A stretch of 64,000 bases of DNA from Planctomycetales bacterium (GTDB taxonomy: Bacteria; Planctomycetota; Planctomycetia; Planctomycetales; Planctomycetaceae). Below the pieces are notes generated by a model that was not told the origin of the DNA, searched no databases, and saw nothing but the letters and a program-made list of their open reading frames with translations. Made by a program: the position numbers and the translations under genes. The stretch lies in the NCBI GenBank assembly GCA_026400835.1, contig JAPLOA010000088.1, forward strand, positions 124,001 to 188,000, in the 5' to 3' direction. This document shows, in pieces, positions 1 to 64,000 of the stretch. Every line of letters begins with the position of its first letter. Position 1 is the stretch's first letter.

Positions 1-808
1 CCATCAGATTCAAGGATGCCTCGGTGGCATAATAGAACGGACTACCATTCCGGCGATTCCAGGCGATAAGTCCCGGGAGCAGATTCTTTGTCAAATTGAC
101 TTTGTTTCCGATGAAGTTGTCATCCACGATGAAGACTTCCCCGGAGTACCCCTGAGCCAGCAAGGCATCCAGTTCGTTGGAAATCTGCTCGACCGTTTTC
201 GTGCGAGGCCGACGACCATACAATTCGATGATGTCGCAGAATTCACAGTTGAAGGGACAGCCGCGAGAGTACTGAATGTTGATCATCAAATACTGATCAA
301 ATTCCACGAGGTCGAAACGCGGGGTCGGAGAGATGGTCACATCCGGCTTGTTGCGCTCTGTGAAAACGCCATACGGATTTCCCTGACGCCACGATTCCAG
401 CCACAGCGGAATCACCTCTTCGCCTTCACCCACAACCAGCGTATGAGCCCTGCGATAAAGTTCTGACTCGCTGGAAGGATCCGCCCCACCCACAACGATG
501 TACTTGTCCTCTGAAACGGCTCTCTCAATGATCTCGAGCAGGCCTGGTTGCTGGGGCAACATGCCGCCAGTACAGATCATATCAGCCCAATCCCAATCAG
601 ACTGCTGCAACGGACGAACGTTAAGGTCCGCCAGTCGAAACTCCCAATGCTGAGGCATGATGGCCGCAACCGTCAGCAATCCCAATGGGGGCGAAATTGA
701 CTTCGCGCCTTTGAGTTCACAGGAAGCAGAAAAGCTCCAGAATGACTCCGTCTTGAACTCGGGATTGATCAGCAGGCAACGTATTGCCTGATCCGGAGAA
801 AGCTTCAT
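1..808 (-). CDS. B12-binding-domain radical SAM protein (3' end outside window)
   Basis: The reading frame opens with ATG at 808 and runs leftward off the window, giving 269 residues. The N-terminal ~150 residues (start MKLSPDQAIRCLLINPEF) look like the Rossmann-type cobalamin-binding domain used by B12-dependent radical SAM enzymes. It is followed by a radical SAM cluster-binding motif CPFNCEFC with cysteines at about residues 184, 188 and 191, the CxxxCxxC pattern that binds the 4Fe-4S cluster and S-adenosylmethionine. An upstream 'GGADPSSE' and 'GEGEEVIPLW' block is typical of this B12/radical SAM family. Such proteins often carry a C-terminal DUF4070, which would lie outside the window. 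The substrate cannot be deduced; methylation or C-C bond chemistry is usual for the family. Confidence 0.85.
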   Translation of the reverse strand, partial: MKLSPDQAIRCLLINPEFKTESFWSFSASCELKGAKSISPPLGLLTVAAIMPQHWEFRLADLNVRPLQQSDWDWADMICTGGMLPQQPGLLEIIERAVSEDKYIVVGGADPSSESELYRRAHTLVVGEGEEVIPLWLESWRQGNPYGVFTERNKPDVTISPTPRFDLVEFDQYLMINIQYSRGCPFNCEFCDIIELYGRRPRTKTVEQISNELDALLAQGYSGEVFIVDDNFIGNKVNLTKNLLPGLIAWNRRNGSPFYYATEASLNLM

Positions 809-1385
809 ACAGGTGGTTTTCCCGGCGATTTTCTAAATTCAAGTCGGAGGAGATGCCGGCTTAGGTCTGTATCACTTTAAGAAACACAGCCGACGTCCTC
901 AAAAACAAAACAGCCCATGCAGGGCCGCTCATCAGAGACTGATGCACCATGCCTCCGGGTGACGTTCAGCCATCATGTTGTTTGCCCCCTGACTTGGCAA
1001 TCCTTCCGAGACTCAATCCGTTCGAGTATTCCATTTCCTTTACTCTTCGGACCTGCATCTTTGTTCCCATGCTTCATAGCCTGGCTAATCATTGCGACAC
1101 GAAGGGACTCTTTGATCATCCGCCTCGGAGTCGTATGCCATGTCGAAGGGTCGTGATGACGAGCCTCGCACAAAACGACATGGCACACTCTTAATGATGC
1201 CTTTCCCTGCGTTTTCTGAGATTCCCGGCAGCTGGCCCCCTGTTCCTCGATCCGATCTGAACATTCTGCTCGCCCCGCTCAACATCAAGCAGGAATGTAA
1301 GACGTTCAGGTCTTATTGTCCCCACGCTTCGACAGGCCGATTGTGGAATCTCTGCGGTAGCCAATCCCGGCTTCGTCAGGCATGC
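809..1385. other. intergenic region without supportable gene
   Basis: This 577-base stretch separates the radical SAM start from the stop of the thioredoxin/TPR gene. Short overlapping open frames exist on both strands but none has family resemblance, a ribosome-binding site, or consistent coding character. I see no strong hairpin or tRNA. It should hold the promoter of the radical SAM gene near 809-900. Confidence 0.5.
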
Positions 1386-2249
1386 TTAGTAAAACGCCGT
1401 CGCAAGTTTGCGGCGGAACTCGGAAGCGAGTTTAGATTTGGAGCCCATGACGGTGAGTAGTCCGACCATGGCTTCTTTGGCAGCGATACCAACGCCGGAT
1501 CGATCAGCTTTCACGATCTCCAGCAACATTGTGCAGGCTTCTTCAAAGCGGCTGTCGGCTCCCAGAGCTTCCGCGAGTTTCAACTGCAGAGTCAAATCGC
1601 CAGGATTGGCTTCCAGAGCTTTTTTGGCTTCACTGACGCCGCCGGACTCTTCGACCTGACTGCGCATTTCGAGTTGCGCAAGCAGCGATTGAGCTTCTGG
1701 TTCAAGAAAGCCACGCTTGTTGAGTTCGTCCAGGATTTCGCGGCTTTCCTGATCACGATTCAGTTCGATGAGAACTCGCGCGTGAGCAATCCGGAACTCC
1801 GCAATGTCTGGCTCCAGTTCCGATGCTTTCCGATAGCTGGCTTCAGCCAGTTCAACTGATCCATCAGTCTCATGCTGCTGGCCCTGAGTAAACGCCTCCA
1901 TCGAAGCTGATGGCATGAAACCTTTCAGCCACTCGCGAAGCTGAGGCTCAGTCTGCACGCCGGCAAAATGAGTGGCTGGCTGACCATCGACCATGGCCAC
2001 CACAAAAGGAATCGATTGCACTCCGAACGCACCGGCGATTTCCGGGCATTCGTCGACGTTGACCTTAACGAGGCAAAATGCTCCGTTGGCTTCGTTGGTC
2101 AACTTCTCCAGCAATGGAATCAACTGACGACAAGGACCGCACCACTCAGCCCAGAAGTCGACCACAACCGGCCGGATCATCGACTGCTGAATGACGTCCT
2201 CGCGGAACGTTTCCATGTTGGTGCTGATAATATTGGGCGCGTCAGACAT
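1386..2249 (-). CDS. thioredoxin-fold/TPR protein, CnoX (YbbN)-like
   Basis: A 287-residue cytosolic protein. Residues ~5-110 form a thioredoxin domain with the active site WCGPC (C37, C40), preceded by VVVDFWAE and followed by the cis-Pro region QSIPFVV. Residues ~115-280 are helical and Ala/Glu/Leu rich with TPR-like repeats (for example ELAEASYRKASELEPD). This is the arrangement of CnoX/YbbN co-chaperones, which protect oxidised clients and pass them to GroEL or DnaK. The E. coli protein lacks a full CxxC, whereas this one has it, so thiol-redox activity is expected, as in Caulobacter CnoX. It lies 52 bases downstream of the QueD-like gene on the same strand, so they may be cotranscribed. 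A second, stand-alone thioredoxin is at 47405-47734. Confidence 0.85.
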   Translation of the reverse strand: MSDAPNIISTNMETFREDVIQQSMIRPVVVDFWAEWCGPCRQLIPLLEKLTNEANGAFCLVKVNVDECPEIAGAFGVQSIPFVVAMVDGQPATHFAGVQTEPQLREWLKGFMPSASMEAFTQGQQHETDGSVELAEASYRKASELEPDIAEFRIAHARVLIELNRDQESREILDELNKRGFLEPEAQSLLAQLEMRSQVEESGGVSEAKKALEANPGDLTLQLKLAEALGADSRFEEACTMLLEIVKADRSGVGIAAKEAMVGLLTVMGSKSKLASEFRRKLATAFY

Positions 2250-2301
2250 GAGAGAACTCGAATTTCAACAAGAGAACAAGCGAGAGAACAAGCGGCAGCA
2301 C

Positions 2302-2811
2302 TTATTGAAGATTCAGCCAGCAGTCCGCCCACTGGCCGAAGTTTTCTTCAACGCTGACTCGCAGGCGAGCCAAACCGTGCTGCTGATCAAGCTTCAAACG
2401 GGAGATTAACGATTGTCCGATCCAGCGGGAAATCAGTTCCGCTGTCGTGTTTGCAATGGGAAGGATACAGCAATCCTCGGCCGGGAAAACCCAGCGTCGA
2501 TCCTCAAACCGAGCGGTCACTTCACGTCCATCATCAGACGTAATGACTCGAATCGCCGGATGCCGATCCGGCAACAAAACTCGGTGATCCAGTTCATGCA
2601 CCAGAGCCTGTAAACCATCGCGCAGCGCGATAAAGTCGAAGACGTAATGATTTTCGTCCAGCGGCCCTTCGATCGCCGCTTCCACCCGCCAGTTGTGTCC
2701 ATGAATTCGTTCACAGATCGTGCCGTTAAACGTAATAAAGTGAGCCGCGCTGAAGACCAGGGTATCCTTGGTCACTCGCACGCCAAACGCTTCTTTCGAA
2801 CTCTGAGACAT
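2302..2811 (-). CDS. queD: 6-carboxytetrahydropterin synthase / 6-pyruvoyl tetrahydropterin synthase family
   Basis: A 169-residue protein counted from the ATG at 2811; the frame can be opened 18 codons earlier (2865), but the family's usual length and N-terminus favour 2811. The zinc and catalytic residues of the QueD/PTPS fold are present: H24 in SAAHF, C33 four residues before HGHNW (H37, H39), and the late LDHRVLL motif. QueD converts dihydroneopterin triphosphate to 6-carboxytetrahydropterin in queuosine and 7-deazaguanine synthesis; PTPS homologues make other pterins, and no queC/queE neighbours are visible to decide between them. The next gene downstream on the same strand is the CnoX-like protein. 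Confidence 0.82.
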   Translation of the reverse strand: MSQSSKEAFGVRVTKDTLVFSAAHFITFNGTICERIHGHNWRVEAAIEGPLDENHYVFDFIALRDGLQALVHELDHRVLLPDRHPAIRVITSDDGREVTARFEDRRWVFPAEDCCILPIANTTAELISRWIGQSLISRLKLDQQHGLARLRVSVEENFGQWADCWLNLQ

Positions 2812-2901
2812 GTTGAAGAGTCTACTCCACAAACTGAGATTTTTGCTGTCGAAAATGTTGCGCAAGTCGCACTGACCGGCATGATACGCCCGGAGACCGC
2901 G

Positions 2902-3762
2902 TTATGGCTTCGGTATCTCGAGTTCACTAACTACGGGAAGATGGTCCGATGGAAAACGACCGTCGCGTTGATCTGTAAGAATGCGAAGAGTCTGAACCTT
3001 GACCGAGGCGCTCGTGAAGATGAAGTCTATTCGCTGGTCCGGAACAATGGCCTGAAAACCATTCCACGTTGAGTTGGGACCTTCGGGCTCAAAAATGGAA
3101 TGTTGAAACGTGTCATTGAGCACCAAAGGGCCAGCGGGATCGGCATCGATCAGAGTCTTGTAGGGCGGCGTACCCGGAGTGGTATTAAAATCCCCTGTCA
3201 GGACAACCGGATATTCCGAAAACTGACCTCGGACTCGGTTCACGATCAACGCCGCGCTTTCGATGCGTGCCTGCGAACCCTTGTGATCGAAGTGAGTATT
3301 CACAACGTAGAAAACAGTTCCTGACAGACGGTCTTTCAGCTTCAGCCAGCTCGCAATTCGTGGCAGAGCAGCATCCCAGCCTATACTGCCAGGCTCGTCG
3401 GGTGTCGGAGAAAGCCAGAACGTGGACTTCTCAATGAGCTCAAAACGGTCGCGACGAAAGAACACCGGAGAAAACTCACCCGCAACCTTTCCATCATCGC
3501 GTCCCACGCCATAAGCCTCCATCTGCGGCAGTCGCTGTTTCAGGTCTTCAAACTGCCCGATCAACACTTCCTGAAACCCGGCGATGTCGACGTTGTTGCC
3601 CGAGATGATTTCAGCAACCCAGTCTTTCCGACGAGGCCACGCGTTAGCTCCATCAACGGGATTGTTGTACCGAATATTCCACGACATAACCGTCATCGGT
3701 TGAGCATTCGCGACTTGCGACACGAAGATCGCAAACACCGCGGCAAGGAGAGCTGTTTTCAT
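2902..3762 (-). CDS. secreted endonuclease/exonuclease/phosphatase (EEP) family protein
   Basis: A 286-residue protein with a clear signal peptide (residues 1-20, MKTALLAAVFAIFVSQVANA, cleavage after ANA), so it acts outside the cytoplasm. All EEP/DNase-I-fold motifs are present in order: SWNIRYNN, FQEV (metal-binding Glu), NTHFDHKG, TGDFNTTP (Asp/Asn pair), RIDFIF and the C-terminal SDHLPV with the catalytic His. Family members hydrolyse phosphodiester bonds in nucleic acids, phosphoinositides or sphingomyelin; the exported form is common in planctomycetes and the substrate is unknown. It is transcribed in the same direction as the QueD-like gene and ends about 90 bases upstream of it. Confidence 0.87.
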   Translation of the reverse strand: MKTALLAAVFAIFVSQVANAQPMTVMSWNIRYNNPVDGANAWPRRKDWVAEIISGNNVDIAGFQEVLIGQFEDLKQRLPQMEAYGVGRDDGKVAGEFSPVFFRRDRFELIEKSTFWLSPTPDEPGSIGWDAALPRIASWLKLKDRLSGTVFYVVNTHFDHKGSQARIESAALIVNRVRGQFSEYPVVLTGDFNTTPGTPPYKTLIDADPAGPLVLNDTFQHSIFEPEGPNSTWNGFQAIVPDQRIDFIFTSASVKVQTLRILTDQRDGRFPSDHLPVVSELEIPKP

Positions 3763-4158
3763 CCGACGGGCTTTCTACTGTTTAATCAGCATGGTGCTTT
3801 TCGTTCCTGCAGCATAGGCCCGACACACCCCTTTCGACAAGCAATTCACGGGGGAGGCATCGTGGCCAACTGGAACGCAGAACAGTGGTGGGTGTAGTCG
3901 CGGATGATTGTCAACCTCGGAGGGCGAGGCTCCTGCCGAGCCACTGCACTGCGGAAACGTACGGCTCGGCAGGAGCCTCGCCCTCCCGGAATTGCACTTC
4001 GTTGCGAGCTGCCGAAATCCGAGACTTCCCCCGCGCCGTTCTTAAATCCCTGGCCGCTTGTTCCTGAGTACGCTGCCAGACTATCCTTCGGCCTCGTGCC
4101 GTCTCAGCCAGCCTCTTCACTCACACCATAATTCTCTATCGGGAAGTTTGTTCATCCC
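3763..4158. other. divergent intergenic region carrying a palindromic repeat
   Basis: This 396-base gap separates two divergent genes and should contain both promoters. Its centre is filled by the hairpin repeat described at 3919-4021; outside it I see no gene. Confidence 0.5.
3919..4021 (+). repeat. dispersed palindromic repeat, family A, complete copy
   Basis: A perfect 24-bp inverted repeat: arm 3919-3942 begins ggagggcgaggctcctgcc and its exact complement lies at 3963-3986, with a 20-base loop. A tail at 3987-4021 (cggaattgcacttcgttg... ending aaatccg) follows. The same loop and tail recur in opposite orientation at 8281-8366 with one arm deleted, showing this is a repeat family and not a unique terminator. 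It sits between two divergent genes, so a transcription-terminator role is unlikely. Confidence 0.85.
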
Positions 4159-5337
4159 ATGAAGATTACTCGGATCGAAACGCTCGTGTGCAACGCTCGC
4201 ATGCGAAACTGGATCTTTGTCAAAGTCATGACGGACCAGGACGGTTTGTTCGGCTGGGGCGAAGCGACTCTGGAATGGCATACTCGCAGTGTTGTCGCTG
4301 CGATCGAAGACATATCACAGCTCCTGATCGGTGAAGATCCAACCCGCGTCGAACATCTCTGGCAGATGATGCATCGCCAGCACTTCTGGCATGGCAATGG
4401 CATCGTTCGAGCCACTGCGATCGCAGGTATTGATCTCGCGTTGTGGGATATTCTGGGCAAGGTTGCCAATATGCCCTGCTCGAAACTGTGGGGCGGTCCT
4501 GTTCGCGATCACGTGCGAACCTATTGCCATCTCGGCGGGGGCAAGATGGAAGATTTTTATGAGACGTCCACCGAGGACGCTAATCGGTTCGCGGACCTCG
4601 CCAGAAAAGCAGTTGAGGATGGCTTTACCGCGTTTAAGTCAATGGCCGTTCCTCCAACGTTGCCTCTGGAAGGCCTCAAGCCAATCCGCACAGCAGAAAA
4701 AGCCGTCGCGGCGATGCGAGAAGCCGTTGGCGAATCAATCGATATCATGGTCGACTGTCACGCGCGGCCATCTCCGGCCATGGGCTTACAGTTCGCGAAA
4801 GCTCTGGAACCCTACGGACTGTACTTCTTTGAAGAACCATGCTGGCCAGAGAGCGTTGACGGGCTGGCTGCGATCGCTGCGGCCGTCACGACACCGATTG
4901 CCACAGGCGAACGCGTCACAAGCCTGGCAGCGTTTCGAGATCTCTTTGCAGCTCGAGCCTGTGCGGTGTGCCAGCTCGATATCACTCATTGCGGTGGCCT
5001 GAGCGAAGCACGGCGAATCGCAGCTCTCGTTGAGGCACATCGATTGTCGTTGGCACCTCATAATCCCCAGGGTCCGGTGAGCACTGCAGCGTCTCTGGAG
5101 TTTGGATTCTCACAACCCAGCTACATCATCTGCGAAACCGTGCATGAAGATGTGCCGTGGCGACAGGATGTTGTTGATCAGGGATTTGTGGTTGAGAAAA
5201 AAGGACGCATCGTCCGCCCGAATACTCGCCCCGGTCTCGGCATTTCCATCAACGAAGACGAAGTTCGCAAGCATCCGTTCGAACAGGAACTACTGCAGCG
5301 AGTCTTTAATTCCGACGGCAGTGTTGGGGATTGGTAG
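4159..5337 (+). CDS. mandelate racemase/muconate-lactonizing (enolase superfamily) protein, galactonate dehydratase-like
   Basis: A 392-residue protein with the enolase-superfamily layout: N-terminal capping domain (residues 1-125, including [10 protein letters not shown]) and a C-terminal TIM barrel. Metal ligands and acid/base residues can be read in order: DCHARPSP (the DxH pair), [25 protein letters not shown] and the PHNPQGP motif with the late catalytic His. The DxH pair together with PHNPxGP places it with acid-sugar dehydratases of the D-galactonate dehydratase (DgoD)/ManD type, which eliminate water from aldonic acids. Exact substrate cannot be read from sequence. It may be cotranscribed with the ceramidase-like gene 90 bases downstream; no sugar kinase or aldolase partner is adjacent. 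Confidence 0.83.
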
Positions 5338-5343
5338 GCGTAA

Positions 5344-5381
5344 AGTGCTTGGTTCCTGGTTCATAGTGCTTGGTTCCTGGT
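5344..5381 (+). repeat. 17-bp direct repeat, two copies, 21-bp period
   Basis: The string agtgcttggttcctggt occurs at 5344-5360 and again at 5365-5381, separated by tcat. It lies between the dehydratase stop and the ceramidase-like start. It has no coding role. Confidence 0.8.
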
Positions 5382-5426
5382 CAGTTGGTGACAACTTCGG
5401 CGACGCGCAGATTTCGGGAGAGTTGA

Positions 5427-6968
5427 GTGATGAACACATTGAATGAAGCTTCGACTTGTGTGTTGCGAAACGGGCTTCGAGTGATGCTGTTGATGTTTAC
5501 GGTGTCGACGTGGACGATTCCGGCGTCGGAGGCTGGCGAATTACTGGCGGGAGTGGCGAAGGTGGATATCTCCGAGCCGACTCTTCCGGCCAATGATCCA
5601 CTGTTTGCCAAGGCTCTTGTCCTGAAACAGGATGACTCGGTTGCCGTAGTCATTACGGTTGATGCCGTGTCGATCGGTGGCATCGGATTTATCAAAGACG
5701 ATTATCTCGGAAAGGTTCGCAAGGAACTCGAAGCGTCGCTGAAGATTCCTCCCATGAACGTCTTCGTCAATGCCAGTCACTGCCATGGAACCGTCTGTGC
5801 AGATGTTGATCAGAAGACTGTTCAAGCTGTGCAGGAAGCGTGGAAGAATCTGGTTCCAGTCACTGCGGGAACCGGAATCAGTCAGGAAGTACGGATCATG
5901 GAGAACCGCCGTCTGCTGTTAAAAGACGGCAGCGAAGCCGATGTGCGGCATGCTTATTCGATGCCTCGCGATGAAGATGTGGCCTCAATTGGCCCCGTCG
6001 ACCCTGAGATTGGTCTGCTGCGACTGGATCGCAAAGATGGAACTCCGCTGGCTGTCGTTTACAACTTCGCCTGCCACCCGATTCAGGGAGCACCCAACAA
6101 GCTGAACACAGCCGACTTCCCGGCTCATGCCTCCCGCGTCGTGGAAGAGAACTTCGGCAGCGGCGTGATGGCCTTTTTCATTCAGGGCTGCGCGGGAGAT
6201 ATCAATCCGGTCGTTTACAAGGATGTGCATAGTCCTCGGGATTCTGAACCGTTCGGCACAATGCTCGGCCTGAATGTGATGCGAGGATTGAAAACGATCG
6301 AGATGTCTGACACGGCACAGTTGAAAGTGCTCAACGAATCCCTTGCGCTGCCTCGTGCCAAGGACATGCAACAGCGGATCGCGTCAATCGAAGCGGAGCA
6401 GGCACGATTGCTGAAGTCGCTTGGTGGGACCAGTTTGAACTTCAAGACATTTCTGCCGCTGTACGTGCAGTACAAAGTGTCTCCGGAGTTTCCTTCGTAT
6501 TACTCACACCGCTATCTGCTGGAAAAAGCAAACGGCCGGGATGATCTTGTAAAGATGGATGCTGAGAACACTGCCAACATGGACGCCTATCTGCGAAACA
6601 TCCAAACGATGGAACAACTGACCAGGCTGAACGTCAATCTGGCGCTCCTGAAGAAGCACCTGGCAGAGAACGAAGCGGCAGGTTCTGAGACGCTCGACGT
6701 GGAAGTTGGTGGACTGCGAGTCGGCAACTTTGTGCTGATGACGTTTCCCGGCGAGTTAACTGTGCAGGTTGGGCTCAACATCAAACAGGCGTCACCTCAC
6801 CGATTCACATTCGTTGCTGGTTACACCAATGGCTACATCTTTTACACCCCAACAGCAACGCAGCGTATGAACACCGGATACGCGCAGGAAGATTGCGATT
6901 GCCTGGTTGGTCCGGAATGGCAGAAGCTGTTTGAAGACAAGGTCGCCGCGATGCTGAAGGCGCTGTAG
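5427..6968 (+). CDS. neutral/alkaline ceramidase-like exported protein
   Basis: A 513-residue protein. The start is GTG 5427 or the adjoining ATG 5430, both behind a GGGAG at 5416-5420. A hydrophobic stretch near residues 18-36 (VMLLMFTVSTWTIPASEAG) acts as a signal peptide. The mature part matches the N-terminal catalytic domain of neutral/alkaline non-lysosomal ceramidase: GVAKVDISEP, NASHCHGT (zinc-binding His), FACHPIQG and FIQGCAGDINP are recognisable. True ceramidases hydrolyse ceramide to sphingosine and fatty acid; planctomycetes carry many single-domain relatives of unknown substrate, and the C-terminal domain of classical ceramidases is not obvious here. It follows the sugar-acid dehydratase in the same direction. 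Confidence 0.82.
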   Translation: MMNTLNEASTCVLRNGLRVMLLMFTVSTWTIPASEAGELLAGVAKVDISEPTLPANDPLFAKALVLKQDDSVAVVITVDAVSIGGIGFIKDDYLGKVRKELEASLKIPPMNVFVNASHCHGTVCADVDQKTVQAVQEAWKNLVPVTAGTGISQEVRIMENRRLLLKDGSEADVRHAYSMPRDEDVASIGPVDPEIGLLRLDRKDGTPLAVVYNFACHPIQGAPNKLNTADFPAHASRVVEENFGSGVMAFFIQGCAGDINPVVYKDVHSPRDSEPFGTMLGLNVMRGLKTIEMSDTAQLKVLNESLALPRAKDMQQRIASIEAEQARLLKSLGGTSLNFKTFLPLYVQYKVSPEFPSYYSHRYLLEKANGRDDLVKMDAENTANMDAYLRNIQTMEQLTRLNVNLALLKKHLAENEAAGSETLDVEVGGLRVGNFVLMTFPGELTVQVGLNIKQASPHRFTFVAGYTNGYIFYTPTATQRMNTGYAQEDCDCLVGPEWQKLFEDKVAAMLKAL

Positions 6969-7193
6969 GGACGGGCTGCCGCTCAAATAATCCGGAGGCC
7001 GACGGCGAGAAAAGCCTGATGTTTCCAAATGTAAACAAATCTTTTCATTCTTCTCATTTTACCCATATTAACATTGCGATAAGTGTAAATTAATCGTCAC
7101 AATCCTCAAAGTCGATTCAGACGGACCTCGCCAGTCGAGAGAACTTGGCCGGTCTTAAGTCGTTAAATCATAAAACTTTGGGGAGATTGAGAG

Positions 7194-7601
7194 ATGAATC
7201 TGCTTGCTAAGCTGTGGCGTGATGAAGCTGGAGTCCTGCTGTCAGCCGAAGCTGTCGTGGTGGGGACTGTCGCGGTTGTGGGCCTGACCACCGGTCTGAC
7301 CGTGGTCGCGAAGGCTGTCAATGAAGAACTGCAGGACGTCGCCTTTGCGATCCGCAGTCTGGATCAGAGCTACAGCATTCCTGCGATCGAAGGTTGCGGA
7401 GCACGGACGGCAGGTTCTTCCTTCACACAGGAGCCGGTGAAGAAGTCTCTGGACGAACTGACGACGGTGATTGAAAAGGCTGAGAAGGAAGAGAAGACTC
7501 AGGCTGAACGCCTGCAGCAGCAGATGAAAAAGAAGGACAAGGACAACAACAAGGACGGTGAAGACACAAAGAAGAAAAAGAAGCGTGAGCAGAACATCTG
7601 A
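7194..7601 (+). CDS. Flp/type IVb pilin-like small protein with charged tail
   Basis: A 135-residue protein with a pilin-like head: a short basic leader (LAKLWRDEAG), a Gly followed six residues later by Glu (E19), and a long hydrophobic helix (residues ~20-45, AVVVGTVAVVGLTTGLTVV). This resembles the planctomycete class of Flp-type prepilins cleaved by a prepilin peptidase and assembled by Tad machinery, although the Glu is at +6 instead of the usual +5. The last ~55 residues are a Lys/Glu-rich, apparently disordered or coiled tail ending KKKKKREQNI, unusual for a pilin. The ATG lies behind a GGGGAG-type ribosome-binding site, and a strong terminator follows at 7693. No Tad genes are in the window. 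Confidence 0.72.
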   Translation: MNLLAKLWRDEAGVLLSAEAVVVGTVAVVGLTTGLTVVAKAVNEELQDVAFAIRSLDQSYSIPAIEGCGARTAGSSFTQEPVKKSLDELTTVIEKAEKEEKTQAERLQQQMKKKDKDNNKDGEDTKKKKKREQNI

Positions 7602-7692
7602 TCTGGTCGAGCGTGATTCAGGATCCCTGTGACTTCTCTCTCAATCTCCTCTGTCACAGTTTCTGAATTGCGTCCTTCCCCTCTCCCAAAAG

Positions 7693-7732
7693 AAAAGCTC
7701 GTCCGACAATCTCATCGGACGAGCTTTTTTTG
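7693..7732 (+). terminator. intrinsic terminator, usable from both strands
   Basis: An inverted repeat with arms aaaagctcgtccga and tcggacgagctttt around a 7-base loop is followed by a run of T. The flanking A and T tracts make it work in both directions, which fits its place between the convergent ends of the pilin-like gene (7601) and the small membrane protein (7775). Confidence 0.9.
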
Positions 7733-7774
7733 TTTCACCCTTCAATGGTAAACGTTGCTTTCCCTGCACCTTAA

Positions 7775-8080
7775 TCATTTGTCGACTGAGGACGTTTCTC
7801 CACTTGTCGACGACTTGACTGTCTGCTGGAGACTATCCTGCTTAATCTGACGCAGGGTCTGTATGCGATCCACTGCCATCGCGAGAATGCTCAGGATAAT
7901 CACAACAATAAACTCACCCACCAACAACTTGTTCCCGTGCTGATTCAGCCACTGCGCCACAGGCGCGCGAGGATCACTGAAGACAATGGCGATCAGCGAT
8001 AGAATGGTGACGACAAAGACGGCTGTTGCCGGAATGACCAACTGAAACAGAAGACTGGGTTTTGATCCTGGACCACGCAT
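7775..8080 (-). CDS. small two-helix membrane protein, unknown function
   Basis: A 101-residue protein starting at ATG 8080. It contains two hydrophobic segments (about residues 11-35, LFQLVIPATAVFVVTILSL, and 52-70, LLVGEFIVVIILSILAMAV) and a Gln/Ser/Thr-rich polar C-terminus. The open frame continues upstream to 8509, but that extension runs through the family A repeat and a tandem repeat and has no coding character, so the shorter start is preferred. I recognise no family. It shares the bidirectional terminator at 7693-7732 with the pilin-like gene. Confidence 0.6.
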   Translation of the reverse strand: MRGPGSKPSLLFQLVIPATAVFVVTILSLIAIVFSDPRAPVAQWLNQHGNKLLVGEFIVVIILSILAMAVDRIQTLRQIKQDSLQQTVKSSTSGETSSVDK

Positions 8081-8280
8081 TTCTGAAACTGCCAATTGCG
8101 AACAAACAAACAAACAAACCTGACGATTCAAAGCAGACAACAAATCACTGCCACTCCTGAAGACCAGTCGGCCACCAAACGCAGACGAAGCCTTCGGGAT
8201 GGAGTTTCGCGACCAGTTTACCGAGTCTGCTAATTCAACAACAGCATCCGGGTTTCCGCATATCGGTCGAGGTGCAGTCG

Positions 8281-8366
8281 CGGATTTCGGCAGCTCGCAA
8301 CGAAGTGCAATTCCGGGAGAGCCGTGCGTTTTCGCAGTGCAGTGGCTCGGCAGCAGCCTCGCCCTC
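8281..8366 (-). repeat. dispersed palindromic repeat, family A, copy with one arm deleted
   Basis: Read on the minus strand, this copy repeats the family A element at 3919-4021: the arm gagggcgaggctgctgccg, the loop actgcactgcgaaaacgcac, then ggctc, directly followed by tcccggaattgcacttcg and the rest of the tail. About 16 bases of the second arm are missing, so the hairpin cannot form fully. Only a few substitutions separate the remaining sequence from the complete copy. Confidence 0.82.
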
Positions 8367-8391
8367 ATAGTTACTCGCATCTTTTCAGGAC

Positions 8392-8421
8392 ACGTCTTGT
8401 AATCACACGTCTTGTAATCAC
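8392..8421 (+). repeat. tandem duplication, 15 bp x 2
   Basis: acgtcttgtaatcac occurs twice without a gap (8392-8406, 8407-8421). Confidence 0.85.
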
Positions 8422-8830
8422 GCAGCCTTCTATCGTTAATTCGGTCCCGGGATTGCCAGCAACACGGGAGGCGACACGCGACCAAATAGTTGTCAAACCC
8501 TCGTACCATCGGCGTGAAGCCGAAGGGGGCCGGTTTATGGCGTTGAGTTCGCTGGTAGTTTCCAAATCAGGGCTCCACCGACGCAGGGTCGGGGGGGCCC
8601 AATCGCAACTGGTAGCCACGGGTGGATTCTGAAATTGTCGGGAAACCATCAGAGGATGTGAATTGGTTTGGAGAAAAGATCACTGAGCCACAGTGAAGAC
8701 CTGAGGTGGTCCTGGCCAGTCAACTCTGCGTTACACTCCCGCACCCGTGCCAATCACTGTTCTTTGGGGACAAAATGATCAAAGACAAAATAATAAAACA
8801 CAGTCAGAAGCGCCGTCATGCGCTGCTCTT

Positions 8831-8870
8831 CATCATTTTGTAACCATCATTTTGTAACCATCATTTTGTT
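8831..8870 (+). repeat. tandem repeat, 14 bp x 3
   Basis: catcattttgtaac is repeated at 8831 and 8845, with a third copy from 8859 that changes in its last bases (catcattttgtt). It abuts the end of the sigma-factor remnant. Confidence 0.85.
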
Positions 8871-9070
8871 CACATGACTGAGAAAGAAATCCTGAGCGGC
8901 CGGGCCTTGCGAGCCAGGGCCAGAAGAGTCGCCTGAACAGCATCCCTGGCATTGGCTGCTTTACGAAGAATTCTTTGGCAGACAGACTTTACCAGACCCT
9001 GATGTCGTTCCATTAAGCTGGCAAACGCCGACTCATCGCCGGCTCAGAGTTTAACAAGCAGTAACCAGTC
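8870..9070 (-). pseudogene. remnant of an ECF-type RNA polymerase sigma factor (region 2)
   Basis: Translation of the minus strand gives DWLLLVKL, an in-frame TGA (9044-9046), then AGDESAFASLMERHQGLV, a linker SVCQRILRKAANARDA and VQATLLALARKARPL before a stop at 8870-8872. This is region 2 of the planctomycete ECF sigma-factor pattern (GDExAFxxLxxRHxxxV ... DAFQATFLVLARKA). Region 4 is absent, there is no start codon in context, and one internal stop is present, so it is a dead fragment. The 14-bp tandem repeat lies immediately at its truncated end. Confidence 0.72.
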
Positions 9071-9578
9071 GGTCGGGAGCTCAGCCGGCTGCGGTGTTTG
9101 CCGCGCCCCCTGTCGTTTCCATGGCAATAGTCTCATGATCGAACCGGCCGACATTCGCGCAACCCCACTGCCGTATTTTGGCAACGGAACTCCGTATCAT
9201 GTGCCCGCTGGTTTCGCGCTGGCGGCAGGATTCTGAGGATTTCTGAACGGCAAATACGCCGATGAACAAACAACGTCGTTAAGACAAAAAAGACCGCGTC
9301 AGGTCAACCTTTGGAGGCTGCAGTTGCAATTTTTCGCGGTCAACTCTGAGAAGTCGTGCTGAGATGATGGAATCCGATGGACCTGATCGAGACTTGGCAT
9401 TTGATGACGGTACTCGTCCCGTTACGATTCCTCAGCGTTCTGGTATTCTGAGGAATCTTTGCTCAGAACAGGCCCTGTCTCGAAATTCCTGACGCTGTTT
9501 CAGCCGCATGAGATTTGACTGGTGACGGGCAACGTTTTGTAAGTGTTTGAGTCTCCTATTCTCGACTGAAATCCTGAT

Positions 9579-11156
9579 ATGTCTGTTCGAACTCGCTTTG
9601 CCCCCAGCCCGACCGGATACATGCATATCGGCGGAATGCGGACGGCTTTGTTCTGTTGGTTGTGGGCGCGCCGAAATCGTGGCCAGTTTATTCTGCGCAT
9701 TGACGATACGGATCAGCAACGAAACATCGATGCGGCCCTCGGGCCAATTCTGGATGCGTTTCGCTGGCTGGGGCTCGACTGGGATGAAGGTCCCGAAGTC
9801 GGTGGTCCATACGCTCCGTATTTTCAATCGCAACGCCGCGCGTCCTACGATGCCGCGCTGAAAAAACTGCTGGACGCGGGCCGCGCTTATCGCGACTTTG
9901 AAACACCTGAAGAAACACAGGCTCAGCGAGAAGCGGCGGAGAAAGAAAAACGAGTTTACATCAGCAGCCGCGCGTCGCTGTCATTGAGCAACGACGAGGT
10001 TCTGCAACGCATTGCGGAAGGGCGTGCGTTCGTAGTTCGACTGTTGGTTCCTCGTGGCGACAAGGTTGTGATTGACGATCATGTTCGTGGTCGCGTCGAA
10101 TGGGACTGCAGTCTGATGCCGGATCCTGTGGTGGCTCGTAGTGACGGGTCTCCGCTCTACAACTTTGCCACCGTCGTCGACGATGCGGCCCTGGAGATTA
10201 CGCATGTGATCCGTGCCGAGGAACATTTGCCGAACACCCCGATCCAAGTGCTGCTACATCGAGCGCTCGGGAATAAGACTCCGGAGTGGGCTCATATTCC
10301 TTACGTTGCCTCTCCGGGCGGCAAAGAGAAAATGAGCAAGCGCAAGATCGACAAGTATCGCACCAATCCACAGTTTCAGAAGCTATTCGAACTGGGCGAT
10401 CAGGTCCTGAGTCGCATTGGTATCGATCCCAGGTCTGATGCATTGTCGCCGGTGATGGTGGCGTATTATCAGCAGGTTGGTTTCCTGCCAGCCGGGGTAC
10501 TGAATGCACTCGTGCGGCTGGGCTGGTCGCTGGATGATCAGGCCGAGTTCTTCTCGCTGGAGGACATGGAGCAGAAGTTTACGCTTGAGCGAGTCATCAA
10601 GAGTGCAGCCGGACTGGATCCGGACAAGCTGCTGAGCTTCCAGGCTCACTGGATGAGTCAGTTGCCAGCCAGCGAGAAGCTGGACGGATGTCTGCCATTT
10701 CTTAAGAAGGCAGGCCTGATTGATGATGAAGCTGATCCCTCAACGCGTGATCGCGTGGCCAGTGTGATCGAGCTCGCTGGTGACCGCCTGCGCGTGTTTG
10801 GCGATATCTTTCAGCTGGATGAGTTTTTTGTTGTTGACGAAGACCTGAAGATTGATGACAAGAACTTTCAAAAGCGTGTCGTGAAACCGGAGAACGCGAT
10901 TGACCTGCTGCGTGATCTTCAGAAGCGGTTCAGCAATTTGACAGACTTTGTTGCCGGGCCAATTCATGATCTCCTGCAGGGATTTTCTGCTGAGAAGCAG
11001 GTCAAAGTTGGCGATGTATTTCCAGCACTTCGGCTGTGTGTAACCGGGAAAGCTCAGGGAGCGGATTTGTTTAAATCTCTGGAACTTCTTGGGCGCGAAT
11101 GCGTTGTGCGTCGCATGGACCGAGCGATCGGTCTCGCGGAATCTCAACGAGTTTAG
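9579..11156 (+). CDS. gltX: glutamate--tRNA ligase
   Basis: A 525-residue class I aminoacyl-tRNA synthetase that charges tRNA(Glu), or tRNA(Glu/Gln) in organisms using the GatCAB amidotransferase. The N-terminus RFAPSPTGYMHIGGMRTALF contains the HIGH-type signature at residues 16-19, and KMSKR at residues 251-255 is the KMSKS loop. Also visible are RIDDTD (residues ~43-48), the planctomycete/bacterial GLDWDEG, and a helical anticodon-binding C-terminal domain. Length is normal for the family, slightly long. It stands alone with no operon partner; the downstream gene is 135 bases away across a palindromic repeat. Confidence 0.96.
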   Translation: MSVRTRFAPSPTGYMHIGGMRTALFCWLWARRNRGQFILRIDDTDQQRNIDAALGPILDAFRWLGLDWDEGPEVGGPYAPYFQSQRRASYDAALKKLLDAGRAYRDFETPEETQAQREAAEKEKRVYISSRASLSLSNDEVLQRIAEGRAFVVRLLVPRGDKVVIDDHVRGRVEWDCSLMPDPVVARSDGSPLYNFATVVDDAALEITHVIRAEEHLPNTPIQVLLHRALGNKTPEWAHIPYVASPGGKEKMSKRKIDKYRTNPQFQKLFELGDQVLSRIGIDPRSDALSPVMVAYYQQVGFLPAGVLNALVRLGWSLDDQAEFFSLEDMEQKFTLERVIKSAAGLDPDKLLSFQAHWMSQLPASEKLDGCLPFLKKAGLIDDEADPSTRDRVASVIELAGDRLRVFGDIFQLDEFFVVDEDLKIDDKNFQKRVVKPENAIDLLRDLQKRFSNLTDFVAGPIHDLLQGFSAEKQVKVGDVFPALRLCVTGKAQGADLFKSLELLGRECVVRRMDRAIGLAESQRV

Positions 11157-11166
11157 GTTTTCGGCC

Positions 11167-11275
11167 AGCGGCAGGGCGTGGGCCCTCCATGCGTCAGGCC
11201 TGCGTTCGAAGCACATTGTGAAATCAGTATTTCAAAGTGAAAGTGATCGACTCGGAGGGCTGACGCCCTGCCGCT
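11167..11275 (+). repeat. inverted repeat between gltX and the decarboxylase gene (family C)
   Basis: Arms of 22 bases: agcggcagggcgtgggccc... at 11167-11188 and its near-complement ggagggctgacgccctgcc... at 11254-11275 (two mismatches), with a 65-base spacer. It lacks a T-run, so it is more like a mobile palindromic element than a terminator. Confidence 0.75.
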
Positions 11276-11303
11276 CGCCCCTCGAGACCGGATGTTTCAA
11301 TTT

Positions 11304-12254
11304 ATGACAACTGTCCTTGTTACTGGTGGCGCTGGGTTTCTGGGAAGTCACCTGTGTGATCGCCTGATCGAACGTGGCGACGATGTGATCTGCGCGGACA
11401 ATTTCTTCACGGGATCAAAAGAGAACGTCCGGCATCTGATTGGACATCCTCGGTTTGAACTGATTCGCCACGACATCGTACATCCACTTTATGTTGAAGC
11501 GGATCGGATTTTCAATCTGGCGTGTCCGGCGTCTCCAGAAGCTTACCAGTTCAACCCCATCAAGACGATCAAAACGTCGACGGTGGGCATGGTCAACATC
11601 ATGGGTCTTGCCAAACGCTGCGGCGCGAGAGTGTTGCACGCTTCAACTTCAGAAGTCTATGGCGATCCGCTGGTTCATCCTCAGACTGAAGACTATTGGG
11701 GGCATGTCAACCCGATTGGTCCTCGCAGCTGTTATGACGAAGGCAAACGCATCGCAGAATCTCTGATGGTGAATTATCATCAGGAGCACGGGACTGAAAT
11801 CCGCATCATTCGAATCTTCAACACCTATGGTCCTCGCATGGCTCCGGACGACGGGCGAGTTGTCTCGAACTTCATCATGCAGGCGCTCAAGGGCGAAGAT
11901 CTGACGGTGTACGGCGATGGCTTGCAGACTCGTTCATTCTGCTATTGTGACGATCTGATCGCGGGCATGATGAAGCTGATGGATCAGGACGAGCATACCG
12001 GCCCGATCAATATCGGTAACCCTGTTGAGAATACGATGCTGGAACTGGCTGAAGCAGTGATCAAGGTCACCGGCAGTCGCTCCAAAGTGGTTCACATGCC
12101 GCTGCCAAAAGACGATCCGAGGAAGCGATGCCCGGACATCACCAAGGCAAGAACTCTGCTGGGCTGGGAGCCTCAAGTACGGCTGGCGGAAGGTTTGATG
12201 TCGACGATGGAGTGGTACAAGCTAAAGCTGGAACAGAGTCAGGCGAAACCCTGA
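11304..12254 (+). CDS. UDP-glucuronate decarboxylase (UDP-xylose synthase), extended SDR family
   Basis: A 316-residue NAD-binding sugar-nucleotide enzyme. ATG 11304 is chosen since it gives the family N-terminus [17 protein letters not shown] with the GxxGxxG dinucleotide motif; ATG 11292 in the same frame is possible. The catalytic triad is clear: the Ser/Thr in [11 protein letters not shown] and YDEGK with the YxxxK pair (around residue 143). Characteristic UXS motifs are [23 protein letters not shown] (shown in the first ~85 residues) and [10 protein letters not shown]. It converts UDP-glucuronate to UDP-xylose through a 4-keto intermediate, feeding surface polysaccharides. No glycosyltransferase genes are adjacent. 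Confidence 0.9.
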
Positions 12255-12300
12255 TGGATCCGGGAGTCCGGGGGCTGTTGATTTCGGAACAGTTCAATAG

Positions 12301-12398
12301 GTGTGCCTGCGTTCGCTGGGGCTCACTTGTCACACCCTACAGAAGAATGTTGCTATTTGCAGGGTGTGACAAGTTCGCCTTGGCGAACGCAGGCACAC
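12301..12398 (+). repeat. dispersed palindromic repeat, family B, complete copy
   Basis: Outer arms gtgtgcctgcgttcgc (12301-12316) and gcgaacgcaggcacac (12383-12398) are exact complements; inner arms acttgtcacaccct (12325-12338) and agggtgtgacaagt (12361-12374) are also exact complements. The whole folds into one long hairpin. Related copies are at 19117-19156 (half) and 20535-20633. Confidence 0.88.
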
Positions 12399-12445
12399 AA
12401 TTTACGAATGTTGTTTCGAATCCAATCCTTAGTTGCGACACAGCT

Positions 12446-12515
12446 TGTAGTGCTGGCTTCAGCCAGCCTTGCTATGGGGATTTGCCCGCGAAGGCCTGCT
12501 AAAGTCGGCACTACA
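12446..12515 (+). repeat. imperfect palindromic repeat (family D)
   Basis: The arms tgtagtgctggcttcagcc... (12446-12468) and ...aaagtcggcactaca (12493-12515) are imperfect complements of 23 bases with a 24-base spacer. It is next to the family B element in the same gap and just before the ClC stop codon. Confidence 0.65.
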
Positions 12516-12526
12516 GATGCGATATC

Positions 12527-13762
12527 TTAATGTCGTTGAGCGGAATAGATGCTTGAGCGTCCGCTGACAAAGCAGGCGACGAGACATGCCACTGTGATAT
12601 AGAGCAGGAATTCTCCGCCAAAGAGTTCGACTGCCATCACGGTGCTGGCCAATGGGCAATTCGTAGCGGCCGCGAAGACCGCAACAAATCCGAGGGCCGC
12701 AAACAGGTCGGTTGGAACTCCCAGAAACGTAGACAAGGTGTTTCCAAGTGTTGCTCCGATAAAGAACAACGGCGTTACTTCGCCTCCCTTGAAGCCACTG
12801 CTGAGCGTCACCAGGGTAAACACCAGCTTCCAAAGCGAACTCCACGTCTCCGCTCCTCCCGCTTGAAAGGCTCTGACAATGGTGACAGATTGCTCATCGG
12901 CTGCCTTCACGCCAAGGCCAAGATAGTCGTCTGTTCGCGCGATCAGGAACAGCACGATCACCAGCACGCCACCGATGCACGGTCTCAGTAGCGGATTTGG
13001 GATGAGTCTTTTGAACTGTCGACTCAGGAAATGAGACAGTTCCGTGAATACCAGACTGGCCAGACCAAAGGCGACGCCGGCAAGCACAGTGCAGAGCAAC
13101 AGCCGAGCCTCGAATGGCGCCAGATGCGAGATCGCTCCGGTTGGAAGCAACGACGCGATCGAATAGTGAGTATGCCCGATGCCCCAGGCAAGGCAGGTTT
13201 GATCTGCGACGATCGCTGCGATCATGCATGGAAGGATGCTGATAGAATTCAAACGACCCGCCGTCAGCACTTCCATGGCAAAGATCATTCCCGCCACGGG
13301 AGTTCCGAAGACTCCGGAAAACCCCGAGGCAATTCCGGCCGTCAGCAGAATCTTTGTGTCTTCGATGCTCATTCTCGGAATAAGTCGCGACAGGCCGGCG
13401 GCCAAACTGCCACCCATCTGCACGGCGGTCCCTTCACGGCCCGCGGAGCCACCAAACAAATGAGTCACCAGGGTACTCAACAGCACCAACGGAACCATCC
13501 GCAGCGGAACTCCTTCGCCACGTTCATGAATCTCATTCAGAATCAGATTGGTTCCAGCCTCCGTCGACTTCCCGATCGTGGAGTACACATATCCGATCAA
13601 AACGCCGGCCACGGGCAACAGCCACAGGAGCCACGAGTTCTCAGCCTGCAGCCTGGAACAATGATCCAGAAGCCAGAGAAACAACGCGCACGACGAACCC
13701 GTCAAAATCCCAAGGAGACTGGCCAGAAGAGTCCACTTCAGCAGGTAGCCGGTCGAAGTCAT
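12527..13762 (-). CDS. ClC-family anion channel/antiporter, possibly fluoride type
   Basis: A 411-residue polytopic inner-membrane protein, counted from ATG 13762. That start overlaps the bioD stop by four bases (ATGA), which argues for it against the longer frame to 13855 that would run deep into bioD. ClC motifs are visible: GSSCALFLW in helix B/D region, GREGTAVQMGG at the outer gate with the gating Glu, GFSGVFGTPVAGMIFAMEV, and the late GFKGGEVTPLFFIGATLG. GREGT in place of the usual GREGP, and loss of the GSGIP motif, suggest the CLC-F (fluoride/proton antiporter) branch, but that is an inference. No CBS domains are present. Translational coupling with bioD has no obvious functional reason. 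Confidence 0.88.
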   Translation of the reverse strand: MTSTGYLLKWTLLASLLGILTGSSCALFLWLLDHCSRLQAENSWLLWLLPVAGVLIGYVYSTIGKSTEAGTNLILNEIHERGEGVPLRMVPLVLLSTLVTHLFGGSAGREGTAVQMGGSLAAGLSRLIPRMSIEDTKILLTAGIASGFSGVFGTPVAGMIFAMEVLTAGRLNSISILPCMIAAIVADQTCLAWGIGHTHYSIASLLPTGAISHLAPFEARLLLCTVLAGVAFGLASLVFTELSHFLSRQFKRLIPNPLLRPCIGGVLVIVLFLIARTDDYLGLGVKAADEQSVTIVRAFQAGGAETWSSLWKLVFTLVTLSSGFKGGEVTPLFFIGATLGNTLSTFLGVPTDLFAALGFVAVFAAATNCPLASTVMAVELFGGEFLLYITVACLVACFVSGRSSIYSAQRH

Positions 13763-14451
13763 TCCAGAAGATCCATCAGACTGGTGGGTTCTGAAATTGC
13801 TGTGATTTCTGTTCCGCGCCACGGACAATGGAACAGAGGGACTTTCGGCAACCAATGTCTGATCTGTGCCGCGTTCGTGGGTAGGGAAGGATCTGCGTTC
13901 TCCTGAACGGCCGAACTCATCTCGTTCAGCACAACGGCGACAACGTTAACACCGTGCGTTTGCAGAGCTTCAACTGTCAGACGCGTATGATTAATGACGC
14001 CCAGACGATTGGCCGCGACAACAATCGTTGGGGTGTTGAGTTCGACAGCGACATCCATCACAGTCAGCTCATCTGACAAAGGACAAAAAATCCCCCCGGC
14101 TCCTTCGATGATCAGTTGATCAACGAGAGATTCCCAGCGGGTGGCGCCGTGAATCAGGAGACGACTGTCGACCTGGCGATTTTCCATTCTCGCAGCAATG
14201 TTCGGCGCAACGGCCGCATGAAATCGCTGAGGACAGACGAGATCAATTTCGGGATCAGTCCCGCATGCAGAACGCAGGGCTTCGATATCGGCCCAGAGAA
14301 CTTCACCCGTGGAGCTCAACTCAGCGCCACTGCAGACAGGCTTGTAAGCTCCTGTGCAGATTCCTTGTTGTCGAAAAAATCGTACCAGAAGTGATGTCAC
14401 CCACGTCTTGCCGACGCCAGTGTCTGTTCCGGTGACAAGCAGAGTCTTCAT
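13759..14451 (-). CDS. bioD: ATP-dependent dethiobiotin synthetase
   Basis: A 230-residue cytosolic enzyme that closes the ureido ring of dethiobiotin from 7,8-diaminopelargonate, CO2 and ATP. The N-terminus MKTLLVTGTDTGVGKT contains the family's P-loop GTDTGVGKT; ATG 14451 is preferred to ATG 14466 because it gives the usual start. YKPVCSGAE follows, and IIEGAGGIFCPL and VVAANRLGVINHT are further BioD landmarks. It is the only biotin gene in the window; the operon continues with a ClC transporter overlapping its stop. The divergent membrane protein starts about 50-75 bases away. Confidence 0.93.
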   Translation of the reverse strand: MKTLLVTGTDTGVGKTWVTSLLVRFFRQQGICTGAYKPVCSGAELSSTGEVLWADIEALRSACGTDPEIDLVCPQRFHAAVAPNIAARMENRQVDSRLLIHGATRWESLVDQLIIEGAGGIFCPLSDELTVMDVAVELNTPTIVVAANRLGVINHTRLTVEALQTHGVNVVAVVLNEMSSAVQENADPSLPTNAAQIRHWLPKVPLFHCPWRGTEITAISEPTSLMDLLE

Positions 14452-14499
14452 TCGATAAAGTGCCACTGAGAGAAAGATAAATTGCTGTGACGAGGATGA

Positions 14500-15768
14500 G
14501 TGAATGTCCGCGTTTATTTCCGATCAATGCCAAATCAAACGGGGATCCCTGTGTTTAAACTGCGAAGTCTAGTTCACGGGGATCATCTGACAATCGACCC
14601 GGAATCACGAGCAGTCCTCGCGATCAAGTGCCTTGCGGTTTTTGAGTTCGTCCTGATCCTCGCGACGTTTCCGCTATGGTGGGGCACTTCGGCGTTTCCG
14701 CAGATTCCTTTGCTGATGGCACTCCCGACGGCAATCTCGCTGGTCGCCACAGTCGGCCTCATGACGGCCTGCGCGGCAATTGCGTGGCTGCCGTTTCAGG
14801 ATCGATCGCAACTGATCACGAAAGCGTCGATCACGGCACTTCTCTGCAGCATTATCCTGGTCGTTTCGAATCAGCATCGCCTTCAATCGTGGCATTGGCT
14901 GGCGATGCTGAATCTGGCATGGCTGATCGTGCTGCCGCGAAAAGATCTGCTATTGGCTATGAGACATACCGTCGCTGCCGTTTATGTTTGCTCCGCGCTG
15001 TCAAGAATCTCCCTGACACCAGAACAGGGCATCTCCGGAATCATTGTGCGTCAATTGCTGGAACTCGCCGGACAATCAGGATGGGAGAAACCTGCCGTTC
15101 AAATTGCAAATCTGTGCCACTTGATGACGCTGGGAGAATTCCTGATCGGCCTGCTGCTGGTGTCCCCAAAGACTCAGCGCTGGGGTGCTCCGGGAGCAAT
15201 CCTGCTGCACAGTTCACTGCTGCTGGCACTCGGGCCGTTGGGGTTAAATCATCACGCCGGAGTGCTGCTGTGGAACCTGTGTTTTCTGTGCCTGGTTCCG
15301 ATTCTGTTTCCGATCAGTCGCATCGCAGAAAACATTGATTCTGCGTATGGTCCGCGCAGAAGGGTTGTGCTGGTGGCTACGTGGCTGTTTCCTTTGTCCG
15401 GCCTGTTTGGAATCGCCGACAACTGGCCATCATGGCAGCTCTATTCCAGTCGACCCGAATCGTGGATCCTGTCCGTTCATGAATCCGATCGCGAACATTT
15501 CCCGGAGACAGTACGAAACGCCATCGCAGATCCTGCACCGCTAAGTGAATGGTGTGTCGTCAAGCTGGACCGCTGGTCGCTGGAACAGACCAGGTCGCCG
15601 ATGTATCCCGAAGATCGATTTCAGCGGGCGGTGATTCAGAGCCTGTTGGCTCAGGTTCCAGAGTCCGTACGATTCCGAGTTGATATTTCAGAGCCCGAGT
15701 TCCCCTTCTGGTGGCAACGCCGAGAACGTCAAATTGATACCAGAGAAGATCTACGCGAAACTCACTGA
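14500..15768 (+). CDS. polytopic membrane protein, HTTM/DoxX-like layout, unknown function
   Basis: A 422-residue protein with about eight hydrophobic segments, a soluble C-terminal ~100 residues and a polar N-terminus. The beginning (LTIDPESRAVLAIKCLAVFEF) resembles the entry of HTTM-type proteins, and the segment with paired His residues (LLHSSLLLALGPLGLNHHAG) resembles MauE/DoxX-like membrane domains; neither is decisive. GTG 14500 has a GAGGA close upstream; ATG 14527 in the same frame is an equally good start. The C-terminal region (after ~residue 300) is Trp-rich and probably periplasmic. It diverges from bioD. Confidence 0.65.
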   Translation: MNVRVYFRSMPNQTGIPVFKLRSLVHGDHLTIDPESRAVLAIKCLAVFEFVLILATFPLWWGTSAFPQIPLLMALPTAISLVATVGLMTACAAIAWLPFQDRSQLITKASITALLCSIILVVSNQHRLQSWHWLAMLNLAWLIVLPRKDLLLAMRHTVAAVYVCSALSRISLTPEQGISGIIVRQLLELAGQSGWEKPAVQIANLCHLMTLGEFLIGLLLVSPKTQRWGAPGAILLHSSLLLALGPLGLNHHAGVLLWNLCFLCLVPILFPISRIAENIDSAYGPRRRVVLVATWLFPLSGLFGIADNWPSWQLYSSRPESWILSVHESDREHFPETVRNAIADPAPLSEWCVVKLDRWSLEQTRSPMYPEDRFQRAVIQSLLAQVPESVRFRVDISEPEFPFWWQRRERQIDTREDLRETH

Positions 15769-15813
15769 ACGGCAGTTTTCTGAACCCGAACAAATTCGAA
15801 CTTCGCCAGCACG

Positions 15814-16503
15814 TTATTGAGGTTCGGTATTTTTCTTTCGCCATGCTTCAATATCGTCAACGAGTCGATTGGCGAGGCTAAGCCCCACGGAGTTCCTGGT
15901 CAGGAACACAACGCCGTCGATGAGCGACACCTGCCGTAAAGTCTGGGTGAGATCGGTCAACTCAACCTCTTCCGTGATCTTCTTCAGGTCCACTCGTTCG
16001 GCCTCTTTATGGAGCAGGCGCAGGATCAGGGCACACGGGGCGATTTCGACCGCTTCGATTTCGCCTTTTCGCTGCCATGAAAACCAGGCGGCGGCAAACA
16101 TCCGCTGTGGCAGCGAGAGCAATCCCAGAAGGATTTCTACCCAGGTTCTGTCCGACTCCAGACTACCAAAAGCATAGGTCCACGCGGCAGACATAGTGGC
16201 CGCAGATTTGACGATCGTCACCTCATCTTCAGAGACCGATTCATGGTCGATGTCGGCCAATTGTTTCGGCATCCATAGCAGTGTGAAGTACTGAATCGTT
16301 GCCAGAATTCCCAACGTGGCCAGCATCGCCAGTACTCCACTCTGGATGAATCCAATGCGGATGATCAGGTAGAACAGCACAAACTCGATCAATGTGGCAA
16401 CCGTGCCGATGACAGCCATTCCCGCCATCGCCGCCATGACAAGCTGTTTTTGAGTCTGCAGCCGCTCAGTCAGCCAACGCCGCATTTGTTCTTTCTTAAG
16501 CAT
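15814..16503 (-). CDS. membrane-anchored hypothetical protein
   Basis: A 229-residue protein with two adjacent transmembrane helices near the N-terminus (about residues 20-72, separated by a short loop around IIRIGFIQSG), then a soluble, charged C-terminal ~150 residues with alternating helices and strands (VEIAPCALILRLLHKEAERVD). I recognise no family. It is convergent with the preceding HTTM-like gene; 45 bases separate the stops. Coding character and the Ala/Glu-rich soluble domain support a real gene. Confidence 0.68.
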   Translation of the reverse strand: MLKKEQMRRWLTERLQTQKQLVMAAMAGMAVIGTVATLIEFVLFYLIIRIGFIQSGVLAMLATLGILATIQYFTLLWMPKQLADIDHESVSEDEVTIVKSAATMSAAWTYAFGSLESDRTWVEILLGLLSLPQRMFAAAWFSWQRKGEIEAVEIAPCALILRLLHKEAERVDLKKITEEVELTDLTQTLRQVSLIDGVVFLTRNSVGLSLANRLVDDIEAWRKKNTEPQ

Positions 16504-16957
16504 ACCCGAAATTCAATTCTTCTCTGTTGGCGGGAAATTCCGTTTGACCCTAAGTTATCAATCAGAATGTTATCAATCAGAATCGTAGTTGCCGAATCAT
16601 GTGTCCACTTCCACGAAAACGGGGCGGCAGTAGTTTTCTCAAGCAGCATCCGGGGGATTCTGCAACCAGGACAAAAATGCAGGCAGCAGCCCTGTCCCGA
16701 GGTACACCATACCAAAGAAACACTTCGAGAAATTCTCTATTCCGCTCATCGATTGCTGAACAGGATCAAGCGACGTTATTCTTCGGACGGCATAAATTGA
16801 GGCCGGGGATTCGCGAGATGTTTCATTCAGATCATAACCTCAATTTTGGCCGCGCGCAGAATATCCTTGCCGTGTGTGCTCCTGGGAACTCGCTCGATGC
16901 CTCATCGGCTGATGATTGAGCTGAGTGAACAACTTCCTTAAATCCGGAGAATGTGAA
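16504..16957. other. intergenic region upstream of the hydrolase gene
   Basis: A divergent gap of 454 bases with no supportable gene. It contains the 15-bp tandem duplication at 16554-16583 and should contain both promoters. A GGAG ribosome-binding site directly precedes ATG 16958. Confidence 0.5.
16554..16583 (+). repeat. tandem duplication, 15 bp x 2
   Basis: gttatcaatcagaat occurs at 16554-16568 and 16569-16583. It lies in the promoter region upstream of the minus-strand membrane protein. Confidence 0.85.
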
Positions 16958-19078
16958 ATGCGAATCGCGATTGCGTGCCTTGCGATGATTCTGTTGCAAC
17001 CGTTTCCAGTCTCAGCTCAGACTGAACAAAGCCAGGCAAAACAGAGTCAGATTGAGCCCGCAAAGCGATTTAACGTCTTCGTAAAACAGCAGGCCGCGAT
17101 TATGCGTGCCAATGATAATGCACCCGGAACAGTCGAAGACTGGCAGAAGACACGCACAGATCTCCGCGATCTTTTGTTGAAGGCTTGGGGAGGCTTTCCA
17201 GGCGAGGCATGCCCACTGGAACCTCGTAAGCTGGGTGAGATTGAGCGAGACGGCTACCGCGTCGAAAAAATTGTCTTTCAGACAATGCCTGGCGTCTGGA
17301 TGACCGCGAATGCCTACGTTCCAGCCGGGAAGCCCGAGCAAACTTTTCCGGCCGTATTATGCGTCCATGGTCACTGGGCCGGAGCGAAGCAGGATCCTGT
17401 CGTGCAGTCGCGTTGTATTGGGTTAGCAAAGCTTGGTTTCGTTGTCCTGTGCGTGGACGCTTTCGGGGCCGGTGAACGTGCGATCGGAGAAGCACTGGGC
17501 GAATATCACGGCGAAATGACCGGAGCAACGCTGCTGCTGCTGGGTCGGCCACTGTCGGGTATTCAGGTTTATGAAAACATGCGAGCTGTGGACTACCTGC
17601 AGTCACGTCCGGAAGTTGATCCCAATCGACTGGGCATAACCGGAGCCAGCGGCGGCGGCAATCAGTCGATGTATGCTGGTGCGTATGATGAACGGTTTCG
17701 CTGTGTCGTGCCCACCTGTTCCGTGGGAAACTATCAAGCCTATCTGAGCGCTGCCTGTTGTATGTGCGAAGTGGTTCCCGGCATTCTTCAGCGTCACGAA
17801 GAGGGTCATGTTCTGGGACTGGCGGCCAATCGCGGACTGATGGTGACGAGTGCAACTCAGGATGCGTTTCAGTTCTCGGTCGATCAGGCTCGCATCTCAA
17901 TCAGTCGAGCCCGTGAGATCGCTGCTCTGACTTCACTGGAAGGCCCGTCTGCCGTCAAGCATACGATTATCGAATCGCCTCATCACTACAATGAGCCGAT
18001 GCGAGAAGCGATGTACGGCTGGATGACCAAACATCTGAAAGGTGAAGGCGATGGCAGCCCGATTCCTGAGCCGGAAATCAAACCGGAAGAGCCGGAAGTC
18101 CTGCGATGTTTTCCGGGCGACAGTCGTCCTGATGATTATGTCACGATCCCGCGATTCTTCGCCGAGGAAGCTCGACAACTTCTGAAAACCCGTGAGTCAG
18201 AATTTGATCAACCATATCTGGCGGCATTGGAAGCAGCGAAAACTCCGGAAGATCGAGCAACTCTGCGTGAGCGCGCCGTGGATCAACTCACCAAAACACT
18301 GAATATCAAGGCCACGACATCTCCGGTTGAAGTGACGGCAACAAAAAGTCCTGATGAAAAATTCATCGAGCTTGTTTATGAGACGGAACCCGGCCTGGAA
18401 ATTTCCGCGCGATGCGATTCAGGGTTAGCGGATAAATCAGATGGTCAGAAGCTGGCGATCCTGCTGAACATTGATGAAGGCTCTGAGAAAGTGTTCAACA
18501 GCGAACAGGCTCAGAAGCTGAGGCAGCAGGGTTATGCAATTGTCGCACCAGAACTGCGAGCCTCCGGAAAATATGCTGTCGCGGGAGATCGGATCGGCAA
18601 CGCTCCTGACCATAATTCCGCCGAGTGGTCCCTGTGGATTGGTCGCCCGTTGTTGGGCCAATGGACAATGGATGTCTTTCAATCCGTCGAGGCTCTGGAG
18701 AAACACTTTGGCGCGCTGCCGAAGGAAATTCTGATCGTGGGACAGGGATCTTCCGGCACGATCGCTCTCACGGCCGCGGCCATGGACGATCGAGTTTCAC
18801 AGGTACTCATCCAGAATTCGCTCGGCACATTTGTCGACGACAAAAAGTATAATGGCCCTCGACTGGGATTGCTGGTTCCCGGCCTGCTGCGAGATGCTGG
18901 TGATATCGGGCACATCGCTGCGATGATTGCTCCGCGATCTGTGCAGATCGAGAATCCCTTGAGTGCATCGGGGACTTCGCTCTCCCGGGACGCAGCGTCA
19001 AAGTCGCTTCAGTTCTGCGTTGATGTCTATACGAAACTTGGCGCAGCCGAAGCGTTGGTGATCACTACGGCAAATTGA
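16958..19078 (+). CDS. exported two-domain alpha/beta hydrolase (acetylxylan-esterase-like)
   Basis: A 706-residue protein. ATG 16958 is chosen because CCGGAG precedes it and it starts a good signal peptide (MRIAIACLAMILLQPFPVSA); the frame opens 11 codons earlier. The first half contains an alpha/beta-hydrolase fold with oxyanion/HGH region (CVHGHWAGA) and the nucleophile elbow GASGGGNQS near residue 230, as in AXE1/dienelactone-hydrolase-like esterases. A second, diverged hydrolase-like domain follows after ~residue 430, with GQGSSGT near residue 595 in the position of a nucleophile elbow. Planctomycetes use many such exported esterases on acetylated or sulfated polysaccharides. Substrate is not readable. 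Confidence 0.8.
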   Translation: MRIAIACLAMILLQPFPVSAQTEQSQAKQSQIEPAKRFNVFVKQQAAIMRANDNAPGTVEDWQKTRTDLRDLLLKAWGGFPGEACPLEPRKLGEIERDGYRVEKIVFQTMPGVWMTANAYVPAGKPEQTFPAVLCVHGHWAGAKQDPVVQSRCIGLAKLGFVVLCVDAFGAGERAIGEALGEYHGEMTGATLLLLGRPLSGIQVYENMRAVDYLQSRPEVDPNRLGITGASGGGNQSMYAGAYDERFRCVVPTCSVGNYQAYLSAACCMCEVVPGILQRHEEGHVLGLAANRGLMVTSATQDAFQFSVDQARISISRAREIAALTSLEGPSAVKHTIIESPHHYNEPMREAMYGWMTKHLKGEGDGSPIPEPEIKPEEPEVLRCFPGDSRPDDYVTIPRFFAEEARQLLKTRESEFDQPYLAALEAAKTPEDRATLRERAVDQLTKTLNIKATTSPVEVTATKSPDEKFIELVYETEPGLEISARCDSGLADKSDGQKLAILLNIDEGSEKVFNSEQAQKLRQQGYAIVAPELRASGKYAVAGDRIGNAPDHNSAEWSLWIGRPLLGQWTMDVFQSVEALEKHFGALPKEILIVGQGSSGTIALTAAAMDDRVSQVLIQNSLGTFVDDKKYNGPRLGLLVPGLLRDAGDIGHIAAMIAPRSVQIENPLSASGTSLSRDAASKSLQFCVDVYTKLGAAEALVITTAN

Positions 19079-19116
19079 CCGGCTTAGCGACAGCCATAGA
19101 ACAGCGTGGGAATTCG

Positions 19117-19156
19117 TAGGGTGTGACAAGTTCGCCCTGGCGAACGCAGGCACACC
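19117..19156 (+). repeat. dispersed palindromic repeat, family B, half copy
   Basis: tagggtgtgacaagttcgcc followed by ctggcgaacgcaggcacacc repeats the right half of the family B element at 12361-12398. The left half is missing, so no hairpin forms. It lies between the hydrolase stop and the beta-lactamase-fold gene. Confidence 0.85.
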
Positions 19157-19363
19157 ATTCATGGATATTATTTCGAACCATTTTTCGAACCCCAAAGCCC
19201 GGTGCCCAAAACTTTCACGAGCAACAAGTTCAGCGCAATAATGACCATGGTTTCGCGCCATAAGTGAATGCGGGATCAAAACTGAGGCAATGCTCCCCAT
19301 AATGCGTCCCGCGAACACTCGGCCGCAATTCATCCCGTGCAACGAATAACTCTGGTAACCAGC

Positions 19364-20461
19364 ATGAATCGACGTGACTTTCTTTCGACCGGTGTTACCG
19401 CCAGCCTTGTAACGCCGCTTCTGGGAGCTGTCCGCTCTGAACAGTTTGAAGCCGCCTGTCAGGTGCTGGACAAGGCGGCGTCGGGCGGGCAGGTTTCTGC
19501 AGCGGTGCTGCATGTGATTCGAAAAGAGCAATCCTTTTCGAAGTACTTCGGTGCAGCGAAATCCAGTGACGCAATGTTTCTGCTGGGGTCGATTTCGAAA
19601 CCGATTTGCGTGACAGCTTTGATGACTCTGTTTGATCAGGGCCAGTTTCGACTTGAGGATCCAGCAAAGAAATTTCTTCCCACCTTTACTGGCGATGGCC
19701 GCGAACGAATCACAATACGCGACTTGATGACTCATGTCTCAGGCCTTCCCGATCAACTTCCGGAGAATGATGCTCTGCGGAGGAGCCATGCAGATCTGAA
19801 TGAGTTTGTTGAAAAGGCCATCCGAACGCCGTTAGTGTTTGAACCAGGAACTCGCTACAGCTACTCCAGCATGGCGATCCTCCTGGCGACTCATGTGGCT
19901 GAGCTCATCAGCGGCACCAACATTCGCGATCTTGTGGAAAAGACTATTTTTGCTCCACTGGGGATGCAGCATTCGGCTCAAGGATTGGGGCGATTTCAAC
20001 TGAGCAACTTTGTGCCGTGTCAGACTGAGTTTGCCGCGCCGGAAGCTGGTGCGGGTGACCCGACCGCAAAAGAATGGGACTGGAATAGTGCTTATTGGCG
20101 CGGCTTGGGCGCCCCTTGGGGCGGGACTCATGCTTCAGCGGCGGATGTGAGCCGATTTCTGGAAGAGTTTTTGCACGAACAAGGCAGAGTTCTCAAACCA
20201 GAAACAGCGAGAATGATGGTTCGTAATCACAACGCTGCAGAACTGACACCGCGAGGACTGGGCTTCAACGTGGGAGCGGCCGCAGGCAGTCGAGGATGCT
20301 CGGAGGAAACATTCGGCCATACAGGTTCAACAGGAACTCTGGCCTGGGCCGATCGCAGCAAAGAGGCGATTTGCGTCATCCTGACTTCGCTGCCGGGACG
20401 AGCGGTTAATCCTCATCCCAGAGATCTCGCGGGAGCAGCCGTGGTTTCAGCGTTGAAGTAG
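19364..20461 (+). CDS. Tat-exported serine hydrolase of the beta-lactamase/penicillin-binding fold
   Basis: A 365-residue protein starting MNRRDFLSTGVTASLVTPLL, a twin-arginine-type export signal, so it is probably exported folded; this start (19364) is favoured over 19337 for that reason. The class C beta-lactamase fold motifs are present: S76-I-S-K79 (SxxK nucleophile and base), Y165-S-Y-S-S (YxN-type motif), and GHTGSTG near the C-terminus (the KTG/HxG box). Family members are D-aminopeptidases, esterases or penicillin-binding-like proteins; a true resistance beta-lactamase is not implied. Half and full family B repeats flank it on both sides. Confidence 0.85.
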   Translation: MNRRDFLSTGVTASLVTPLLGAVRSEQFEAACQVLDKAASGGQVSAAVLHVIRKEQSFSKYFGAAKSSDAMFLLGSISKPICVTALMTLFDQGQFRLEDPAKKFLPTFTGDGRERITIRDLMTHVSGLPDQLPENDALRRSHADLNEFVEKAIRTPLVFEPGTRYSYSSMAILLATHVAELISGTNIRDLVEKTIFAPLGMQHSAQGLGRFQLSNFVPCQTEFAAPEAGAGDPTAKEWDWNSAYWRGLGAPWGGTHASAADVSRFLEEFLHEQGRVLKPETARMMVRNHNAAELTPRGLGFNVGAAAGSRGCSEETFGHTGSTGTLAWADRSKEAICVILTSLPGRAVNPHPRDLAGAAVVSALK

Positions 20462-20534
20462 AACCGACGATATCGGTGTTTCGGTGTTACGGCCTGCCAC
20501 CAATATTTCCTGAATTGAAGCTTAAATCGCCAGT

Positions 20535-20633
20535 GGTGTGCCTGCGTTCGTAGCACGAACTTGTCACACCCTACAGTTTTCAACGTTCTTCTGTAGGGTG
20601 TGACAAGTGAGCTTTAGCGAACGCAGGCTCACC
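20535..20633 (+). repeat. dispersed palindromic repeat, family B, diverged full copy
   Basis: Begins ggtgtgcctgcgttcg (20535-20550), continues acttgtcacaccctacag, and returns as ctgtagggtgtgacaagt and cgaacgcaggctcacc up to 20633. Loop sequence and the segment tagcacga differ from the 12301 copy, while the arms are kept, as expected if base pairing is under selection or copying is recent. Confidence 0.88.
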
Positions 20634-20705
20634 GACTGAGTCTCCATTTTATTCAAACCTGACGTTTACTCGGGACTCTCTCCAGACTCCCCTCGCTGAC
20701 TCGAA

Positions 20706-21746
20706 ATGACTGATTTGTTTGATAACGCGGCTACTGAATCACTGCGACTTGATCTGCGTTTGAGTCATGAAGTGATTCGCCGTCTCCGCAATCGATTGCT
20801 CAAACGATTCCTGCCGGACTTCGCGGTGTTGGCGGACTTCGCTGTGACGGCGGACGTCCCGGAATCACATCATCTGAAGCTCCACTGTCTGGAGTTGTCG
20901 CAGCGTTACGATTCTCAAATCGATGGGGCAACAAAACTGTTGTTCCGAACAGAAGCTGGGTTGCCGATTGAAACGGTGATTCTCCGGATCGCCACAGGAC
21001 GAACAACATTGTGTCTTTCCAGTCAGGTCGGCTGTGCGGCGGCTTGCGAGTTTTGTGCAACGGGCCACATGGGGATCGCTCAGAATCTTTCTGCGGCACA
21101 GATACTGGATCAGGTCGTACAGGTCGGGCAACTTCTGACAACCGAACAACGACAACTGCACAACATTGTGTTTATGGGAATGGGAGAGCCATTTCACAAT
21201 CAGCAGAACCTGTTCGAGGCGATCGAGTGCCTGACAGATACTCGCAAGTTTTCGCGTGCTCCAGGAAGCCTGCTGGTTTCGACGGTTGGCATCCCGGAGG
21301 CCATGGTCCGATGTGCTCAGCGATTTCCTTCCGTCAACCTTGCACTCAGTCTGCACAGCGTGGATCAGGAAGTTCGGCAGTCCATGATTCCACTGGCACG
21401 AAAGTTTCAACTTCCGGAGATAAAACGAGCCCTTACGGAGATGAACCGCCTGCAGAAGAGACCCGTGATGCTGGAATACCTGATGCTCAGAGGGATTAAT
21501 GATTCTCTCGAGCAGGCTCAGCAACTGGCCGCGTGGACTCACGACATCAACGTCCACATCAATCTGATTCCATTCAACCCGATCGACGACGCGCCGCATC
21601 TGCAGGGAAGCTCGTCCGAAGTGATTCAGCAGTTCTCAGGCTCGCTCAAGAATGCCGGACTCAAAGTCACAACCCGCTATTCCCTTGGCACTGATATCGC
21701 GGCAGCATGCGGACAACTGGTGCGACAGGTTACTCGGCCCACCTGA
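20706..21746 (+). CDS. rlmN: 23S rRNA (adenine-C2)-methyltransferase RlmN-like radical SAM enzyme
   Basis: A 346-residue radical SAM methyltransferase. The cluster motif CAAACEFC has cysteines at 110, 114 and 117; VGCAAACEFCATG and the following GMGEP, SVN-LALSLHS and EYLMLRGIND blocks are diagnostic of the RlmN/Cfr family. C335 in AAACGQL near the C-terminus is the cysteine that forms the methylene-protein intermediate. RlmN methylates A2503 of 23S rRNA and A37 of some tRNAs; Cfr methylates C8 of A2503, and short length alone cannot exclude a Cfr-like branch. An 18-bp in-frame duplication near residues 38-50 (DFAVLADFAV) enlarges the N-terminal domain. Single gene, no operon. Confidence 0.88.
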   Translation: MTDLFDNAATESLRLDLRLSHEVIRRLRNRLLKRFLPDFAVLADFAVTADVPESHHLKLHCLELSQRYDSQIDGATKLLFRTEAGLPIETVILRIATGRTTLCLSSQVGCAAACEFCATGHMGIAQNLSAAQILDQVVQVGQLLTTEQRQLHNIVFMGMGEPFHNQQNLFEAIECLTDTRKFSRAPGSLLVSTVGIPEAMVRCAQRFPSVNLALSLHSVDQEVRQSMIPLARKFQLPEIKRALTEMNRLQKRPVMLEYLMLRGINDSLEQAQQLAAWTHDINVHINLIPFNPIDDAPHLQGSSSEVIQQFSGSLKNAGLKVTTRYSLGTDIAAACGQLVRQVTRPT

Positions 21747-21783
21747 CAAAGCAACCTGACGCCTGAGTCGAAACAAAGTGCAG

Positions 21784-22620
21784 TCAGTTCACAAAGAAGA
21801 GTGGCTGCCCGTGACTATCTAGACCGAAATCGCTGATCAGCTTTTGAGTCGACTCTTTGGCCAAATAGAGAAGAAACTTTTCAGCGGCCTCCGTCTGAAC
21901 ATGAGGGTGCCGCGCCGGATCCACCAGCATGACAGCATATGGATTTAACAATTGTGGATCACCCTCTACCAGAATGGTCAGACTAAGTTCCTTCTTCAGC
22001 ACCAGAAATGTTCCTCGGTCCGCGATTGTCCAACCTTGTTTCTCTTCAGCGACTCTCAGGGTCTGAGCCATCCCGCTGCCTGCTTTCAAGTAATTTGAAA
22101 AGGTCGGGTTGATCCCTGCCGCCTTCCAGAGTGCCTCTTCCTTTCGATGCGTACCGGAATCATCTCCGCGGGACACGAATGTCAGATTCTCGGCTGAAAT
22201 TCGGGACAAGGCTTCGCTGACCGTCATCGGTGTGCTTCCCCGCAAGGAACTGCGGACCGGACCGATCAACAAAAAATCATTGTGAAAGACCGGTGTCCGC
22301 TGTTTTGAAAATCCGTCTTCGACAAACTCTTTTTCAGCATCAGGAGAATGCGTCAGGAGAACATCCACGTCGCCGCTCCGACCCATCTCTATAGCCTGTC
22401 CCGAACCCACCACAATGACTTTAACATCAATGCCCGTCTGCTCCCGAAACCCTGGCAGAATTGTATTGAGCAGTCCGGTGTCTCGCATGCTGGTCGTCGT
22501 CGCCAGAGTCAGCATTGGGTGCTGACCTTCCGACGATCGCGCCGGATTTCTTCCTTCACATCCGATCGAGAGTAAAGCAATACCAGCGCAGAGCACCTGT
22601 AGAACATGTCGACCCATCAA
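21784..22620 (-). CDS. tupA: tungstate ABC transporter substrate-binding lipoprotein TupA-like
   Basis: A 278-residue binding protein with a lipoprotein signal (LLSIGC, Cys21) followed by the oxyanion-binding TTTSMRDTG motif near residue 40 that marks TupA. The remaining body (VVGSGQAIEMGRSGDVDVLLTH, NDFLLIGP) fits the same family, which binds tungstate, and sometimes molybdate, with high affinity and hands it to TupBC. Its start codon overlaps the stop of the upstream ATPase fragment (ATGA). The gene looks intact, yet its membrane and ATPase partners immediately upstream are destroyed by a deletion, so it is an orphan here unless another transporter serves it. Confidence 0.9.
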   Translation of the reverse strand: MMGRHVLQVLCAGIALLSIGCEGRNPARSSEGQHPMLTLATTTSMRDTGLLNTILPGFREQTGIDVKVIVVGSGQAIEMGRSGDVDVLLTHSPDAEKEFVEDGFSKQRTPVFHNDFLLIGPVRSSLRGSTPMTVSEALSRISAENLTFVSRGDDSGTHRKEEALWKAAGINPTFSNYLKAGSGMAQTLRVAEEKQGWTIADRGTFLVLKKELSLTILVEGDPQLLNPYAVMLVDPARHPHVQTEAAEKFLLYLAKESTQKLISDFGLDSHGQPLFFVN

Positions 22621-22838
22621 TGCACCATTCTTCCGTTCACAAAATCCTGAGTCCGAGGATCAACCGGCCGATGAGAAAAATCATCTCGTGCGGAGATCTC
22701 CACAATCCACCCCGCAAGAAGCAGAGCCATGCGGTCCGCCACACGTCGGGCCTGAAACATGTTATGAGTCAACCAGATTAAAGTCGTTCGATGACGTTGT
22801 CGCATTTCTTCCAGAACCAGCTCAACCAGACCGAGAAA
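22617..22838 (-). pseudogene. tupC: tungstate ABC transporter ATP-binding protein TupC, C-terminal fragment
   Basis: Translation gives LVELVLEEMRQRHRT, then TLIWLTHNMFQARRVADRM, the H-loop region (LTHN) and following helix of an ABC ATPase, ending in DFVNGRMVH. Walker A, Q-loop, signature motif and Walker B are missing. The upstream end joins directly to the permease fragment at about 22830-22840. The stop overlaps the tupA start. Confidence 0.8.
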
Positions 22839-23049
22839 GCAACAAATAGAGCAGCAGACCAACAACCACCGGCGGCATTGCCATGCCTGAAAATGCCAGT
22901 GCCTTGATTATTGATCGCCCCCGCATTCGGCTAAGTGCCGGGCAAACGCCCAGCGGCATGCCGATAACACAGCTAATCAGCACCGCCGGCAGCGAAACCG
23001 CTGACGAAAGAATGACGATCGGCAGAATTTCGTGGAGAACGGATTCCAT
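22822..23049 (-). pseudogene. tupB: tungstate ABC transporter permease TupB, N-terminal fragment
   Basis: The first ~75 residues of a TupB-type permease: MESVLHEILPIVILSSAVSL, an ALSRMRGRSIIKALAFSGMA stretch, and MPPVVVGLLLYLLLSRSG before a stop at 22822-22824. TupB proteins normally have about 220-270 residues, and PPVVxGLxxYLLLSRSGPLG is a family landmark, so the sequence stops right inside a known motif. It is followed without a gap by the C-terminal part of the ATPase in another frame, showing a deletion that removed most of tupB and most of tupC. Confidence 0.82.
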
Positions 23050-23419
23050 AAACCTTCAATACCATCGAACGGTAACGTTCGTCGTCGCCATTAGAAGACA
23101 TGACAATCACGATTCAAACCTGTTTTCTCGCACTTCCCCGCACATGCGTCCGCGACGACTGGCTCAGGAGTGTAACATCCGGCGGATTGACGCGAAGTTC
23201 TTCACTGAGGATTTGTTTAGGATCCGTAGGCCATATGATTCAGTCCGCTCGACCACAATTCTCACGCGAAATCTCTTTGGGTGTGACAATGACCAGTGGG
23301 AGCGTTTTTGGCCGTTCCTGCTAACATTTGAACCAATTGATTTTCTGTCACCAGCAAGAAGATTCAGCATTCGCTCCACCCAGGGCATACCTGCCGCTGA
23401 TTGAGATTGGAAAAGTAGA
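23050..23419. other. divergent intergenic region upstream of the tup remnant
   Basis: A 370-base divergent gap. A short palindrome, cgaacggtaacgttcg (23066-23081), sits 17 bases upstream of the tupB start and could be an operator or a leader hairpin, but one copy is weak evidence. No gene is supportable. Confidence 0.4.
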
Positions 23420-24424
23420 ATGTCCCCTTTAGAACTGGATGAATGGCTGAGCCGGCCCACGGATCGGACGATTGAGGCTCTGCGGAAGCTTGATGGCGAT
23501 CTGATCGTGTTGGGAGCTGGCGGGAAAATGGGGCCAACGCTGGCGCGGATGGCACGACGAGCGTTGCCGGCTGATCGCAGGGTATTTGCGGTTTCCAGGT
23601 ACTCGTCCAGCAGTGCCCGCGTAGACCTAGAAGCCCACGGCGTGCAGACGATCACCTGCGATCTGCTGAATCGCGAGGCCGTCGCAAACTTACCGGATGC
23701 GGCCAATGTGGTCTACATGGCAGGTCACAAGTTCGGGACCAGCGACGCACCGGAATTGACATGGATGATGAACAGCGTGCTTCCGGCGATCGTCGCTGAA
23801 CGTTATTCAGGGACAAGCACCGTCGTGTTCTCCACGGGCTGCGTTTACGCATTGACGTCGACGGCCAGTGGCGGATCGAAGGAAGACGATGTGTTGGCAC
23901 CGCCGGGCGAGTATGCTTATTCATGTATCGCACGCGAAAGAGTCTTCACGCACTTTGCCAAATCCTGCGGGACTCCGACTTTGATGTTTCGTCTGAACTA
24001 TGCCATCGATCTGCGATACGGAGTGCTCTACGATGTTGCGTCAAAAGTCTGGCAGGGCAAACCGGTCGATGTCACGATGGGGCATGTCAACGTGATCTGG
24101 CAGGGAGATGCCAATGCGCGAGCACTGGAGAGCCTGGCTCTTGCACAGTGTCCACCAAAGATACTGAATGTGACGGGCCGCGAATGTATCTCTGTTCGCT
24201 GGCTGGCGGAGCAGTTTGGTCGCCGGCTTGAAAAAACTCCGATCATCACAGGCAAGGAAGCTGAACTTGCCTGGCTCAACAACGCCAGTCAATCTTTTGA
24301 GCTGCTGGGAGATGTTACCGTTTCGCTGGAAGAGATGATGACCGCCACCGCAGACTGGGTCAGAAACGGCGGCGTATCGCTCGGCAAACCAACTCATTTT
24401 GAGTCTTACGATGGTAAATTTTAA
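23420..24424 (+). CDS. NAD(P)-dependent epimerase/dehydratase family protein
   Basis: A 334-residue extended SDR protein. An N-terminal Rossmann motif GAGGKMGPTLARM follows a leading ~30-residue helix, and NVVYMAGHKFG and STGCVYAL mark the sheet that carries the catalytic Ser/Thr; the YxxxK equivalent is YAYSCIAR-E region, where the Lys is replaced, so catalysis may be atypical. Sugar-nucleotide or carbohydrate epimerases of this kind are common. It overlaps the DHDPS-like gene downstream, which suggests a shared catabolic route for a sugar acid or related carbon source. Confidence 0.78.
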   Translation: MSPLELDEWLSRPTDRTIEALRKLDGDLIVLGAGGKMGPTLARMARRALPADRRVFAVSRYSSSSARVDLEAHGVQTITCDLLNREAVANLPDAANVVYMAGHKFGTSDAPELTWMMNSVLPAIVAERYSGTSTVVFSTGCVYALTSTASGGSKEDDVLAPPGEYAYSCIARERVFTHFAKSCGTPTLMFRLNYAIDLRYGVLYDVASKVWQGKPVDVTMGHVNVIWQGDANARALESLALAQCPPKILNVTGRECISVRWLAEQFGRRLEKTPIITGKEAELAWLNNASQSFELLGDVTVSLEEMMTATADWVRNGGVSLGKPTHFESYDGKF

Positions 24425-25430
24425 TTTTCGTCACGCGTTACAAAAAGGTTTAGTCATCCCCGCGCATCCGTTGGCGGTGACGGAGAATCGTCGTTTGGAT
24501 GAACGACATCAGCGGGCTTTGTCGAGGTACTATCTGGCGGCCGGAGTTGGCGGACTGGCTGTCGGAGTTCACACAACTCAGTTCGCGATTCGGGATCCTC
24601 GGTTCGGCTTGTTCGAAGACGTACTGATGCTGGCCGCCGAAGAGATGGACCGAGCGATCAATCCTGTCGTGCGCATTGGTGGGATCTGTGGGAAGACCAC
24701 TCAGGCCGTGCAGGAAGCGGAGATACTTTCGCGGCTGGGATATCATTGCGGTCTGCTCAGCCTCGCCGCGTTGCCTCAGGCGACTGAAGATGAGTTGATC
24801 GTGCATGTGAAGTCAGTTAGCAGTGTCATACCAATCGTCGGTTTTTATCTGCAGACGGCTGTCGGAGGGCGAGTACTCCCGTATTCCTTCTGGCGTCGCT
24901 TCGTTGAGATTGAAGCCGTTGTGGCCATCAAGATCGCAGCCTTCAATCGCTATCAAACTTTGGATGTCATCCGCGCTGTCGCGGAATCAGGCCGAGATGA
25001 CATCGCACTTTACACAGGCAACGACGACAACATTGTGGCCGATCTGATTACCCCGTGGAGACTGGGAGAGCGACAACTCCGCTTCACCGGCGGACTGTTG
25101 GGGCATTGGTCTGTCTGGACGAGGCCAGCGGTCGAACTACTGCAGCGTTGTCAAACTGAAACTGCGTCACCCGAACTTCTGCAATTGGGAGTTGAAGTGA
25201 CCGACTGCAATGCGGCCTTCTTTGACGCCGCCAATAGTTTTCACGGCTGCATCGCAGGCATTCACGAGGTGCTGCGTCGCCAGGGTTTGCTGCAAGGCAT
25301 CTGGTGCCTGAATGAAAACGAAGGATTAAGTCGCGGTCAGGCTCAGGAGATTGAACGCGTCTATCGAACCTATCCACATCTGAACGATGACCAATTTGTC
25401 GCGGAACATCTTGATGAGTGGCTTCGATAG
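24411..25430 (+). CDS. dihydrodipicolinate synthase (DapA/NanA) family aldolase-like protein
   Basis: A 339-residue protein counted from ATG 24411 (ATG 24399 is also in frame). It overlaps the end of the epimerase by 14 bases, implying translational coupling. The TIM-barrel N-terminus VIPAHPLAVTENRRLDERHQ and the segment AVGVHTTQFA fit the class I pyruvate-dependent aldolase group annotated as DHDPS family. The Schiff-base Lys is probably in AVVAIKIAAFNRYQTLDV (about residue 170). The canonical GTTGE phosphate-like loop is not obvious, so it is a diverged member, not a housekeeping DapA. Pairing with an SDR epimerase suggests a small carbohydrate-catabolic unit. Confidence 0.78.
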   Translation: MVNFNFRHALQKGLVIPAHPLAVTENRRLDERHQRALSRYYLAAGVGGLAVGVHTTQFAIRDPRFGLFEDVLMLAAEEMDRAINPVVRIGGICGKTTQAVQEAEILSRLGYHCGLLSLAALPQATEDELIVHVKSVSSVIPIVGFYLQTAVGGRVLPYSFWRRFVEIEAVVAIKIAAFNRYQTLDVIRAVAESGRDDIALYTGNDDNIVADLITPWRLGERQLRFTGGLLGHWSVWTRPAVELLQRCQTETASPELLQLGVEVTDCNAAFFDAANSFHGCIAGIHEVLRRQGLLQGIWCLNENEGLSRGQAQEIERVYRTYPHLNDDQFVAEHLDEWLR

Positions 25431-25814
25431 ATCTGGTTCGATAGCCCATGGCCTGCCCCGCCCCGGAGCATGCAGAAACCCCGACTCATGTTTCGCACAA
25501 TGTGAGCGTCGCGGTGCGCAGGCGTCCGTTGGCCACGCGTGCGACTCGCGGAAACAGGAGGGATCATAAAGTTATCTGAGATGTTTCTTTTGCGTTAGTT
25601 CCGTCCGTGCAGAAGGTGCCATGGGTGAATGAAAAACAACCGAAGCGAACGGTCGGCTTCCGAGTGTCGGCGGGAAAACATCACAGAGCAACCCACACTC
25701 CCCTTCGATTCTGTCTCCTTTTCCGGCAATTAGGCTGTTTTATAAGCAAAACCGGCGGCGTAATCCTTGCCACATCCACCTTGACAGGGGCCGGGATTGT
25801 GAGACACTAGAGTC
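25431..25814. other. intergenic region without supportable gene
   Basis: A 384-base gap. Short frames exist on both strands but show no family, ribosome-binding site or codon bias. No hairpin with a T-run was seen at the end of the aldolase gene. Confidence 0.45.
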
Positions 25815-26108
25815 ATGGGGAATCTTTACATAATCCTGACCGGCTTAGTGCTCGTCGTCCCATCGGGATTGTGTCACCATCGCGCGGAATCTGCCGAAGA
25901 TTTCGCGCATGCCTGGTATGCGTCCAGTTCGGAAGAACTGTTGACCGCCAGCGAAGGGGAAGTGGAAGAGCCCGAGTTATTCTTTCACGGGGTTGCATTG
26001 TTTGAGCACCGTGCCCAGCCAGACGGCCATCTGCCTCTGAACTGGAGCTACGAGGTTCACTTTGCGGTCGTTGATCCGCAGGGCTGTCGACCGCCTCCAG
26101 CTTGCTGA
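25815..26108 (+). CDS. small secreted hypothetical protein upstream of dabA
   Basis: A 97-residue frame beginning with a hydrophobic signal-like segment (MGNLYIILTGLVLVVPSGLC), then an acidic, Glu/Ser-rich middle and a C-terminus ending PQGCRPPPAC. No family recognised. Its support is the N-terminal signal and its position as the first gene before the inorganic-carbon cluster; the opposite strand carries a longer but unconvincing frame. It may be a real small exported protein or a chance frame. Confidence 0.4.
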   Translation: MGNLYIILTGLVLVVPSGLCHHRAESAEDFAHAWYASSSEELLTASEGEVEEPELFFHGVALFEHRAQPDGHLPLNWSYEVHFAVVDPQGCRPPPAC

Positions 26109-26345
26109 ACCTTCTGTTGCTGAATCGTTGTCACGGAAGCCAACTCCAGGCAATTTCCTGACATGTTCTGCTCTGCGCTCGTCAACGATTCGTCGATTCC
26201 TGAATCCTGATTGTTGCGCTGTAATGTTCGCCGCTGCCTGAACAACTGCGGCATGAGCCTTGCTGATTAAAACTTTGTCCACGCGGCTGCGAGATTGCAG
26301 CGCGCTGCACAAATTCAGAGTTCGACTTTCCCGGAAAGGGAGCCC

Positions 26346-29300
26346 GTGTCGACAATTGCCGCCGCCGATATCCCGGTCAATGAGACTCCGCCTGAGTTGG
26401 TCTGTATTCGCGAACAGCTTCTCGCTATCGCCGAACTGCTGCCTCTGCAGGGGCCGATTACCGCGTTTGCGTTTCTGAACCCTTTGCAGGGAATGGAAGA
26501 TCAGCCATTCGTCGAAGCCCTGGGACAGGTCTCTCAGATTTACGGTTGCGAGCCTTTTCTGTCCGAGACTCGCTATCGTCAGAAAATGGCGCGAGGCCGA
26601 ATCACGGTCGACGATCTGCGCGAGATACTGCGAGAGGAGAATCCCGGGGAAGCAGATGTTCGCATCGGCGGAATCGTCGGCCTGATTGATCTGCGTTTGA
26701 GCATGTTGCAACACTCGGTAACACCGGGCAATCAGAACGAACTGCGTTGGACGATTGCTGAATCCGATGCGCTAAGGCGGTTTCGGACGGAGATGACTCA
26801 CGAGGTTCGCGACCGTCTGCTGGAACAGACGCAGCACTGGATTATGCGTGACCTGAGATCACCGGGTGAGCCGAGCCCGACAACCGATCATCCGGAAATC
26901 GCCGGTATCGTTCAGGAAGTTGTTTCAAATTTTGGCAGAAGCAACATCGAACGATGGTCAGACGAAACGTGGGAGCAGGTTTCGCTCGACTTACTCTGGA
27001 AGATTATTCAACAGCGAATCAGCACCACGCCAGCTCCTCGCAGAACCATGCACCGGGAAGTCCGACATCGTGACCTGCTGCTGGACGTGATCCGTGAAGA
27101 CACCGACATCCTTGTGCATGAAGTTCTGATCCGTTTCTGTGCCGCCTATCTGGATCAGGGTTATGCACAGTGGAGACTTCCAGATCGTGATGCCGGGTTT
27201 CTCGCATCATTCTGTACGCTGCTTCGGTCTGGCGGGTTTGGAAATCGACGCTGGATGCGATCGTTGGCTTCTGAGCTGGAGAGATTACAGGCCGGCAGTA
27301 TTACTCCCTTGCAGTCCATCGCCGATTCTCTCCGCCAACTCGGAGTGGAAGATGGCGAGCGGAATGAGTTTCTTCGCAATTCCTTGCTGGCGTTGCGAGG
27401 CTGGGCTGGCATGATCTGGCAGACCGAAATCCGTCCGGATCGCGTGTATCGTTATTCGCCGCCGGGAACGCTGATCGAATTTGTCGCCGTCAGACTTCTG
27501 TTGGATCGTCTTGCTGCAGCAAGTGTTTCCAGAGAGGTGATCGACTTCCGCAGACCGTTGAACGAACTCCGCGCGTCTTTGCGAGCATCTCTGCATGCGG
27601 CGAATGGAAATTCGACGAACGATCAGAGAGCCTACCAGATGCTTCAACTGGCTCAGATTCATGGATGGTCATCTCAAACTCTCGCGGAATTATCGCAGGC
27701 TAAATGGACAGAATTGATCGCGGAGGTTGATCGCTTCTCCAGCTTTGAACGCCGCCGAGTTTTCCATTTCGCGTTCGAACGTCAACTGGTTCACAGAGCA
27801 CTGGACGCAGTTTCAATTCGAGTGGCACAGCCGCCGACGAAGCCCGAGACACCTCAACTACAGATTGTGACCTGCATTGATACCCGGGAAGAATCCTTCC
27901 GGCGACATCTGGAGGAAGTGGCCCCGGACGTAGAAACGTTTGGCAATGCCGGGTTCTTCTGCGTGCCGATGTATTATCGCGGTGCGGCAGAAGCACACTT
28001 TACCGCGCTTTGTCCCATCGTGGTGATGCCGAAAAACTGGATCGTGGAAGACGTCGTTTACGCTCTGGAAGATTCCCATCGTCAGCGAGCAACCGCGCGA
28101 CGCCTGCTGGGAAGTGCGTCGCATCATTTCGACGCGGGGACTCGACGTTCGCTCAGCGGGGCTGTCCTGACGGCGCTTCTGGGCCCCCTGGCCACGGTAC
28201 CTTTGCTGGGGCGAATTCTGTTTCCACGATTCGCGGCAAAAATGCACCGAACGGCTCGACGCTTCGTCGCACCACCCGCGGTCACTCGACTACGTTTGGA
28301 GCGAGCGGAAGGAGCTCCTGCCGGTCCGGATGATGAGGGAATCGGCTTCACACTTTCAGAAATGGTCAACATCTCTGAACGATCTCTGCGAGACATCGGG
28401 CTGATCTCAAATTTTGCTCGACTGGTTATGTTTCTGGGTCATGGTTCCAACTGCCTCAATAATCCTCACGAGTCGGCCTATCACTGCGGTGCCTGTTCCG
28501 GCAGCGCGGGGGGCGCGAATGCGCGAGCACTGGCAGCAATGCTGAACGATGTTCGCGTGCGTCGACAATTGAAGGAACGAGGACTGGAGATCCCGGAAGA
28601 GACTTACTTCATCGGCGGATTGCACAACACAGGCTCGGAAGAGATAACCTTCTTCGACCTCGAACTGCTGCCAACATCTCATGTCCGATCATTGCGACTG
28701 GCGCGAGATTTGTTTAGCCGGGTTGCCGAACGGAATGCTCACGAGCGATGTCGACGCTTTGAATCAGCACCACTGGATCTGACGGCTTCTGAAGCGTTGT
28801 TGCATGTTCAGGAACGAACAGAAGATCTTGCACAAACTCGGCCGGAGTATGGAAACTGCACGAACGCCATGTGTTTTGTTGGCCGTCGCAGTCGTATTCG
28901 AGGATTGTATCTGGATCGGCGATCGTTCCTGATGTCGTATGACAAATCGCAGGATACGCCCGCCAACATGATCCTGGCTCGAATTCTGGGTGCCGTGATC
29001 CCGGTCTGTGAAGGCATCAATATGCTTTACACACTGTCAGCCATTGACAATCGCGGCTGGGGCTCGGGCACCAAGCTTCCGCACAATGTGACGTCGCTGC
29101 TGGGAGTAATGGACGGAGCGGCCAGTGATTTGCGTCCCGGACTCCCGTGGCAGGGTGTTGACATCCATGAACCCGTGCGACTGCTGTTTGTAGTCGAGAC
29201 GACTCCGGAAGCCATGCTGCAGATTATGGCCGATAATCCCACGGTGGGTCGCATCTGTCGCAACGGCTGGGCACAGTTGGCTGTGCTTGATCCGGACTCA

Positions 29301-29465
29301 TCGAGAATCCAGCGATTCATTGGCGGAAAGTTCGAAGACTACTCACCAACATCAACCGAACTGGCGTCTGCTGATTCATCACTCGAGTGGTATCGCGGTT
29401 GGCGCGACCATCTGAACTTCGCGCTGATTCGAACTACTGGAGGAGTTCCGGCTGCTTCTTCGTAG
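26346..29465 (+). CDS. dabA: inorganic carbon transporter subunit DabA (DUF2309)
   Basis: A 1040-residue protein. GTG 26346 is chosen since AAAGGGAG precedes it closely; a TTG start at 26295 is in frame but poorer. DabA is a cytoplasmic, beta-carbonic-anhydrase-like zinc protein that, with the proton-channel subunit DabB, traps CO2 as bicarbonate. The zinc-site residues known in Halothiobacillus DabA (C351, D353, H524, C539) are all found: C510 and D512 in VTCIDTRE, H699 in FLGHGSN and C714 in YHCGACSG, with the same 2- and 15-residue spacings. It is about 200 residues longer than the Halothiobacillus protein, mostly at the N-terminus. It is followed by two NuoL/NuoM-like genes and a SulP transporter on the same strand. 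Confidence 0.92.
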   Translation: MSTIAAADIPVNETPPELVCIREQLLAIAELLPLQGPITAFAFLNPLQGMEDQPFVEALGQVSQIYGCEPFLSETRYRQKMARGRITVDDLREILREENPGEADVRIGGIVGLIDLRLSMLQHSVTPGNQNELRWTIAESDALRRFRTEMTHEVRDRLLEQTQHWIMRDLRSPGEPSPTTDHPEIAGIVQEVVSNFGRSNIERWSDETWEQVSLDLLWKIIQQRISTTPAPRRTMHREVRHRDLLLDVIREDTDILVHEVLIRFCAAYLDQGYAQWRLPDRDAGFLASFCTLLRSGGFGNRRWMRSLASELERLQAGSITPLQSIADSLRQLGVEDGERNEFLRNSLLALRGWAGMIWQTEIRPDRVYRYSPPGTLIEFVAVRLLLDRLAAASVSREVIDFRRPLNELRASLRASLHAANGNSTNDQRAYQMLQLAQIHGWSSQTLAELSQAKWTELIAEVDRFSSFERRRVFHFAFERQLVHRALDAVSIRVAQPPTKPETPQLQIVTCIDTREESFRRHLEEVAPDVETFGNAGFFCVPMYYRGAAEAHFTALCPIVVMPKNWIVEDVVYALEDSHRQRATARRLLGSASHHFDAGTRRSLSGAVLTALLGPLATVPLLGRILFPRFAAKMHRTARRFVAPPAVTRLRLERAEGAPAGPDDEGIGFTLSEMVNISERSLRDIGLISNFARLVMFLGHGSNCLNNPHESAYHCGACSGSAGGANARALAAMLNDVRVRRQLKERGLEIPEETYFIGGLHNTGSEEITFFDLELLPTSHVRSLRLARDLFSRVAERNAHERCRRFESAPLDLTASEALLHVQERTEDLAQTRPEYGNCTNAMCFVGRRSRIRGLYLDRRSFLMSYDKSQDTPANMILARILGAVIPVCEGINMLYTLSAIDNRGWGSGTKLPHNVTSLLGVMDGAASDLRPGLPWQGVDIHEPVRLLFVVETTPEAMLQIMADNPTVGRICRNGWAQLAVLDPDSSRIQRFIGGKFEDYSPTSTELASADSSLEWYRGWRDHLNFALIRTTGGVPAASS

Positions 29466-29568
29466 ATGACACTCCGTCCTTCCTTCCTGAATGGCAGGTT
29501 TCGAACTCACACTTTCGCGACTTGCCGCTGACTGATTTTTCAGAACACATCACTTGCTGCCTACCCTC

Positions 29569-31164
29569 ATGCTCACAATTGCCGGAATTATTGTTGTTGC
29601 CGCTCCGTTGCTGCTGCTGGCTGTTTTTGGAATAGCGACGCTGCTTCGCATATCGCTGACAGAACGAAACATGGCCAGATTCACCGAGGCATCGACGGTC
29701 CTTGGTCTGATCTCGGCTTTGTTCATTCTGGCCGTTATGCTGGCGACCAACGAACGCAATGTCTCTGTGGTGCTTGGTGACTGGGTCAGGATCTCCGGAT
29801 CTCACGCCCATGACCTGTCAGGGCGCGAAGAGCAACATGACCACGAGGCCAGGCCCTTAGAGCACCCGTCAGAAAAGACGATGCCGGAAGACAAAGGATC
29901 TGACGCCGGGGCAGTCATAAAGAGCGTCAATGAAAATGGAGCGACTGAAAAAGAAGTCGCTGAACAAGAGGCTGCAGAAGAAGCAGCAGAAAATGAAGTG
30001 GCTCATGCTCCTGTCAGGGACGAGGAATCTCATTCAGATCATTTCCACTTTCGTCTGAAGTTCGTGTTCGATCGTCTCAGCGTTCCGTTTGTCATCATGA
30101 CGTTTGTGTTGTGCGGAGTCATCGCGGCGTTTGCCAGTCGTTACCTGCATCGCGACGAAGGCTTTCATCGATTCTTTATTTACTTCTCGTTCTTTCAGTT
30201 GGGCATGATCCTTTCATCTGTTGCCGGCACGATTGAAACTTTGTTCTTTGGCTGGGAGTTGGTTGGACTTTCCTCCGCATTGCTGGTCGCATTCTTTCAT
30301 GATCGACCGGCCCCGGTGGCTAATGGCCTGCGAGTTTGGGCGGTCTATCGCGTCGCCGATGCGGCCTTTCTTGTCGCCGCATTGACCCTGCACCATCTCT
30401 CCGGGTCCGGAGACTTTGACGGCATCGCCGGTCAGGGCGACTGGCCGAACGGGACAGCTGTTCTGTCTGAAGGCTCAGCACTCTTCGTCGGTTGCCTGCT
30501 GCTGTTTGCTGCAGCCGGAAAGTCGGCACTTGTACCATTCTCCGGATGGCTGCCCAGAGCCATGGAAGGTCCCACACCCAGCAGCGCTGTTTTTTACGGT
30601 GCGCTGTCGGTGCATCTTGGGGCATTCCTGTTGCTGCGAGTCAGCTCGCTGCTGGATGAATCGCTGACGCTGCGCATCCTTGTCATCCTGCTGGGATTGA
30701 TCACGATGATTTATGCCACGATGGTGGCTCGCGTGCAGACAGACATCAAAAGCAGCCTGGCGTTTTCGTCGTTAACACAAGTCAGCATCATCGTCGTCGA
30801 GATCGGCTTTGGGCTGCGTTACATTCCGTTGATTCATATCATTGGCCATGCGTGCCTGAGAACACTGCAACTGATTCGCGCTCCATCTTTGTTGCGGGAC
30901 TATAACTCGATGATCAATGCCATTGGAGCCTATCTGCCGGAAGCACGAGCAGGCAATGTGTCTCCCACGATGCGTTCGCGACTCTATCGATTCGCGTTTG
31001 ATCGCGGAAATCTCGACTCTCTGCTGGATGAATACGTCGTCCGACCATTCGTTCTGGTTTTCAGCTGGTCTGACCGGATGGAGCATCGCTGGACAACCTG
31101 GTTGTCGGGTCAATCAAAGAGCACTGACGACAGCGCGAATGAAAAAGCAGGAGCAGACGTATGA
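29569..31164 (+). CDS. dabB: DabB-like proton-conducting membrane subunit (NuoL family)
   Basis: A 531-residue polytopic protein from ATG 29569 (a TTG five codons upstream is possible). It belongs to the NuoL/MrpA/DabB antiporter family: [14 protein letters not shown] carries the TM5 Glu and [24 protein letters not shown] the TM7 Lys that form the ion path in complex I subunits. [15 protein letters not shown] is the conserved helix 8 region. DabB couples cation (proton) flow to DabA. Between the second and third helices (about residues 78-158) lies a hydrophilic insert rich in Glu, Ala and His that I do not see in family members. Its stop overlaps the next gene's ATG by ATGA, so the two are translationally coupled. 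Confidence 0.85.
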
Positions 31165-32726
31165 TTCCCGAACTTCACTTTCCATGGCTTGAATGTTCGA
31201 TTTTACTGCCGCTTTTGGGGGCGGTCGCCTGTGGTTTGTTGCGAGACCCCGTCAGGTCGCAAAGAGTAGCCGTGATCTGCGGTGTGTTGACCCTGTTCTG
31301 CACGACCGGAGAATGGCTCGACTTTGCCCTGATCGGATCGTTTGAAGCTCACGACCACTGGGACGTTGTACAATGGTTCTTTCGCAAAGATATCTTTGTG
31401 ATTGATGAACTGAGTGCACCGTTGCTGCCTCTGACCTCGTTGTTGTATCTGATGACGATGGTCTCCACGTTAAGGACCAAGCTGGGACGGTTTTCTTTTG
31501 GACTGACTCTGGCCTCCGAAGCCATTGCTCTGGGAACACTCAGTTGTCACAGTCCATGGGGAATCATTCTGCTGATGTCACTGAGTGTAGTTCCGCCGTG
31601 GCTGGAGCTTTATCGCCGGGGAGCCTCAACGCGAGTATTCTCGATTCATATGGGATTGAGTGTGATCCTGCTTGTGATTGGCTGGAGTCTGGTCGATTTC
31701 ACAGGCGATCAGCCTCGCGCCTCCCTGCTCTCGGCATCACTTTTGACGCTCGCCGTACTACTGCGTGCCGGAGCTTGTCCTTTACATCCCTGGATGGCAG
31801 ATCTTTTTGAGCACGCAACATTGGGCACAGCGTTGCTGTTTGTGGCACCGATGACCGGAGCGTACGCGGTCATGCATTTAGTTTTTCCAGTGGCTCCTGC
31901 CTGGGCGATGCAGAGTATTGCGGTGTTGTCACTGACCACTGCCGTTTATGCTGCCGGTATGGCGACGATTCAGACCGACGCCCGACGATTCTTTTGCTTT
32001 CTCTTCCTCAGCCATTCCTCGCTGGTTCTTTCGGGCCTTGAGATTGTCACCACGATTGGACTCACCGGAGCGTTGTGCGTATGGATCTCTGTGGGACTGT
32101 CACTGGGCGGTTTCGGCTTGACACTGCGTTCCATGGAGTCACGAATCGGACGAATTTCACTCAAACGATACCATGGGATGTATGAGCACACGCCAACTTT
32201 GGCAGGTTTGTTTTTGTTGACCGGACTGGCCTCAATCGGCTTTCCCGGCACCATCGGATTCATCGGAATGGAACTGCTGGTAGAAGGAGCTGTTGACGTT
32301 TACCCGTTGGTAGGTTTGGCGGTCGTTGTGGCAGCGGCATTAAACAGCATCGCAATTCTGCGAGCTTATTTCAGGATCTTCACCGGTCGAAAATTCGAGA
32401 CCTCTGTCATGCTACGTTCGCGTCCTTCGGAACGTTTTGCTGTTACCGTTCTGACCATTCTGGTTCTGGGAGGAGGTCTTTGGCCGCAACCAGGCGTTGC
32501 CTCAAGGCACCATGCTGCAGAAGCATTAATGAAGCTTCGTCGTCCTCATGAAGAAGTCGCACCTCCGGTCATTGAACCGCAGGATGAGGAAGCTGAAGAC
32601 GAAGTCCTGCCAGCAGAAACCGCGAAGCAGCATGCAGAGAATCAGAATCAGCCAACGACACCGCAAAGAACACCAACAGAGTTGAGGGATCAGGTCGCTT
32701 TGATCCAGGTCCGGGGCGATCCGTAA
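31161..32726 (+). CDS. second NuoL/NuoM-like membrane subunit of the Dab cluster
   Basis: A 521-residue polytopic protein of the same antiporter superfamily, overlapping the previous gene by four bases. The TM7 region reads [20 protein letters not shown], aligning with the KSAxxPFHxWLPDAHExP signature but with Arg in place of the Lys; the TM5 region around [18 protein letters not shown] lacks the Glu found in NuoM and in the preceding subunit. The C-terminal ~70 residues form a Glu-rich, hydrophilic tail. A non-pumping or structural partner for DabB, or a heterodimeric channel half, is a reasonable guess. Coupling with dabB and position between DabA and SulP tie it to inorganic carbon transport. 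Confidence 0.75.
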
Positions 32727-32901
32727 CGTCCGTATGCCCGCGCAACGCTGTTCTTCCAACGCTGGAAGGCAGCCGCCGGAGTCGGAGCAGAACGTCATCA
32801 GCTGATGGCATCTGACATCCGATGGACATAACATTTCTTATCGCCGTAGTCGCCCGGCATTCAAAGCGAATATAATTCTCACCTGTTTGGGAGCAAAATA
32901 A

Positions 32902-34896
32902 ATGAGTCAGGAAAATCGTATCCCCCGTGGCAACGCCGACGGGTTTGTCAGATACCTCAAGAACGACATGATCTCAGGATTACTTGTCTTCTTGATCGCT
33001 CTTCCGCTTTGCGTTGGCATCGCGCTGGCGTCCGGATTTCCTCCGTTGGCCGGCATCTTTACCGCCATTGCAGGAGCGATTGTCACGACGTTTATCAGTA
33101 ACTCCGAGATGACGATCAAGGGTCCGGCGGCAGGGTTGATCGTAATTGTGTTGGGATGCGTGGAAGACTTCGGTGGCAATGGGATGTCTGGCGGTTGGTC
33201 CGACCAGGACATGTTCGCCTACAAGGCAGCTTTGGCAGTCGGAGTTGTTGCAGCGATCTTTCAGATTCTGTTTGGGTTGTTTCGAGCCGGGATTCTCGGT
33301 GAGTTTTTCCCGGGAACCGTTGTCCATGGGATGCTGGCGGCTATCGGCGTCATAATTATTGCCAAGCAGGTACCGGTTGCCCTCGGGATCACAGAAGCCA
33401 AAGGCGGTCCGCTGTCACTGTTGAAGCAGATTCCCGAATTCGTGATGCACGCAAATCCGGCGATCGCCCTGATCGGCCTGATCAGTCTGCTGATTATGTT
33501 TCTGTGGCCGATAGTTCGAAGTCGTTTCAGTGTATTGAAACCCATTCCATCGCACTTGATCGTGCTTCTGGTTGCCGTTCCACTGGGAATGTATCTGGAG
33601 CTGACATCGGCTCATGAGTACCAGATGTTCAGCCAGGAATACAAACTGGGTGAACAGTATCTCGTCAAAATGCCGGGCCGTATCTTCGGCATGTTTGATG
33701 AAATTCAGTCCCCAAATTTTTCGGTGCTGAATCAGTTCAAGGCGTGGAAGTGGATCCTGATGTTCTTCATGATCGGAAGTCTTGAATCTTTGCTGAGTGC
33801 GAAAGCGGTTGACCTGCTGGACCCATGGAAACGCAAGACCAACATGAACCGGGATATGCTGGCAGTGGGAGTTGCGAATCTGGGAGCGGCGATGGTCGGC
33901 GGACTCCCCATGATCTCAGAAATTGTGCGCAGCAAGTCGAACATTGACAACGGTGCGAGAACACGATTTGCCAACATGTGGCACGGGATCTTTCTGCTGT
34001 TGTGTGTGGGGCTGATTCCCACAATCCTGCACCGCATTCCGCTCGCGGCTCTGGCAGCGATGCTGGTCTATACCGGAACAAGACTTGCGCATCCGAATGA
34101 ATTCCGAAACGTTTACCGCATCGGCAAAGAACAACTTCTGATCTTCGTCGTGACGCTGGTGGTCGTGCTGGCGACAGACCTCCTGATTGGCGTTGCGGCG
34201 GGTATCATCCTGAAGATGTTCCTGCACGTGGCGAACGGCGTTCCACTTCGATCGTTCTTCAAAGCGTATCTGGATGTTGAAGATGTGGATGAAAACACGA
34301 GCCGGATTATCGCCCGGGAATCCGCCATCTTCAGTAACTGGATTCCTTTCAAACGCCAGATTGAGGACATTGGTCTGGTCCAGAAGCGAAATCTGATCGT
34401 CGACCTTTCCGGGGCTACGCTCGTTGATGCCAGTGTGATGGAAAAACTTGAAGAACTCGTTCACGACTTCGAACAGGTCGGTCTCAAGCTTGAACTGAAG
34501 GGGCTGGATGAGCTGAGGGCACTGTCGCCGAACGTTCACTCGGCAAGAATACGAGGTCTTACTCCGGTTCGCAGAATGACGTTGGTCACAGACCCCGAAC
34601 TAGCTGCAAGATTGGCAAAGGAGTTCGTCCAGATGGGGGCAACGGGTTACACCGAAACGCCTTGCTTCGGCGTCGGTCGGCGGCATGTCGACTCTGATGT
34701 GATTATCCCTCAGGCGCAGACTCGACTGGAGATCATTCTCCCGTTCGAAACCTGTGAGCATGTTGTTGAGTACCTTCGGACGAGTATCATGCCTATCAAT
34801 CACATAACCGTGTGTATTGAAACGGTGGAAGTCGCACGAATTACGTCATTCGTTTCCACAGCTGAGATCGGCATGATGCAAAAGTCCGGACATTAG
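32902..34896 (+). CDS. SulP family anion (probable bicarbonate) transporter with STAS and C-terminal PII-like domain
   Basis: A 664-residue membrane protein. Residues ~20-440 are the SulP transmembrane core (opening [20 protein letters not shown], then [16 protein letters not shown] and [23 protein letters not shown]). Residues ~455-545 are a STAS domain ([22 protein letters not shown]). After this, residues ~555-650 show the PII/PII-like ferredoxin-type fold: [35 protein letters not shown] (the beta2/T-loop entry), [10 protein letters not shown] and [15 protein letters not shown]-like proteins such as SbtB and CPII sense adenine nucleotides and bicarbonate and control bicarbonate uptake; here the sensor seems fused to its transporter. 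It lies 175 bases after the second Dab membrane subunit, same strand. SulP proteins of the BicA type import bicarbonate with sodium; sulfate is an alternative substrate. Confidence 0.85.
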
Positions 34897-35001
34897 TGGT
34901 CAGCGGATGAGCCAGTTTTTATCTGGCGGCGGATCCTGCGAATATCGCAAATGGATTCGTGCAGGGAACACTTCTGTCTCCGCTGTTGATTTAGCATCCG
35001 G

Positions 35002-35021
35002 ATCAGGCGTTCACGCCTGAT
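35002..35021 (+). repeat. perfect hairpin, 8-bp stem
   Basis: atcaggcg / cgcctgat around a ttca loop. No T-run follows; it may be a repeat element or the first part of a two-hairpin terminator region. Confidence 0.6.
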
Positions 35022-35077
35022 GCGGAGCGGCGACTCTGGAACACCGGGTACGTTCCACGGCCTGCGACCAACTCTCT

Positions 35078-35106
35078 GCTGGCATTCGGCCGAATGCCAG
35101 CTTTTT
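35078..35106 (+). terminator. probable intrinsic terminator after the Dab/SulP cluster
   Basis: A perfect palindrome, gctggcattcgg / ccgaatgccagc (35078-35101), followed at once by five T (35102-35106). It is 180 bases past the SulP stop, so it would end a long 3' untranslated region, and it is the first good terminator in this direction after dabA. Confidence 0.7.
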
Positions 35107-35500
35107 GTGGCGTCACTCGTTGCCGCATAATCCCATGGACCGCAGGCTTCTGCTTGTCTTTGCACTGCACGGGCCTGGTTCTGCGCGGAGCGAACTGAAA
35201 AACTCCGCAGGAAGACTCGTCGCATCAAAAGTGCACGCGCAGCGTTTTCAACGCTAAAACGAGGACTTCCCACGCCTCGACCATCAAATTAGACTTCAGG
35301 TCGAGGAACCGAACGGACCAGGGACAATCGAGTTCATTTGGCATGTATTGACAGTGCCTTGAACAGGCAAGCTGGAGCCGGACAGTAAATGGGGTCCACA
35401 GGGGAATGCTCTCCGGAAAACGGCCACCTGCTCCAAGCCCTCGACCGGTAAATCAACGCAGTCGCGAATACCAGGTTTGCGCGAAAAGATTGGATGCGAG

Positions 35501-36388
35501 ATGACGACGCGACGTAATATGATGATAACTCTGCTGACTGCATTTGCTCTTCTCTGCGCTTTCGTGGCTCCGGTTCAAGCTTATGACCGTGATGCGGGTT
35601 TTGTTGAACACGAAGTGCAGTCGGCGTTCTCGCATATTCGCATCCGCCGGAACGGCTATGTGCGTACTATGATCTTTGTACGTGACAACGGCGAAGAAGC
35701 ATGGGAGAGTCAGATGAACCTGAAGTCTCCTCATGTTTTGAAATTCACCTATCTGCAGCACATGTTTGCCAACTACCTGCTGCAACCCAAACAGAGCAAA
35801 GTGCTGATCGTAGGGCTCGGTGGTGGATCGATGGTGCATTTTCTGCAAAAGCATGACCCAACTGTGGCTGTGGATGCTGTCGAAATCGACCCGGTGGTTG
35901 TGCAACTGGCTGAACGTTTTTTCAACCTGAAGCCACAGAAGAATGTGAAGCTGATTGTAGCTGATGGGTTTGAATACTTTAAGAAGACGCAAACAAAATA
36001 TGACACGATCTACATGGACGCATTTCTAAAGCCGTCTGCGGAAACAGATGAGACTGGTGTGCCGTTGCAACTGCGAACAATTCAGTTCTACCAGCAATTG
36101 CAGAGTCGGCTGACGGATGGTGGTTGCGTTGTTTTTAATATCAATCCTCACGCGGGACTCGATGAAGATCTTAAGACGATCACCAAAGCGTTTCCGCAGA
36201 CTTATGTTTTCAGTCTGCCGAATTCTGAAGGAGTAGTCGCGGTCGGTTCAATGCTTCCGGAACGCCGCGAACTGGACGCTCTCCGCGAAGCTGGCACTGC
36301 GATGGATAAGCGGTTCAAAGCCAGCTTTTCCTTTGAAGCTGTTGCCTCTCGACTGCGGAAACCGATCGTGATTAAGGACGGCGAGTAG
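35501..36388 (+). CDS. exported spermidine-synthase-like methyltransferase-fold protein
   Basis: A 295-residue protein. ATG 35501 is favoured over 35477 because it starts a signal peptide directly (MTTRRNMMITLLTAFALLC...AFVAPVQA). The mature part has the aminopropyltransferase/SAM-fold motifs: LIVGLGGGSMVHFL (cofactor loop), DAVEIDPVVVQLAERFF, VADGFEYF and DTIYMDAF where spermidine synthases place their active-site Asp. Polyamine synthesis is cytoplasmic, so an exported homologue must use a different reaction or be a non-catalytic relative. Such secreted spermidine synthase-like proteins exist in several phyla. Alone; the next gene is 280 bases downstream. Confidence 0.8.
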   Translation: MTTRRNMMITLLTAFALLCAFVAPVQAYDRDAGFVEHEVQSAFSHIRIRRNGYVRTMIFVRDNGEEAWESQMNLKSPHVLKFTYLQHMFANYLLQPKQSKVLIVGLGGGSMVHFLQKHDPTVAVDAVEIDPVVVQLAERFFNLKPQKNVKLIVADGFEYFKKTQTKYDTIYMDAFLKPSAETDETGVPLQLRTIQFYQQLQSRLTDGGCVVFNINPHAGLDEDLKTITKAFPQTYVFSLPNSEGVVAVGSMLPERRELDALREAGTAMDKRFKASFSFEAVASRLRKPIVIKDGE

Positions 36389-36668
36389 ATCTGTAGAAAG
36401 ACGGCCATTAGAGGAATCATGCCCTGGAAGTTCAGTCGGACAGGAATGTCCAACGTACTGAGCAAATCCTGCAGTGGTCCAACTGCAGGAACACTGCATG
36501 CCCGGCACTGCAGCGTTGGTGATGGTCACTCCGAGAAAGCCTGAAACACAGAAAAAACCATCTCTTTTTGAGTGGTTTCGCCGTTCAGCAATTCGTGTGA
36601 TTGAACGGCACGGCATTTGATTAGTCCCTCTGTGAAACCCATTTGTGTGTTCGCAGAGGAGATGAAAC

Positions 36669-39600
36669 ATGTCCGTTACGGGTGCGATTGATGAGAAGAG
36701 TGCTGAAGCTCTGCCAAGCCCTGAGCAAGCAGGTCTCGACGGTTATCGGGAGTCCACTTCAGCCCTGGAACGCTTCATCAACAGTTTTCTTCGCGAACAG
36801 AATATTCGCTGGATGCTGGTGATCGGGGCCGCCATTGTTTTCGGTTCTTCGCTGATGCTGGTTAGTCGAGAATTCTCCAGTTGGCCTGCGGGACTGAAGT
36901 ATCTTACAGTGCTGGCCTACACAGGAGTAATCTTCGCTGCTGCTGAAGTCGGTCGCGCTCGGCTGGGTTTGAAAGTGACCTATCGCGTCCTGCACGCGTT
37001 GACGTTGTTTCTGCTTCCGGTCTGCTTTCTGGCTCTGAACTGGGCCACTTCCTCAGGTCTTGCCGGCAGCCTGATGAATGTTGCCGAAGCGATCGCCTGG
37101 GGAGTTCCTGCCGCCGCGTTTCTGCTGTTTGCAGCCACTCGAATTTTCGACCATCAATTGCGAGGACGCCAGACCACATTTGTCGCGGCGTATGCGTTGC
37201 TAACAATCGCCGGTGCACTGCCGAAGTTGACTCATCCTCTCCTGTCATTCAGCGTTTCGCTGGTGCTGTGGTTTGTGATGAGTGCCGGAATGATCAAAGT
37301 GAATCGCCATATCTTCTGGCTGGCTGAAGAGAATCGCTGGCCTCGCATTTTTGCGTTCTTCCCCTCGCTGCTGCTGGGGATCATGTTTCTGATGCTCATG
37401 GTGACTCGAACCGCCGTCGGTGTGTCACTCGAATGGATTGGTTTCGGCTCTGTTCTTGTCTCCGCCACAATTCTGATGAACGCTCGCACGGTCGCGGATG
37501 TCTTCCGACAGCGAACAGGTGACCTCGTTCGTCCACTGCCGTGGTCTATCGTGTTGCCTGTGCTGGTCGGTTTGATCTGGATGGTCGCTGGACTCGGGCT
37601 TGCATTTGCAGGATTCCCAAAGACCTTCGCGCTGGTGCCAACATGTGCTTTGGCGACAGCAATGTTGTTTGTGACAGCTCGCGAAACTAATCATCGTGGA
37701 TTTGTCTGGGCCGCGTTGGTCACAGGGCTGATGACTTATCAGTTTTCGCCAACACTTTTCCGCGAAACTGCATTGTCCCTGAGAGACGCAGCGGCCGCCG
37801 GACTTCAGACCCCAAAACTTCCGCTGGCGTTTTATGGATTGACCTATCTTCCGTTCATTCTTGGAGCCGCAACACTCTACCGTGCCTTCCGGACTCGAGT
37901 TGCATCGCATCTGGTTGAGCCACTCAGGACGCTTTCATGTTGCCTGGCAGTCGCTCTGCAGGCTGCCGCGATTACGAATGCTCAGGCCATGTTTCTGGTT
38001 TCTGCGGTCAACATCGTCGCGTTCTACCTGTTGGGAGTCATCCTTCGCGATCGCAACATCGCAAGACTATCGCTGATCTCGCTGGGTTCAGCTGTCACGA
38101 TGCTGGTACCGTTCTTCACGGCAACCTCCAGCTCGACGCCAATGATCGTTCTGCTAATGACATCGGCATCGTCCATCGCATTGAGCCTGGGAATACTCGG
38201 CTGTGTGCTGGCGGTGACTCGCATTGCAGATCGGTTACTGAAGCTTGTGCCTGAGGGCGAATCATCTCACGGCGAAAAGTCCCGACTGGATCACCTGGGC
38301 GAATCACTGGGACTATTTCTGTCCGGTGGTTTGGCGCTCTACTGGATAGCTTTCGCTTTCCGGAGCATTGTTCATCCACAGATTTCTTCAGTATCGTGGA
38401 TTCATTGCCTGCTTCCGCTGACGACCTTTGTGGTTCACTCTATCCGCTATCGCAATCTCTTGAGCGGCTTTGTGTTCTGGGCTCTGCTGCTGACGGGGTT
38501 CGTGTTTGTTGCCTTTGAAGCAAACATCAGCGGGGCCATGATCAATTCCTGCCTCACACTGACATTGGGAATCGGGTCCATCGCCGGAACATTATGGTTC
38601 CGATCCGGACTGACGGCATCAACGCCGAGCATCGGCTTGTCGGCTCTCGTACCCATATCATTGCGAGAGTCAGAGCGGAGAACTACGACTCGCGACGCGT
38701 TATTGGTGCCATTTAACTGGCTCAGCATCGGTGTCATGTTTGCGATGACGGGGCTTCTGCATCTTCCGACTCTGATGTATCACAACCTGAATCACACCGC
38801 ACTGCCGATGCCGCTGGCTACGACGCTGACGATTGTGTGGCTGACGGTTGCGACATTGATGATTGGAAGTCGACCAGCCAGCGTCCTGAGTGCGCTCACG
38901 ATTCCCTTGCTGTGTTCGTCACTGGCCTTTACAGCGGGGCTTTTCCGTGATCCTTCCTGGACGCAGATCTTCGTCATCTGGGCCACGGCTTCATCGGCCT
39001 GCAGCATTCTCTTTTCGAGGATGCGAAGTCCCTCGACAGAGTTGGCCTTGATGACCAGTCGAGCGTGGATGTTGGGCACACTGGCTGTTTCCACAACCAG
39101 CTTTAATCCTGAACACCGCGTCATTCCTGTCGTCGTGTTGCCGGTTCTGTTCATGATCAACCGACATTCGCTGTCTGGTCTTCAACGAACGATCATTGCC
39201 ATCCTTGCCAATGTTCACTCTCTTCTGTTAGTTGGGGGAGTGATGGGATTGCAGGGAAATGTGACATCGCTGTTTTCATTCTACGACGAGAATGTTCTGC
39301 GAGTTTTCTTTCCGGTCCTTGTCGGCAGCGTGTTTGCCTTTGAATTGCTTCGCCCACGGCTGGAGCAGGAACTGGTAGAAGTCTGGCAAGTGGTTCTTCG
39401 CGTCTGCGGAGGAGTTGTGATTTTCGCAGCCATGGTCCGAGGACTGCCTTCGTTCCCGATGAGCGTCCTCACGGTGGGTACATTCCTTGCGGCGGCGGCA
39501 TTCGAACTTTGGAATGCAATCCGCCGTCAACAGGAATTCTACGTCTGGAACGCCTTTGCACTGATCGCTGGTTGTGGTGGCTGGATGATCGTCGAACGTC

Positions 39601-40382
39601 TGATTGTTCCCGGGACAGGGATGTCTCAGATTCTGCTGCTGGTCCTTTCCGCGATCACATTGACCGTTGCGGAGAAGTCCCGAGGCCATCAGCAAGCTGC
39701 GATCTTCATCCGACCGATGCGAATGATTGGTATCTCACTACCAATAGTGGTCTCGGTTCTCGCTCTGTTGCGAACGACGATGGCCGGGGCCGATGTGCGA
39801 GGCCTGCAGGCTCTGGCTGTCTTCGGTTGTGCGGCGATCTATTTCCATCAGTGGCTTTTGAGCCGACGACGACTGTTCCTGCTGCTTGCTGGTGCTGTCG
39901 TCAATCTGGCGTTTGTTCTGCTGTGGAGAAGTCTGCACTTCAGCGACCCTCAGTTCTATATGGTGCCGGTCGGGTTGTCGGTGCTGGGACTGATTGAAAT
40001 CCTGAAAAAAGAGCTGCCATCTTCGTCTCATGACCCGCTGCGATATTTCGGAGCACTCATCATTCTTGTCTCTCCGGTGTTCGATATCCTGAGCGGCAGC
40101 TGGGCTCACTTGTTGTCACTGCTGGTGTTGTCGACTCTTGTTGTGCTGCTTTCGATCGGGCTGCGATTGCGAGCCCTGATGTATACAGGGACCGCGTTTA
40201 TCCTTGCGGATCTGGCCGGAATGATCTTTCGAGCCACGGAAGACAGGATGTCTTTGCTATGGATCGGCGGCCTCGGTCTCGGCGTCGCCGTGATTGCTCT
40301 CGCCGCGATCTGCGAGAATCATCGCGATCGAGTTCTTGCTCGCATCCGCACTCTGTCTGCAGCGTTGGCAACATGGGAATGA
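36669..40382 (+). CDS. very large polytopic membrane protein, unknown function
   Basis: A 1237-residue protein made almost entirely of hydrophobic helices, roughly thirty by eye, after a 45-residue polar N-terminus ending INSFLREQNIRWMLVIGAAI. It resembles the planctomycete and DUF2157/DUF2339-like class of multi-span proteins in composition, but I cannot name the family securely. No soluble domain is evident; charged loops at about residues 515-535 and 650-680 interrupt the helices. It is followed after 117 bases by a PspA-like gene in the same direction, and both could belong to an envelope-stress or membrane-maintenance unit. Confidence 0.72.
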   Translation: MSVTGAIDEKSAEALPSPEQAGLDGYRESTSALERFINSFLREQNIRWMLVIGAAIVFGSSLMLVSREFSSWPAGLKYLTVLAYTGVIFAAAEVGRARLGLKVTYRVLHALTLFLLPVCFLALNWATSSGLAGSLMNVAEAIAWGVPAAAFLLFAATRIFDHQLRGRQTTFVAAYALLTIAGALPKLTHPLLSFSVSLVLWFVMSAGMIKVNRHIFWLAEENRWPRIFAFFPSLLLGIMFLMLMVTRTAVGVSLEWIGFGSVLVSATILMNARTVADVFRQRTGDLVRPLPWSIVLPVLVGLIWMVAGLGLAFAGFPKTFALVPTCALATAMLFVTARETNHRGFVWAALVTGLMTYQFSPTLFRETALSLRDAAAAGLQTPKLPLAFYGLTYLPFILGAATLYRAFRTRVASHLVEPLRTLSCCLAVALQAAAITNAQAMFLVSAVNIVAFYLLGVILRDRNIARLSLISLGSAVTMLVPFFTATSSSTPMIVLLMTSASSIALSLGILGCVLAVTRIADRLLKLVPEGESSHGEKSRLDHLGESLGLFLSGGLALYWIAFAFRSIVHPQISSVSWIHCLLPLTTFVVHSIRYRNLLSGFVFWALLLTGFVFVAFEANISGAMINSCLTLTLGIGSIAGTLWFRSGLTASTPSIGLSALVPISLRESERRTTTRDALLVPFNWLSIGVMFAMTGLLHLPTLMYHNLNHTALPMPLATTLTIVWLTVATLMIGSRPASVLSALTIPLLCSSLAFTAGLFRDPSWTQIFVIWATASSACSILFSRMRSPSTELALMTSRAWMLGTLAVSTTSFNPEHRVIPVVVLPVLFMINRHSLSGLQRTIIAILANVHSLLLVGGVMGLQGNVTSLFSFYDENVLRVFFPVLVGSVFAFELLRPRLEQELVEVWQVVLRVCGGVVIFAAMVRGLPSFPMSVLTVGTFLAAAAFELWNAIRRQQEFYVWNAFALIAGCGGWMIVERLIVPGTGMSQILLLVLSAITLTVAEKSRGHQQAAIFIRPMRMIGISLPIVVSVLALLRTTMAGADVRGLQALAVFGCAAIYFHQWLLSRRRLFLLLAGAVVNLAFVLLWRSLHFSDPQFYMVPVGLSVLGLIEILKKELPSSSHDPLRYFGALIILVSPVFDILSGSWAHLLSLLVLSTLVVLLSIGLRLRALMYTGTAFILADLAGMIFRATEDRMSLLWIGGLGLGVAVIALAAICENHRDRVLARIRTLSAALATWE

Positions 40383-40499
40383 AGAGCCCCATGCGGAATG
40401 CATATTGATTTATGTTTGATTTGAGATCAGCGGGACCGCGCTGCGTTTTGAAAAGTGGTTTGTTTCTGTTTTCTGTCAACCAATGTTTCTTAAAGGATC

Positions 40500-41183
40500 A
40501 TGACCATGAAATGGCTTACCCAGTTCAGTTTGATTATGCGTTCCAGCCTGACCACTCTGAAAGACAGGATGGAAGACCCGGAGCGAACTCTGCATCAACT
40601 GCTCATCGATATGGAGGAAGAGCTGGACGGCGTTCGATCTCGAGTTGCAGAAGCAGTTGCTGATGAGATTCAGATGCGGCAAAAGACAGAGAGAGAACGA
40701 GCCGATGTCACAAAATGGAGTGATCGTGCAACTCAGGCGTTGAAACGCAATGACGAGACGACAGCGAAAGCAGCTCTGGATCAGAAGTTATCAGCTTTGC
40801 AGCGAGCGGATCGATTTGAGCAGGAGCTTGGTCGACAGCAAAAAGATGTTCTGAAACTGCAGGATGCGGTGCGTGACCTTGAGGACAAAATTCGTCAGGC
40901 CAGGCAGAAGAAGACTCTGTTGATGGCTCGTCTGGCCCGTGCTGAATCCAGCCAGAAGATTCACGATGTGATGGAACGCACTGCGACGCAATCGGCGTTT
41001 GCTCAGTTCAATCGACTCGAGGAAAAAGTTGACCGGCAGGAAGCCCTGAGCGAAGCCTGGGATCGCATGGACGGCAAAGATCCTGACGCTATGGAGCTGG
41101 AAAGAAAGCTTGATGCTGCAGAACGAAGTGATCGAATTGCGGAAGAACTGGCGCAACTTAAGGCCAGCGTTGCGGGGATTTGA
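40500..41183 (+). CDS. PspA/IM30 (Vipp1) family membrane-associated protein
   Basis: A 227-residue, almost wholly alpha-helical coiled-coil protein. The N-terminal amphipathic helix (LTQFSLIMRSSLTTLKDRMEDP) and the phrase DRMEDPERTLHQLLIDMEEEL match the ESCRT-III-like PspA/IM30 family, which assembles on stressed inner membrane to seal it. The remainder (KAALDQKLSALQRADRFEQEL...) is the long helical hairpin. AAAGGA lies close before ATG 40500; ATG 40506 is an alternative. Upstream is the giant membrane protein and downstream a 131-residue hypothetical protein, all in the same direction; PspBC partners are absent. Confidence 0.88.
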   Translation: MTMKWLTQFSLIMRSSLTTLKDRMEDPERTLHQLLIDMEEELDGVRSRVAEAVADEIQMRQKTERERADVTKWSDRATQALKRNDETTAKAALDQKLSALQRADRFEQELGRQQKDVLKLQDAVRDLEDKIRQARQKKTLLMARLARAESSQKIHDVMERTATQSAFAQFNRLEEKVDRQEALSEAWDRMDGKDPDAMELERKLDAAERSDRIAEELAQLKASVAGI

Positions 41184-41302
41184 TCGTTCGCGACGGAACC
41201 GTTGCGGATCCATTCCCCGGGGCAGTCAAAAGCTGAGCGCAATATCAAACATCAATGCTTCACTTTTGACTGTCCGACTTAGTCCCGGACGGAGTTCACA
41301 AA

Positions 41303-41698
41303 ATGGCCGAACCACCACCAGCAGTCATTCGACACGGACTTTCGGGAGCGATTCGAACACTGCTGCGAGCGTGGTGGGGATCGGATCGCATTCGAACTTC
41401 TCCCACAGCCGGCAGAATGCTGGCCTTGAAAACCGGCGATCGATTCCTGCTGCGGGATCGGATCTGGATCGTGACTTCTCGCGATATCAAATGCCGCGAA
41501 TCCTCAGCTCATGTGCGACTGGAAATCAGAAGTGAATCAGAAAATCAATCCGCCGAATTGATCTGCGGTGCGAGCAATGTTCTATCAGCTCGACTTGAGC
41601 CTGCTGGACTGCGAATTGATGAGTGGATAATTCCAATCTGGGATGAGGATGTCAGCCTCCTGCCGTCAACCTTGACTGCGGCAAAGGCGACGGTGTGA
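41303..41698 (+). CDS. hypothetical protein following pspA
   Basis: A 131-residue soluble protein starting at ATG 41303 with a GGAG nine bases upstream. It opens with a basic helix-like segment (GAIRTLLRAWWGSDRIRT), followed by a strand-rich domain (GDRFLLRDRIWIVTSRDIK, LRIDEWIIPIWDEDV). I recognise no family. It lies 119 bases after the PspA-like gene in the same orientation. Confidence 0.6.
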   Translation: MAEPPPAVIRHGLSGAIRTLLRAWWGSDRIRTSPTAGRMLALKTGDRFLLRDRIWIVTSRDIKCRESSAHVRLEIRSESENQSAELICGASNVLSARLEPAGLRIDEWIIPIWDEDVSLLPSTLTAAKATV

Positions 41699-41817
41699 CG
41701 TAAACCAATGCCATAGGAATCCGCTCTTGCGAATCATCAGTGCCGGTCTGGATAATTGCCTCACTGCTCTGATTCGGTTCGGGCGTACTGCCTTTGGGGC
41801 ATGCCCTGTCGTAATCA

Positions 41818-44235
41818 CTACGCTGTCACGAGCCGCTGAGTCTCGCCCTGAATCAGGGAGAACTGCGTCAGACGGCAGAGATCCAGCAGTTCGTTGGCGG
41901 CCTGCATGATTCCGATCATGTCTTTGTCATGTTCCAGAGATTCCAGCAACTGCTCGGACACGTCGACCATGCTGTCGATCCCCGCCCGCTCAGCTGTCGT
42001 CAGAATTCTGGAGGTCAACGTTCGCAGTTCGCCGAGATCCTGATCATCCAATGCGGTGACCAGTCGCTCAATCTGCAAGCCGATGTCGAGGGCAATGTCT
42101 GTCGAAACGCCCGGCATTTCTGCACGTGTACCAGATCGCAGACGCACGGCTGAGATAAATCCTTCGACCAGTTCAGGGTCGAATTGAGTTCCTGCACATC
42201 GGCGCAGTTCTTCAAACGCTTCAGTGCGTGATTTGCGGCGGCGATAAACAGCGTCGGAAGTCATGGAATCAAAAGCGTCGGCAATCGCGAGTACTCGTGA
42301 AGCAACACTTGGTCGGCTTCCGACGGTGTTCAGTTCTTCCTGATTGCTGAGATCAAACCGGACGGAATACTGTTCGATGATCTCGGTGACAACATCTGAG
42401 CCAAACGAATTCTTCACCAGTTGCATGCTGACATAACGATTGCGTCGCATGATGGCCCACTCTTCGTCGGTCAGACGACCATGCTTCTGAAGGATCGCAT
42501 CCGGGACACCGATCTTTCCGATGTCGTGCATCAGGGCTGCGATTTCCAGGTTGTAGCATTCACGCATTGACAGCAAGCCCTCGGCCGTTGCTACGCAAAG
42601 GTCTGCCACACGTCGACTGTGAGCCGCTGTGGGCTGGTCACGATACGACATGGCGGACAACAATGCGGTGACGGCCTGGAAAGGAATCGTAACTGCCGCT
42701 TGTTTTCGTGGTTCTTTGCGAGCTGTCGCCGGTGTTTCACCAAGCTGTGAGATCTGCTTTTGTGCTTTGTCGAAACGAATGACCTGATTTCTGCCATTTC
42801 TCTTGGCAACGTACAGACACTTGTCAGCCTGATCGAGAAGATCCTGAGGTGAGTCCGCTTTCTGGGCAAAAGAAGAAACTCCAAGACTTGCAGTGACTTT
42901 TAATTCGCCTATCTGCAAAGCTTTAATTGCGAGACGAATGCGTTCGGCCCGCAGTTCTGCTTCGTCGAGACTTGTGTCCGGCATCAGCACAGAGAATTCC
43001 TCGCCACCGTAGCGACAGACGATGTCCGACTCCGCAACAGTCTTCATCACTACCGACGCTACTTTGCGCAGGACTTCATCGCCCATCGCATGGCCATGAT
43101 TGTCATTGATTGATTTGAAGTGGTCGATGTCGACCATCATTGCGGACAGCTCACCGCCCACCAACTTCTTTTGAGCCCACGTGGATTCAAAGTCTTTGAA
43201 GAAGCTGCGACGATTCACGCAGCCAGTCAGAGCATCACGAGTTGCCAGCCATTCCAGTTCCCTGTTCTGCTGGCGAACTTCTTCACTCGACTGCTTCAAT
43301 GAACTCAGAGCATCGCGAAGTTCTTTCTGCTTACGATCAAGCTCTGTGACGTCTTCAAAACTAGCGACAACGCCACGGCACTTCTGACGTTCATCGTGAA
43401 TGGGCACGGAACTGACCGAGAACGTTGTCTCTGTGCCGTTGACGCCGAGCTTCATAATCACACCACGCAATGACTGCCCGCTGGAAATGGTGGTTTGCCA
43501 GGGTTGTTCCGAAAGCGTGGTTTCGATCTGATGGCGAAATCCTATTTGATTCGCGTTCTTTCCGACCAGCATCTCAACCTCCTGTTGAACATGCTGAGCA
43601 AACGCGCTATTGGCAAGCACAATGCGCCCGTCGGTGTCAATGACGAGAAGACCTTCAGCGAGGGCGTCCAGCGCTTCACGAACTCGCGACGGAATCACCT
43701 GTGACGGATTCAACTGGCGAAGTACTCGCCGCAGATACAGCGAGAACGAAAAGAACAGGCCGACGCCCAGAAACAAAGAAAGTGAGAACTCGGGCCGCAT
43801 TATGTTGCCCAGAGGTCCTGCCGCTACTTCGAGAAACCGGACTTCCAATTGTCCCCAATGTTCACCTGATGTGGTAATAGGCACAATGAATTCACGTGAT
43901 GAATTTGGGACGGATCCGCTTGTTTCCCAAAGTGACTGATGTTCTCCGGAGGCAAACAGCAGTTCTCCGTTTTCGTCTGTTCGCACGGCCAGAGATTCGA
44001 CTTCCGGATTTCGCTGGCGAATCGCGTCAAACGTTTCCTGAATCTGCATCTCATTCATTCGCGGCGCAAGTGCCATGAAGCTGACGGCCGTGGCTTCGCA
44101 GAATGCAGATCGGTTTTTCTGTGCGGCGGTACCGACGTTTGGAATCAGTCCCAGCAGACCGGCAACCAGCAAAGCACTAATCGTGAGACTGACAAGTCCC
44201 AGAACGATTCGCATGCTTGAGGAGAGGCGGGGCAT
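41818..44235 (-). CDS. membrane diguanylate-cyclase/degenerate HD-GYP signalling protein
   Basis: An 805-residue protein from ATG 44235 (the frame extends to 44331). Layout: N-terminal transmembrane helix (MRIVLGLVSLTISALLVAG...), periplasmic sensor region, second helix near residue 160, PAS domain (~205-325: ALAEGLLVIDTDGRIVLANS), coiled coil, GGDEF domain with GGEEF at about 410-414, then an HD domain with HSRR and HDIGK near residue 569, and a helical C-terminal tail. The GGEEF site suggests diguanylate cyclase activity; the RxxD I-site is absent. In the HD half the HHExxDGxGYP motif is replaced (EIIEQYSVRFDLSNQEE), so phosphodiesterase activity is doubtful. The tail has HPt-like heptads but no His. 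Output is probably c-di-GMP synthesis. Confidence 0.85.
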   Translation of the reverse strand: MPRLSSSMRIVLGLVSLTISALLVAGLLGLIPNVGTAAQKNRSAFCEATAVSFMALAPRMNEMQIQETFDAIRQRNPEVESLAVRTDENGELLFASGEHQSLWETSGSVPNSSREFIVPITTSGEHWGQLEVRFLEVAAGPLGNIMRPEFSLSLFLGVGLFFSFSLYLRRVLRQLNPSQVIPSRVREALDALAEGLLVIDTDGRIVLANSAFAQHVQQEVEMLVGKNANQIGFRHQIETTLSEQPWQTTISSGQSLRGVIMKLGVNGTETTFSVSSVPIHDERQKCRGVVASFEDVTELDRKQKELRDALSSLKQSSEEVRQQNRELEWLATRDALTGCVNRRSFFKDFESTWAQKKLVGGELSAMMVDIDHFKSINDNHGHAMGDEVLRKVASVVMKTVAESDIVCRYGGEEFSVLMPDTSLDEAELRAERIRLAIKALQIGELKVTASLGVSSFAQKADSPQDLLDQADKCLYVAKRNGRNQVIRFDKAQKQISQLGETPATARKEPRKQAAVTIPFQAVTALLSAMSYRDQPTAAHSRRVADLCVATAEGLLSMRECYNLEIAALMHDIGKIGVPDAILQKHGRLTDEEWAIMRRNRYVSMQLVKNSFGSDVVTEIIEQYSVRFDLSNQEELNTVGSRPSVASRVLAIADAFDSMTSDAVYRRRKSRTEAFEELRRCAGTQFDPELVEGFISAVRLRSGTRAEMPGVSTDIALDIGLQIERLVTALDDQDLGELRTLTSRILTTAERAGIDSMVDVSEQLLESLEHDKDMIGIMQAANELLDLCRLTQFSLIQGETQRLVTA

Positions 44236-44568
44236 GAACCTGAACCAGTTAGTGAGGAATCCTGTTGAAAGCTTCTGAGGTGAGCATAGGTCACATTTTT
44301 CCGTTGGAAGTCTTTTGTTGCAGATACGCAACAGCGTTCGAAGATAACGAGGGGAGATTCCCCTGCATTATTCGGCAGGACTCACCCGTATCGCGGGGAA
44401 TCCTCTTCCAAATCAGGCCCTGCAATCCGCAAAAACGAATCACCGTGCACGATCGAATCGTTCTGCCAAACTTTGATCTGCCCCTGTTTGCGCTGAAGCT
44501 CGACTCAACGAGTCCGGCGCGGGATGCAGCGATTTTAAGTCTTCTGCCGTCCGCGAATTCGCGCGGAA

Positions 44569-45387
44569 TCAACGCGCATCCGGAACCCGGATCTCGATCA
44601 GCATACCGGGGAGAAAAACTTCCGGGAGAGAATCGAGTGATCGTTCATCCAGCAGCGTACAACTCAATTGTTGCTCGGCGGCAACTTCCTGGATTCTGCG
44701 GATCGCCGTCACACAACCATATGCGAGCCACATCCGACCGTTGGGACGGAGTCTTGTGCGTGCTCCAGCGACCAGAGATTGAAGTAACTGAAAGTCCGGA
44801 TCGTAAAGAGCAAATTCTTCGACACTGACCGGCGTACGGTTCTCCCATGGCGGATTCGAGATAATAAAATCGAAGGTCTCTTCCGGCTTAATCACAGTCC
44901 ACGCTTCGGGCGCTCGCCGTGGCACCGGTCTGGCGTCGAGTCGCTCTGTGAATCCCATTTCAGCGGCATTGAATCGTGCGTTCTCGATTGCTTTCGGATT
45001 CAAATCTGTCGCCACAACACTTGCTGCTCCGGCCTGCAGGCAACATAGCGAAACAAGTCCGGAACCCGTCCCAATCTCCAGCACTGTTGACCCAGGCAGG
45101 CGAGCATCGTTGAAGATCTTCAGACGGAGACTGTCCGTATCCGCCGGTTCCCAGAAAACCGACTCCATAATCGCCACATCACGAGAAAGTCCGTCGATCG
45201 GCTCCCAACGCACAATACCCGGAGCTTTCTCGCGGCCCTGTGTTCGCGCAACAATGGCGTCGGGACGATCTGTTGCGACGGGTTCTGATGGTGACGAACC
45301 CGCGCCGCATCCTCCAAGGAAAAGCCCGAGTGGCAACAACACCAGGAACTGTCGAGCGTCGGAAATAATCTGCAGCCTCACCACCAT
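44569..45387 (-). CDS. lipoprotein with class I SAM-dependent methyltransferase fold
   Basis: A 272-residue protein. The N-terminus carries a lipobox (LFLGGC, Cys at about 27), so it is predicted to be exported and lipid-anchored. The rest is a Rossmann methyltransferase: motif I VLEIGTGSGLVSL, then ATDLNPKAIENARFNA and the NPPW motif (DFIISNPPWENRTP) used by N-methyltransferases of the PrmC/RsmC/HemK type. Cytosolic SAM is needed for activity, so the export signal conflicts with the catalytic fold. Either the signal is not used as such or the domain has a different role. It is convergent with nothing nearby; the coiled-coil gene lies upstream on the same strand. Confidence 0.75.
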   Translation of the reverse strand: MVVRLQIISDARQFLVLLPLGLFLGGCGAGSSPSEPVATDRPDAIVARTQGREKAPGIVRWEPIDGLSRDVAIMESVFWEPADTDSLRLKIFNDARLPGSTVLEIGTGSGLVSLCCLQAGAASVVATDLNPKAIENARFNAAEMGFTERLDARPVPRRAPEAWTVIKPEETFDFIISNPPWENRTPVSVEEFALYDPDFQLLQSLVAGARTRLRPNGRMWLAYGCVTAIRRIQEVAAEQQLSCTLLDERSLDSLPEVFLPGMLIEIRVPDAR

Positions 45388-45476
45388 CAGAGCATCAATC
45401 CCGTGCAGGATACACTATCCCTGAAGAGTTGTTGGACAAAGTATCAAGCCCGCCTGTGCTTTTAGTGATTCGCGGG

Positions 45477-47228
45477 CTACGCGGCATCACGCGTGTTCCC
45501 CGGAACATTATTCCCGCTGTCGGCAGAGGATTCCATGCTGCCCACCTCGCGCGACGTAATCTGACTCAGGAGATCTCGAATCGCGTGTTCCGCTTCCAGA
45601 CGTTCTTTGTGCCAGCGATTCCGGAGTTCCACGATCTGCGTCTGCAACATGTGAATCGTTGCGGCCTGATCCTGAACAACGGAGTCCGTCGTACGAGAAG
45701 AATGCTGCTCTTCGCGAGCGGCAAACCATTGTTCCAGCTCGGCACGATCTCGACGGAACTGCTGCTGACGCTCGGCCACATCACTTGCGGCTTCTTCGAC
45801 TTTATCTCGATCAGCATTAATCTGCATACGCAGACGATCAAAGAAGGCCTGAACATCGCCGCGAGCCTGCTCCAGTCGTGCGCGAGCGATCTCCGGAGAG
45901 ACACTGTCACGGACAAGATTGGTTCGAGCTTCTTCAATAACCAGACGCTGCTCCAGAATCTCCGACTGAGTCTGATCCAGTTCTGATCGCAATCGATTGA
46001 GCCTCTGAGAGCGATCTTCGAGGCGTGCGGCCAGATCGGCCATCGCCATTTCCTGCTGGCGTACTCTTCGCTGTCGACTTTCGATGTCCTGCAGAATCGC
46101 GTCGCGTTCTTCTTCACTGCGTCTCTGAAGACGCTGAATGTCTGAAAGAGCAGCCGAGCGCGAACGGTCGATGATTCGAGATTCGCGAGCAATCGAGGAT
46201 TCGCAATCCGTCAGCAATTGACGTACGTGCTCCAGTTGACGGAAGCGAAGTCGGTGCTGTTCGAGGAATCGCAGACGCTCACTACGGAACATCTGCTGCT
46301 CACGACGGAATTCACGCAGCTCCGCTTCAAGGTCTTCCTTGGCGCGAGTCAGATGTTCGAACTGAAAGCGATAGCGACGCTGCAGATTGTTCTGTTCGGT
46401 CAGTAATCCCTGACGTTTCTTTTCGATCTCTTCTTTAAGCCGCTGCTGTTCTTCTTCGACCTGCTGACCAAACAATTCTCGCTGAGCCTGCAGGTCATCG
46501 GCTTGCTGGGCGATTTCCTGAAGCTGATGCTCATGGGCCAGTTGCCATTCGGCTTTCTGACGATTCAGAAGCACGATTTCGGCGGTGAGGTCTTCACGAG
46601 CCCGTTCGGCTAGTCGCTGTTTTTCATGCCTCAATTCGTCATCGATCTGGCGGATGCGGTCAGCATAATCCTGACGTTCGCGTTCGGCCTGAATCCGCAG
46701 GCGATCGCGTTCGGCATCCAGAATCGCACGTTCCTGGCTAAGCTTCATACGATCTTCGTCAAGCTCTGCCCTCACAGAAGCCTTCAGGATGACTCGCTCT
46801 TCGGCGAGCGCCCGCTGGGAAGCTCGCAGCTCGGCCACCTGTCGCTGCTGCAGTTCTTCGTGCTGGCCAACCTTTTGGAGCCGCTGCTCCAGATCAGCCA
46901 TTAATTCTCGCTGGTCCGCTCGATCACGTGCGACCTGAGCAGCGAAGTCCTGAGCCCGTTGCTCAAAGGCTCGGCGTTCGGCTTCGAGTTGCTGCTGATC
47001 GGCAACGATCTCAGCTCGACGCTGTTGAAGTTCTGAGAAGCGATGCTGGAGAGATTCCGCTGCAGCCGAGGCCTGAAGCAGAATTTTCAGAGCATCCGAT
47101 TCACCTGAGAAGGGATTCAACAATTCCGGTGTTGCGGGTTGCGATGGAGTGAGAGTCTGCCCAATTCTGGCCGCGCCAACGCCGGAAGCATCTGACGTCG
47201 TCAGATTCTCAGCATGGTTATCCGCCAT
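45477..47228 (-). CDS. long coiled-coil protein, unknown function
   Basis: A 583-residue protein; ATG 47228 is chosen since AAAGGAG lies seven bases upstream, whereas the frame extends 22 codons further. Residues ~65-560 are continuous Gln/Glu/Arg/Leu-rich heptads (for example LEAERRAFEQRAQDFAAQV), an SMC- or filament-like rod with no ATPase head, and no transmembrane segment. The N-terminus (MADNHAENLTTSDASG) is disordered. It lacks the globular ends of SMC proteins. Possible roles include a cytoskeletal or chromosome-associated scaffold; the sequence gives no more. trxA follows on the same strand upstream. Confidence 0.75.
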   Translation of the reverse strand: MADNHAENLTTSDASGVGAARIGQTLTPSQPATPELLNPFSGESDALKILLQASAAAESLQHRFSELQQRRAEIVADQQQLEAERRAFEQRAQDFAAQVARDRADQRELMADLEQRLQKVGQHEELQQRQVAELRASQRALAEERVILKASVRAELDEDRMKLSQERAILDAERDRLRIQAERERQDYADRIRQIDDELRHEKQRLAERAREDLTAEIVLLNRQKAEWQLAHEHQLQEIAQQADDLQAQRELFGQQVEEEQQRLKEEIEKKRQGLLTEQNNLQRRYRFQFEHLTRAKEDLEAELREFRREQQMFRSERLRFLEQHRLRFRQLEHVRQLLTDCESSIARESRIIDRSRSAALSDIQRLQRRSEEERDAILQDIESRQRRVRQQEMAMADLAARLEDRSQRLNRLRSELDQTQSEILEQRLVIEEARTNLVRDSVSPEIARARLEQARGDVQAFFDRLRMQINADRDKVEEAASDVAERQQQFRRDRAELEQWFAAREEQHSSRTTDSVVQDQAATIHMLQTQIVELRNRWHKERLEAEHAIRDLLSQITSREVGSMESSADSGNNVPGNTRDAA

Positions 47229-47404
47229 GTTCGGGACTCCTTTCCCAAACGACCACAAAGACTCACAACAAACACAATCGCCTGGTTCGGTCATCTGAAC
47301 CAGGTCTTTAATTCAGAAGATCAGACGGGGATTCACCAGCTCCGTTTGCGTCCTGCAAATTTCAGCACGAATGAACCCCGAACCCAATCAACATCGCTCT
47401 GCAA

Positions 47405-47734
47405 TTATGTCAGAGCTTTATCCAGCATGTTAATGAAGTGCTGCTTCGGAGGAGCACCGACAACTTTGTCAACCAGCTGTCCGTTCTTGAACAACATGAC
47501 AGTCGGGATGCTCGTGATTCCAAACCCTGCAGCGGTCTGATGATTGTCGTCAGTGTTGACTTTGCCAATCTTGATTCGTCCGGCATACTCAGTGGCCAGT
47601 TGCTCCACGGTTGGCATCAGTTGGCGGCAAGGACCGCACCACGGAGCCCAGAAGTCAACCAGCACCGGTTCAGCAGATTCAAGTACTTCTGACTTGAAGT
47701 TCGCATCGGTAAACTCGTGCAAATTACCAGCCAT
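47405..47734 (-). CDS. trxA: thioredoxin
   Basis: A 109-residue classical thioredoxin with VLVDFWAPWCGPCRQL (active site WCGPC) and the cis-Pro motif TSIPTVMLF; length matches the family. A strong ribosome-binding site, AGGAGAAGG, directly precedes the ATG at 47734. It reduces protein disulfides in the cytosol using thioredoxin reductase. It is separated from the coiled-coil gene by 176 bases on the same strand. Confidence 0.95.
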   Translation of the reverse strand: MAGNLHEFTDANFKSEVLESAEPVLVDFWAPWCGPCRQLMPTVEQLATEYAGRIKIGKVNTDDNHQTAAGFGITSIPTVMLFKNGQLVDKVVGAPPKQHFINMLDKALT

Positions 47735-48497
47735 TACACCTTCTCCTCATAGATTCAATTTGTTCGCCACCAAAACATGGCCAATATCTTCGTTCCGGAG
47801 TTTCCGGATTGTCTTCGTGATGCCGTGAGAACGGTTATTGAGGTTGTGTCGACTAACGAGGCCTGGTGGGTTCAACGATTAGAGTGGAGACGCCCACTTG
47901 TACCCAGCTAACGCAAACCAACAATTTCCACTGAACACAAGCCTCGGATTGAGGATAAACCATCACAAGTCTCTCGGCAGAAACGCAAAACGTGCAGAAC
48001 CTTCTCACCCGCTCGTTTCTTCGCCAGTCGGATTATTGGACAACGTTACGACACTGTCAACGCGGTTAGCGTTCACCATGTTGGACATTCCCCGCCATTT
48101 GCCTCCGCCGGACCGTGAGCCGGCGCACAGGTCAGCTTCTCAGCCCGAAGCGGCAGAATCGGCCGGAAAGCCCACGGAAAGCTGCAGGAAACTTCGCACG
48201 AGAAGCGAATCGAACAGCACCACGGCGAGCACTGTCCAGGGGCAGAAAGCCTGTCTCCCGGTCAACAATCGTTCATCCCTGAATCATACACGGGATAACT
48301 GGATTTGCTGAGCAAAGCACAGGTGCTGAGCAAAGTCTGTCGTTTGAGGCAAAAAAGGTGATTTCTGTAGACCACTTAAACTATGCCTCCGATAGCCTCA
48401 TTATGGTGAAGGTTTTCGGTGTCTTATTAACAGCCGCCTGCTGATGTTTCCCGGTCCGATTTGACTCGGTTTCATGCCCTTTCCGAATTGCATTGCC
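47735..48497. other. 763-base intergenic region without supportable gene
   Basis: The longest ordinary gap in this half of the window, between divergent genes. One 137-residue frame (47898-48311) has low-complexity Ser/Thr/Arg content and no start signal, and I do not call it. I looked for RNase P, SRP, tmRNA and tRNA landmarks and saw none. Confidence 0.45.
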
Positions 48498-48758
48498 ATG
48501 TTTGGAGATTTGAAAAGTACTCGAGTCATCCTGGCCAAGGGCTTTTTATTCCTCATTGCAGGCCTGATGGCAGCCGGAATCCTGATTTACGAGCACCCCG
48601 GGCTTCGGACCGTCCTGCTGTTGAGCACTTGTGTGTGGTGTTTTTGCAGGTTCTATTACTTCGCCTTCTACGTTATTCAGCACTATGTTGATCCGAGCTA
48701 TCGGTTCAGTGGCCTCGGGGCCTTTGCGCGTTATCTGTGGTCGCGGAGTCGCAGTTAA
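48498..48758 (+). CDS. small membrane protein, unknown
   Basis: An 86-residue protein from ATG 48498. Two hydrophobic segments (VILAKGFLFLIAGLMAAGILI and TVLLLSTCVWCFCRFYYFAFYVI) lead to a short conserved-looking tail (YVDPSYRFSGLGAFARYL). The pattern of two helices with a Tyr/Phe-rich second helix is seen in small planctomycete proteins, without an assigned role. Its TAA overlaps the ATG of the next gene (TAATG), suggesting coupled translation. Confidence 0.68.
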   Translation: MFGDLKSTRVILAKGFLFLIAGLMAAGILIYEHPGLRTVLLLSTCVWCFCRFYYFAFYVIQHYVDPSYRFSGLGAFARYLWSRSRS

Positions 48759-49741
48759 TGCAGACACTCTTTCCTTTCCGATCGAAAGCTATCCAAGTGA
48801 CAGCACTGGGTTTTTCTCTCGCCGCGTTCACGAGTTGTCTGAGTTCATTCAGCTATCTTGTCCTGTCGATGCAGGGCAGTTTCCCGATGTCGATCGCAGC
48901 AACGTCTGAGGTAGAACCAGAAAAAGTCTGTACTGTTGAGGACGACGAGATCTCTGAAGCCAGCGGCATCGCGTTGAGTCGTCGACAAAAAGATGCCGTG
49001 TGGTTGCACAATGATTCCGGGGATTCCGCCCGACTGTTTCTGGTGGGGTTTGATGGTAAAACTCGAGCGATCGTGACGCTGAATATCGAACGTCCGATCG
49101 ACTGGGAAGACATGTGTTCGTTCGAGGCCGATGGTGAGAAGTGGTTGCTGATCGGAGATACTGGCGATAATGGACGGATCCGCTCCAGAACCGAACGAGC
49201 GTGTGAACTGCTGTTGATCAAAGAGCCGGAGATCAAGCCACGTAGCGGAAGCCCGGTCAGCATCAAGGCCGATATTGTCAGTCGAATCGAGTTCCAGTTC
49301 CCTGAAGGACCTGAAGACTGCGAGAGTTTGGCCGTTGACACGCAGTCCAAAGAGATCCTGCTGCTCACAAAATCTGTTCCGCAAAAATGTCAGATGTTTC
49401 GACTGCCATTGTCCACAAAGCCAGGCCAGCAAAAACTTACGGCTGAACCCATGGCCTCACTGGCCGTTCCCTTTGCAACGTCTATGGATGTTTCAGCAGA
49501 CAATCAGAGTCTCGTGATCGTCAACATGTTCAGCGGTGCATTGATTCGACGTGGACCAGAAGAAACCTGGGCATCGGCCTGTCAGAAGCCCATTACGGTG
49601 CTGACCCTGCCGGCGCAGCCTCAGTGTGAAGCAGTCTGCTTCGAATCGACCGGCGCTTCTGTTCTGGTCAATAGCGAGCGTATTCAGCAGCCTTTGTGGA
49701 GGATCAGGATTCCCGAGCCAGATGGGGCGAAGAATCAGTAA
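48758..49741 (+). CDS. exported beta-propeller-like hypothetical protein
   Basis: A 327-residue protein starting at ATG 48758, which overlaps the previous stop. A signal or anchor helix covers about residues 10-35 (VTALGFSLAAFTSCLSSFSY). The mature domain has repeated strand patterns with ISEASGIALSRR, DAVWLHNDSGD, DWEDMC and GDTGDN, like the SdiA-regulated or NHL-like propeller proteins that bind metal or act as phytase-like scaffolds. No catalytic motif is certain. The 3' end overlaps the DNA-methyltransferase pseudogene by 20 bases. Confidence 0.7.
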   Translation: MQTLFPFRSKAIQVTALGFSLAAFTSCLSSFSYLVLSMQGSFPMSIAATSEVEPEKVCTVEDDEISEASGIALSRRQKDAVWLHNDSGDSARLFLVGFDGKTRAIVTLNIERPIDWEDMCSFEADGEKWLLIGDTGDNGRIRSRTERACELLLIKEPEIKPRSGSPVSIKADIVSRIEFQFPEGPEDCESLAVDTQSKEILLLTKSVPQKCQMFRLPLSTKPGQQKLTAEPMASLAVPFATSMDVSADNQSLVIVNMFSGALIRRGPEETWASACQKPITVLTLPAQPQCEAVCFESTGASVLVNSERIQQPLWRIRIPEPDGAKNQ

Positions 49742-50690
49742 CGCAAAAGCATGTCAGCGAATTGTTGCGATTCGGGAAGAGTGGCTGGGAAGAATCCATC
49801 AGTGCGATTGCGTTCAGACCCTGTCTCAGATCGCGGATGGCTGCGTTTATCTCGCTTTCGCAGATCCTCCGTTCAACATCGGTTACGAACACGACGAGTA
49901 TGACGGTCGGCTTGATAGCGAAGAGAACATCGAATGGTCAACGGCGTGGATCGCTCAGGTTCATCGTGTGCTGAGTCCTGTCGGTGCGTTTTAGCTGGCG
50001 ATCGGAGATGAGCATGCGGCTGAGTTGAATATTGAAGCTCAGAACCCGGGTTTCGTTTGCCGCCGCTGGGAGTGTGGTATTACACGTTCGGAGTGAACTG
50101 AAAAATAAAGTTCACGCGACCTCACGCTCACATTTTCAATTTTTTGTTCGCCATCCGGATTGTTTCACATTCAACCGCTACGACATCGCAGTCCCCTCCA
50201 CGCGGCAATTGGTTTAAAACGATAAGCGAGCACAGAGTAAAGGTCGACTTCCCGACGACACGTGGATTCTTTGTCCTCAGGATTGCCCGGAAGGTTTCAA
50301 TGCTGGTGAAGATACCTGGTATTATCTTCGCGTGGCTGGAACGTTCAAAGAGCGTGCCGGGGTTGATGGTTGTCAAATGCTTGAGCACTGCTGGGACGCC
50401 TCATTCGAGTCTGCTCCAATGCAGGCGAAGTCGTGCTGGACCCATTCCCAGGAAGTGCGACAACTATCGCCATTACCCAGAAACTGAATCGGCGGTTCTT
50501 GGCGTGCGAGTAATCCAAAGAGTACGTCGCAATAGGAACGCAGCGACTGGCTAATGTTTCCGTCGGCGACACACTGGATGGTGTTCCGGAACCCAAAGTC
50601 TGTGCTGCGTCAACGGCCGAAAAGTATCCACTTTCTGCGAAGAAAAGAGGGAAGCCAAAGCCGCCTCAAAGGTCACTGCTTCAGGAGTGA
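49722..50690 (+). pseudogene. decayed site-specific DNA methyltransferase (N4/N6 beta class)
   Basis: Piecing three frames together gives a nearly full-length methyltransferase. It has the catalytic motif in FADPPFNIGYEHDEYDG, then EWSTAWIAQVHRVLSP, an in-frame TAG (49992-49994, where the family has Trp in FWLAIGDE), LAIGDEHAAELN, VWYYTFGVN with TGA (50099-50101) in place of Cys, [26 protein letters not shown] and [11 protein letters not shown]. Near the end are [28 protein letters not shown] (SAM-binding FxGxG-type motif) and NRRFLACE before another stop. The C-terminal extension ends STAEKYPLSAKKRGKPKPP. At least three nonsense codons and several frameshifts make it non-functional. The start may be within the preceding gene. 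No restriction endonuclease lies beside it. Confidence 0.85.
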
Positions 50691-51063
50691 ACTGATTTGA
50701 ACGCAGTGTTCGCAGAACAACGCAGAGGGAAAAACGTTGCGTTCAACCTCTACATCTGTCCCTGCCCTATGCGTTCGGAACTGCGATTTGATTTCTTCGT
50801 CACCCGCCTGAAGCGGTGCTTCCTCTGTGTGCTTTGTGACCGCTGTGGTGAGTAAAACTGCCATGCATCCCGAAGTTGTGGGACGGAATAGCAGCCGCAT
50901 CCAATCGCAATTGAGGCCGGTATCGATGCAGTTGCGATTCTCAAAACTGTTAAGATATTCCAAGTGTCAGGATTGAAAACAACGTTGTCACCCAAGTAGA
51001 TTAACCCACGCACGCGGATCATTCATTCCCTCAATTGCTAGGACTGATGATGGACCTGTACGA
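50691..51063. other. intergenic region upstream of the metalloprotease
   Basis: About 370 bases without a gene. It must contain the promoter and the proper start region of the metalloprotease-like gene (ATG ATG at 51047 and 51050, with AGGA at 51040). Confidence 0.45.
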
Positions 51064-54000
51064 GTGGTTTCGATTTGTTGCCAACGGGGTTTGCCATTCA
51101 GGTGGATCAGGGGGGGGGGGCGAAGACGCAGCGTTTGGAGTCGCTCGATAACGAGGTCCGGAGAGGTTCAGCAGTTGGAAGACCGCTGCTTGTTGTCGAG
51201 TAGCGGGGCCCCCGAAACGGCAACAAGTTCATCCGTATCCGAAGAGATCACTCAGACTGATCCGGGGTTCATGCAGGTCAGCGCGTTCAATGTGCCGAAT
51301 CTCCTGAGTTCTGCTTCCCTCCCTGTCACGACAGTCCAGGAAGATCTCTACGATGAAGGGGCCGGAGCGGTCTGGGGCAGCTATAACGATGGTGGCCCAA
51401 ACCTTGAGCCTGGCGGCGGCACGCCGACACTGGACCAATCGGGTGTTGGCGGTACGCTCACGGCCAATTCCGACTTCGGGGTTGATGACGTGGGCGAAGA
51501 ATATCAAGGCGGCGTGTTGTGTGCGATCGCGGGCGGCGGAAATGAGCTCATTGGAGTCGATGATGTCGGTCAGGAGTACCAAGGCAACGTCTGGGGAACG
51601 ATCGCGGACAGCGGTGTTGATGAGAATGCTATAGATGGCACGCCAGACATGGTCATTTGCGATTATGGCATACCAGACGTTGGCCCTGGCGATTATGGCA
51701 TACCAGACGTTGGCCCTGGCGATTACGGCACACTGGATGTCGGACCTGGCGACTACGGCACACCAGACATCGGCCCTGGTGATTACGGCACACCAGACGT
51801 CGGCCCTGGCGATTACGGTACACCAGACGTCGGCCTTGGCGATTACGGTACACCAGACATTGGCCCGGGCGACTACGGCACACCGGATGTCGGTCCGGGC
51901 GATGATGGGGCGCCGGACAGTGGCCCGGGGGGAACAGACATGGGAGTAGACTCGCCGCACAGCATTGTGGCGATTGATGACACTGCGACGACTGACGAGG
52001 ACAAGCCAGTCAACATTAACGTACTGCAAAACGATCAGGATGTGCTCGGCCACGAACTTCAGGTGATGGTCTCGACCAGCGTTAACGGTATGGCGACCGT
52101 CAACGCGAGTGGCGTCGTGACGTTCGTTCCCACACCCAATTATAACGGCAACGCATCATTCACATACATCGCCGGACACGGAATGTCCTGGAGCAATCCC
52201 GCGACGGTTGTGGTCGAAGTAAAGTCCATAAACGATGCCCCTGTCATCAACAATCCCGGCAACATGACATTCACGGAAGGAGACCGGCGGGAATTCCCTG
52301 TAACGGCGTATGATATCGATTCTTCACCTACTGCGCTTCGATGGAAAATGTACTCTGCCACCCTGGGAAGTTTGGGCTTTGGAGTAATCAATCCCGAGAC
52401 AGGGCTCGTGAATTTACGCATTGGCTATTACACCTCCGGTACACATACCGTTACGTTTTCTGCGACTGATGAATTGGGGGCCACATCCACGATCGACGTG
52501 ATTTTCACAATCCGCGACGCGGGATTTGATGAAATCATTGCCACGGAAATGGCGGGCTCGGTCGTCACGACCAATTCAATTACGGTCCCTGGACCACGAC
52601 AGGTGATTTTTGTTGCACCCGGAAACGACGTCCGAGTTCTGCCGTTTGCGCATCTTCCTAAAGCAAATGCGGCTCTCGAAGACGTCAGATTTATTGCAAC
52701 TCATCAAAACGGCACTACCACTACTGGGATACTCTCTCAAGCTGGGCCGTTCAACAGCACTTTTGGCCCATATGTTCCAGGAGATGTCATTGACGTGACG
52801 GTATATCTTGATGAGAACTTTGACGGTGGATTAGGGTATGGAGAATTCGCCCTGGACTTCACAATCCGAATTGTCGACTTTGGTGGCAGCAAAGTATGGG
52901 GCGGCCGAATCGACGATGGGATACTGCATCCCGGGGAAGACTTATCTTTCATCAAACACATGGAAATCTTTGACGTCACCAGCACTTTTGAATACCAACT
53001 CATTGAGGCGGGATACACTCCGGCGGCCGTCCTTGGTGAGGGTAGTTTGATTCGCGGGCAGATGATTCGACCCGGTGGTCAAAAGATCCTCTTTGAGCCG
53101 CAGGAACAAGAACTTTGGTTTGAAACCCACCTTTCCCCCAGAATGGTCGGGCTGGCGCAAGTGCGATTCTACTTGGACGTGAACTTTAATGGGCAATTCG
53201 ACTTTTCTGAGCCCGCACGAAGCTCGAATATTTTCCAAATCGTGGAGCGGAATGTTATCTATCGGACCGTCCAATATAACTCTTTCATGAGCCTGACAAT
53301 TGAAGACGTACAACAGAAAGTAGACGAAAGCTTTTCCAGAGCGCTCCGCAAAGACACTGAAGATGATTATCGAGCGGCGGTTGTTTGCATCGTTTCGTTT
53401 CTCCAAGGTAGTGAGACCTTTAGAGAAGGTCCGTTGCGTCCTGATCGTGCTTATAACTTGGACATAGACTTGCATTTGCAGGCACACAACGGAATCACAA
53501 TTCTCAAGGATGGAATGGAGAGAAATGGCGTCAGTTTGCGTGGAATAGGAATGTACAATAGTGATCGGTCGGCTGTGGCTTGGTTTGATCTCGCGCCTAC
53601 AACGATTTGTCATGAGATCGGTCACAACTTAGGTATTCATCATAATGGCCTCGGAAACGATTTCCTCATGGAAGCTGGTGGAGTTCCCGATTCGCCAGGC
53701 AAGCTCAATCGCCGAGATCATCTCACTCAGACAGAAGCTGAAATCTTCAGTGCAATCGCAGCCGGAAGTTCAGGAACTGGGTCATCACCGATGAGTCATG
53801 GTGATTCTCATGAAGAATACGAGGAGGGTGCGACGTTGAGCACTGACACCCTGGCAGCAGCAAATGGAAACAGAAATAGCACCGCAATTGTACGCACCTA
53901 CGTCGAAGCTGTAGCAACGTCATTCTCCCTGCCGTCTTTTGCTGTACTTCGGCCAATCCATGTCTTTGCAATGCATCCGTATCGCCAACGCTTTGCGAAA

Positions 54001-54156
54001 GTACCGCCAAAGGTTCGACTGCATGCGACTCCAATGGTTGAGGATGAACTTCAGTTAAAGGCCGCCGACTTGGATGGAGGAAAAGCTTTTGAAGACATCA
54101 TTTCAGACACTCTTGCTCATCTGGATTTGCGTTTTCACCGCCGTGGGCTGCCGTGA
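51064..54156 (+). CDS. large secreted metzincin-type metalloprotease with LEPR-xLL-like signal, repeats and cadherin-like domain
   Basis: A 1030-residue frame from GTG 51064; the better start ATG 51050 is out of frame by one base because of the adjacent 11-G tract. VQQLEDRCLLSS (residues ~35-46) is an LEPR-xLL-type planctomycete secretion motif. Residues ~200-290 are nine decapeptide repeats (DYGTPDVGPG). Residues ~300-385 form a cadherin/Big-like domain (AIDDTATTDEDKPVNINVLQND), then a further Ig/cadherin-like domain and strand-rich modules. The zinc site HEIGHNLGIHH (H850, H854, H860; HExxHxxGxxH) with Met in NDFLMEAGG (Met-turn) marks a metzincin protease domain. It is probably a cell-surface or secreted protease; the C-terminal ~120 residues are unassigned. 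A lipoprotein gene overlaps its last 83 bases. Confidence 0.8.
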   Translation: MVSICCQRGLPFRWIRGGGRRRSVWSRSITRSGEVQQLEDRCLLSSSGAPETATSSSVSEEITQTDPGFMQVSAFNVPNLLSSASLPVTTVQEDLYDEGAGAVWGSYNDGGPNLEPGGGTPTLDQSGVGGTLTANSDFGVDDVGEEYQGGVLCAIAGGGNELIGVDDVGQEYQGNVWGTIADSGVDENAIDGTPDMVICDYGIPDVGPGDYGIPDVGPGDYGTLDVGPGDYGTPDIGPGDYGTPDVGPGDYGTPDVGLGDYGTPDIGPGDYGTPDVGPGDDGAPDSGPGGTDMGVDSPHSIVAIDDTATTDEDKPVNINVLQNDQDVLGHELQVMVSTSVNGMATVNASGVVTFVPTPNYNGNASFTYIAGHGMSWSNPATVVVEVKSINDAPVINNPGNMTFTEGDRREFPVTAYDIDSSPTALRWKMYSATLGSLGFGVINPETGLVNLRIGYYTSGTHTVTFSATDELGATSTIDVIFTIRDAGFDEIIATEMAGSVVTTNSITVPGPRQVIFVAPGNDVRVLPFAHLPKANAALEDVRFIATHQNGTTTTGILSQAGPFNSTFGPYVPGDVIDVTVYLDENFDGGLGYGEFALDFTIRIVDFGGSKVWGGRIDDGILHPGEDLSFIKHMEIFDVTSTFEYQLIEAGYTPAAVLGEGSLIRGQMIRPGGQKILFEPQEQELWFETHLSPRMVGLAQVRFYLDVNFNGQFDFSEPARSSNIFQIVERNVIYRTVQYNSFMSLTIEDVQQKVDESFSRALRKDTEDDYRAAVVCIVSFLQGSETFREGPLRPDRAYNLDIDLHLQAHNGITILKDGMERNGVSLRGIGMYNSDRSAVAWFDLAPTTICHEIGHNLGIHHNGLGNDFLMEAGGVPDSPGKLNRRDHLTQTEAEIFSAIAAGSSGTGSSPMSHGDSHEEYEEGATLSTDTLAAANGNRNSTAIVRTYVEAVATSFSLPSFAVLRPIHVFAMHPYRQRFAKVPPKVRLHATPMVEDELQLKAADLDGGKAFEDIISDTLAHLDLRFHRRGLP
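51110..51120 (+). promoter_or_regulatory. 11-G homopolymer tract controlling frame of the metalloprotease start
   Basis: An uninterrupted run of 11 G. From ATG 51047/51050 the frame enters the tract at codon boundary 51110; with 11 G it reaches a TAA near 51150, and with 12 (or 9) G it enters the metalloprotease frame at CGA AGA CGC. This is the signature of a slipped-strand phase-variation switch; a base-count error in assembly is the alternative. Confidence 0.65.
51661..51930 (+). repeat. nine tandem 30-bp coding repeats
   Basis: Nine units of exactly 30 bases encode DYGTPDVGPG-like decapeptides. Units 1 and 2 are identical (gattatggcataccagacgt...); later units differ mainly at third positions, and the ninth (gatgatggggcgccggacag...) is the most diverged. 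A candidate for copy-number variation. Confidence 0.92.
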
Positions 54157-54907
54157 TGACGGAACACCCGACTTTTCACGAGGCTCCGGCGATACGGGAC
54201 TGCCACAACCGTTGGTGAATCGGCCCGTGTTTCGGAAAGAGTCAGCAATAATTCTCAACGCAGAGATCAAGCCGCAATTGTCGGTTGATGAATCAATCGG
54301 CTTGGCCTGTATACGTGCAACACAGTCCATCGAATTTGGCATCAGGCATCTTTGTAAGGCTGTGAATCCGGCAGCAATCTCAGAAATCTGTACGGTTCTT
54401 CAAGACGACTCGTCGAGTGTGCATTGGGCTGCGGCCGCAGATGCGTTGGCGTATGTGGGTGGCGACGCCGAGGCCAGATTGTTGTTGAGCACATTGCTGC
54501 GTCGAGTTGCCAACAATGAAAAAGATAAGCACTCCATTGAGTACTATTCATCGAGTTTGCGGTCGTTGGGGATTATGGCCCGGCGGAACGTGGGCGAGGC
54601 AAAATTGTTGTTCCCATCGACCTGTGACGTCGATTACTGGGAAGATGTGCGTGAAGTATACGGAGATGAAAAGATAGAACTGCGAAGAATGGCGATCTAT
54701 GCCGATGCTGTGGCACGCTGGGGATGCAATCATGACTTGTACGCCTTGCTGCGGGAAAATGGCGATGAAATTGCGGGCTATATCAACGAACAAGAGATTG
54801 AAAACATGTTGGGAGCGATGACACAGAGTGAAAGGAAGGACGTTTCTGATCTTGATCATGAAGTGCTCCAGCATGCCTATAAAGTTATCTCTCGCGGCGA
54901 ACCGTAG
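54074..54907 (+). CDS. lipoprotein with helical (HEAT-like) repeats, unknown
   Basis: A 277-residue protein whose ATG lies inside the metalloprotease frame (83-base overlap). It begins with a basic segment and hydrophobic stretch (LLKTSFQTLLLIWICVFTAV) ending in a lipobox-like TAVGC, so it is predicted to be a lipoprotein. The mature part contains paired helices (ICTVLQDDSSSVHWAAAADAL, EARLLLSTLLRRVANN) like HEAT repeats that count damage or act as scaffolds. Overlap with the protease suggests joint expression; it could be a partner or inhibitor of the protease, but that is only inferred from position. Confidence 0.65.
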   Translation: MEEKLLKTSFQTLLLIWICVFTAVGCRDDGTPDFSRGSGDTGLPQPLVNRPVFRKESAIILNAEIKPQLSVDESIGLACIRATQSIEFGIRHLCKAVNPAAISEICTVLQDDSSSVHWAAAADALAYVGGDAEARLLLSTLLRRVANNEKDKHSIEYYSSSLRSLGIMARRNVGEAKLLFPSTCDVDYWEDVREVYGDEKIELRRMAIYADAVARWGCNHDLYALLRENGDEIAGYINEQEIENMLGAMTQSERKDVSDLDHEVLQHAYKVISRGEP

Positions 54908-55121
54908 TAGTGAGAATTGACTCCTACGTTCGCAATCGATGAGCGCGTTTCACAGCGGGATGCACGGATGTCGGTCGGGGCGACAGATTCATTGTATGGC
55001 CCGCAAAGCGTGCGCGGCGGTTGTCGCACTTGACATGAGTCCGTGCAGCTTGGTGGAATGAATATTGCGGTGCTCCTTGACTTGTTTCTAGCCTTGCTGT
55101 TTTGTGCCTCCGGACGAGCTG

Positions 55122-55649
55122 ATGTCTAATCTCATCATCGTGGTTTTCGTGGTCTTCATGTGGTGCTGGGATTATCCGGGTGATCATCCAGCGAAGCGGT
55201 TTATTTCGAAGTTCAGTTTTCCCTTCATCTACATGGGATTCTGGCATGGGTGGGCGATGTTTGCTCCGGAACCGATTCATGTGAATCGGCGAATGCGGGC
55301 GGTACTGACTTTTGCGGACGGCGTCACGGAAGAATGGCGACCACTGTCGCCGGAGTATCGGCAGAAGCTGATTAACCTGTTGTATGCTCGCAGTTTCAAA
55401 TATGAGCATTCTCTGCTGAGTCCTCGAATGGCCTATTTGTATCCACCGCTGTGCGAGTTTCTGATTCGTCAGGCTCAGTCGGAGACTCGCAAAGTGCTGA
55501 GGGTTGAACTGCTTCGCGATACACAACAAGTGAATCCATTGGGAGCCGAACAGGTTTACACGGCGGTCCAGACACAGACCTTCTATCGTTACGATGCTGT
55601 CAAACGTGTCGGTGTCGTGATTCCCTCAACGCTGCCGAAGAAGACATAA
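55122..55649 (+). CDS. membrane-associated partner of HTTM protein
   Basis: A 175-residue protein from ATG 55122. A hydrophobic N-terminal segment (LIIVVFVVFMWCWDYPG) is followed by FSFPFIYMGFWHGWAMFAP and a soluble region with ADGVTEEWRPLSPEY and C-terminal strands. In planctomycetes and other bacteria such small proteins are found beside HTTM (vitamin-K-dependent gamma-carboxylase-like) proteins, and the HTTM gene follows 34 bases downstream. Confidence 0.72.
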   Translation: MSNLIIVVFVVFMWCWDYPGDHPAKRFISKFSFPFIYMGFWHGWAMFAPEPIHVNRRMRAVLTFADGVTEEWRPLSPEYRQKLINLLYARSFKYEHSLLSPRMAYLYPPLCEFLIRQAQSETRKVLRVELLRDTQQVNPLGAEQVYTAVQTQTFYRYDAVKRVGVVIPSTLPKKT

Positions 55650-55683
55650 AGTCCAGAGTTGACGAGAACGAGAACATCATTTC

Positions 55684-56583
55684 ATGTCCCTGCAGCAGCT
55701 TTGTGATCTCTGGAACCTGTTTTTTCATGCCGAAATGTCATGCGCATCGTTGGTTGTGTTTCGCATTGTGATCAGTGTGGTCATGCTGACAAATGTGCTG
55801 CTGTTGATTCCGATGGTGCCTGATTACTTCTCGGAGGACGGTGTTTGGCCGACCTCGGTGTGGCAGAGGCAGATGCGGCTCTCGCGCTTCTCGCTGCTGA
55901 ATCTCCTGCCGCCCACGACTAACGCATTTCGATTCTTGCTGTTGGTGCACGTGTTGGCGGTCATGGGCTATATGATCGGCTATCAATTCCGGCTCTGCAG
56001 TGTGGTCGTTTTTCTGACGCTCGTGTCTATTCATCATCGGAATGCGTTCATTTTGTCGAGCGGTGACACGTTATTGCGGATGCTGATTTGTTATTCCTGC
56101 TTCAGCGATGCCAATGGTGGATTGTCAATGGACGCGTGGAGACGCGGTCAACCGCTGACAGAGTTTTCGCAAACGGATCCTTGGCCGCTCCGGCTGATGC
56201 AGCTTCAGGTTTGCATTGTGTATCTAAGGACGGTCTTCTGGAAATTGCGAGGTCGAATGTGGTGGAATGGGACCGCAGCTTGGTTCCCATTGTGGGTTGA
56301 TGCCTATGTTCGTTTCCGGCCTCCCCGCTGGTTGCTGACCAAGCCATTCATTTGTCTCGCAACTTGGGGTACCTTGATCGAAGAGATCGCACTGGGAACA
56401 TTGTTGTGGATTCGCGAGTTTCGTTACCCAATGTTGGTGTCGGGAATCATATTTCATCTGATGCTGGATGTCATCATGAATCTGCAATTCTTCAGTTGGA
56501 TCATGATCTGCAGCCTGTTGCTGTTTATCTTTCCCGAAGATGCGGAAAGCATGCTCTGCTGGCTATGCCGATGGGTTGATTGA
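55684..56583 (+). CDS. HTTM domain (vitamin K-dependent gamma-carboxylase-like) membrane protein
   Basis: A 299-residue polytopic protein. The N-terminus (CASLVVFRIVISVVMLTNVL) and later SSGDTLLRMLICY, CIVYLRTVFWKL and FHLMLDVIMNLQFF are HTTM landmarks; the DTLLR segment is especially typical. HTTM proteins share topology with vitamin K-dependent gamma-glutamyl carboxylase and DoxX-like proteins; bacterial roles are mostly unknown. It forms a two-gene unit with the 175-residue protein upstream. Confidence 0.88.
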   Translation: MSLQQLCDLWNLFFHAEMSCASLVVFRIVISVVMLTNVLLLIPMVPDYFSEDGVWPTSVWQRQMRLSRFSLLNLLPPTTNAFRFLLLVHVLAVMGYMIGYQFRLCSVVVFLTLVSIHHRNAFILSSGDTLLRMLICYSCFSDANGGLSMDAWRRGQPLTEFSQTDPWPLRLMQLQVCIVYLRTVFWKLRGRMWWNGTAAWFPLWVDAYVRFRPPRWLLTKPFICLATWGTLIEEIALGTLLWIREFRYPMLVSGIIFHLMLDVIMNLQFFSWIMICSLLLFIFPEDAESMLCWLCRWVD

Positions 56584-56923
56584 CGGTGTTCCATTTGCGT
56601 CGCAAGGTATGTGGTGATTGCATTCCGAATTCGATCATCACTTCGCAGAAGCGACGGGATGGATGAACCTTGGCTTTGAGCTAGATTTGAGGGAATTCTG
56701 AACAATCACAGCTTTTGCCAACGGAAAGGGGCGGATTGGGGCGTAAGGCCCGCCACAATTTTCAAACAGATTTACCGATTTTCTGTTGAGAGACTTTTCA
56801 GGATCGTTGCCGGTATGGGCGGCAAATGTCTGCGGCTGAAAAGTGCTGGCAGAGAGCAGATAGCCGGAATACACAGGCTACGTTTGGCGTTGTGTAAGTC
56901 TACGAATGGTTGTCGTATTTCAC
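56584..56923. other. intergenic region between convergent genes
   Basis: 340 bases between the HTTM gene and the truncated kinase. No gene and no clear terminator; I searched the minus strand for the missing kinase ATPase domain and found none. Confidence 0.4.
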
Positions 56924-57628
56924 TCACGTCTCAAAGCACGACGTTAGGGTGTGCATGCCGAGTCGAGTGTTCAGAATCATCCGCGGCGCCGAAGTCTTTT
57001 CGTGGCGACAATTATCCAGTTCGGAATCGAGTCGAACACCCACAAGTTTCTCGACATCAACCTCCAGCGTTGAGGCACTCGTATTCCGGATGTCCTCAGC
57101 CAGCCGCAAAGTTGCGGCAGCCAACCCTAATTGATCCAGGATCGCGGGTCGCAGCCCTCGAACAATTCGTCTGAGTTCGTCATGAATCCCGGACCCCATT
57201 TCTCTAAGCGTCCTCGCGTTATCGCATGTCTTTGAATCGCCCGTTGTTTCCTCCAGTGCACGGAGCCCCAGCATGAGACTTGTGAGCGACTGACCGATTC
57301 CATCGTGAATCTCCCGAGTAATCCTCTGACGTTCCTCTTCCTGTGAGGTCAATGCCCGACGCAGAAAAAGCATATGACTCTGGGCCAGTCGCTGTAACGG
57401 ACGGAGTGCCGTCAACCACAAAACCGGAGCCACAACCAATGTCAACAAACAGGAATCCAACATCGCTTCACATGTTGTGCCGCAACCTGCCGGCAGAATC
57501 AGCGGCAGGAGCTTCATGATCAGATATTCCGCCGCAAACGTTGTCGCCAATGCCAGCAGCAGCAGCCCTTGTGGCTTCAGAAGTCGAGTCGTTAGTTCCA
57601 GTCGAGCCACCATTTCAAGGACCTGCAA
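56924..57628 (-). CDS. truncated sensor histidine kinase (HisKA_3 type) lacking the ATPase domain
   Basis: A 234-residue protein with an N-terminal membrane region (two helices, about residues 20-45 and 58-75) followed by a DesK/NarX-type dimerisation domain. The phosphoacceptor H108 lies in the H-box ITREIHDGIGQSLTSLM, and RIVRGLRPAILDQLGLAAAT is the typical following helix. After LDSELDNCRHEK the sequence loses similarity and stops about 20 residues later; the HATPase_c domain with N, G1 and G2 boxes, normally another ~100 residues, is missing. No response regulator is adjacent. It is either a remnant or a regulatory fragment that can only be phosphorylated by a partner kinase. Confidence 0.75.
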   Translation of the reverse strand: MQVLEMVARLELTTRLLKPQGLLLLALATTFAAEYLIMKLLPLILPAGCGTTCEAMLDSCLLTLVVAPVLWLTALRPLQRLAQSHMLFLRRALTSQEEERQRITREIHDGIGQSLTSLMLGLRALEETTGDSKTCDNARTLREMGSGIHDELRRIVRGLRPAILDQLGLAAATLRLAEDIRNTSASTLEVDVEKLVGVRLDSELDNCRHEKTSAPRMILNTRLGMHTLTSCFET

Positions 57629-58161
57629 TCAAAGGTACCAGACAACAGTACCTTATCCGCGTAAGAGCTGAGAGTGAAGACGCACACAACCGTGGTAAGA
57701 CTGACATTGTTCGGGTGGTGAGGCAATTCCCGTGAACAATTCCTCGTTGTATTCGCAGAGACTCAACTGAATCCACCATCACTACAGTAGGTCTTTTGGC
57801 ACGCCGTGTCTGCCGGGGAGAGTTTGATTTCATACGGCCGACAGATTGTCTGCTGCCGGGGATTCCCCGGCAGATTAATGGCCTTCTTACACGGTCCATC
57901 CGTGTTCTCTGACCGTTCGTTGACTTATGGCCGAGCGAATCGCGGTGGTTTGGAAGCCGTAGAACCATCGAAGGTTCGGGGGCGTCACATATCGAAACGT
58001 AGCATTCCAGGGGTCTGTAATTGTGTGTTTCGGCCAAGATTGACATAGGCGATTTTCTGAAAATCACATGCTGAACGATTTCAGCATTCGCTTTCGTGTT
58101 TGCTAGATTCATGCCTGATTGTCAGTTTCTGGCATTTTTGAATCAGACAGAGGAGGATCGA
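57629..58161. other. divergent intergenic region with a GC-rich hairpin
   Basis: 533 bases upstream of both the kinase and the DUF1559 gene. It contains a perfect hairpin, ctgccgggg/ccccggcag with an att loop at 57853-57873, with no T-run. The AGAGGAGG ribosome-binding site of the DUF1559 gene is at its end. No gene is supportable. Confidence 0.45.
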
Positions 58162-60672
58162 ATGAAAATCCTGATGGCATGGATGAGTGTGCTCGCAGCG
58201 GGGATATCCCTCGCGTGGGTCGGCGGTGCTGATGAGGCGAAGACAGAAGAATCAAGGGTTGCAGTGACGGAGCTTCTGCCGTCCAGCAGCTTTCTGCTCG
58301 TTACTTTTGATGGAACCGCAGCCCACTTGCCGGCGATCAAAGAGACGGCCGCGTGGAAGGCTCTGGAAGAAACCGAATTGACGGCAAGACTGCTCGACAT
58401 CGGGCAAATGCTGATTTCTGCCGCTGGTGAAGAACAGGGCGTTCTGGCAAGAGAAGCCATCGAGCATTTGCGACAACATGGCTTTTCAGTCGCGGGCAGT
58501 ATGTCAGGCAGCGGTGATGGCTTCAGCCCCTACGGTCTCGTTGTACTGCATGACGCCGGCAAATTCCTTGAAGTCCTTGAGCCGCTCATTCAGCAGGCCG
58601 CAGCGTCAGCTCGCGAAGAAGTTCAGGTGAAAAGCATTGAAGGTCGCGAGGTGTCGTTCATTGGTACCAACGTTCCCAATGTGGAGTTCAGCTGGTGGAA
58701 TGAATCGGGACATCTTGTGATGGGTCTCGGGATCAACGCGAGCGATCAGATTATTGCGACCGCATCGGGTAAGACGGAGAACATCACGAAGAATCCACTT
58801 TGGGTTAAACTCAGATCTCATGACGGATACACGGTGGACAGCTTTGCCTGGCTGGATAGTGGCCGCCTGCTGGACCAGTTTGGTGACTTCAGTATGCCAC
58901 CTACACCATCAGGTGAGGTGATGACGATTCGTGAGTTCGCCGGATTGCTGGGACTTCACAATATCCGTGAACTAACAATGCAGACAGGATATCAGGGACT
59001 GCAGACATGGCAGGACGTGCGGCTGAACGCAGAGGGACCGCTCACGGGGCTCGCGGCTTTGCTGAAGCAAAGAAACCTCTCGCTGGATGAACTGCCACCG
59101 ATGCCCAAAGCCACTTCTGGTTTTGCCGCAGCAACGTTTGATCTGGGTGGCTCGATTGATACCGTCCTCGGAACAGTTCGCGGCCTAATGCAGAAACTGG
59201 AACCTAAGGCAGAAGCAGAACTGGACGAAGGTCTGGCGAAAATCACTGAAGTCTTCGGTGGCGATCCTCGCAAAGAACTGATCGATGGACTTGGCGATGT
59301 CTGGTGCATCTATGCAGATCCGGCGGCGCTGCCAATTCCGATCGGCTTTTCGCCGGTTGCGGCGGTCAGCGTCAAAGACAAGGCGATTCTGACAGAGGGT
59401 ATTGGCCGTTTGCTGGACCTGATTGAGCAGCAGGCTGCAAATCAGGAGTTCAGTATTCGTCGAACCAGTAAGGATGGACGAGAATACTTTTCGTTTAATC
59501 TCCCTGGCATGCCCGTCGTCCCGACCATTATGTTGACCGATAAGTGGCTGGTTGCGAGTATCACTCCGGGATCGGCTCAATCACTGGCTCAACGAGAAAC
59601 CGGAAAGCTTCCCTCATGGAAACCCGATGCGAATGTGACCGCGGCACTGGCTGAACTCCCCGGCGAGTATTCCTCAATCACGGTTTCCGATCCGGCCCCT
59701 TCTTATCAGCAGCTTCTGCAACTGGCTCCAATGGGGTTTAGTCTGCTGGAGCAGAACGTGTTGCCACAGATTGCCGGAGGAACACTGGAAATGCCATTCG
59801 GGCTGGAAGACCTGCCAGCCGTCGAGATGGTCACTGAGCCCATGTTTCCTAACGTGACCGTTGGTTATGCAACAGAACAGGGACTTGGATCAACCACACG
59901 ACAATCAGTTCCAGCAAATCCAATGGGGAACATGTCGGCCAGTGTTGGCGTACCGGTCATGATTGCCCTGTTGCTGCCCGCTGTTCAGCAGGCTCGCGAG
60001 GCGGCTCGGAGGACGCAGTCGAAGAATAATCTCAAGCAGCTTGGACTGGCGATGCACAACTATCACGACACCTTCAACGAGTTTCCTCGAGGCACATTCG
60101 AGAACGATGATCTTGAACCGGAAGAACGGCTGAGCTGGGCTTATTCCATTCTGCCGTACATCGAACAGCAGGCCTTGCATGAGTCGATCGATGGTGAAGC
60201 CGGCTGGGAAGCAGAAGAGAATTCAAAGGCCGTACAGATCGCCGTGCCATTTTTCCAGAATCCCAGTCAGCCTGGTGCACGAGCAAATCCTTCTGCGGGT
60301 GATTACGTGGCGATGGCTGGAGTTGGTCAAGATGCAGCGACACTGGAAAACGATGATCCTCGCGCAGGTATCTTTGGTTACAATCGACAGTGCCGCTTCC
60401 GAGACATTACTGACGGCACATCAAATACCATCATGATTACAGATGCCTCAGAGCCCAACGCGTCTTATCTGGCGGGTGGTCGAGCAACGATCAGAGGATT
60501 CAGTCAGTCGCCTTATCTGAATGGTCCGGATGGGATTGGTTCGCCTCATACGGGCGTCGTGCAAATGGTGCTGGCCGACGGATCCGTGCGAGCGGTTTCG
60601 GTAAATGTCGATGAGACAGTCCTGGAGGCTCTGGCGACCAAAGCTGGTGCAGAGGATGTGGGAGAATTCTGA
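58162..60672 (+). CDS. DUF1559 domain protein with large N-terminal exported domain
   Basis: An 836-residue protein. ATG 58162 is chosen because AGAGGAGG precedes it, although the frame opens 22 codons upstream. A signal peptide (MKILMAWMSVLAAGISLAW, cleavage near VGGADE) opens it. Residues ~30-590 are an exported domain of alternating strands without recognised motifs. From about residue 600 (MIALLLPAVQQAREAARRTQ) a DUF1559 domain follows, with NNLKQLGLAMHNYHD, FPRGTF, SILPYIEQQALHE and DGTSNTIMITD. DUF1559 proteins are pilin- or pseudopilin-like and numerous in planctomycetes; usually the PAVQQAREAARR helix is near the N-terminus, whereas here it is internal. Confidence 0.85.
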   Translation: MKILMAWMSVLAAGISLAWVGGADEAKTEESRVAVTELLPSSSFLLVTFDGTAAHLPAIKETAAWKALEETELTARLLDIGQMLISAAGEEQGVLAREAIEHLRQHGFSVAGSMSGSGDGFSPYGLVVLHDAGKFLEVLEPLIQQAAASAREEVQVKSIEGREVSFIGTNVPNVEFSWWNESGHLVMGLGINASDQIIATASGKTENITKNPLWVKLRSHDGYTVDSFAWLDSGRLLDQFGDFSMPPTPSGEVMTIREFAGLLGLHNIRELTMQTGYQGLQTWQDVRLNAEGPLTGLAALLKQRNLSLDELPPMPKATSGFAAATFDLGGSIDTVLGTVRGLMQKLEPKAEAELDEGLAKITEVFGGDPRKELIDGLGDVWCIYADPAALPIPIGFSPVAAVSVKDKAILTEGIGRLLDLIEQQAANQEFSIRRTSKDGREYFSFNLPGMPVVPTIMLTDKWLVASITPGSAQSLAQRETGKLPSWKPDANVTAALAELPGEYSSITVSDPAPSYQQLLQLAPMGFSLLEQNVLPQIAGGTLEMPFGLEDLPAVEMVTEPMFPNVTVGYATEQGLGSTTRQSVPANPMGNMSASVGVPVMIALLLPAVQQAREAARRTQSKNNLKQLGLAMHNYHDTFNEFPRGTFENDDLEPEERLSWAYSILPYIEQQALHESIDGEAGWEAEENSKAVQIAVPFFQNPSQPGARANPSAGDYVAMAGVGQDAATLENDDPRAGIFGYNRQCRFRDITDGTSNTIMITDASEPNASYLAGGRATIRGFSQSPYLNGPDGIGSPHTGVVQMVLADGSVRAVSVNVDETVLEALATKAGAEDVGEF

Positions 60673-60739
60673 CTTCCACCTGGGGACGCTTACTTCGCTG
60701 TAAACACGTCCCCAAAATTCCATTGGACATCATAAACAG

Positions 60740-60779
60740 AAAAGCCCGGCCGCTTCTTACGAAGACAGGCCGGGCTTTT
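60740..60779 (+). terminator. bidirectional intrinsic terminator
   Basis: aaaagcccggcc and ggccgggctttt form a perfect 12-bp stem around a 16-base loop, flanked by A- and T-tracts, between the converging stops of the DUF1559 gene (60672) and the sigma-factor gene (60823). Confidence 0.9.
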
Positions 60780-60822
60780 CGTTCAGGGACGGCTTAATAT
60801 AAGTTACTACAGGCAACCGGCG

Positions 60823-61389
60823 TCAAGCAGGCTGCATCGCGCTGATGACATCCCGCAATCGACCTCGAGCTGTGTGCAATCGCCGCTTGATCGTCCCAAT
60901 CGGGCTTTCAAACTGCTCGCTCATTTCCTTCAAAGAAGAGCCTTCAAAGTAGAACGCCCACAAAGTTTCCCGATCCAATCGGCCAAGCTGGCTCAGACCT
61001 TCGCGAACCTGTGCAATGTTTTCCTGTCGAATCATTGCCGCGAACGGAGTGTCTTCGCATTCCTGAGCAGAATCGAAAGACTCAGGTTCAACGCAGGTTT
61101 CGTTAGGTCGCCGGACAGCTCGATTAATGGACAATCGAACGGCAATCTGGCACAACCATCCGCCGAATCGTTCCGCATCCTGAAGCTGAGGCAACTTACG
61201 GAATGCTCGCAGAAAGACTTCCTGCACAACTTCATCAGCTTCGGCCGTGTTTCGCAATCGCTGCATGACGATCCCGAAGATCCGGGATTCGAACAGCGTA
61301 ACGAGATCGCCAAAAGCATCCCGGTCACCAGACTGGGCTCGCAAAACAATCGGAGTCAAAGAATCAGTTATCAAAGTAGAAGTAGTCAT
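60823..61389 (-). CDS. RNA polymerase sigma factor, ECF (sigma-70) family
   Basis: A 188-residue protein counted from ATG 61389; the frame extends upstream but the N-terminus MTTSTLITDSLTPIVLRAQ fits the family better. Region 2 is AQSGDRDAFGDLVTLFESR with the -10-recognising segment EADEVVQEVFLRAFRKLPQL, and region 4 is GLSQLGRLDRETLWAFYFEG with a C-terminal helix-turn-helix (LKEMSEQFESPIGTIKRRLHTARGRL). It is complete, unlike the remnant at 8870-9070. It shares the terminator at 60740 with the DUF1559 gene. A small protein-coding frame lies upstream on the same strand and might be its partner. Confidence 0.92.
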   Translation of the reverse strand: MTTSTLITDSLTPIVLRAQSGDRDAFGDLVTLFESRIFGIVMQRLRNTAEADEVVQEVFLRAFRKLPQLQDAERFGGWLCQIAVRLSINRAVRRPNETCVEPESFDSAQECEDTPFAAMIRQENIAQVREGLSQLGRLDRETLWAFYFEGSSLKEMSEQFESPIGTIKRRLHTARGRLRDVISAMQPA

Positions 61390-61724
61390 TATCGTCAGAC
61401 TCCAGTCTGAAAAATCACGAGCACTGCATCCGGGGAGTTTGCCAGTGGCAGGAACGGATGGGCCGTGAAGGAGATTCGCAGGAACAGCCGTGAGTGCGAG
61501 GCGGATAGACACTGGGAAAACAGCGACAGCCTCGGAAACTCACACGAAGAACATGGATGGCACAACGTGTGCGACCCATTTCGAGCGGTTCGAGCGGAAG
61601 AAGATCTGATTTCGTCCGAAGACGGGGAGCATTTTTCGTTGCACAGAACTTTTTGAGGCCAAGTGTTCGCGGGAGACATCCTTTGAACATCACCTCATCC
61701 GAGGCCGTGCATCGAAACTGCTTT
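61390..61724. other. intergenic region upstream of the sigma factor
   Basis: Short frames are present on both strands but are not convincing. The region carries the sigma-factor gene's promoter. Confidence 0.4.
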
Positions 61725-62042
61725 TCAGCTTCTGCCGCTGGTACCGGTCAGACAACCCGAACCCAGATGCAGGGTTCGATTCAAATTCGAGAGTAATCTC
61801 GAACTGAGGCGACTTAGCGAATTCTGGCAGCGTTTGGAGAGTCCTCCACAACACTGCTTACTATCGCCGGCCGGTTGTCCTGGCAGATAACGCCAGCGCA
61901 TCGAGCGCTTTATGCGTTCCTGTTTCGGTACCACTGCAAACACCACGGGGGAGGCAGCACCGACGAACAGTCCGGCAATCACATGGGCCGCGACGGCCTG
62001 TGTAGATGCAACCAGAGCATGAATCGTTGTGTTGAGCAGCAT
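61725..62042 (-). CDS. small membrane-anchored protein upstream of the sigma factor
   Basis: A 105-residue frame from ATG 62042, with a strong GGAGG seven bases upstream. The N-terminal segment (VASTQAVAAHVIAGLFVGAASPVVFAVV, residues ~11-38) is hydrophobic; the rest is basic and Ser/Arg-rich. No family is recognised. Its place one gene upstream of an ECF sigma factor on the same strand resembles that of anti-sigma partners, but the sequence does not show an anti-sigma motif and the C-terminal half has weak coding character. Confidence 0.48.
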   Translation of the reverse strand: MLLNTTIHALVASTQAVAAHVIAGLFVGAASPVVFAVVPKQERIKRSMRWRYLPGQPAGDSKQCCGGLSKRCQNSLSRLSSRLLSNLNRTLHLGSGCLTGTSGRS

Positions 62043-62754
62043 TGTTCTGCCTCCAAATTTGTCCCGCGTTTGTGACTTTTTGTCACAGAAATTGCGAGTC
62101 ACTGATGAATGCCGCACGTCGGCGGCAAGAATTGGCGTCGGAAACGACTGTGTTCCCGACAAGTTTGGTTATCTAAAAAAGTGTTCAGTAGAAGATACAC
62201 CCCGAGCACCGACGGACACTGTCCGATGCCCCTCAGACGCAGGATCGTCTTAATAGGTTCGCAAAGACTATCCTGAAATTCAAAAAATCTCTCCAGTATT
62301 CTTAAAACACTGGTTTTTCTGCGAGACCTTTTGTTTGAGAGCTAGACCCGTTTCTTGGAGAGTTTGGTGCCGTCAGCAATGACACACTGCTGAACATGAG
62401 CCACTAAAATGACCGATTTTCAGTAAAAATAGAGAACGTAGGGCAGCTTTACCTCATTCGTTGACCTGGCAGATCAGAAGCTTTGTACGCCGTCTGCGCC
62501 ATCTTGATTCAGAATGGCACAACTTTGGACAGCAAAGTCCTTGCCTCATGCAAAAGGCGACGTCGATACCCACGAAACCCCCCGGAATGAGTTTTAACCA
62601 CATCGTGTGGGCTCAGGGAATCAAGGTTGCAGGAAGTGTCGAACGCAGTGACTCCGACACTGACTGCTCACAAGTTGACCAAGTTCGAAGGGCTCAAGGC
62701 ATTCGGGAGGAATGCGAGGCCTGAGAATTCATGGATGAACGCGAGGGATTGAAA
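62043..62754. other. 712-base intergenic region before the porin
   Basis: Divergent gap with an AT-rich middle (62270-62440) that probably contains the porin promoter. An 87-residue frame at 62461-62724 is not supported. A GAGGGA precedes the porin ATG at 62755. Confidence 0.45.
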
Positions 62755-64000
62755 ATGGTCCGACGATCATGGAGGTCGCTCATCGCGAGTATGGCACTTG
62801 TTGGTGGAATCGCGGTAAACAATACCGCTTTCGCTGACGGGGGCTGCACTCCAGGATGCGGAGACTGTCAAAACTGCGAACAGATTTTTGCCGATGCCGG
62901 TCAGAAACTGACCGACCAATTGGCTTCAATGAGCTGCTGCAATGACAGCGCAAGCTGCTGTGCACCAGCCTCCGTCTGCGATGACGGATGTGCAGATCCA
63001 CTTTCCGATGTCTGCGGCGAAGGCTGCGGAGACGGTTGCGGCGAAGGCTGTGATCTCTTCGGCGAATCAGGCAGCGGAATCGAGTTTGGTGGCTGGACTC
63101 AGTTCGGCTATCAGGACGGACCGGACGGTGCCTTCACTGGTAACGGCCAGTTCAACGATGTTCGATTCGGTGCCGGCTCAAACCCACGTGGCAACGAATG
63201 GGACAAGCTCAACCTCAATCAGCAGGGCCTGTATCTTAACAAGACCGCTGACGGCAGCAACGGAGTTGGTCTCGGCTTTCGAGCTGAAATGATCTACGGT
63301 GTTGACGGTAATGAAGCTCAGTCGTTCGGCAATAATGCAGGCCGATTTGACTACCTGAACGGTTGGGACCACGGCACATACGAGTGGGCTCTGCCTCAGT
63401 TGTACGCTGAAGTTGCCACAGGTGACCTGTCAGTGAAACTGGGTCACTTCTACACGCCAATTGGCTACGAAGTGATTCCTTCTGGTGGCAACTTCTTCCT
63501 TAGCCGTCAGTTGACCTTCTACAACAGCGAACCGTTTACTCATACCGGTGCTCTGGGTACCTACGCTGCTGGCGACAACCTGCAAGTGTTGGGTGGATGG
63601 ACACTGGGTATGGACACCGGTTTTGACCGGTTCCAGGGCGGCAGTGCATGGCTTGGCGGTTTCATCTACACGCTGTCAGAGTCAACGACTTTCACCTACC
63701 TGTCAACCGTTGGCAACTTCGGTCTGCGTGGCGACGGAGCGATCAACAGCTTCATCCTGTCACAGAACTGGGATGACAACTGGCAGACCGTGCACCAGTT
63801 CGACATCCTTGGCACAAATGGTGCCAGCGACCTGGGTTACGATTTCGGCAATGCCACAGCAACTGCTGATAACTCAACCGGTCTGATCAACTACGTGTTC
63901 TACACGATCAACGACAAGGTCAAAGCTGGTGCTCGTCAGGAATGGTACAAAGCTGACGGCACTTCCTATAACACGATGACATACGGTGTGAATATCACTC
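62755..64000 (+). CDS. outer-membrane beta-barrel porin (OmpL/BBP2-like) with Cys-rich N-terminus, 3' end outside window
   Basis: At least 415 residues from ATG 62755 (ATG 62731 also in frame, but GAGGGA fits 62755). A signal peptide (SLIASMALVGGIAVNNTAFA) leads to a Cys-rich segment of about 75 residues (CTPGCGDCQNCEQ, SCCNDSASCC, GEGCGDGCGEGC), then amphipathic strands with aromatic girdles (GGWTQFGYQDGPDGAF, LGFRAEMIYGVDGN, SVKLGHFYTPIGYEVIP, TFTYLSTVGNFGL). The latter are typical of the putative beta-barrel porin-2 family in planctomycetes. It passes small solutes through the outer membrane. The Cys-rich segment could form disulfides or bind metal. Confidence 0.87.
   Translation, partial: MVRRSWRSLIASMALVGGIAVNNTAFADGGCTPGCGDCQNCEQIFADAGQKLTDQLASMSCCNDSASCCAPASVCDDGCADPLSDVCGEGCGDGCGEGCDLFGESGSGIEFGGWTQFGYQDGPDGAFTGNGQFNDVRFGAGSNPRGNEWDKLNLNQQGLYLNKTADGSNGVGLGFRAEMIYGVDGNEAQSFGNNAGRFDYLNGWDHGTYEWALPQLYAEVATGDLSVKLGHFYTPIGYEVIPSGGNFFLSRQLTFYNSEPFTHTGALGTYAAGDNLQVLGGWTLGMDTGFDRFQGGSAWLGGFIYTLSESTTFTYLSTVGNFGLRGDGAINSFILSQNWDDNWQTVHQFDILGTNGASDLGYDFGNATATADNSTGLINYVFYTINDKVKAGARQEWYKADGTSYNTMTYGVNIT

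Follow-up and report, generated by a model that had tools for sequence, protein, structure and literature searches.

Can a transporter of the dimeric SulP type carry, within its own chain, a sensor of the trimeric PII type? PII proteins are homotrimers with nucleotide bound between the subunits, BicA-type SulP proteins are dimers, and a single gene in a Planctomycetales bacterium joins the two folds. The gene lies in a stretch of 64,000 nucleotides (contig JAPLOA010000088.1, positions 124,001 to 188,000; hereafter the window), where an earlier sequence-only reading had proposed that it would be an intrinsically regulated bicarbonate importer located beside a DabA cluster.

Domain architecture of the fusion protein

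The gene (32902..34896, plus strand) is an intact, single open frame of 664 codons for amino acids, and the four protein strings quoted in support of the earlier reading begin at residues 558, 578, 607 and 635. A full-length copy, 96% identical, is present in another assembly (L035). The N-terminal part of the protein (about residues 15-445; 32944..34236, plus strand) is a SulP/SLC26 transmembrane transport domain: residues 19-418 match Sulfate_transp of Pfam (PF00916, 5.5e-59), and the domain aligns with SLC26-type chains of known structure, 6ki1 and 5da0 among them. It is followed by a STAS domain (about residues 455-541; 34264..34524, plus strand), for which the Pfam match (PF01740, residues 483-536) scores 21.4 bits, slightly under the cut-off of 22.6, and which is supported by the full SLC26-type chains 5da0 and 9iar, aligned by phmmer through residues 536-539 of the fusion. 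The combination characteristic of SulP/SLC26 proteins, Sulfate_transp with STAS, is therefore present, the STAS component being recognised by a sub-threshold score together with the chain alignment. With a P-II match (PF00543) above its cut-off at the C-terminus, the domain order SulP-STAS-PII stands as it was originally read. The AlphaFold2 model of the full-length fusion, with a pLDDT of 37.7, was set aside.

The fusion shares with BicA the succession of SulP transport domain and STAS, but differs from it at E295 (33784..33786, plus strand). In the phmmer alignment this residue stands opposite an Asp of BicA (6ki1) that we take to belong to the sodium site; 5da0, like the window protein, has Glu in place of the Asp. 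The score against the NCBIfam BicA equivalog is also far from its cut-off (130.7 vs 880 bits), and the two observations together indicate that the fusion is not a BicA orthologue. The cut-off of the NCBIfam sulP model TIGR00815 is likewise missed (175 vs 380 bits). To our knowledge, no PII domain has been found on BicA. The fusion is the only PF00916 match in the genome.

Identity and fold of the C-terminal domain

The C-terminal domain (about residues 556-646; 34567..34839, plus strand) is a real PII-like domain of the SbtB/TTHA0516 type. Residues 558-646 match P-II (PF00543) with 28.5 bits in the context of the whole protein, above the curated cut-off of 25, and the C-terminus on its own scores better still (32.7 bits, 1e-7); the isolated domain has no P-II match in NCBIfam. 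Among PDB sequences, phmmer returns TTHA0516 of Thermus thermophilus (2cz4, 1.1e-7) as the sole clear relative of the C-terminus, and 3dfe (0.027) and SbtB (0.05-0.2) as marginal ones. A profile built from 22 rows of fused domains reaches TTHA0516 at 4.3e-18, Cyanobium SbtB at 1.8e-6 and Synechocystis SbtB at about 0.001. The AlphaFold2 model of residues 549-655 (monomer, two-row alignment, pLDDT 74.3) displays the strand-helix-strand-strand-helix-strand succession in ferredoxin-like order, and Foldseek places TTHA0516 first among its matches (1.1e-7), followed by SbtB chains; GlnK and CutA chains are also matched, and CPII with ADP and bicarbonate appears at rank 50. The PII-like identity first read from the pattern of strands is thus borne out by profile matches above noise and by a ferredoxin-like PII core. 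TTHA0516, the best match in both sequence and structure, is a stand-alone chain, unlike the fused domain.

The domain carries a GxG motif of PII type, GVGRR (residues 590-594; 34669..34683, plus strand), which presumably forms the ligand loop. Next to it lies a short T-loop-like stretch (residues 595-606; 34684..34719, plus strand) that varies among relatives in the alignments and is nearly deleted in two of the fused domains (L053 and L107). The most conserved pair of the domain is R608-x-E610 (34723..34731, plus strand), with the Arg found in 38 of 39 fused domains and the Glu in all 39. The GDGK-type B-loop motif, a mark of canonical PII proteins (GlnB/GlnK), does not occur in the sequence of the fusion protein, nor does the C-terminal CGPxGC redox hairpin. 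This hairpin is conserved in some SbtB homologues (PMC8352866) and has no counterpart in the window domain.

Two further candidate sites were considered and rejected. A conserved C-terminal His as a metal site is present in many rows of the alignment and missing from many others. A redox switch of C588 and C638 finds C588 in 31/39 fused rows but also in 8/22 free rows, and C638 missing in 10/39 fused rows, one of these at a contig end.

The inorganic-carbon gene cluster

Upstream of the fusion and on the same strand lies a gene for DabA, a subunit of the inorganic-carbon complex (26295..29465, plus strand; coordinates are those of the longest frame, and the true start may lie further in). It matches PF10070 with 739 bits (8.6e-222), which confirms the position beside a DabA cluster, and displays the C-x-D-x-R and H-14-C zinc-site spacing of DabA2, whose site consists of Cys351, Asp353, Arg355, His524 and Cys539 (PMC13144422). 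A DabB-type, NuoL-like membrane subunit (29554..31164, plus strand; PF00361, PF00662) comes next. The solved DAB2 complex consists of DabA2 and DabB2 (PMC13144422); in the window a second, NuoM-like membrane subunit (31161..32726, plus strand; PF00361 and synteny) sits between DabB and the SulP fusion, an arrangement conserved in the clusters of relatives. Downstream of the fusion, a terminator-like hairpin followed by a T run (35078..35101, plus strand), found by pattern match, may mark the end of an operon.

The cluster is a recurrent feature of the fusion. Excluding two loci at contig ends (L063 and L068), 37 of the 39 fused loci are informative for neighbourhood, and DAB genes adjoin the fusion in 29 of them. 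In 19 of the 29, DabA, DabB, the NuoM-like gene and the SulP-PII gene all run in one direction (this count includes L043, where a contig end cuts DabA); seven have a partial cluster, six of these at contig ends and one (L054) with frames broken both in SulP and in its DAB neighbours; the remaining three follow another order, divergent in L100 and L101 and with SulP-PII first in L104. No DAB gene was found within the stretch fetched at 8/37 informative loci. Among these eight, L124 is preceded by a pair of putative carbonic anhydrases, and L115 has a sodium/proton exchanger directly downstream.

At the level of genomes, DabA is present in 61 of 392 genomes of the phylum. Of these, 16 are among the 20 genomes that have the fusion and 45 among the 372 that lack it (Fisher p 6e-11, with kinship not corrected for; the fusion and DabA counts are treated as one 392-genome sample, for which the listed genomes agree). 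Six close SulP-STAS homologues have no PII domain, and no PII-like open reading frame was found in the stretches around them. Two of the six (L059 and L061) still have DAB genes nearby, so the DAB link is independent of the PII domain, and neither transport nor the link appears to need it.

Distribution and descent of the fusion

The sequence-only reading had proposed looking for the same fusion in related planctomycetes, and the fused frame was found in 24 of 59 genomes of relatives, the window's own included. Across the phylum, the fused-domain profile matched 45/392 genomes, in 20 of which the match lies inside an open frame of at least 600 amino acids that also holds SulP; two more genomes (G209 and G293) have the match in long frames that are not SulP, and a 64-residue match in G301 was left unclassed. 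At least six family labels are represented among the genomes with the fusion (f1, f5, f8, f26, f49, f98). Altogether, 40 genomes have the fusion (39 loci plus G015, L006/L035), which rules out a chance match or an artefact of the reading frame.

A contig search with the window's own domain returned two loci, both in one assembly. Among plasmids, the PII domain alone had no match at E 0.01. The whole protein matched 1917 plasmid records; the 20 listed matches end at or before residue 569, and the best of those listed, from Methylomagnum (44.5%), is a SulP without the fusion that neighbours amo genes. Viral contigs yielded one pattern match, unconfirmed.

In a SulP tree of 47 rows, the 38 fused rows do not form one clean clade (4 changes): L104 stands apart, and L057 and L058 fall inside the fused rows yet have no domain. 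Three distant rows with very long branches were left uninterpreted. This topology is consistent with an old fusion followed by some losses, and possibly with a second gain in L104. In a PII tree of 60 rows, a single branch separates fused from free domains (SH-aLRT 96), a split that is compatible with a single origin of the fusion, but the rows had been gathered by means of the fused-domain profile.

An assembly that has a full copy of the fusion also carries a further C-terminal fragment of it at a contig end (L067, 5-175; contig C91 of G015), with 81% identity to the window's; the fragment represents either a second copy or a mixed assembly. Further downstream in the window (36669-40382) a protein of 1237 amino acids, judged by eye to be a membrane protein and without a Pfam match, is followed by a PspA/IM30 gene, and both are 92-96% identical in L067. 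The minus strand at 41818-44331 encodes a PAS-GGDEF-HD domain protein.

Free PII-like relatives and the genomic setting

The fused-domain profile also matched 22 free PII-like loci. In 11 of these the neighbouring gene, picked by eye as SbtA-like, was tested against Pfam, and all 11 neighbours proved to be SbtA (PF05982); the free PII-like genes accordingly look SbtB-like. The window's own genome includes one such set on another contig (L065 8586-10751, contig C103), where genes for SbtA, a P-II protein and a beta-carbonic anhydrase adjoin one another. The genome thus has an SbtA with its own P-II gene in addition to the SulP fusion, and a third, strong P-II match (107 bits). No RuBisCO match was found in this genome, in a search whose control detected RuBisCO in 5 of 14 genomes; any supply would therefore be of inorganic carbon outside the Calvin cycle.

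Other free loci show variations on the SbtA theme. SbtA proteins of about 600 amino acids, with an N-terminal extension of roughly 200 residues, lie beside a PII-like gene in L118 (7203-8996) and L122 (9269-11089), the former also with a beta-carbonic anhydrase. The free PII-like gene at L132 (9368-9685) has weakly NuoM-like and DabB-like open reading frames nearby, by eye a Mrp-type antiporter cluster.

Constraint on the domain and conservation of its loop

The PII-like domain is under purifying selection. Its dN/dS ranges from 0.03 to 0.21 in nine pairs, against 0.02-0.10 for the transport domain where computable. Five of the nine pairs have a dS above 1 in the PII domain, which leaves four reliable, unsaturated pairs; here the PII domain has values of 0.10-0.17 and the transport domain values of 0.02-0.10. 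The PII domain is hence constrained, less so than the transporter. Of the 39 fused domains, 28 retain the GxG motif (27 of them as GxGR) and 11 have lost it; all 22 free rows retain it. With losses of this extent, a sensor role cannot be assumed across the whole family.

The pattern of loss raises the alternative that the domain is an assembly or docking module with no ligand sensing, its role being to keep SulP oligomers intact or to anchor SulP to the DAB complex or a free SbtB. By the SulP tree, GxG was probably lost several times while R-x-E stayed; pairs without GxG still have dN/dS below 1 (0.17-0.21, with synonymous sites near saturation); and the linkage to DAB genes is strong, all of which speaks for a docking module. 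The clade of SulP proteins to which the window's copy belongs, on the other hand, keeps GxG in 11 of 11 rows and GxGR in 10, and we regard docking without sensing as doubtful, though worth weighing. Sensing is the reading we prefer for the window's copy: judging from the motif, the regulatory domain has probably kept its ligand site in this clade, and its use has probably changed in other lineages.

Probable substrate and proposed working

Gene context makes bicarbonate the most likely substrate, given the DAB linkage and, at one locus, the carbonic anhydrase genes. A transporter of sulfate or another anion, with the PII-like domain reporting the energy state and the DAB link serving charge or pH balance, is an unlikely alternative on the balance of the following. 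The fusion being the sole PF00916 match of its genome would suit such a role, as would the Glu shared with 5da0 at the position of the BicA Asp and the missed BicA and sulP cut-offs of NCBIfam; the repeated DAB linkage, the putative carbonic anhydrases at one locus and the pairing of the tested free PII-like relatives with SbtA speak against it. That the domain is a mere remnant and no longer has any role is highly improbable: six close relatives do without it, its motif is degenerate in 11/39 and it evolves faster than the transport domain, but dN/dS is 0.10-0.17 in the four unsaturated pairs and the domain has been kept over at least six families.

Our preferred reading is a self-regulated SulP carbon transporter within a DAB operon, whose PII module senses nucleotide or bicarbonate; as a whole we give this proposal an even chance. 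The domain order, the PII-like fold, the conserved cluster and the selection on the domain are computed results; substrate, ligand, direction of control and a single transcript are what we infer from them. The fusion gene would be the last of a DabA-DabB-NuoM-like-SulP cluster for dissolved inorganic carbon, probably one operon, and its SulP-STAS part an anion transporter, most likely for bicarbonate. An SbtB-like PII module would have joined the transporter chain in an ancestor within Planctomycetota. Beside the GVGRR loop the module may bind an adenine nucleotide, either alone or, like CPII, together with bicarbonate. By analogy with SbtB, binding may cause the STAS-PII tail to pack differently on the transport domain and thereby change the rate of anion uptake. 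Uptake would then be adjusted to the cell's energy and carbon status with no need of a separate regulator.

Comparison with known systems

The fused domain resembles SbtB in its PII-like fold, its inorganic-carbon setting and its GxG loop, and SbtB is among its best profile and structure matches. SbtB is a separate trimer acting on trimeric SbtA (PMC8352866), its T-loop enters SbtA, and the binding depends on adenine nucleotides (PMC8352866, PMC10117731). The window domain, in contrast, is covalently attached to SulP, and is not a separate gene next to SbtA. Alpha-carboxysome loci have separate PII/SbtB genes beside DUF2309 (DabA) and nuoL-like genes (PMC4633670), so that CPII and the carboxysome PII likewise are PII-like partners of DAB-type genes; these are separate genes, whereas the window's PII-like domain is part of a SulP chain, and its genome has no RuBisCO match. 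There are also SulP-carbonic anhydrase fusions, where a SulP of predicted bicarbonate specificity carries a covalent inorganic-carbon domain (PMC6458275), but there the domain is an enzyme and here it is PII-like. In AexB of Bacillus subtilis, a PII-like cap and a membrane transporter share one polypeptide; unlike the fusion, AexB is an aromatic amino acid exporter with five predicted membrane segments, modelled as a trimer (PMC13170310). The parts are therefore familiar. The earlier suspicion that the architecture is new to the literature agrees with our search: no description of a SulP-PII fusion was found among the open-access literature matches listed. The symmetry problem it poses merits experiment.

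Implications for PII control of transport

PII regulation is said to be confined to transporters that are able to form trimers (PMC10710835), and BicA is a homodimer (PMC8438413). Taken together, the two imply for the fusion either an assembly of mixed symmetry or a PII fold that acts without a trimer. Tentatively, we suggest that Planctomycetota have a class of SLC26-type transporters that regulate themselves: a PII-like sensor of three-fold symmetry would be mounted on a transporter of two-fold symmetry, beside DAB genes and without RuBisCO. Such proteins would either build a higher-order assembly, in which for instance two PII trimers link three transporter dimers, or have given up the trimer.

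If true, this would break the rule tying PII control to trimeric transporters, and would provide a bicarbonate transporter of SulP type that has its metabolite sensor built in and partners DAB without RuBisCO. A 2021 review gives SbtA as the only case in which a regulator protein had been found to control bicarbonate uptake (PMC8438413); if sensing holds, the planctomycete transporter would regulate itself. Residing in one chain, transport and sensing could be assayed together, and the fusion would offer a template from nature for the engineering of carbon uptake. It would also show directly whether PII control depends on a transporter that shares the three-fold symmetry.
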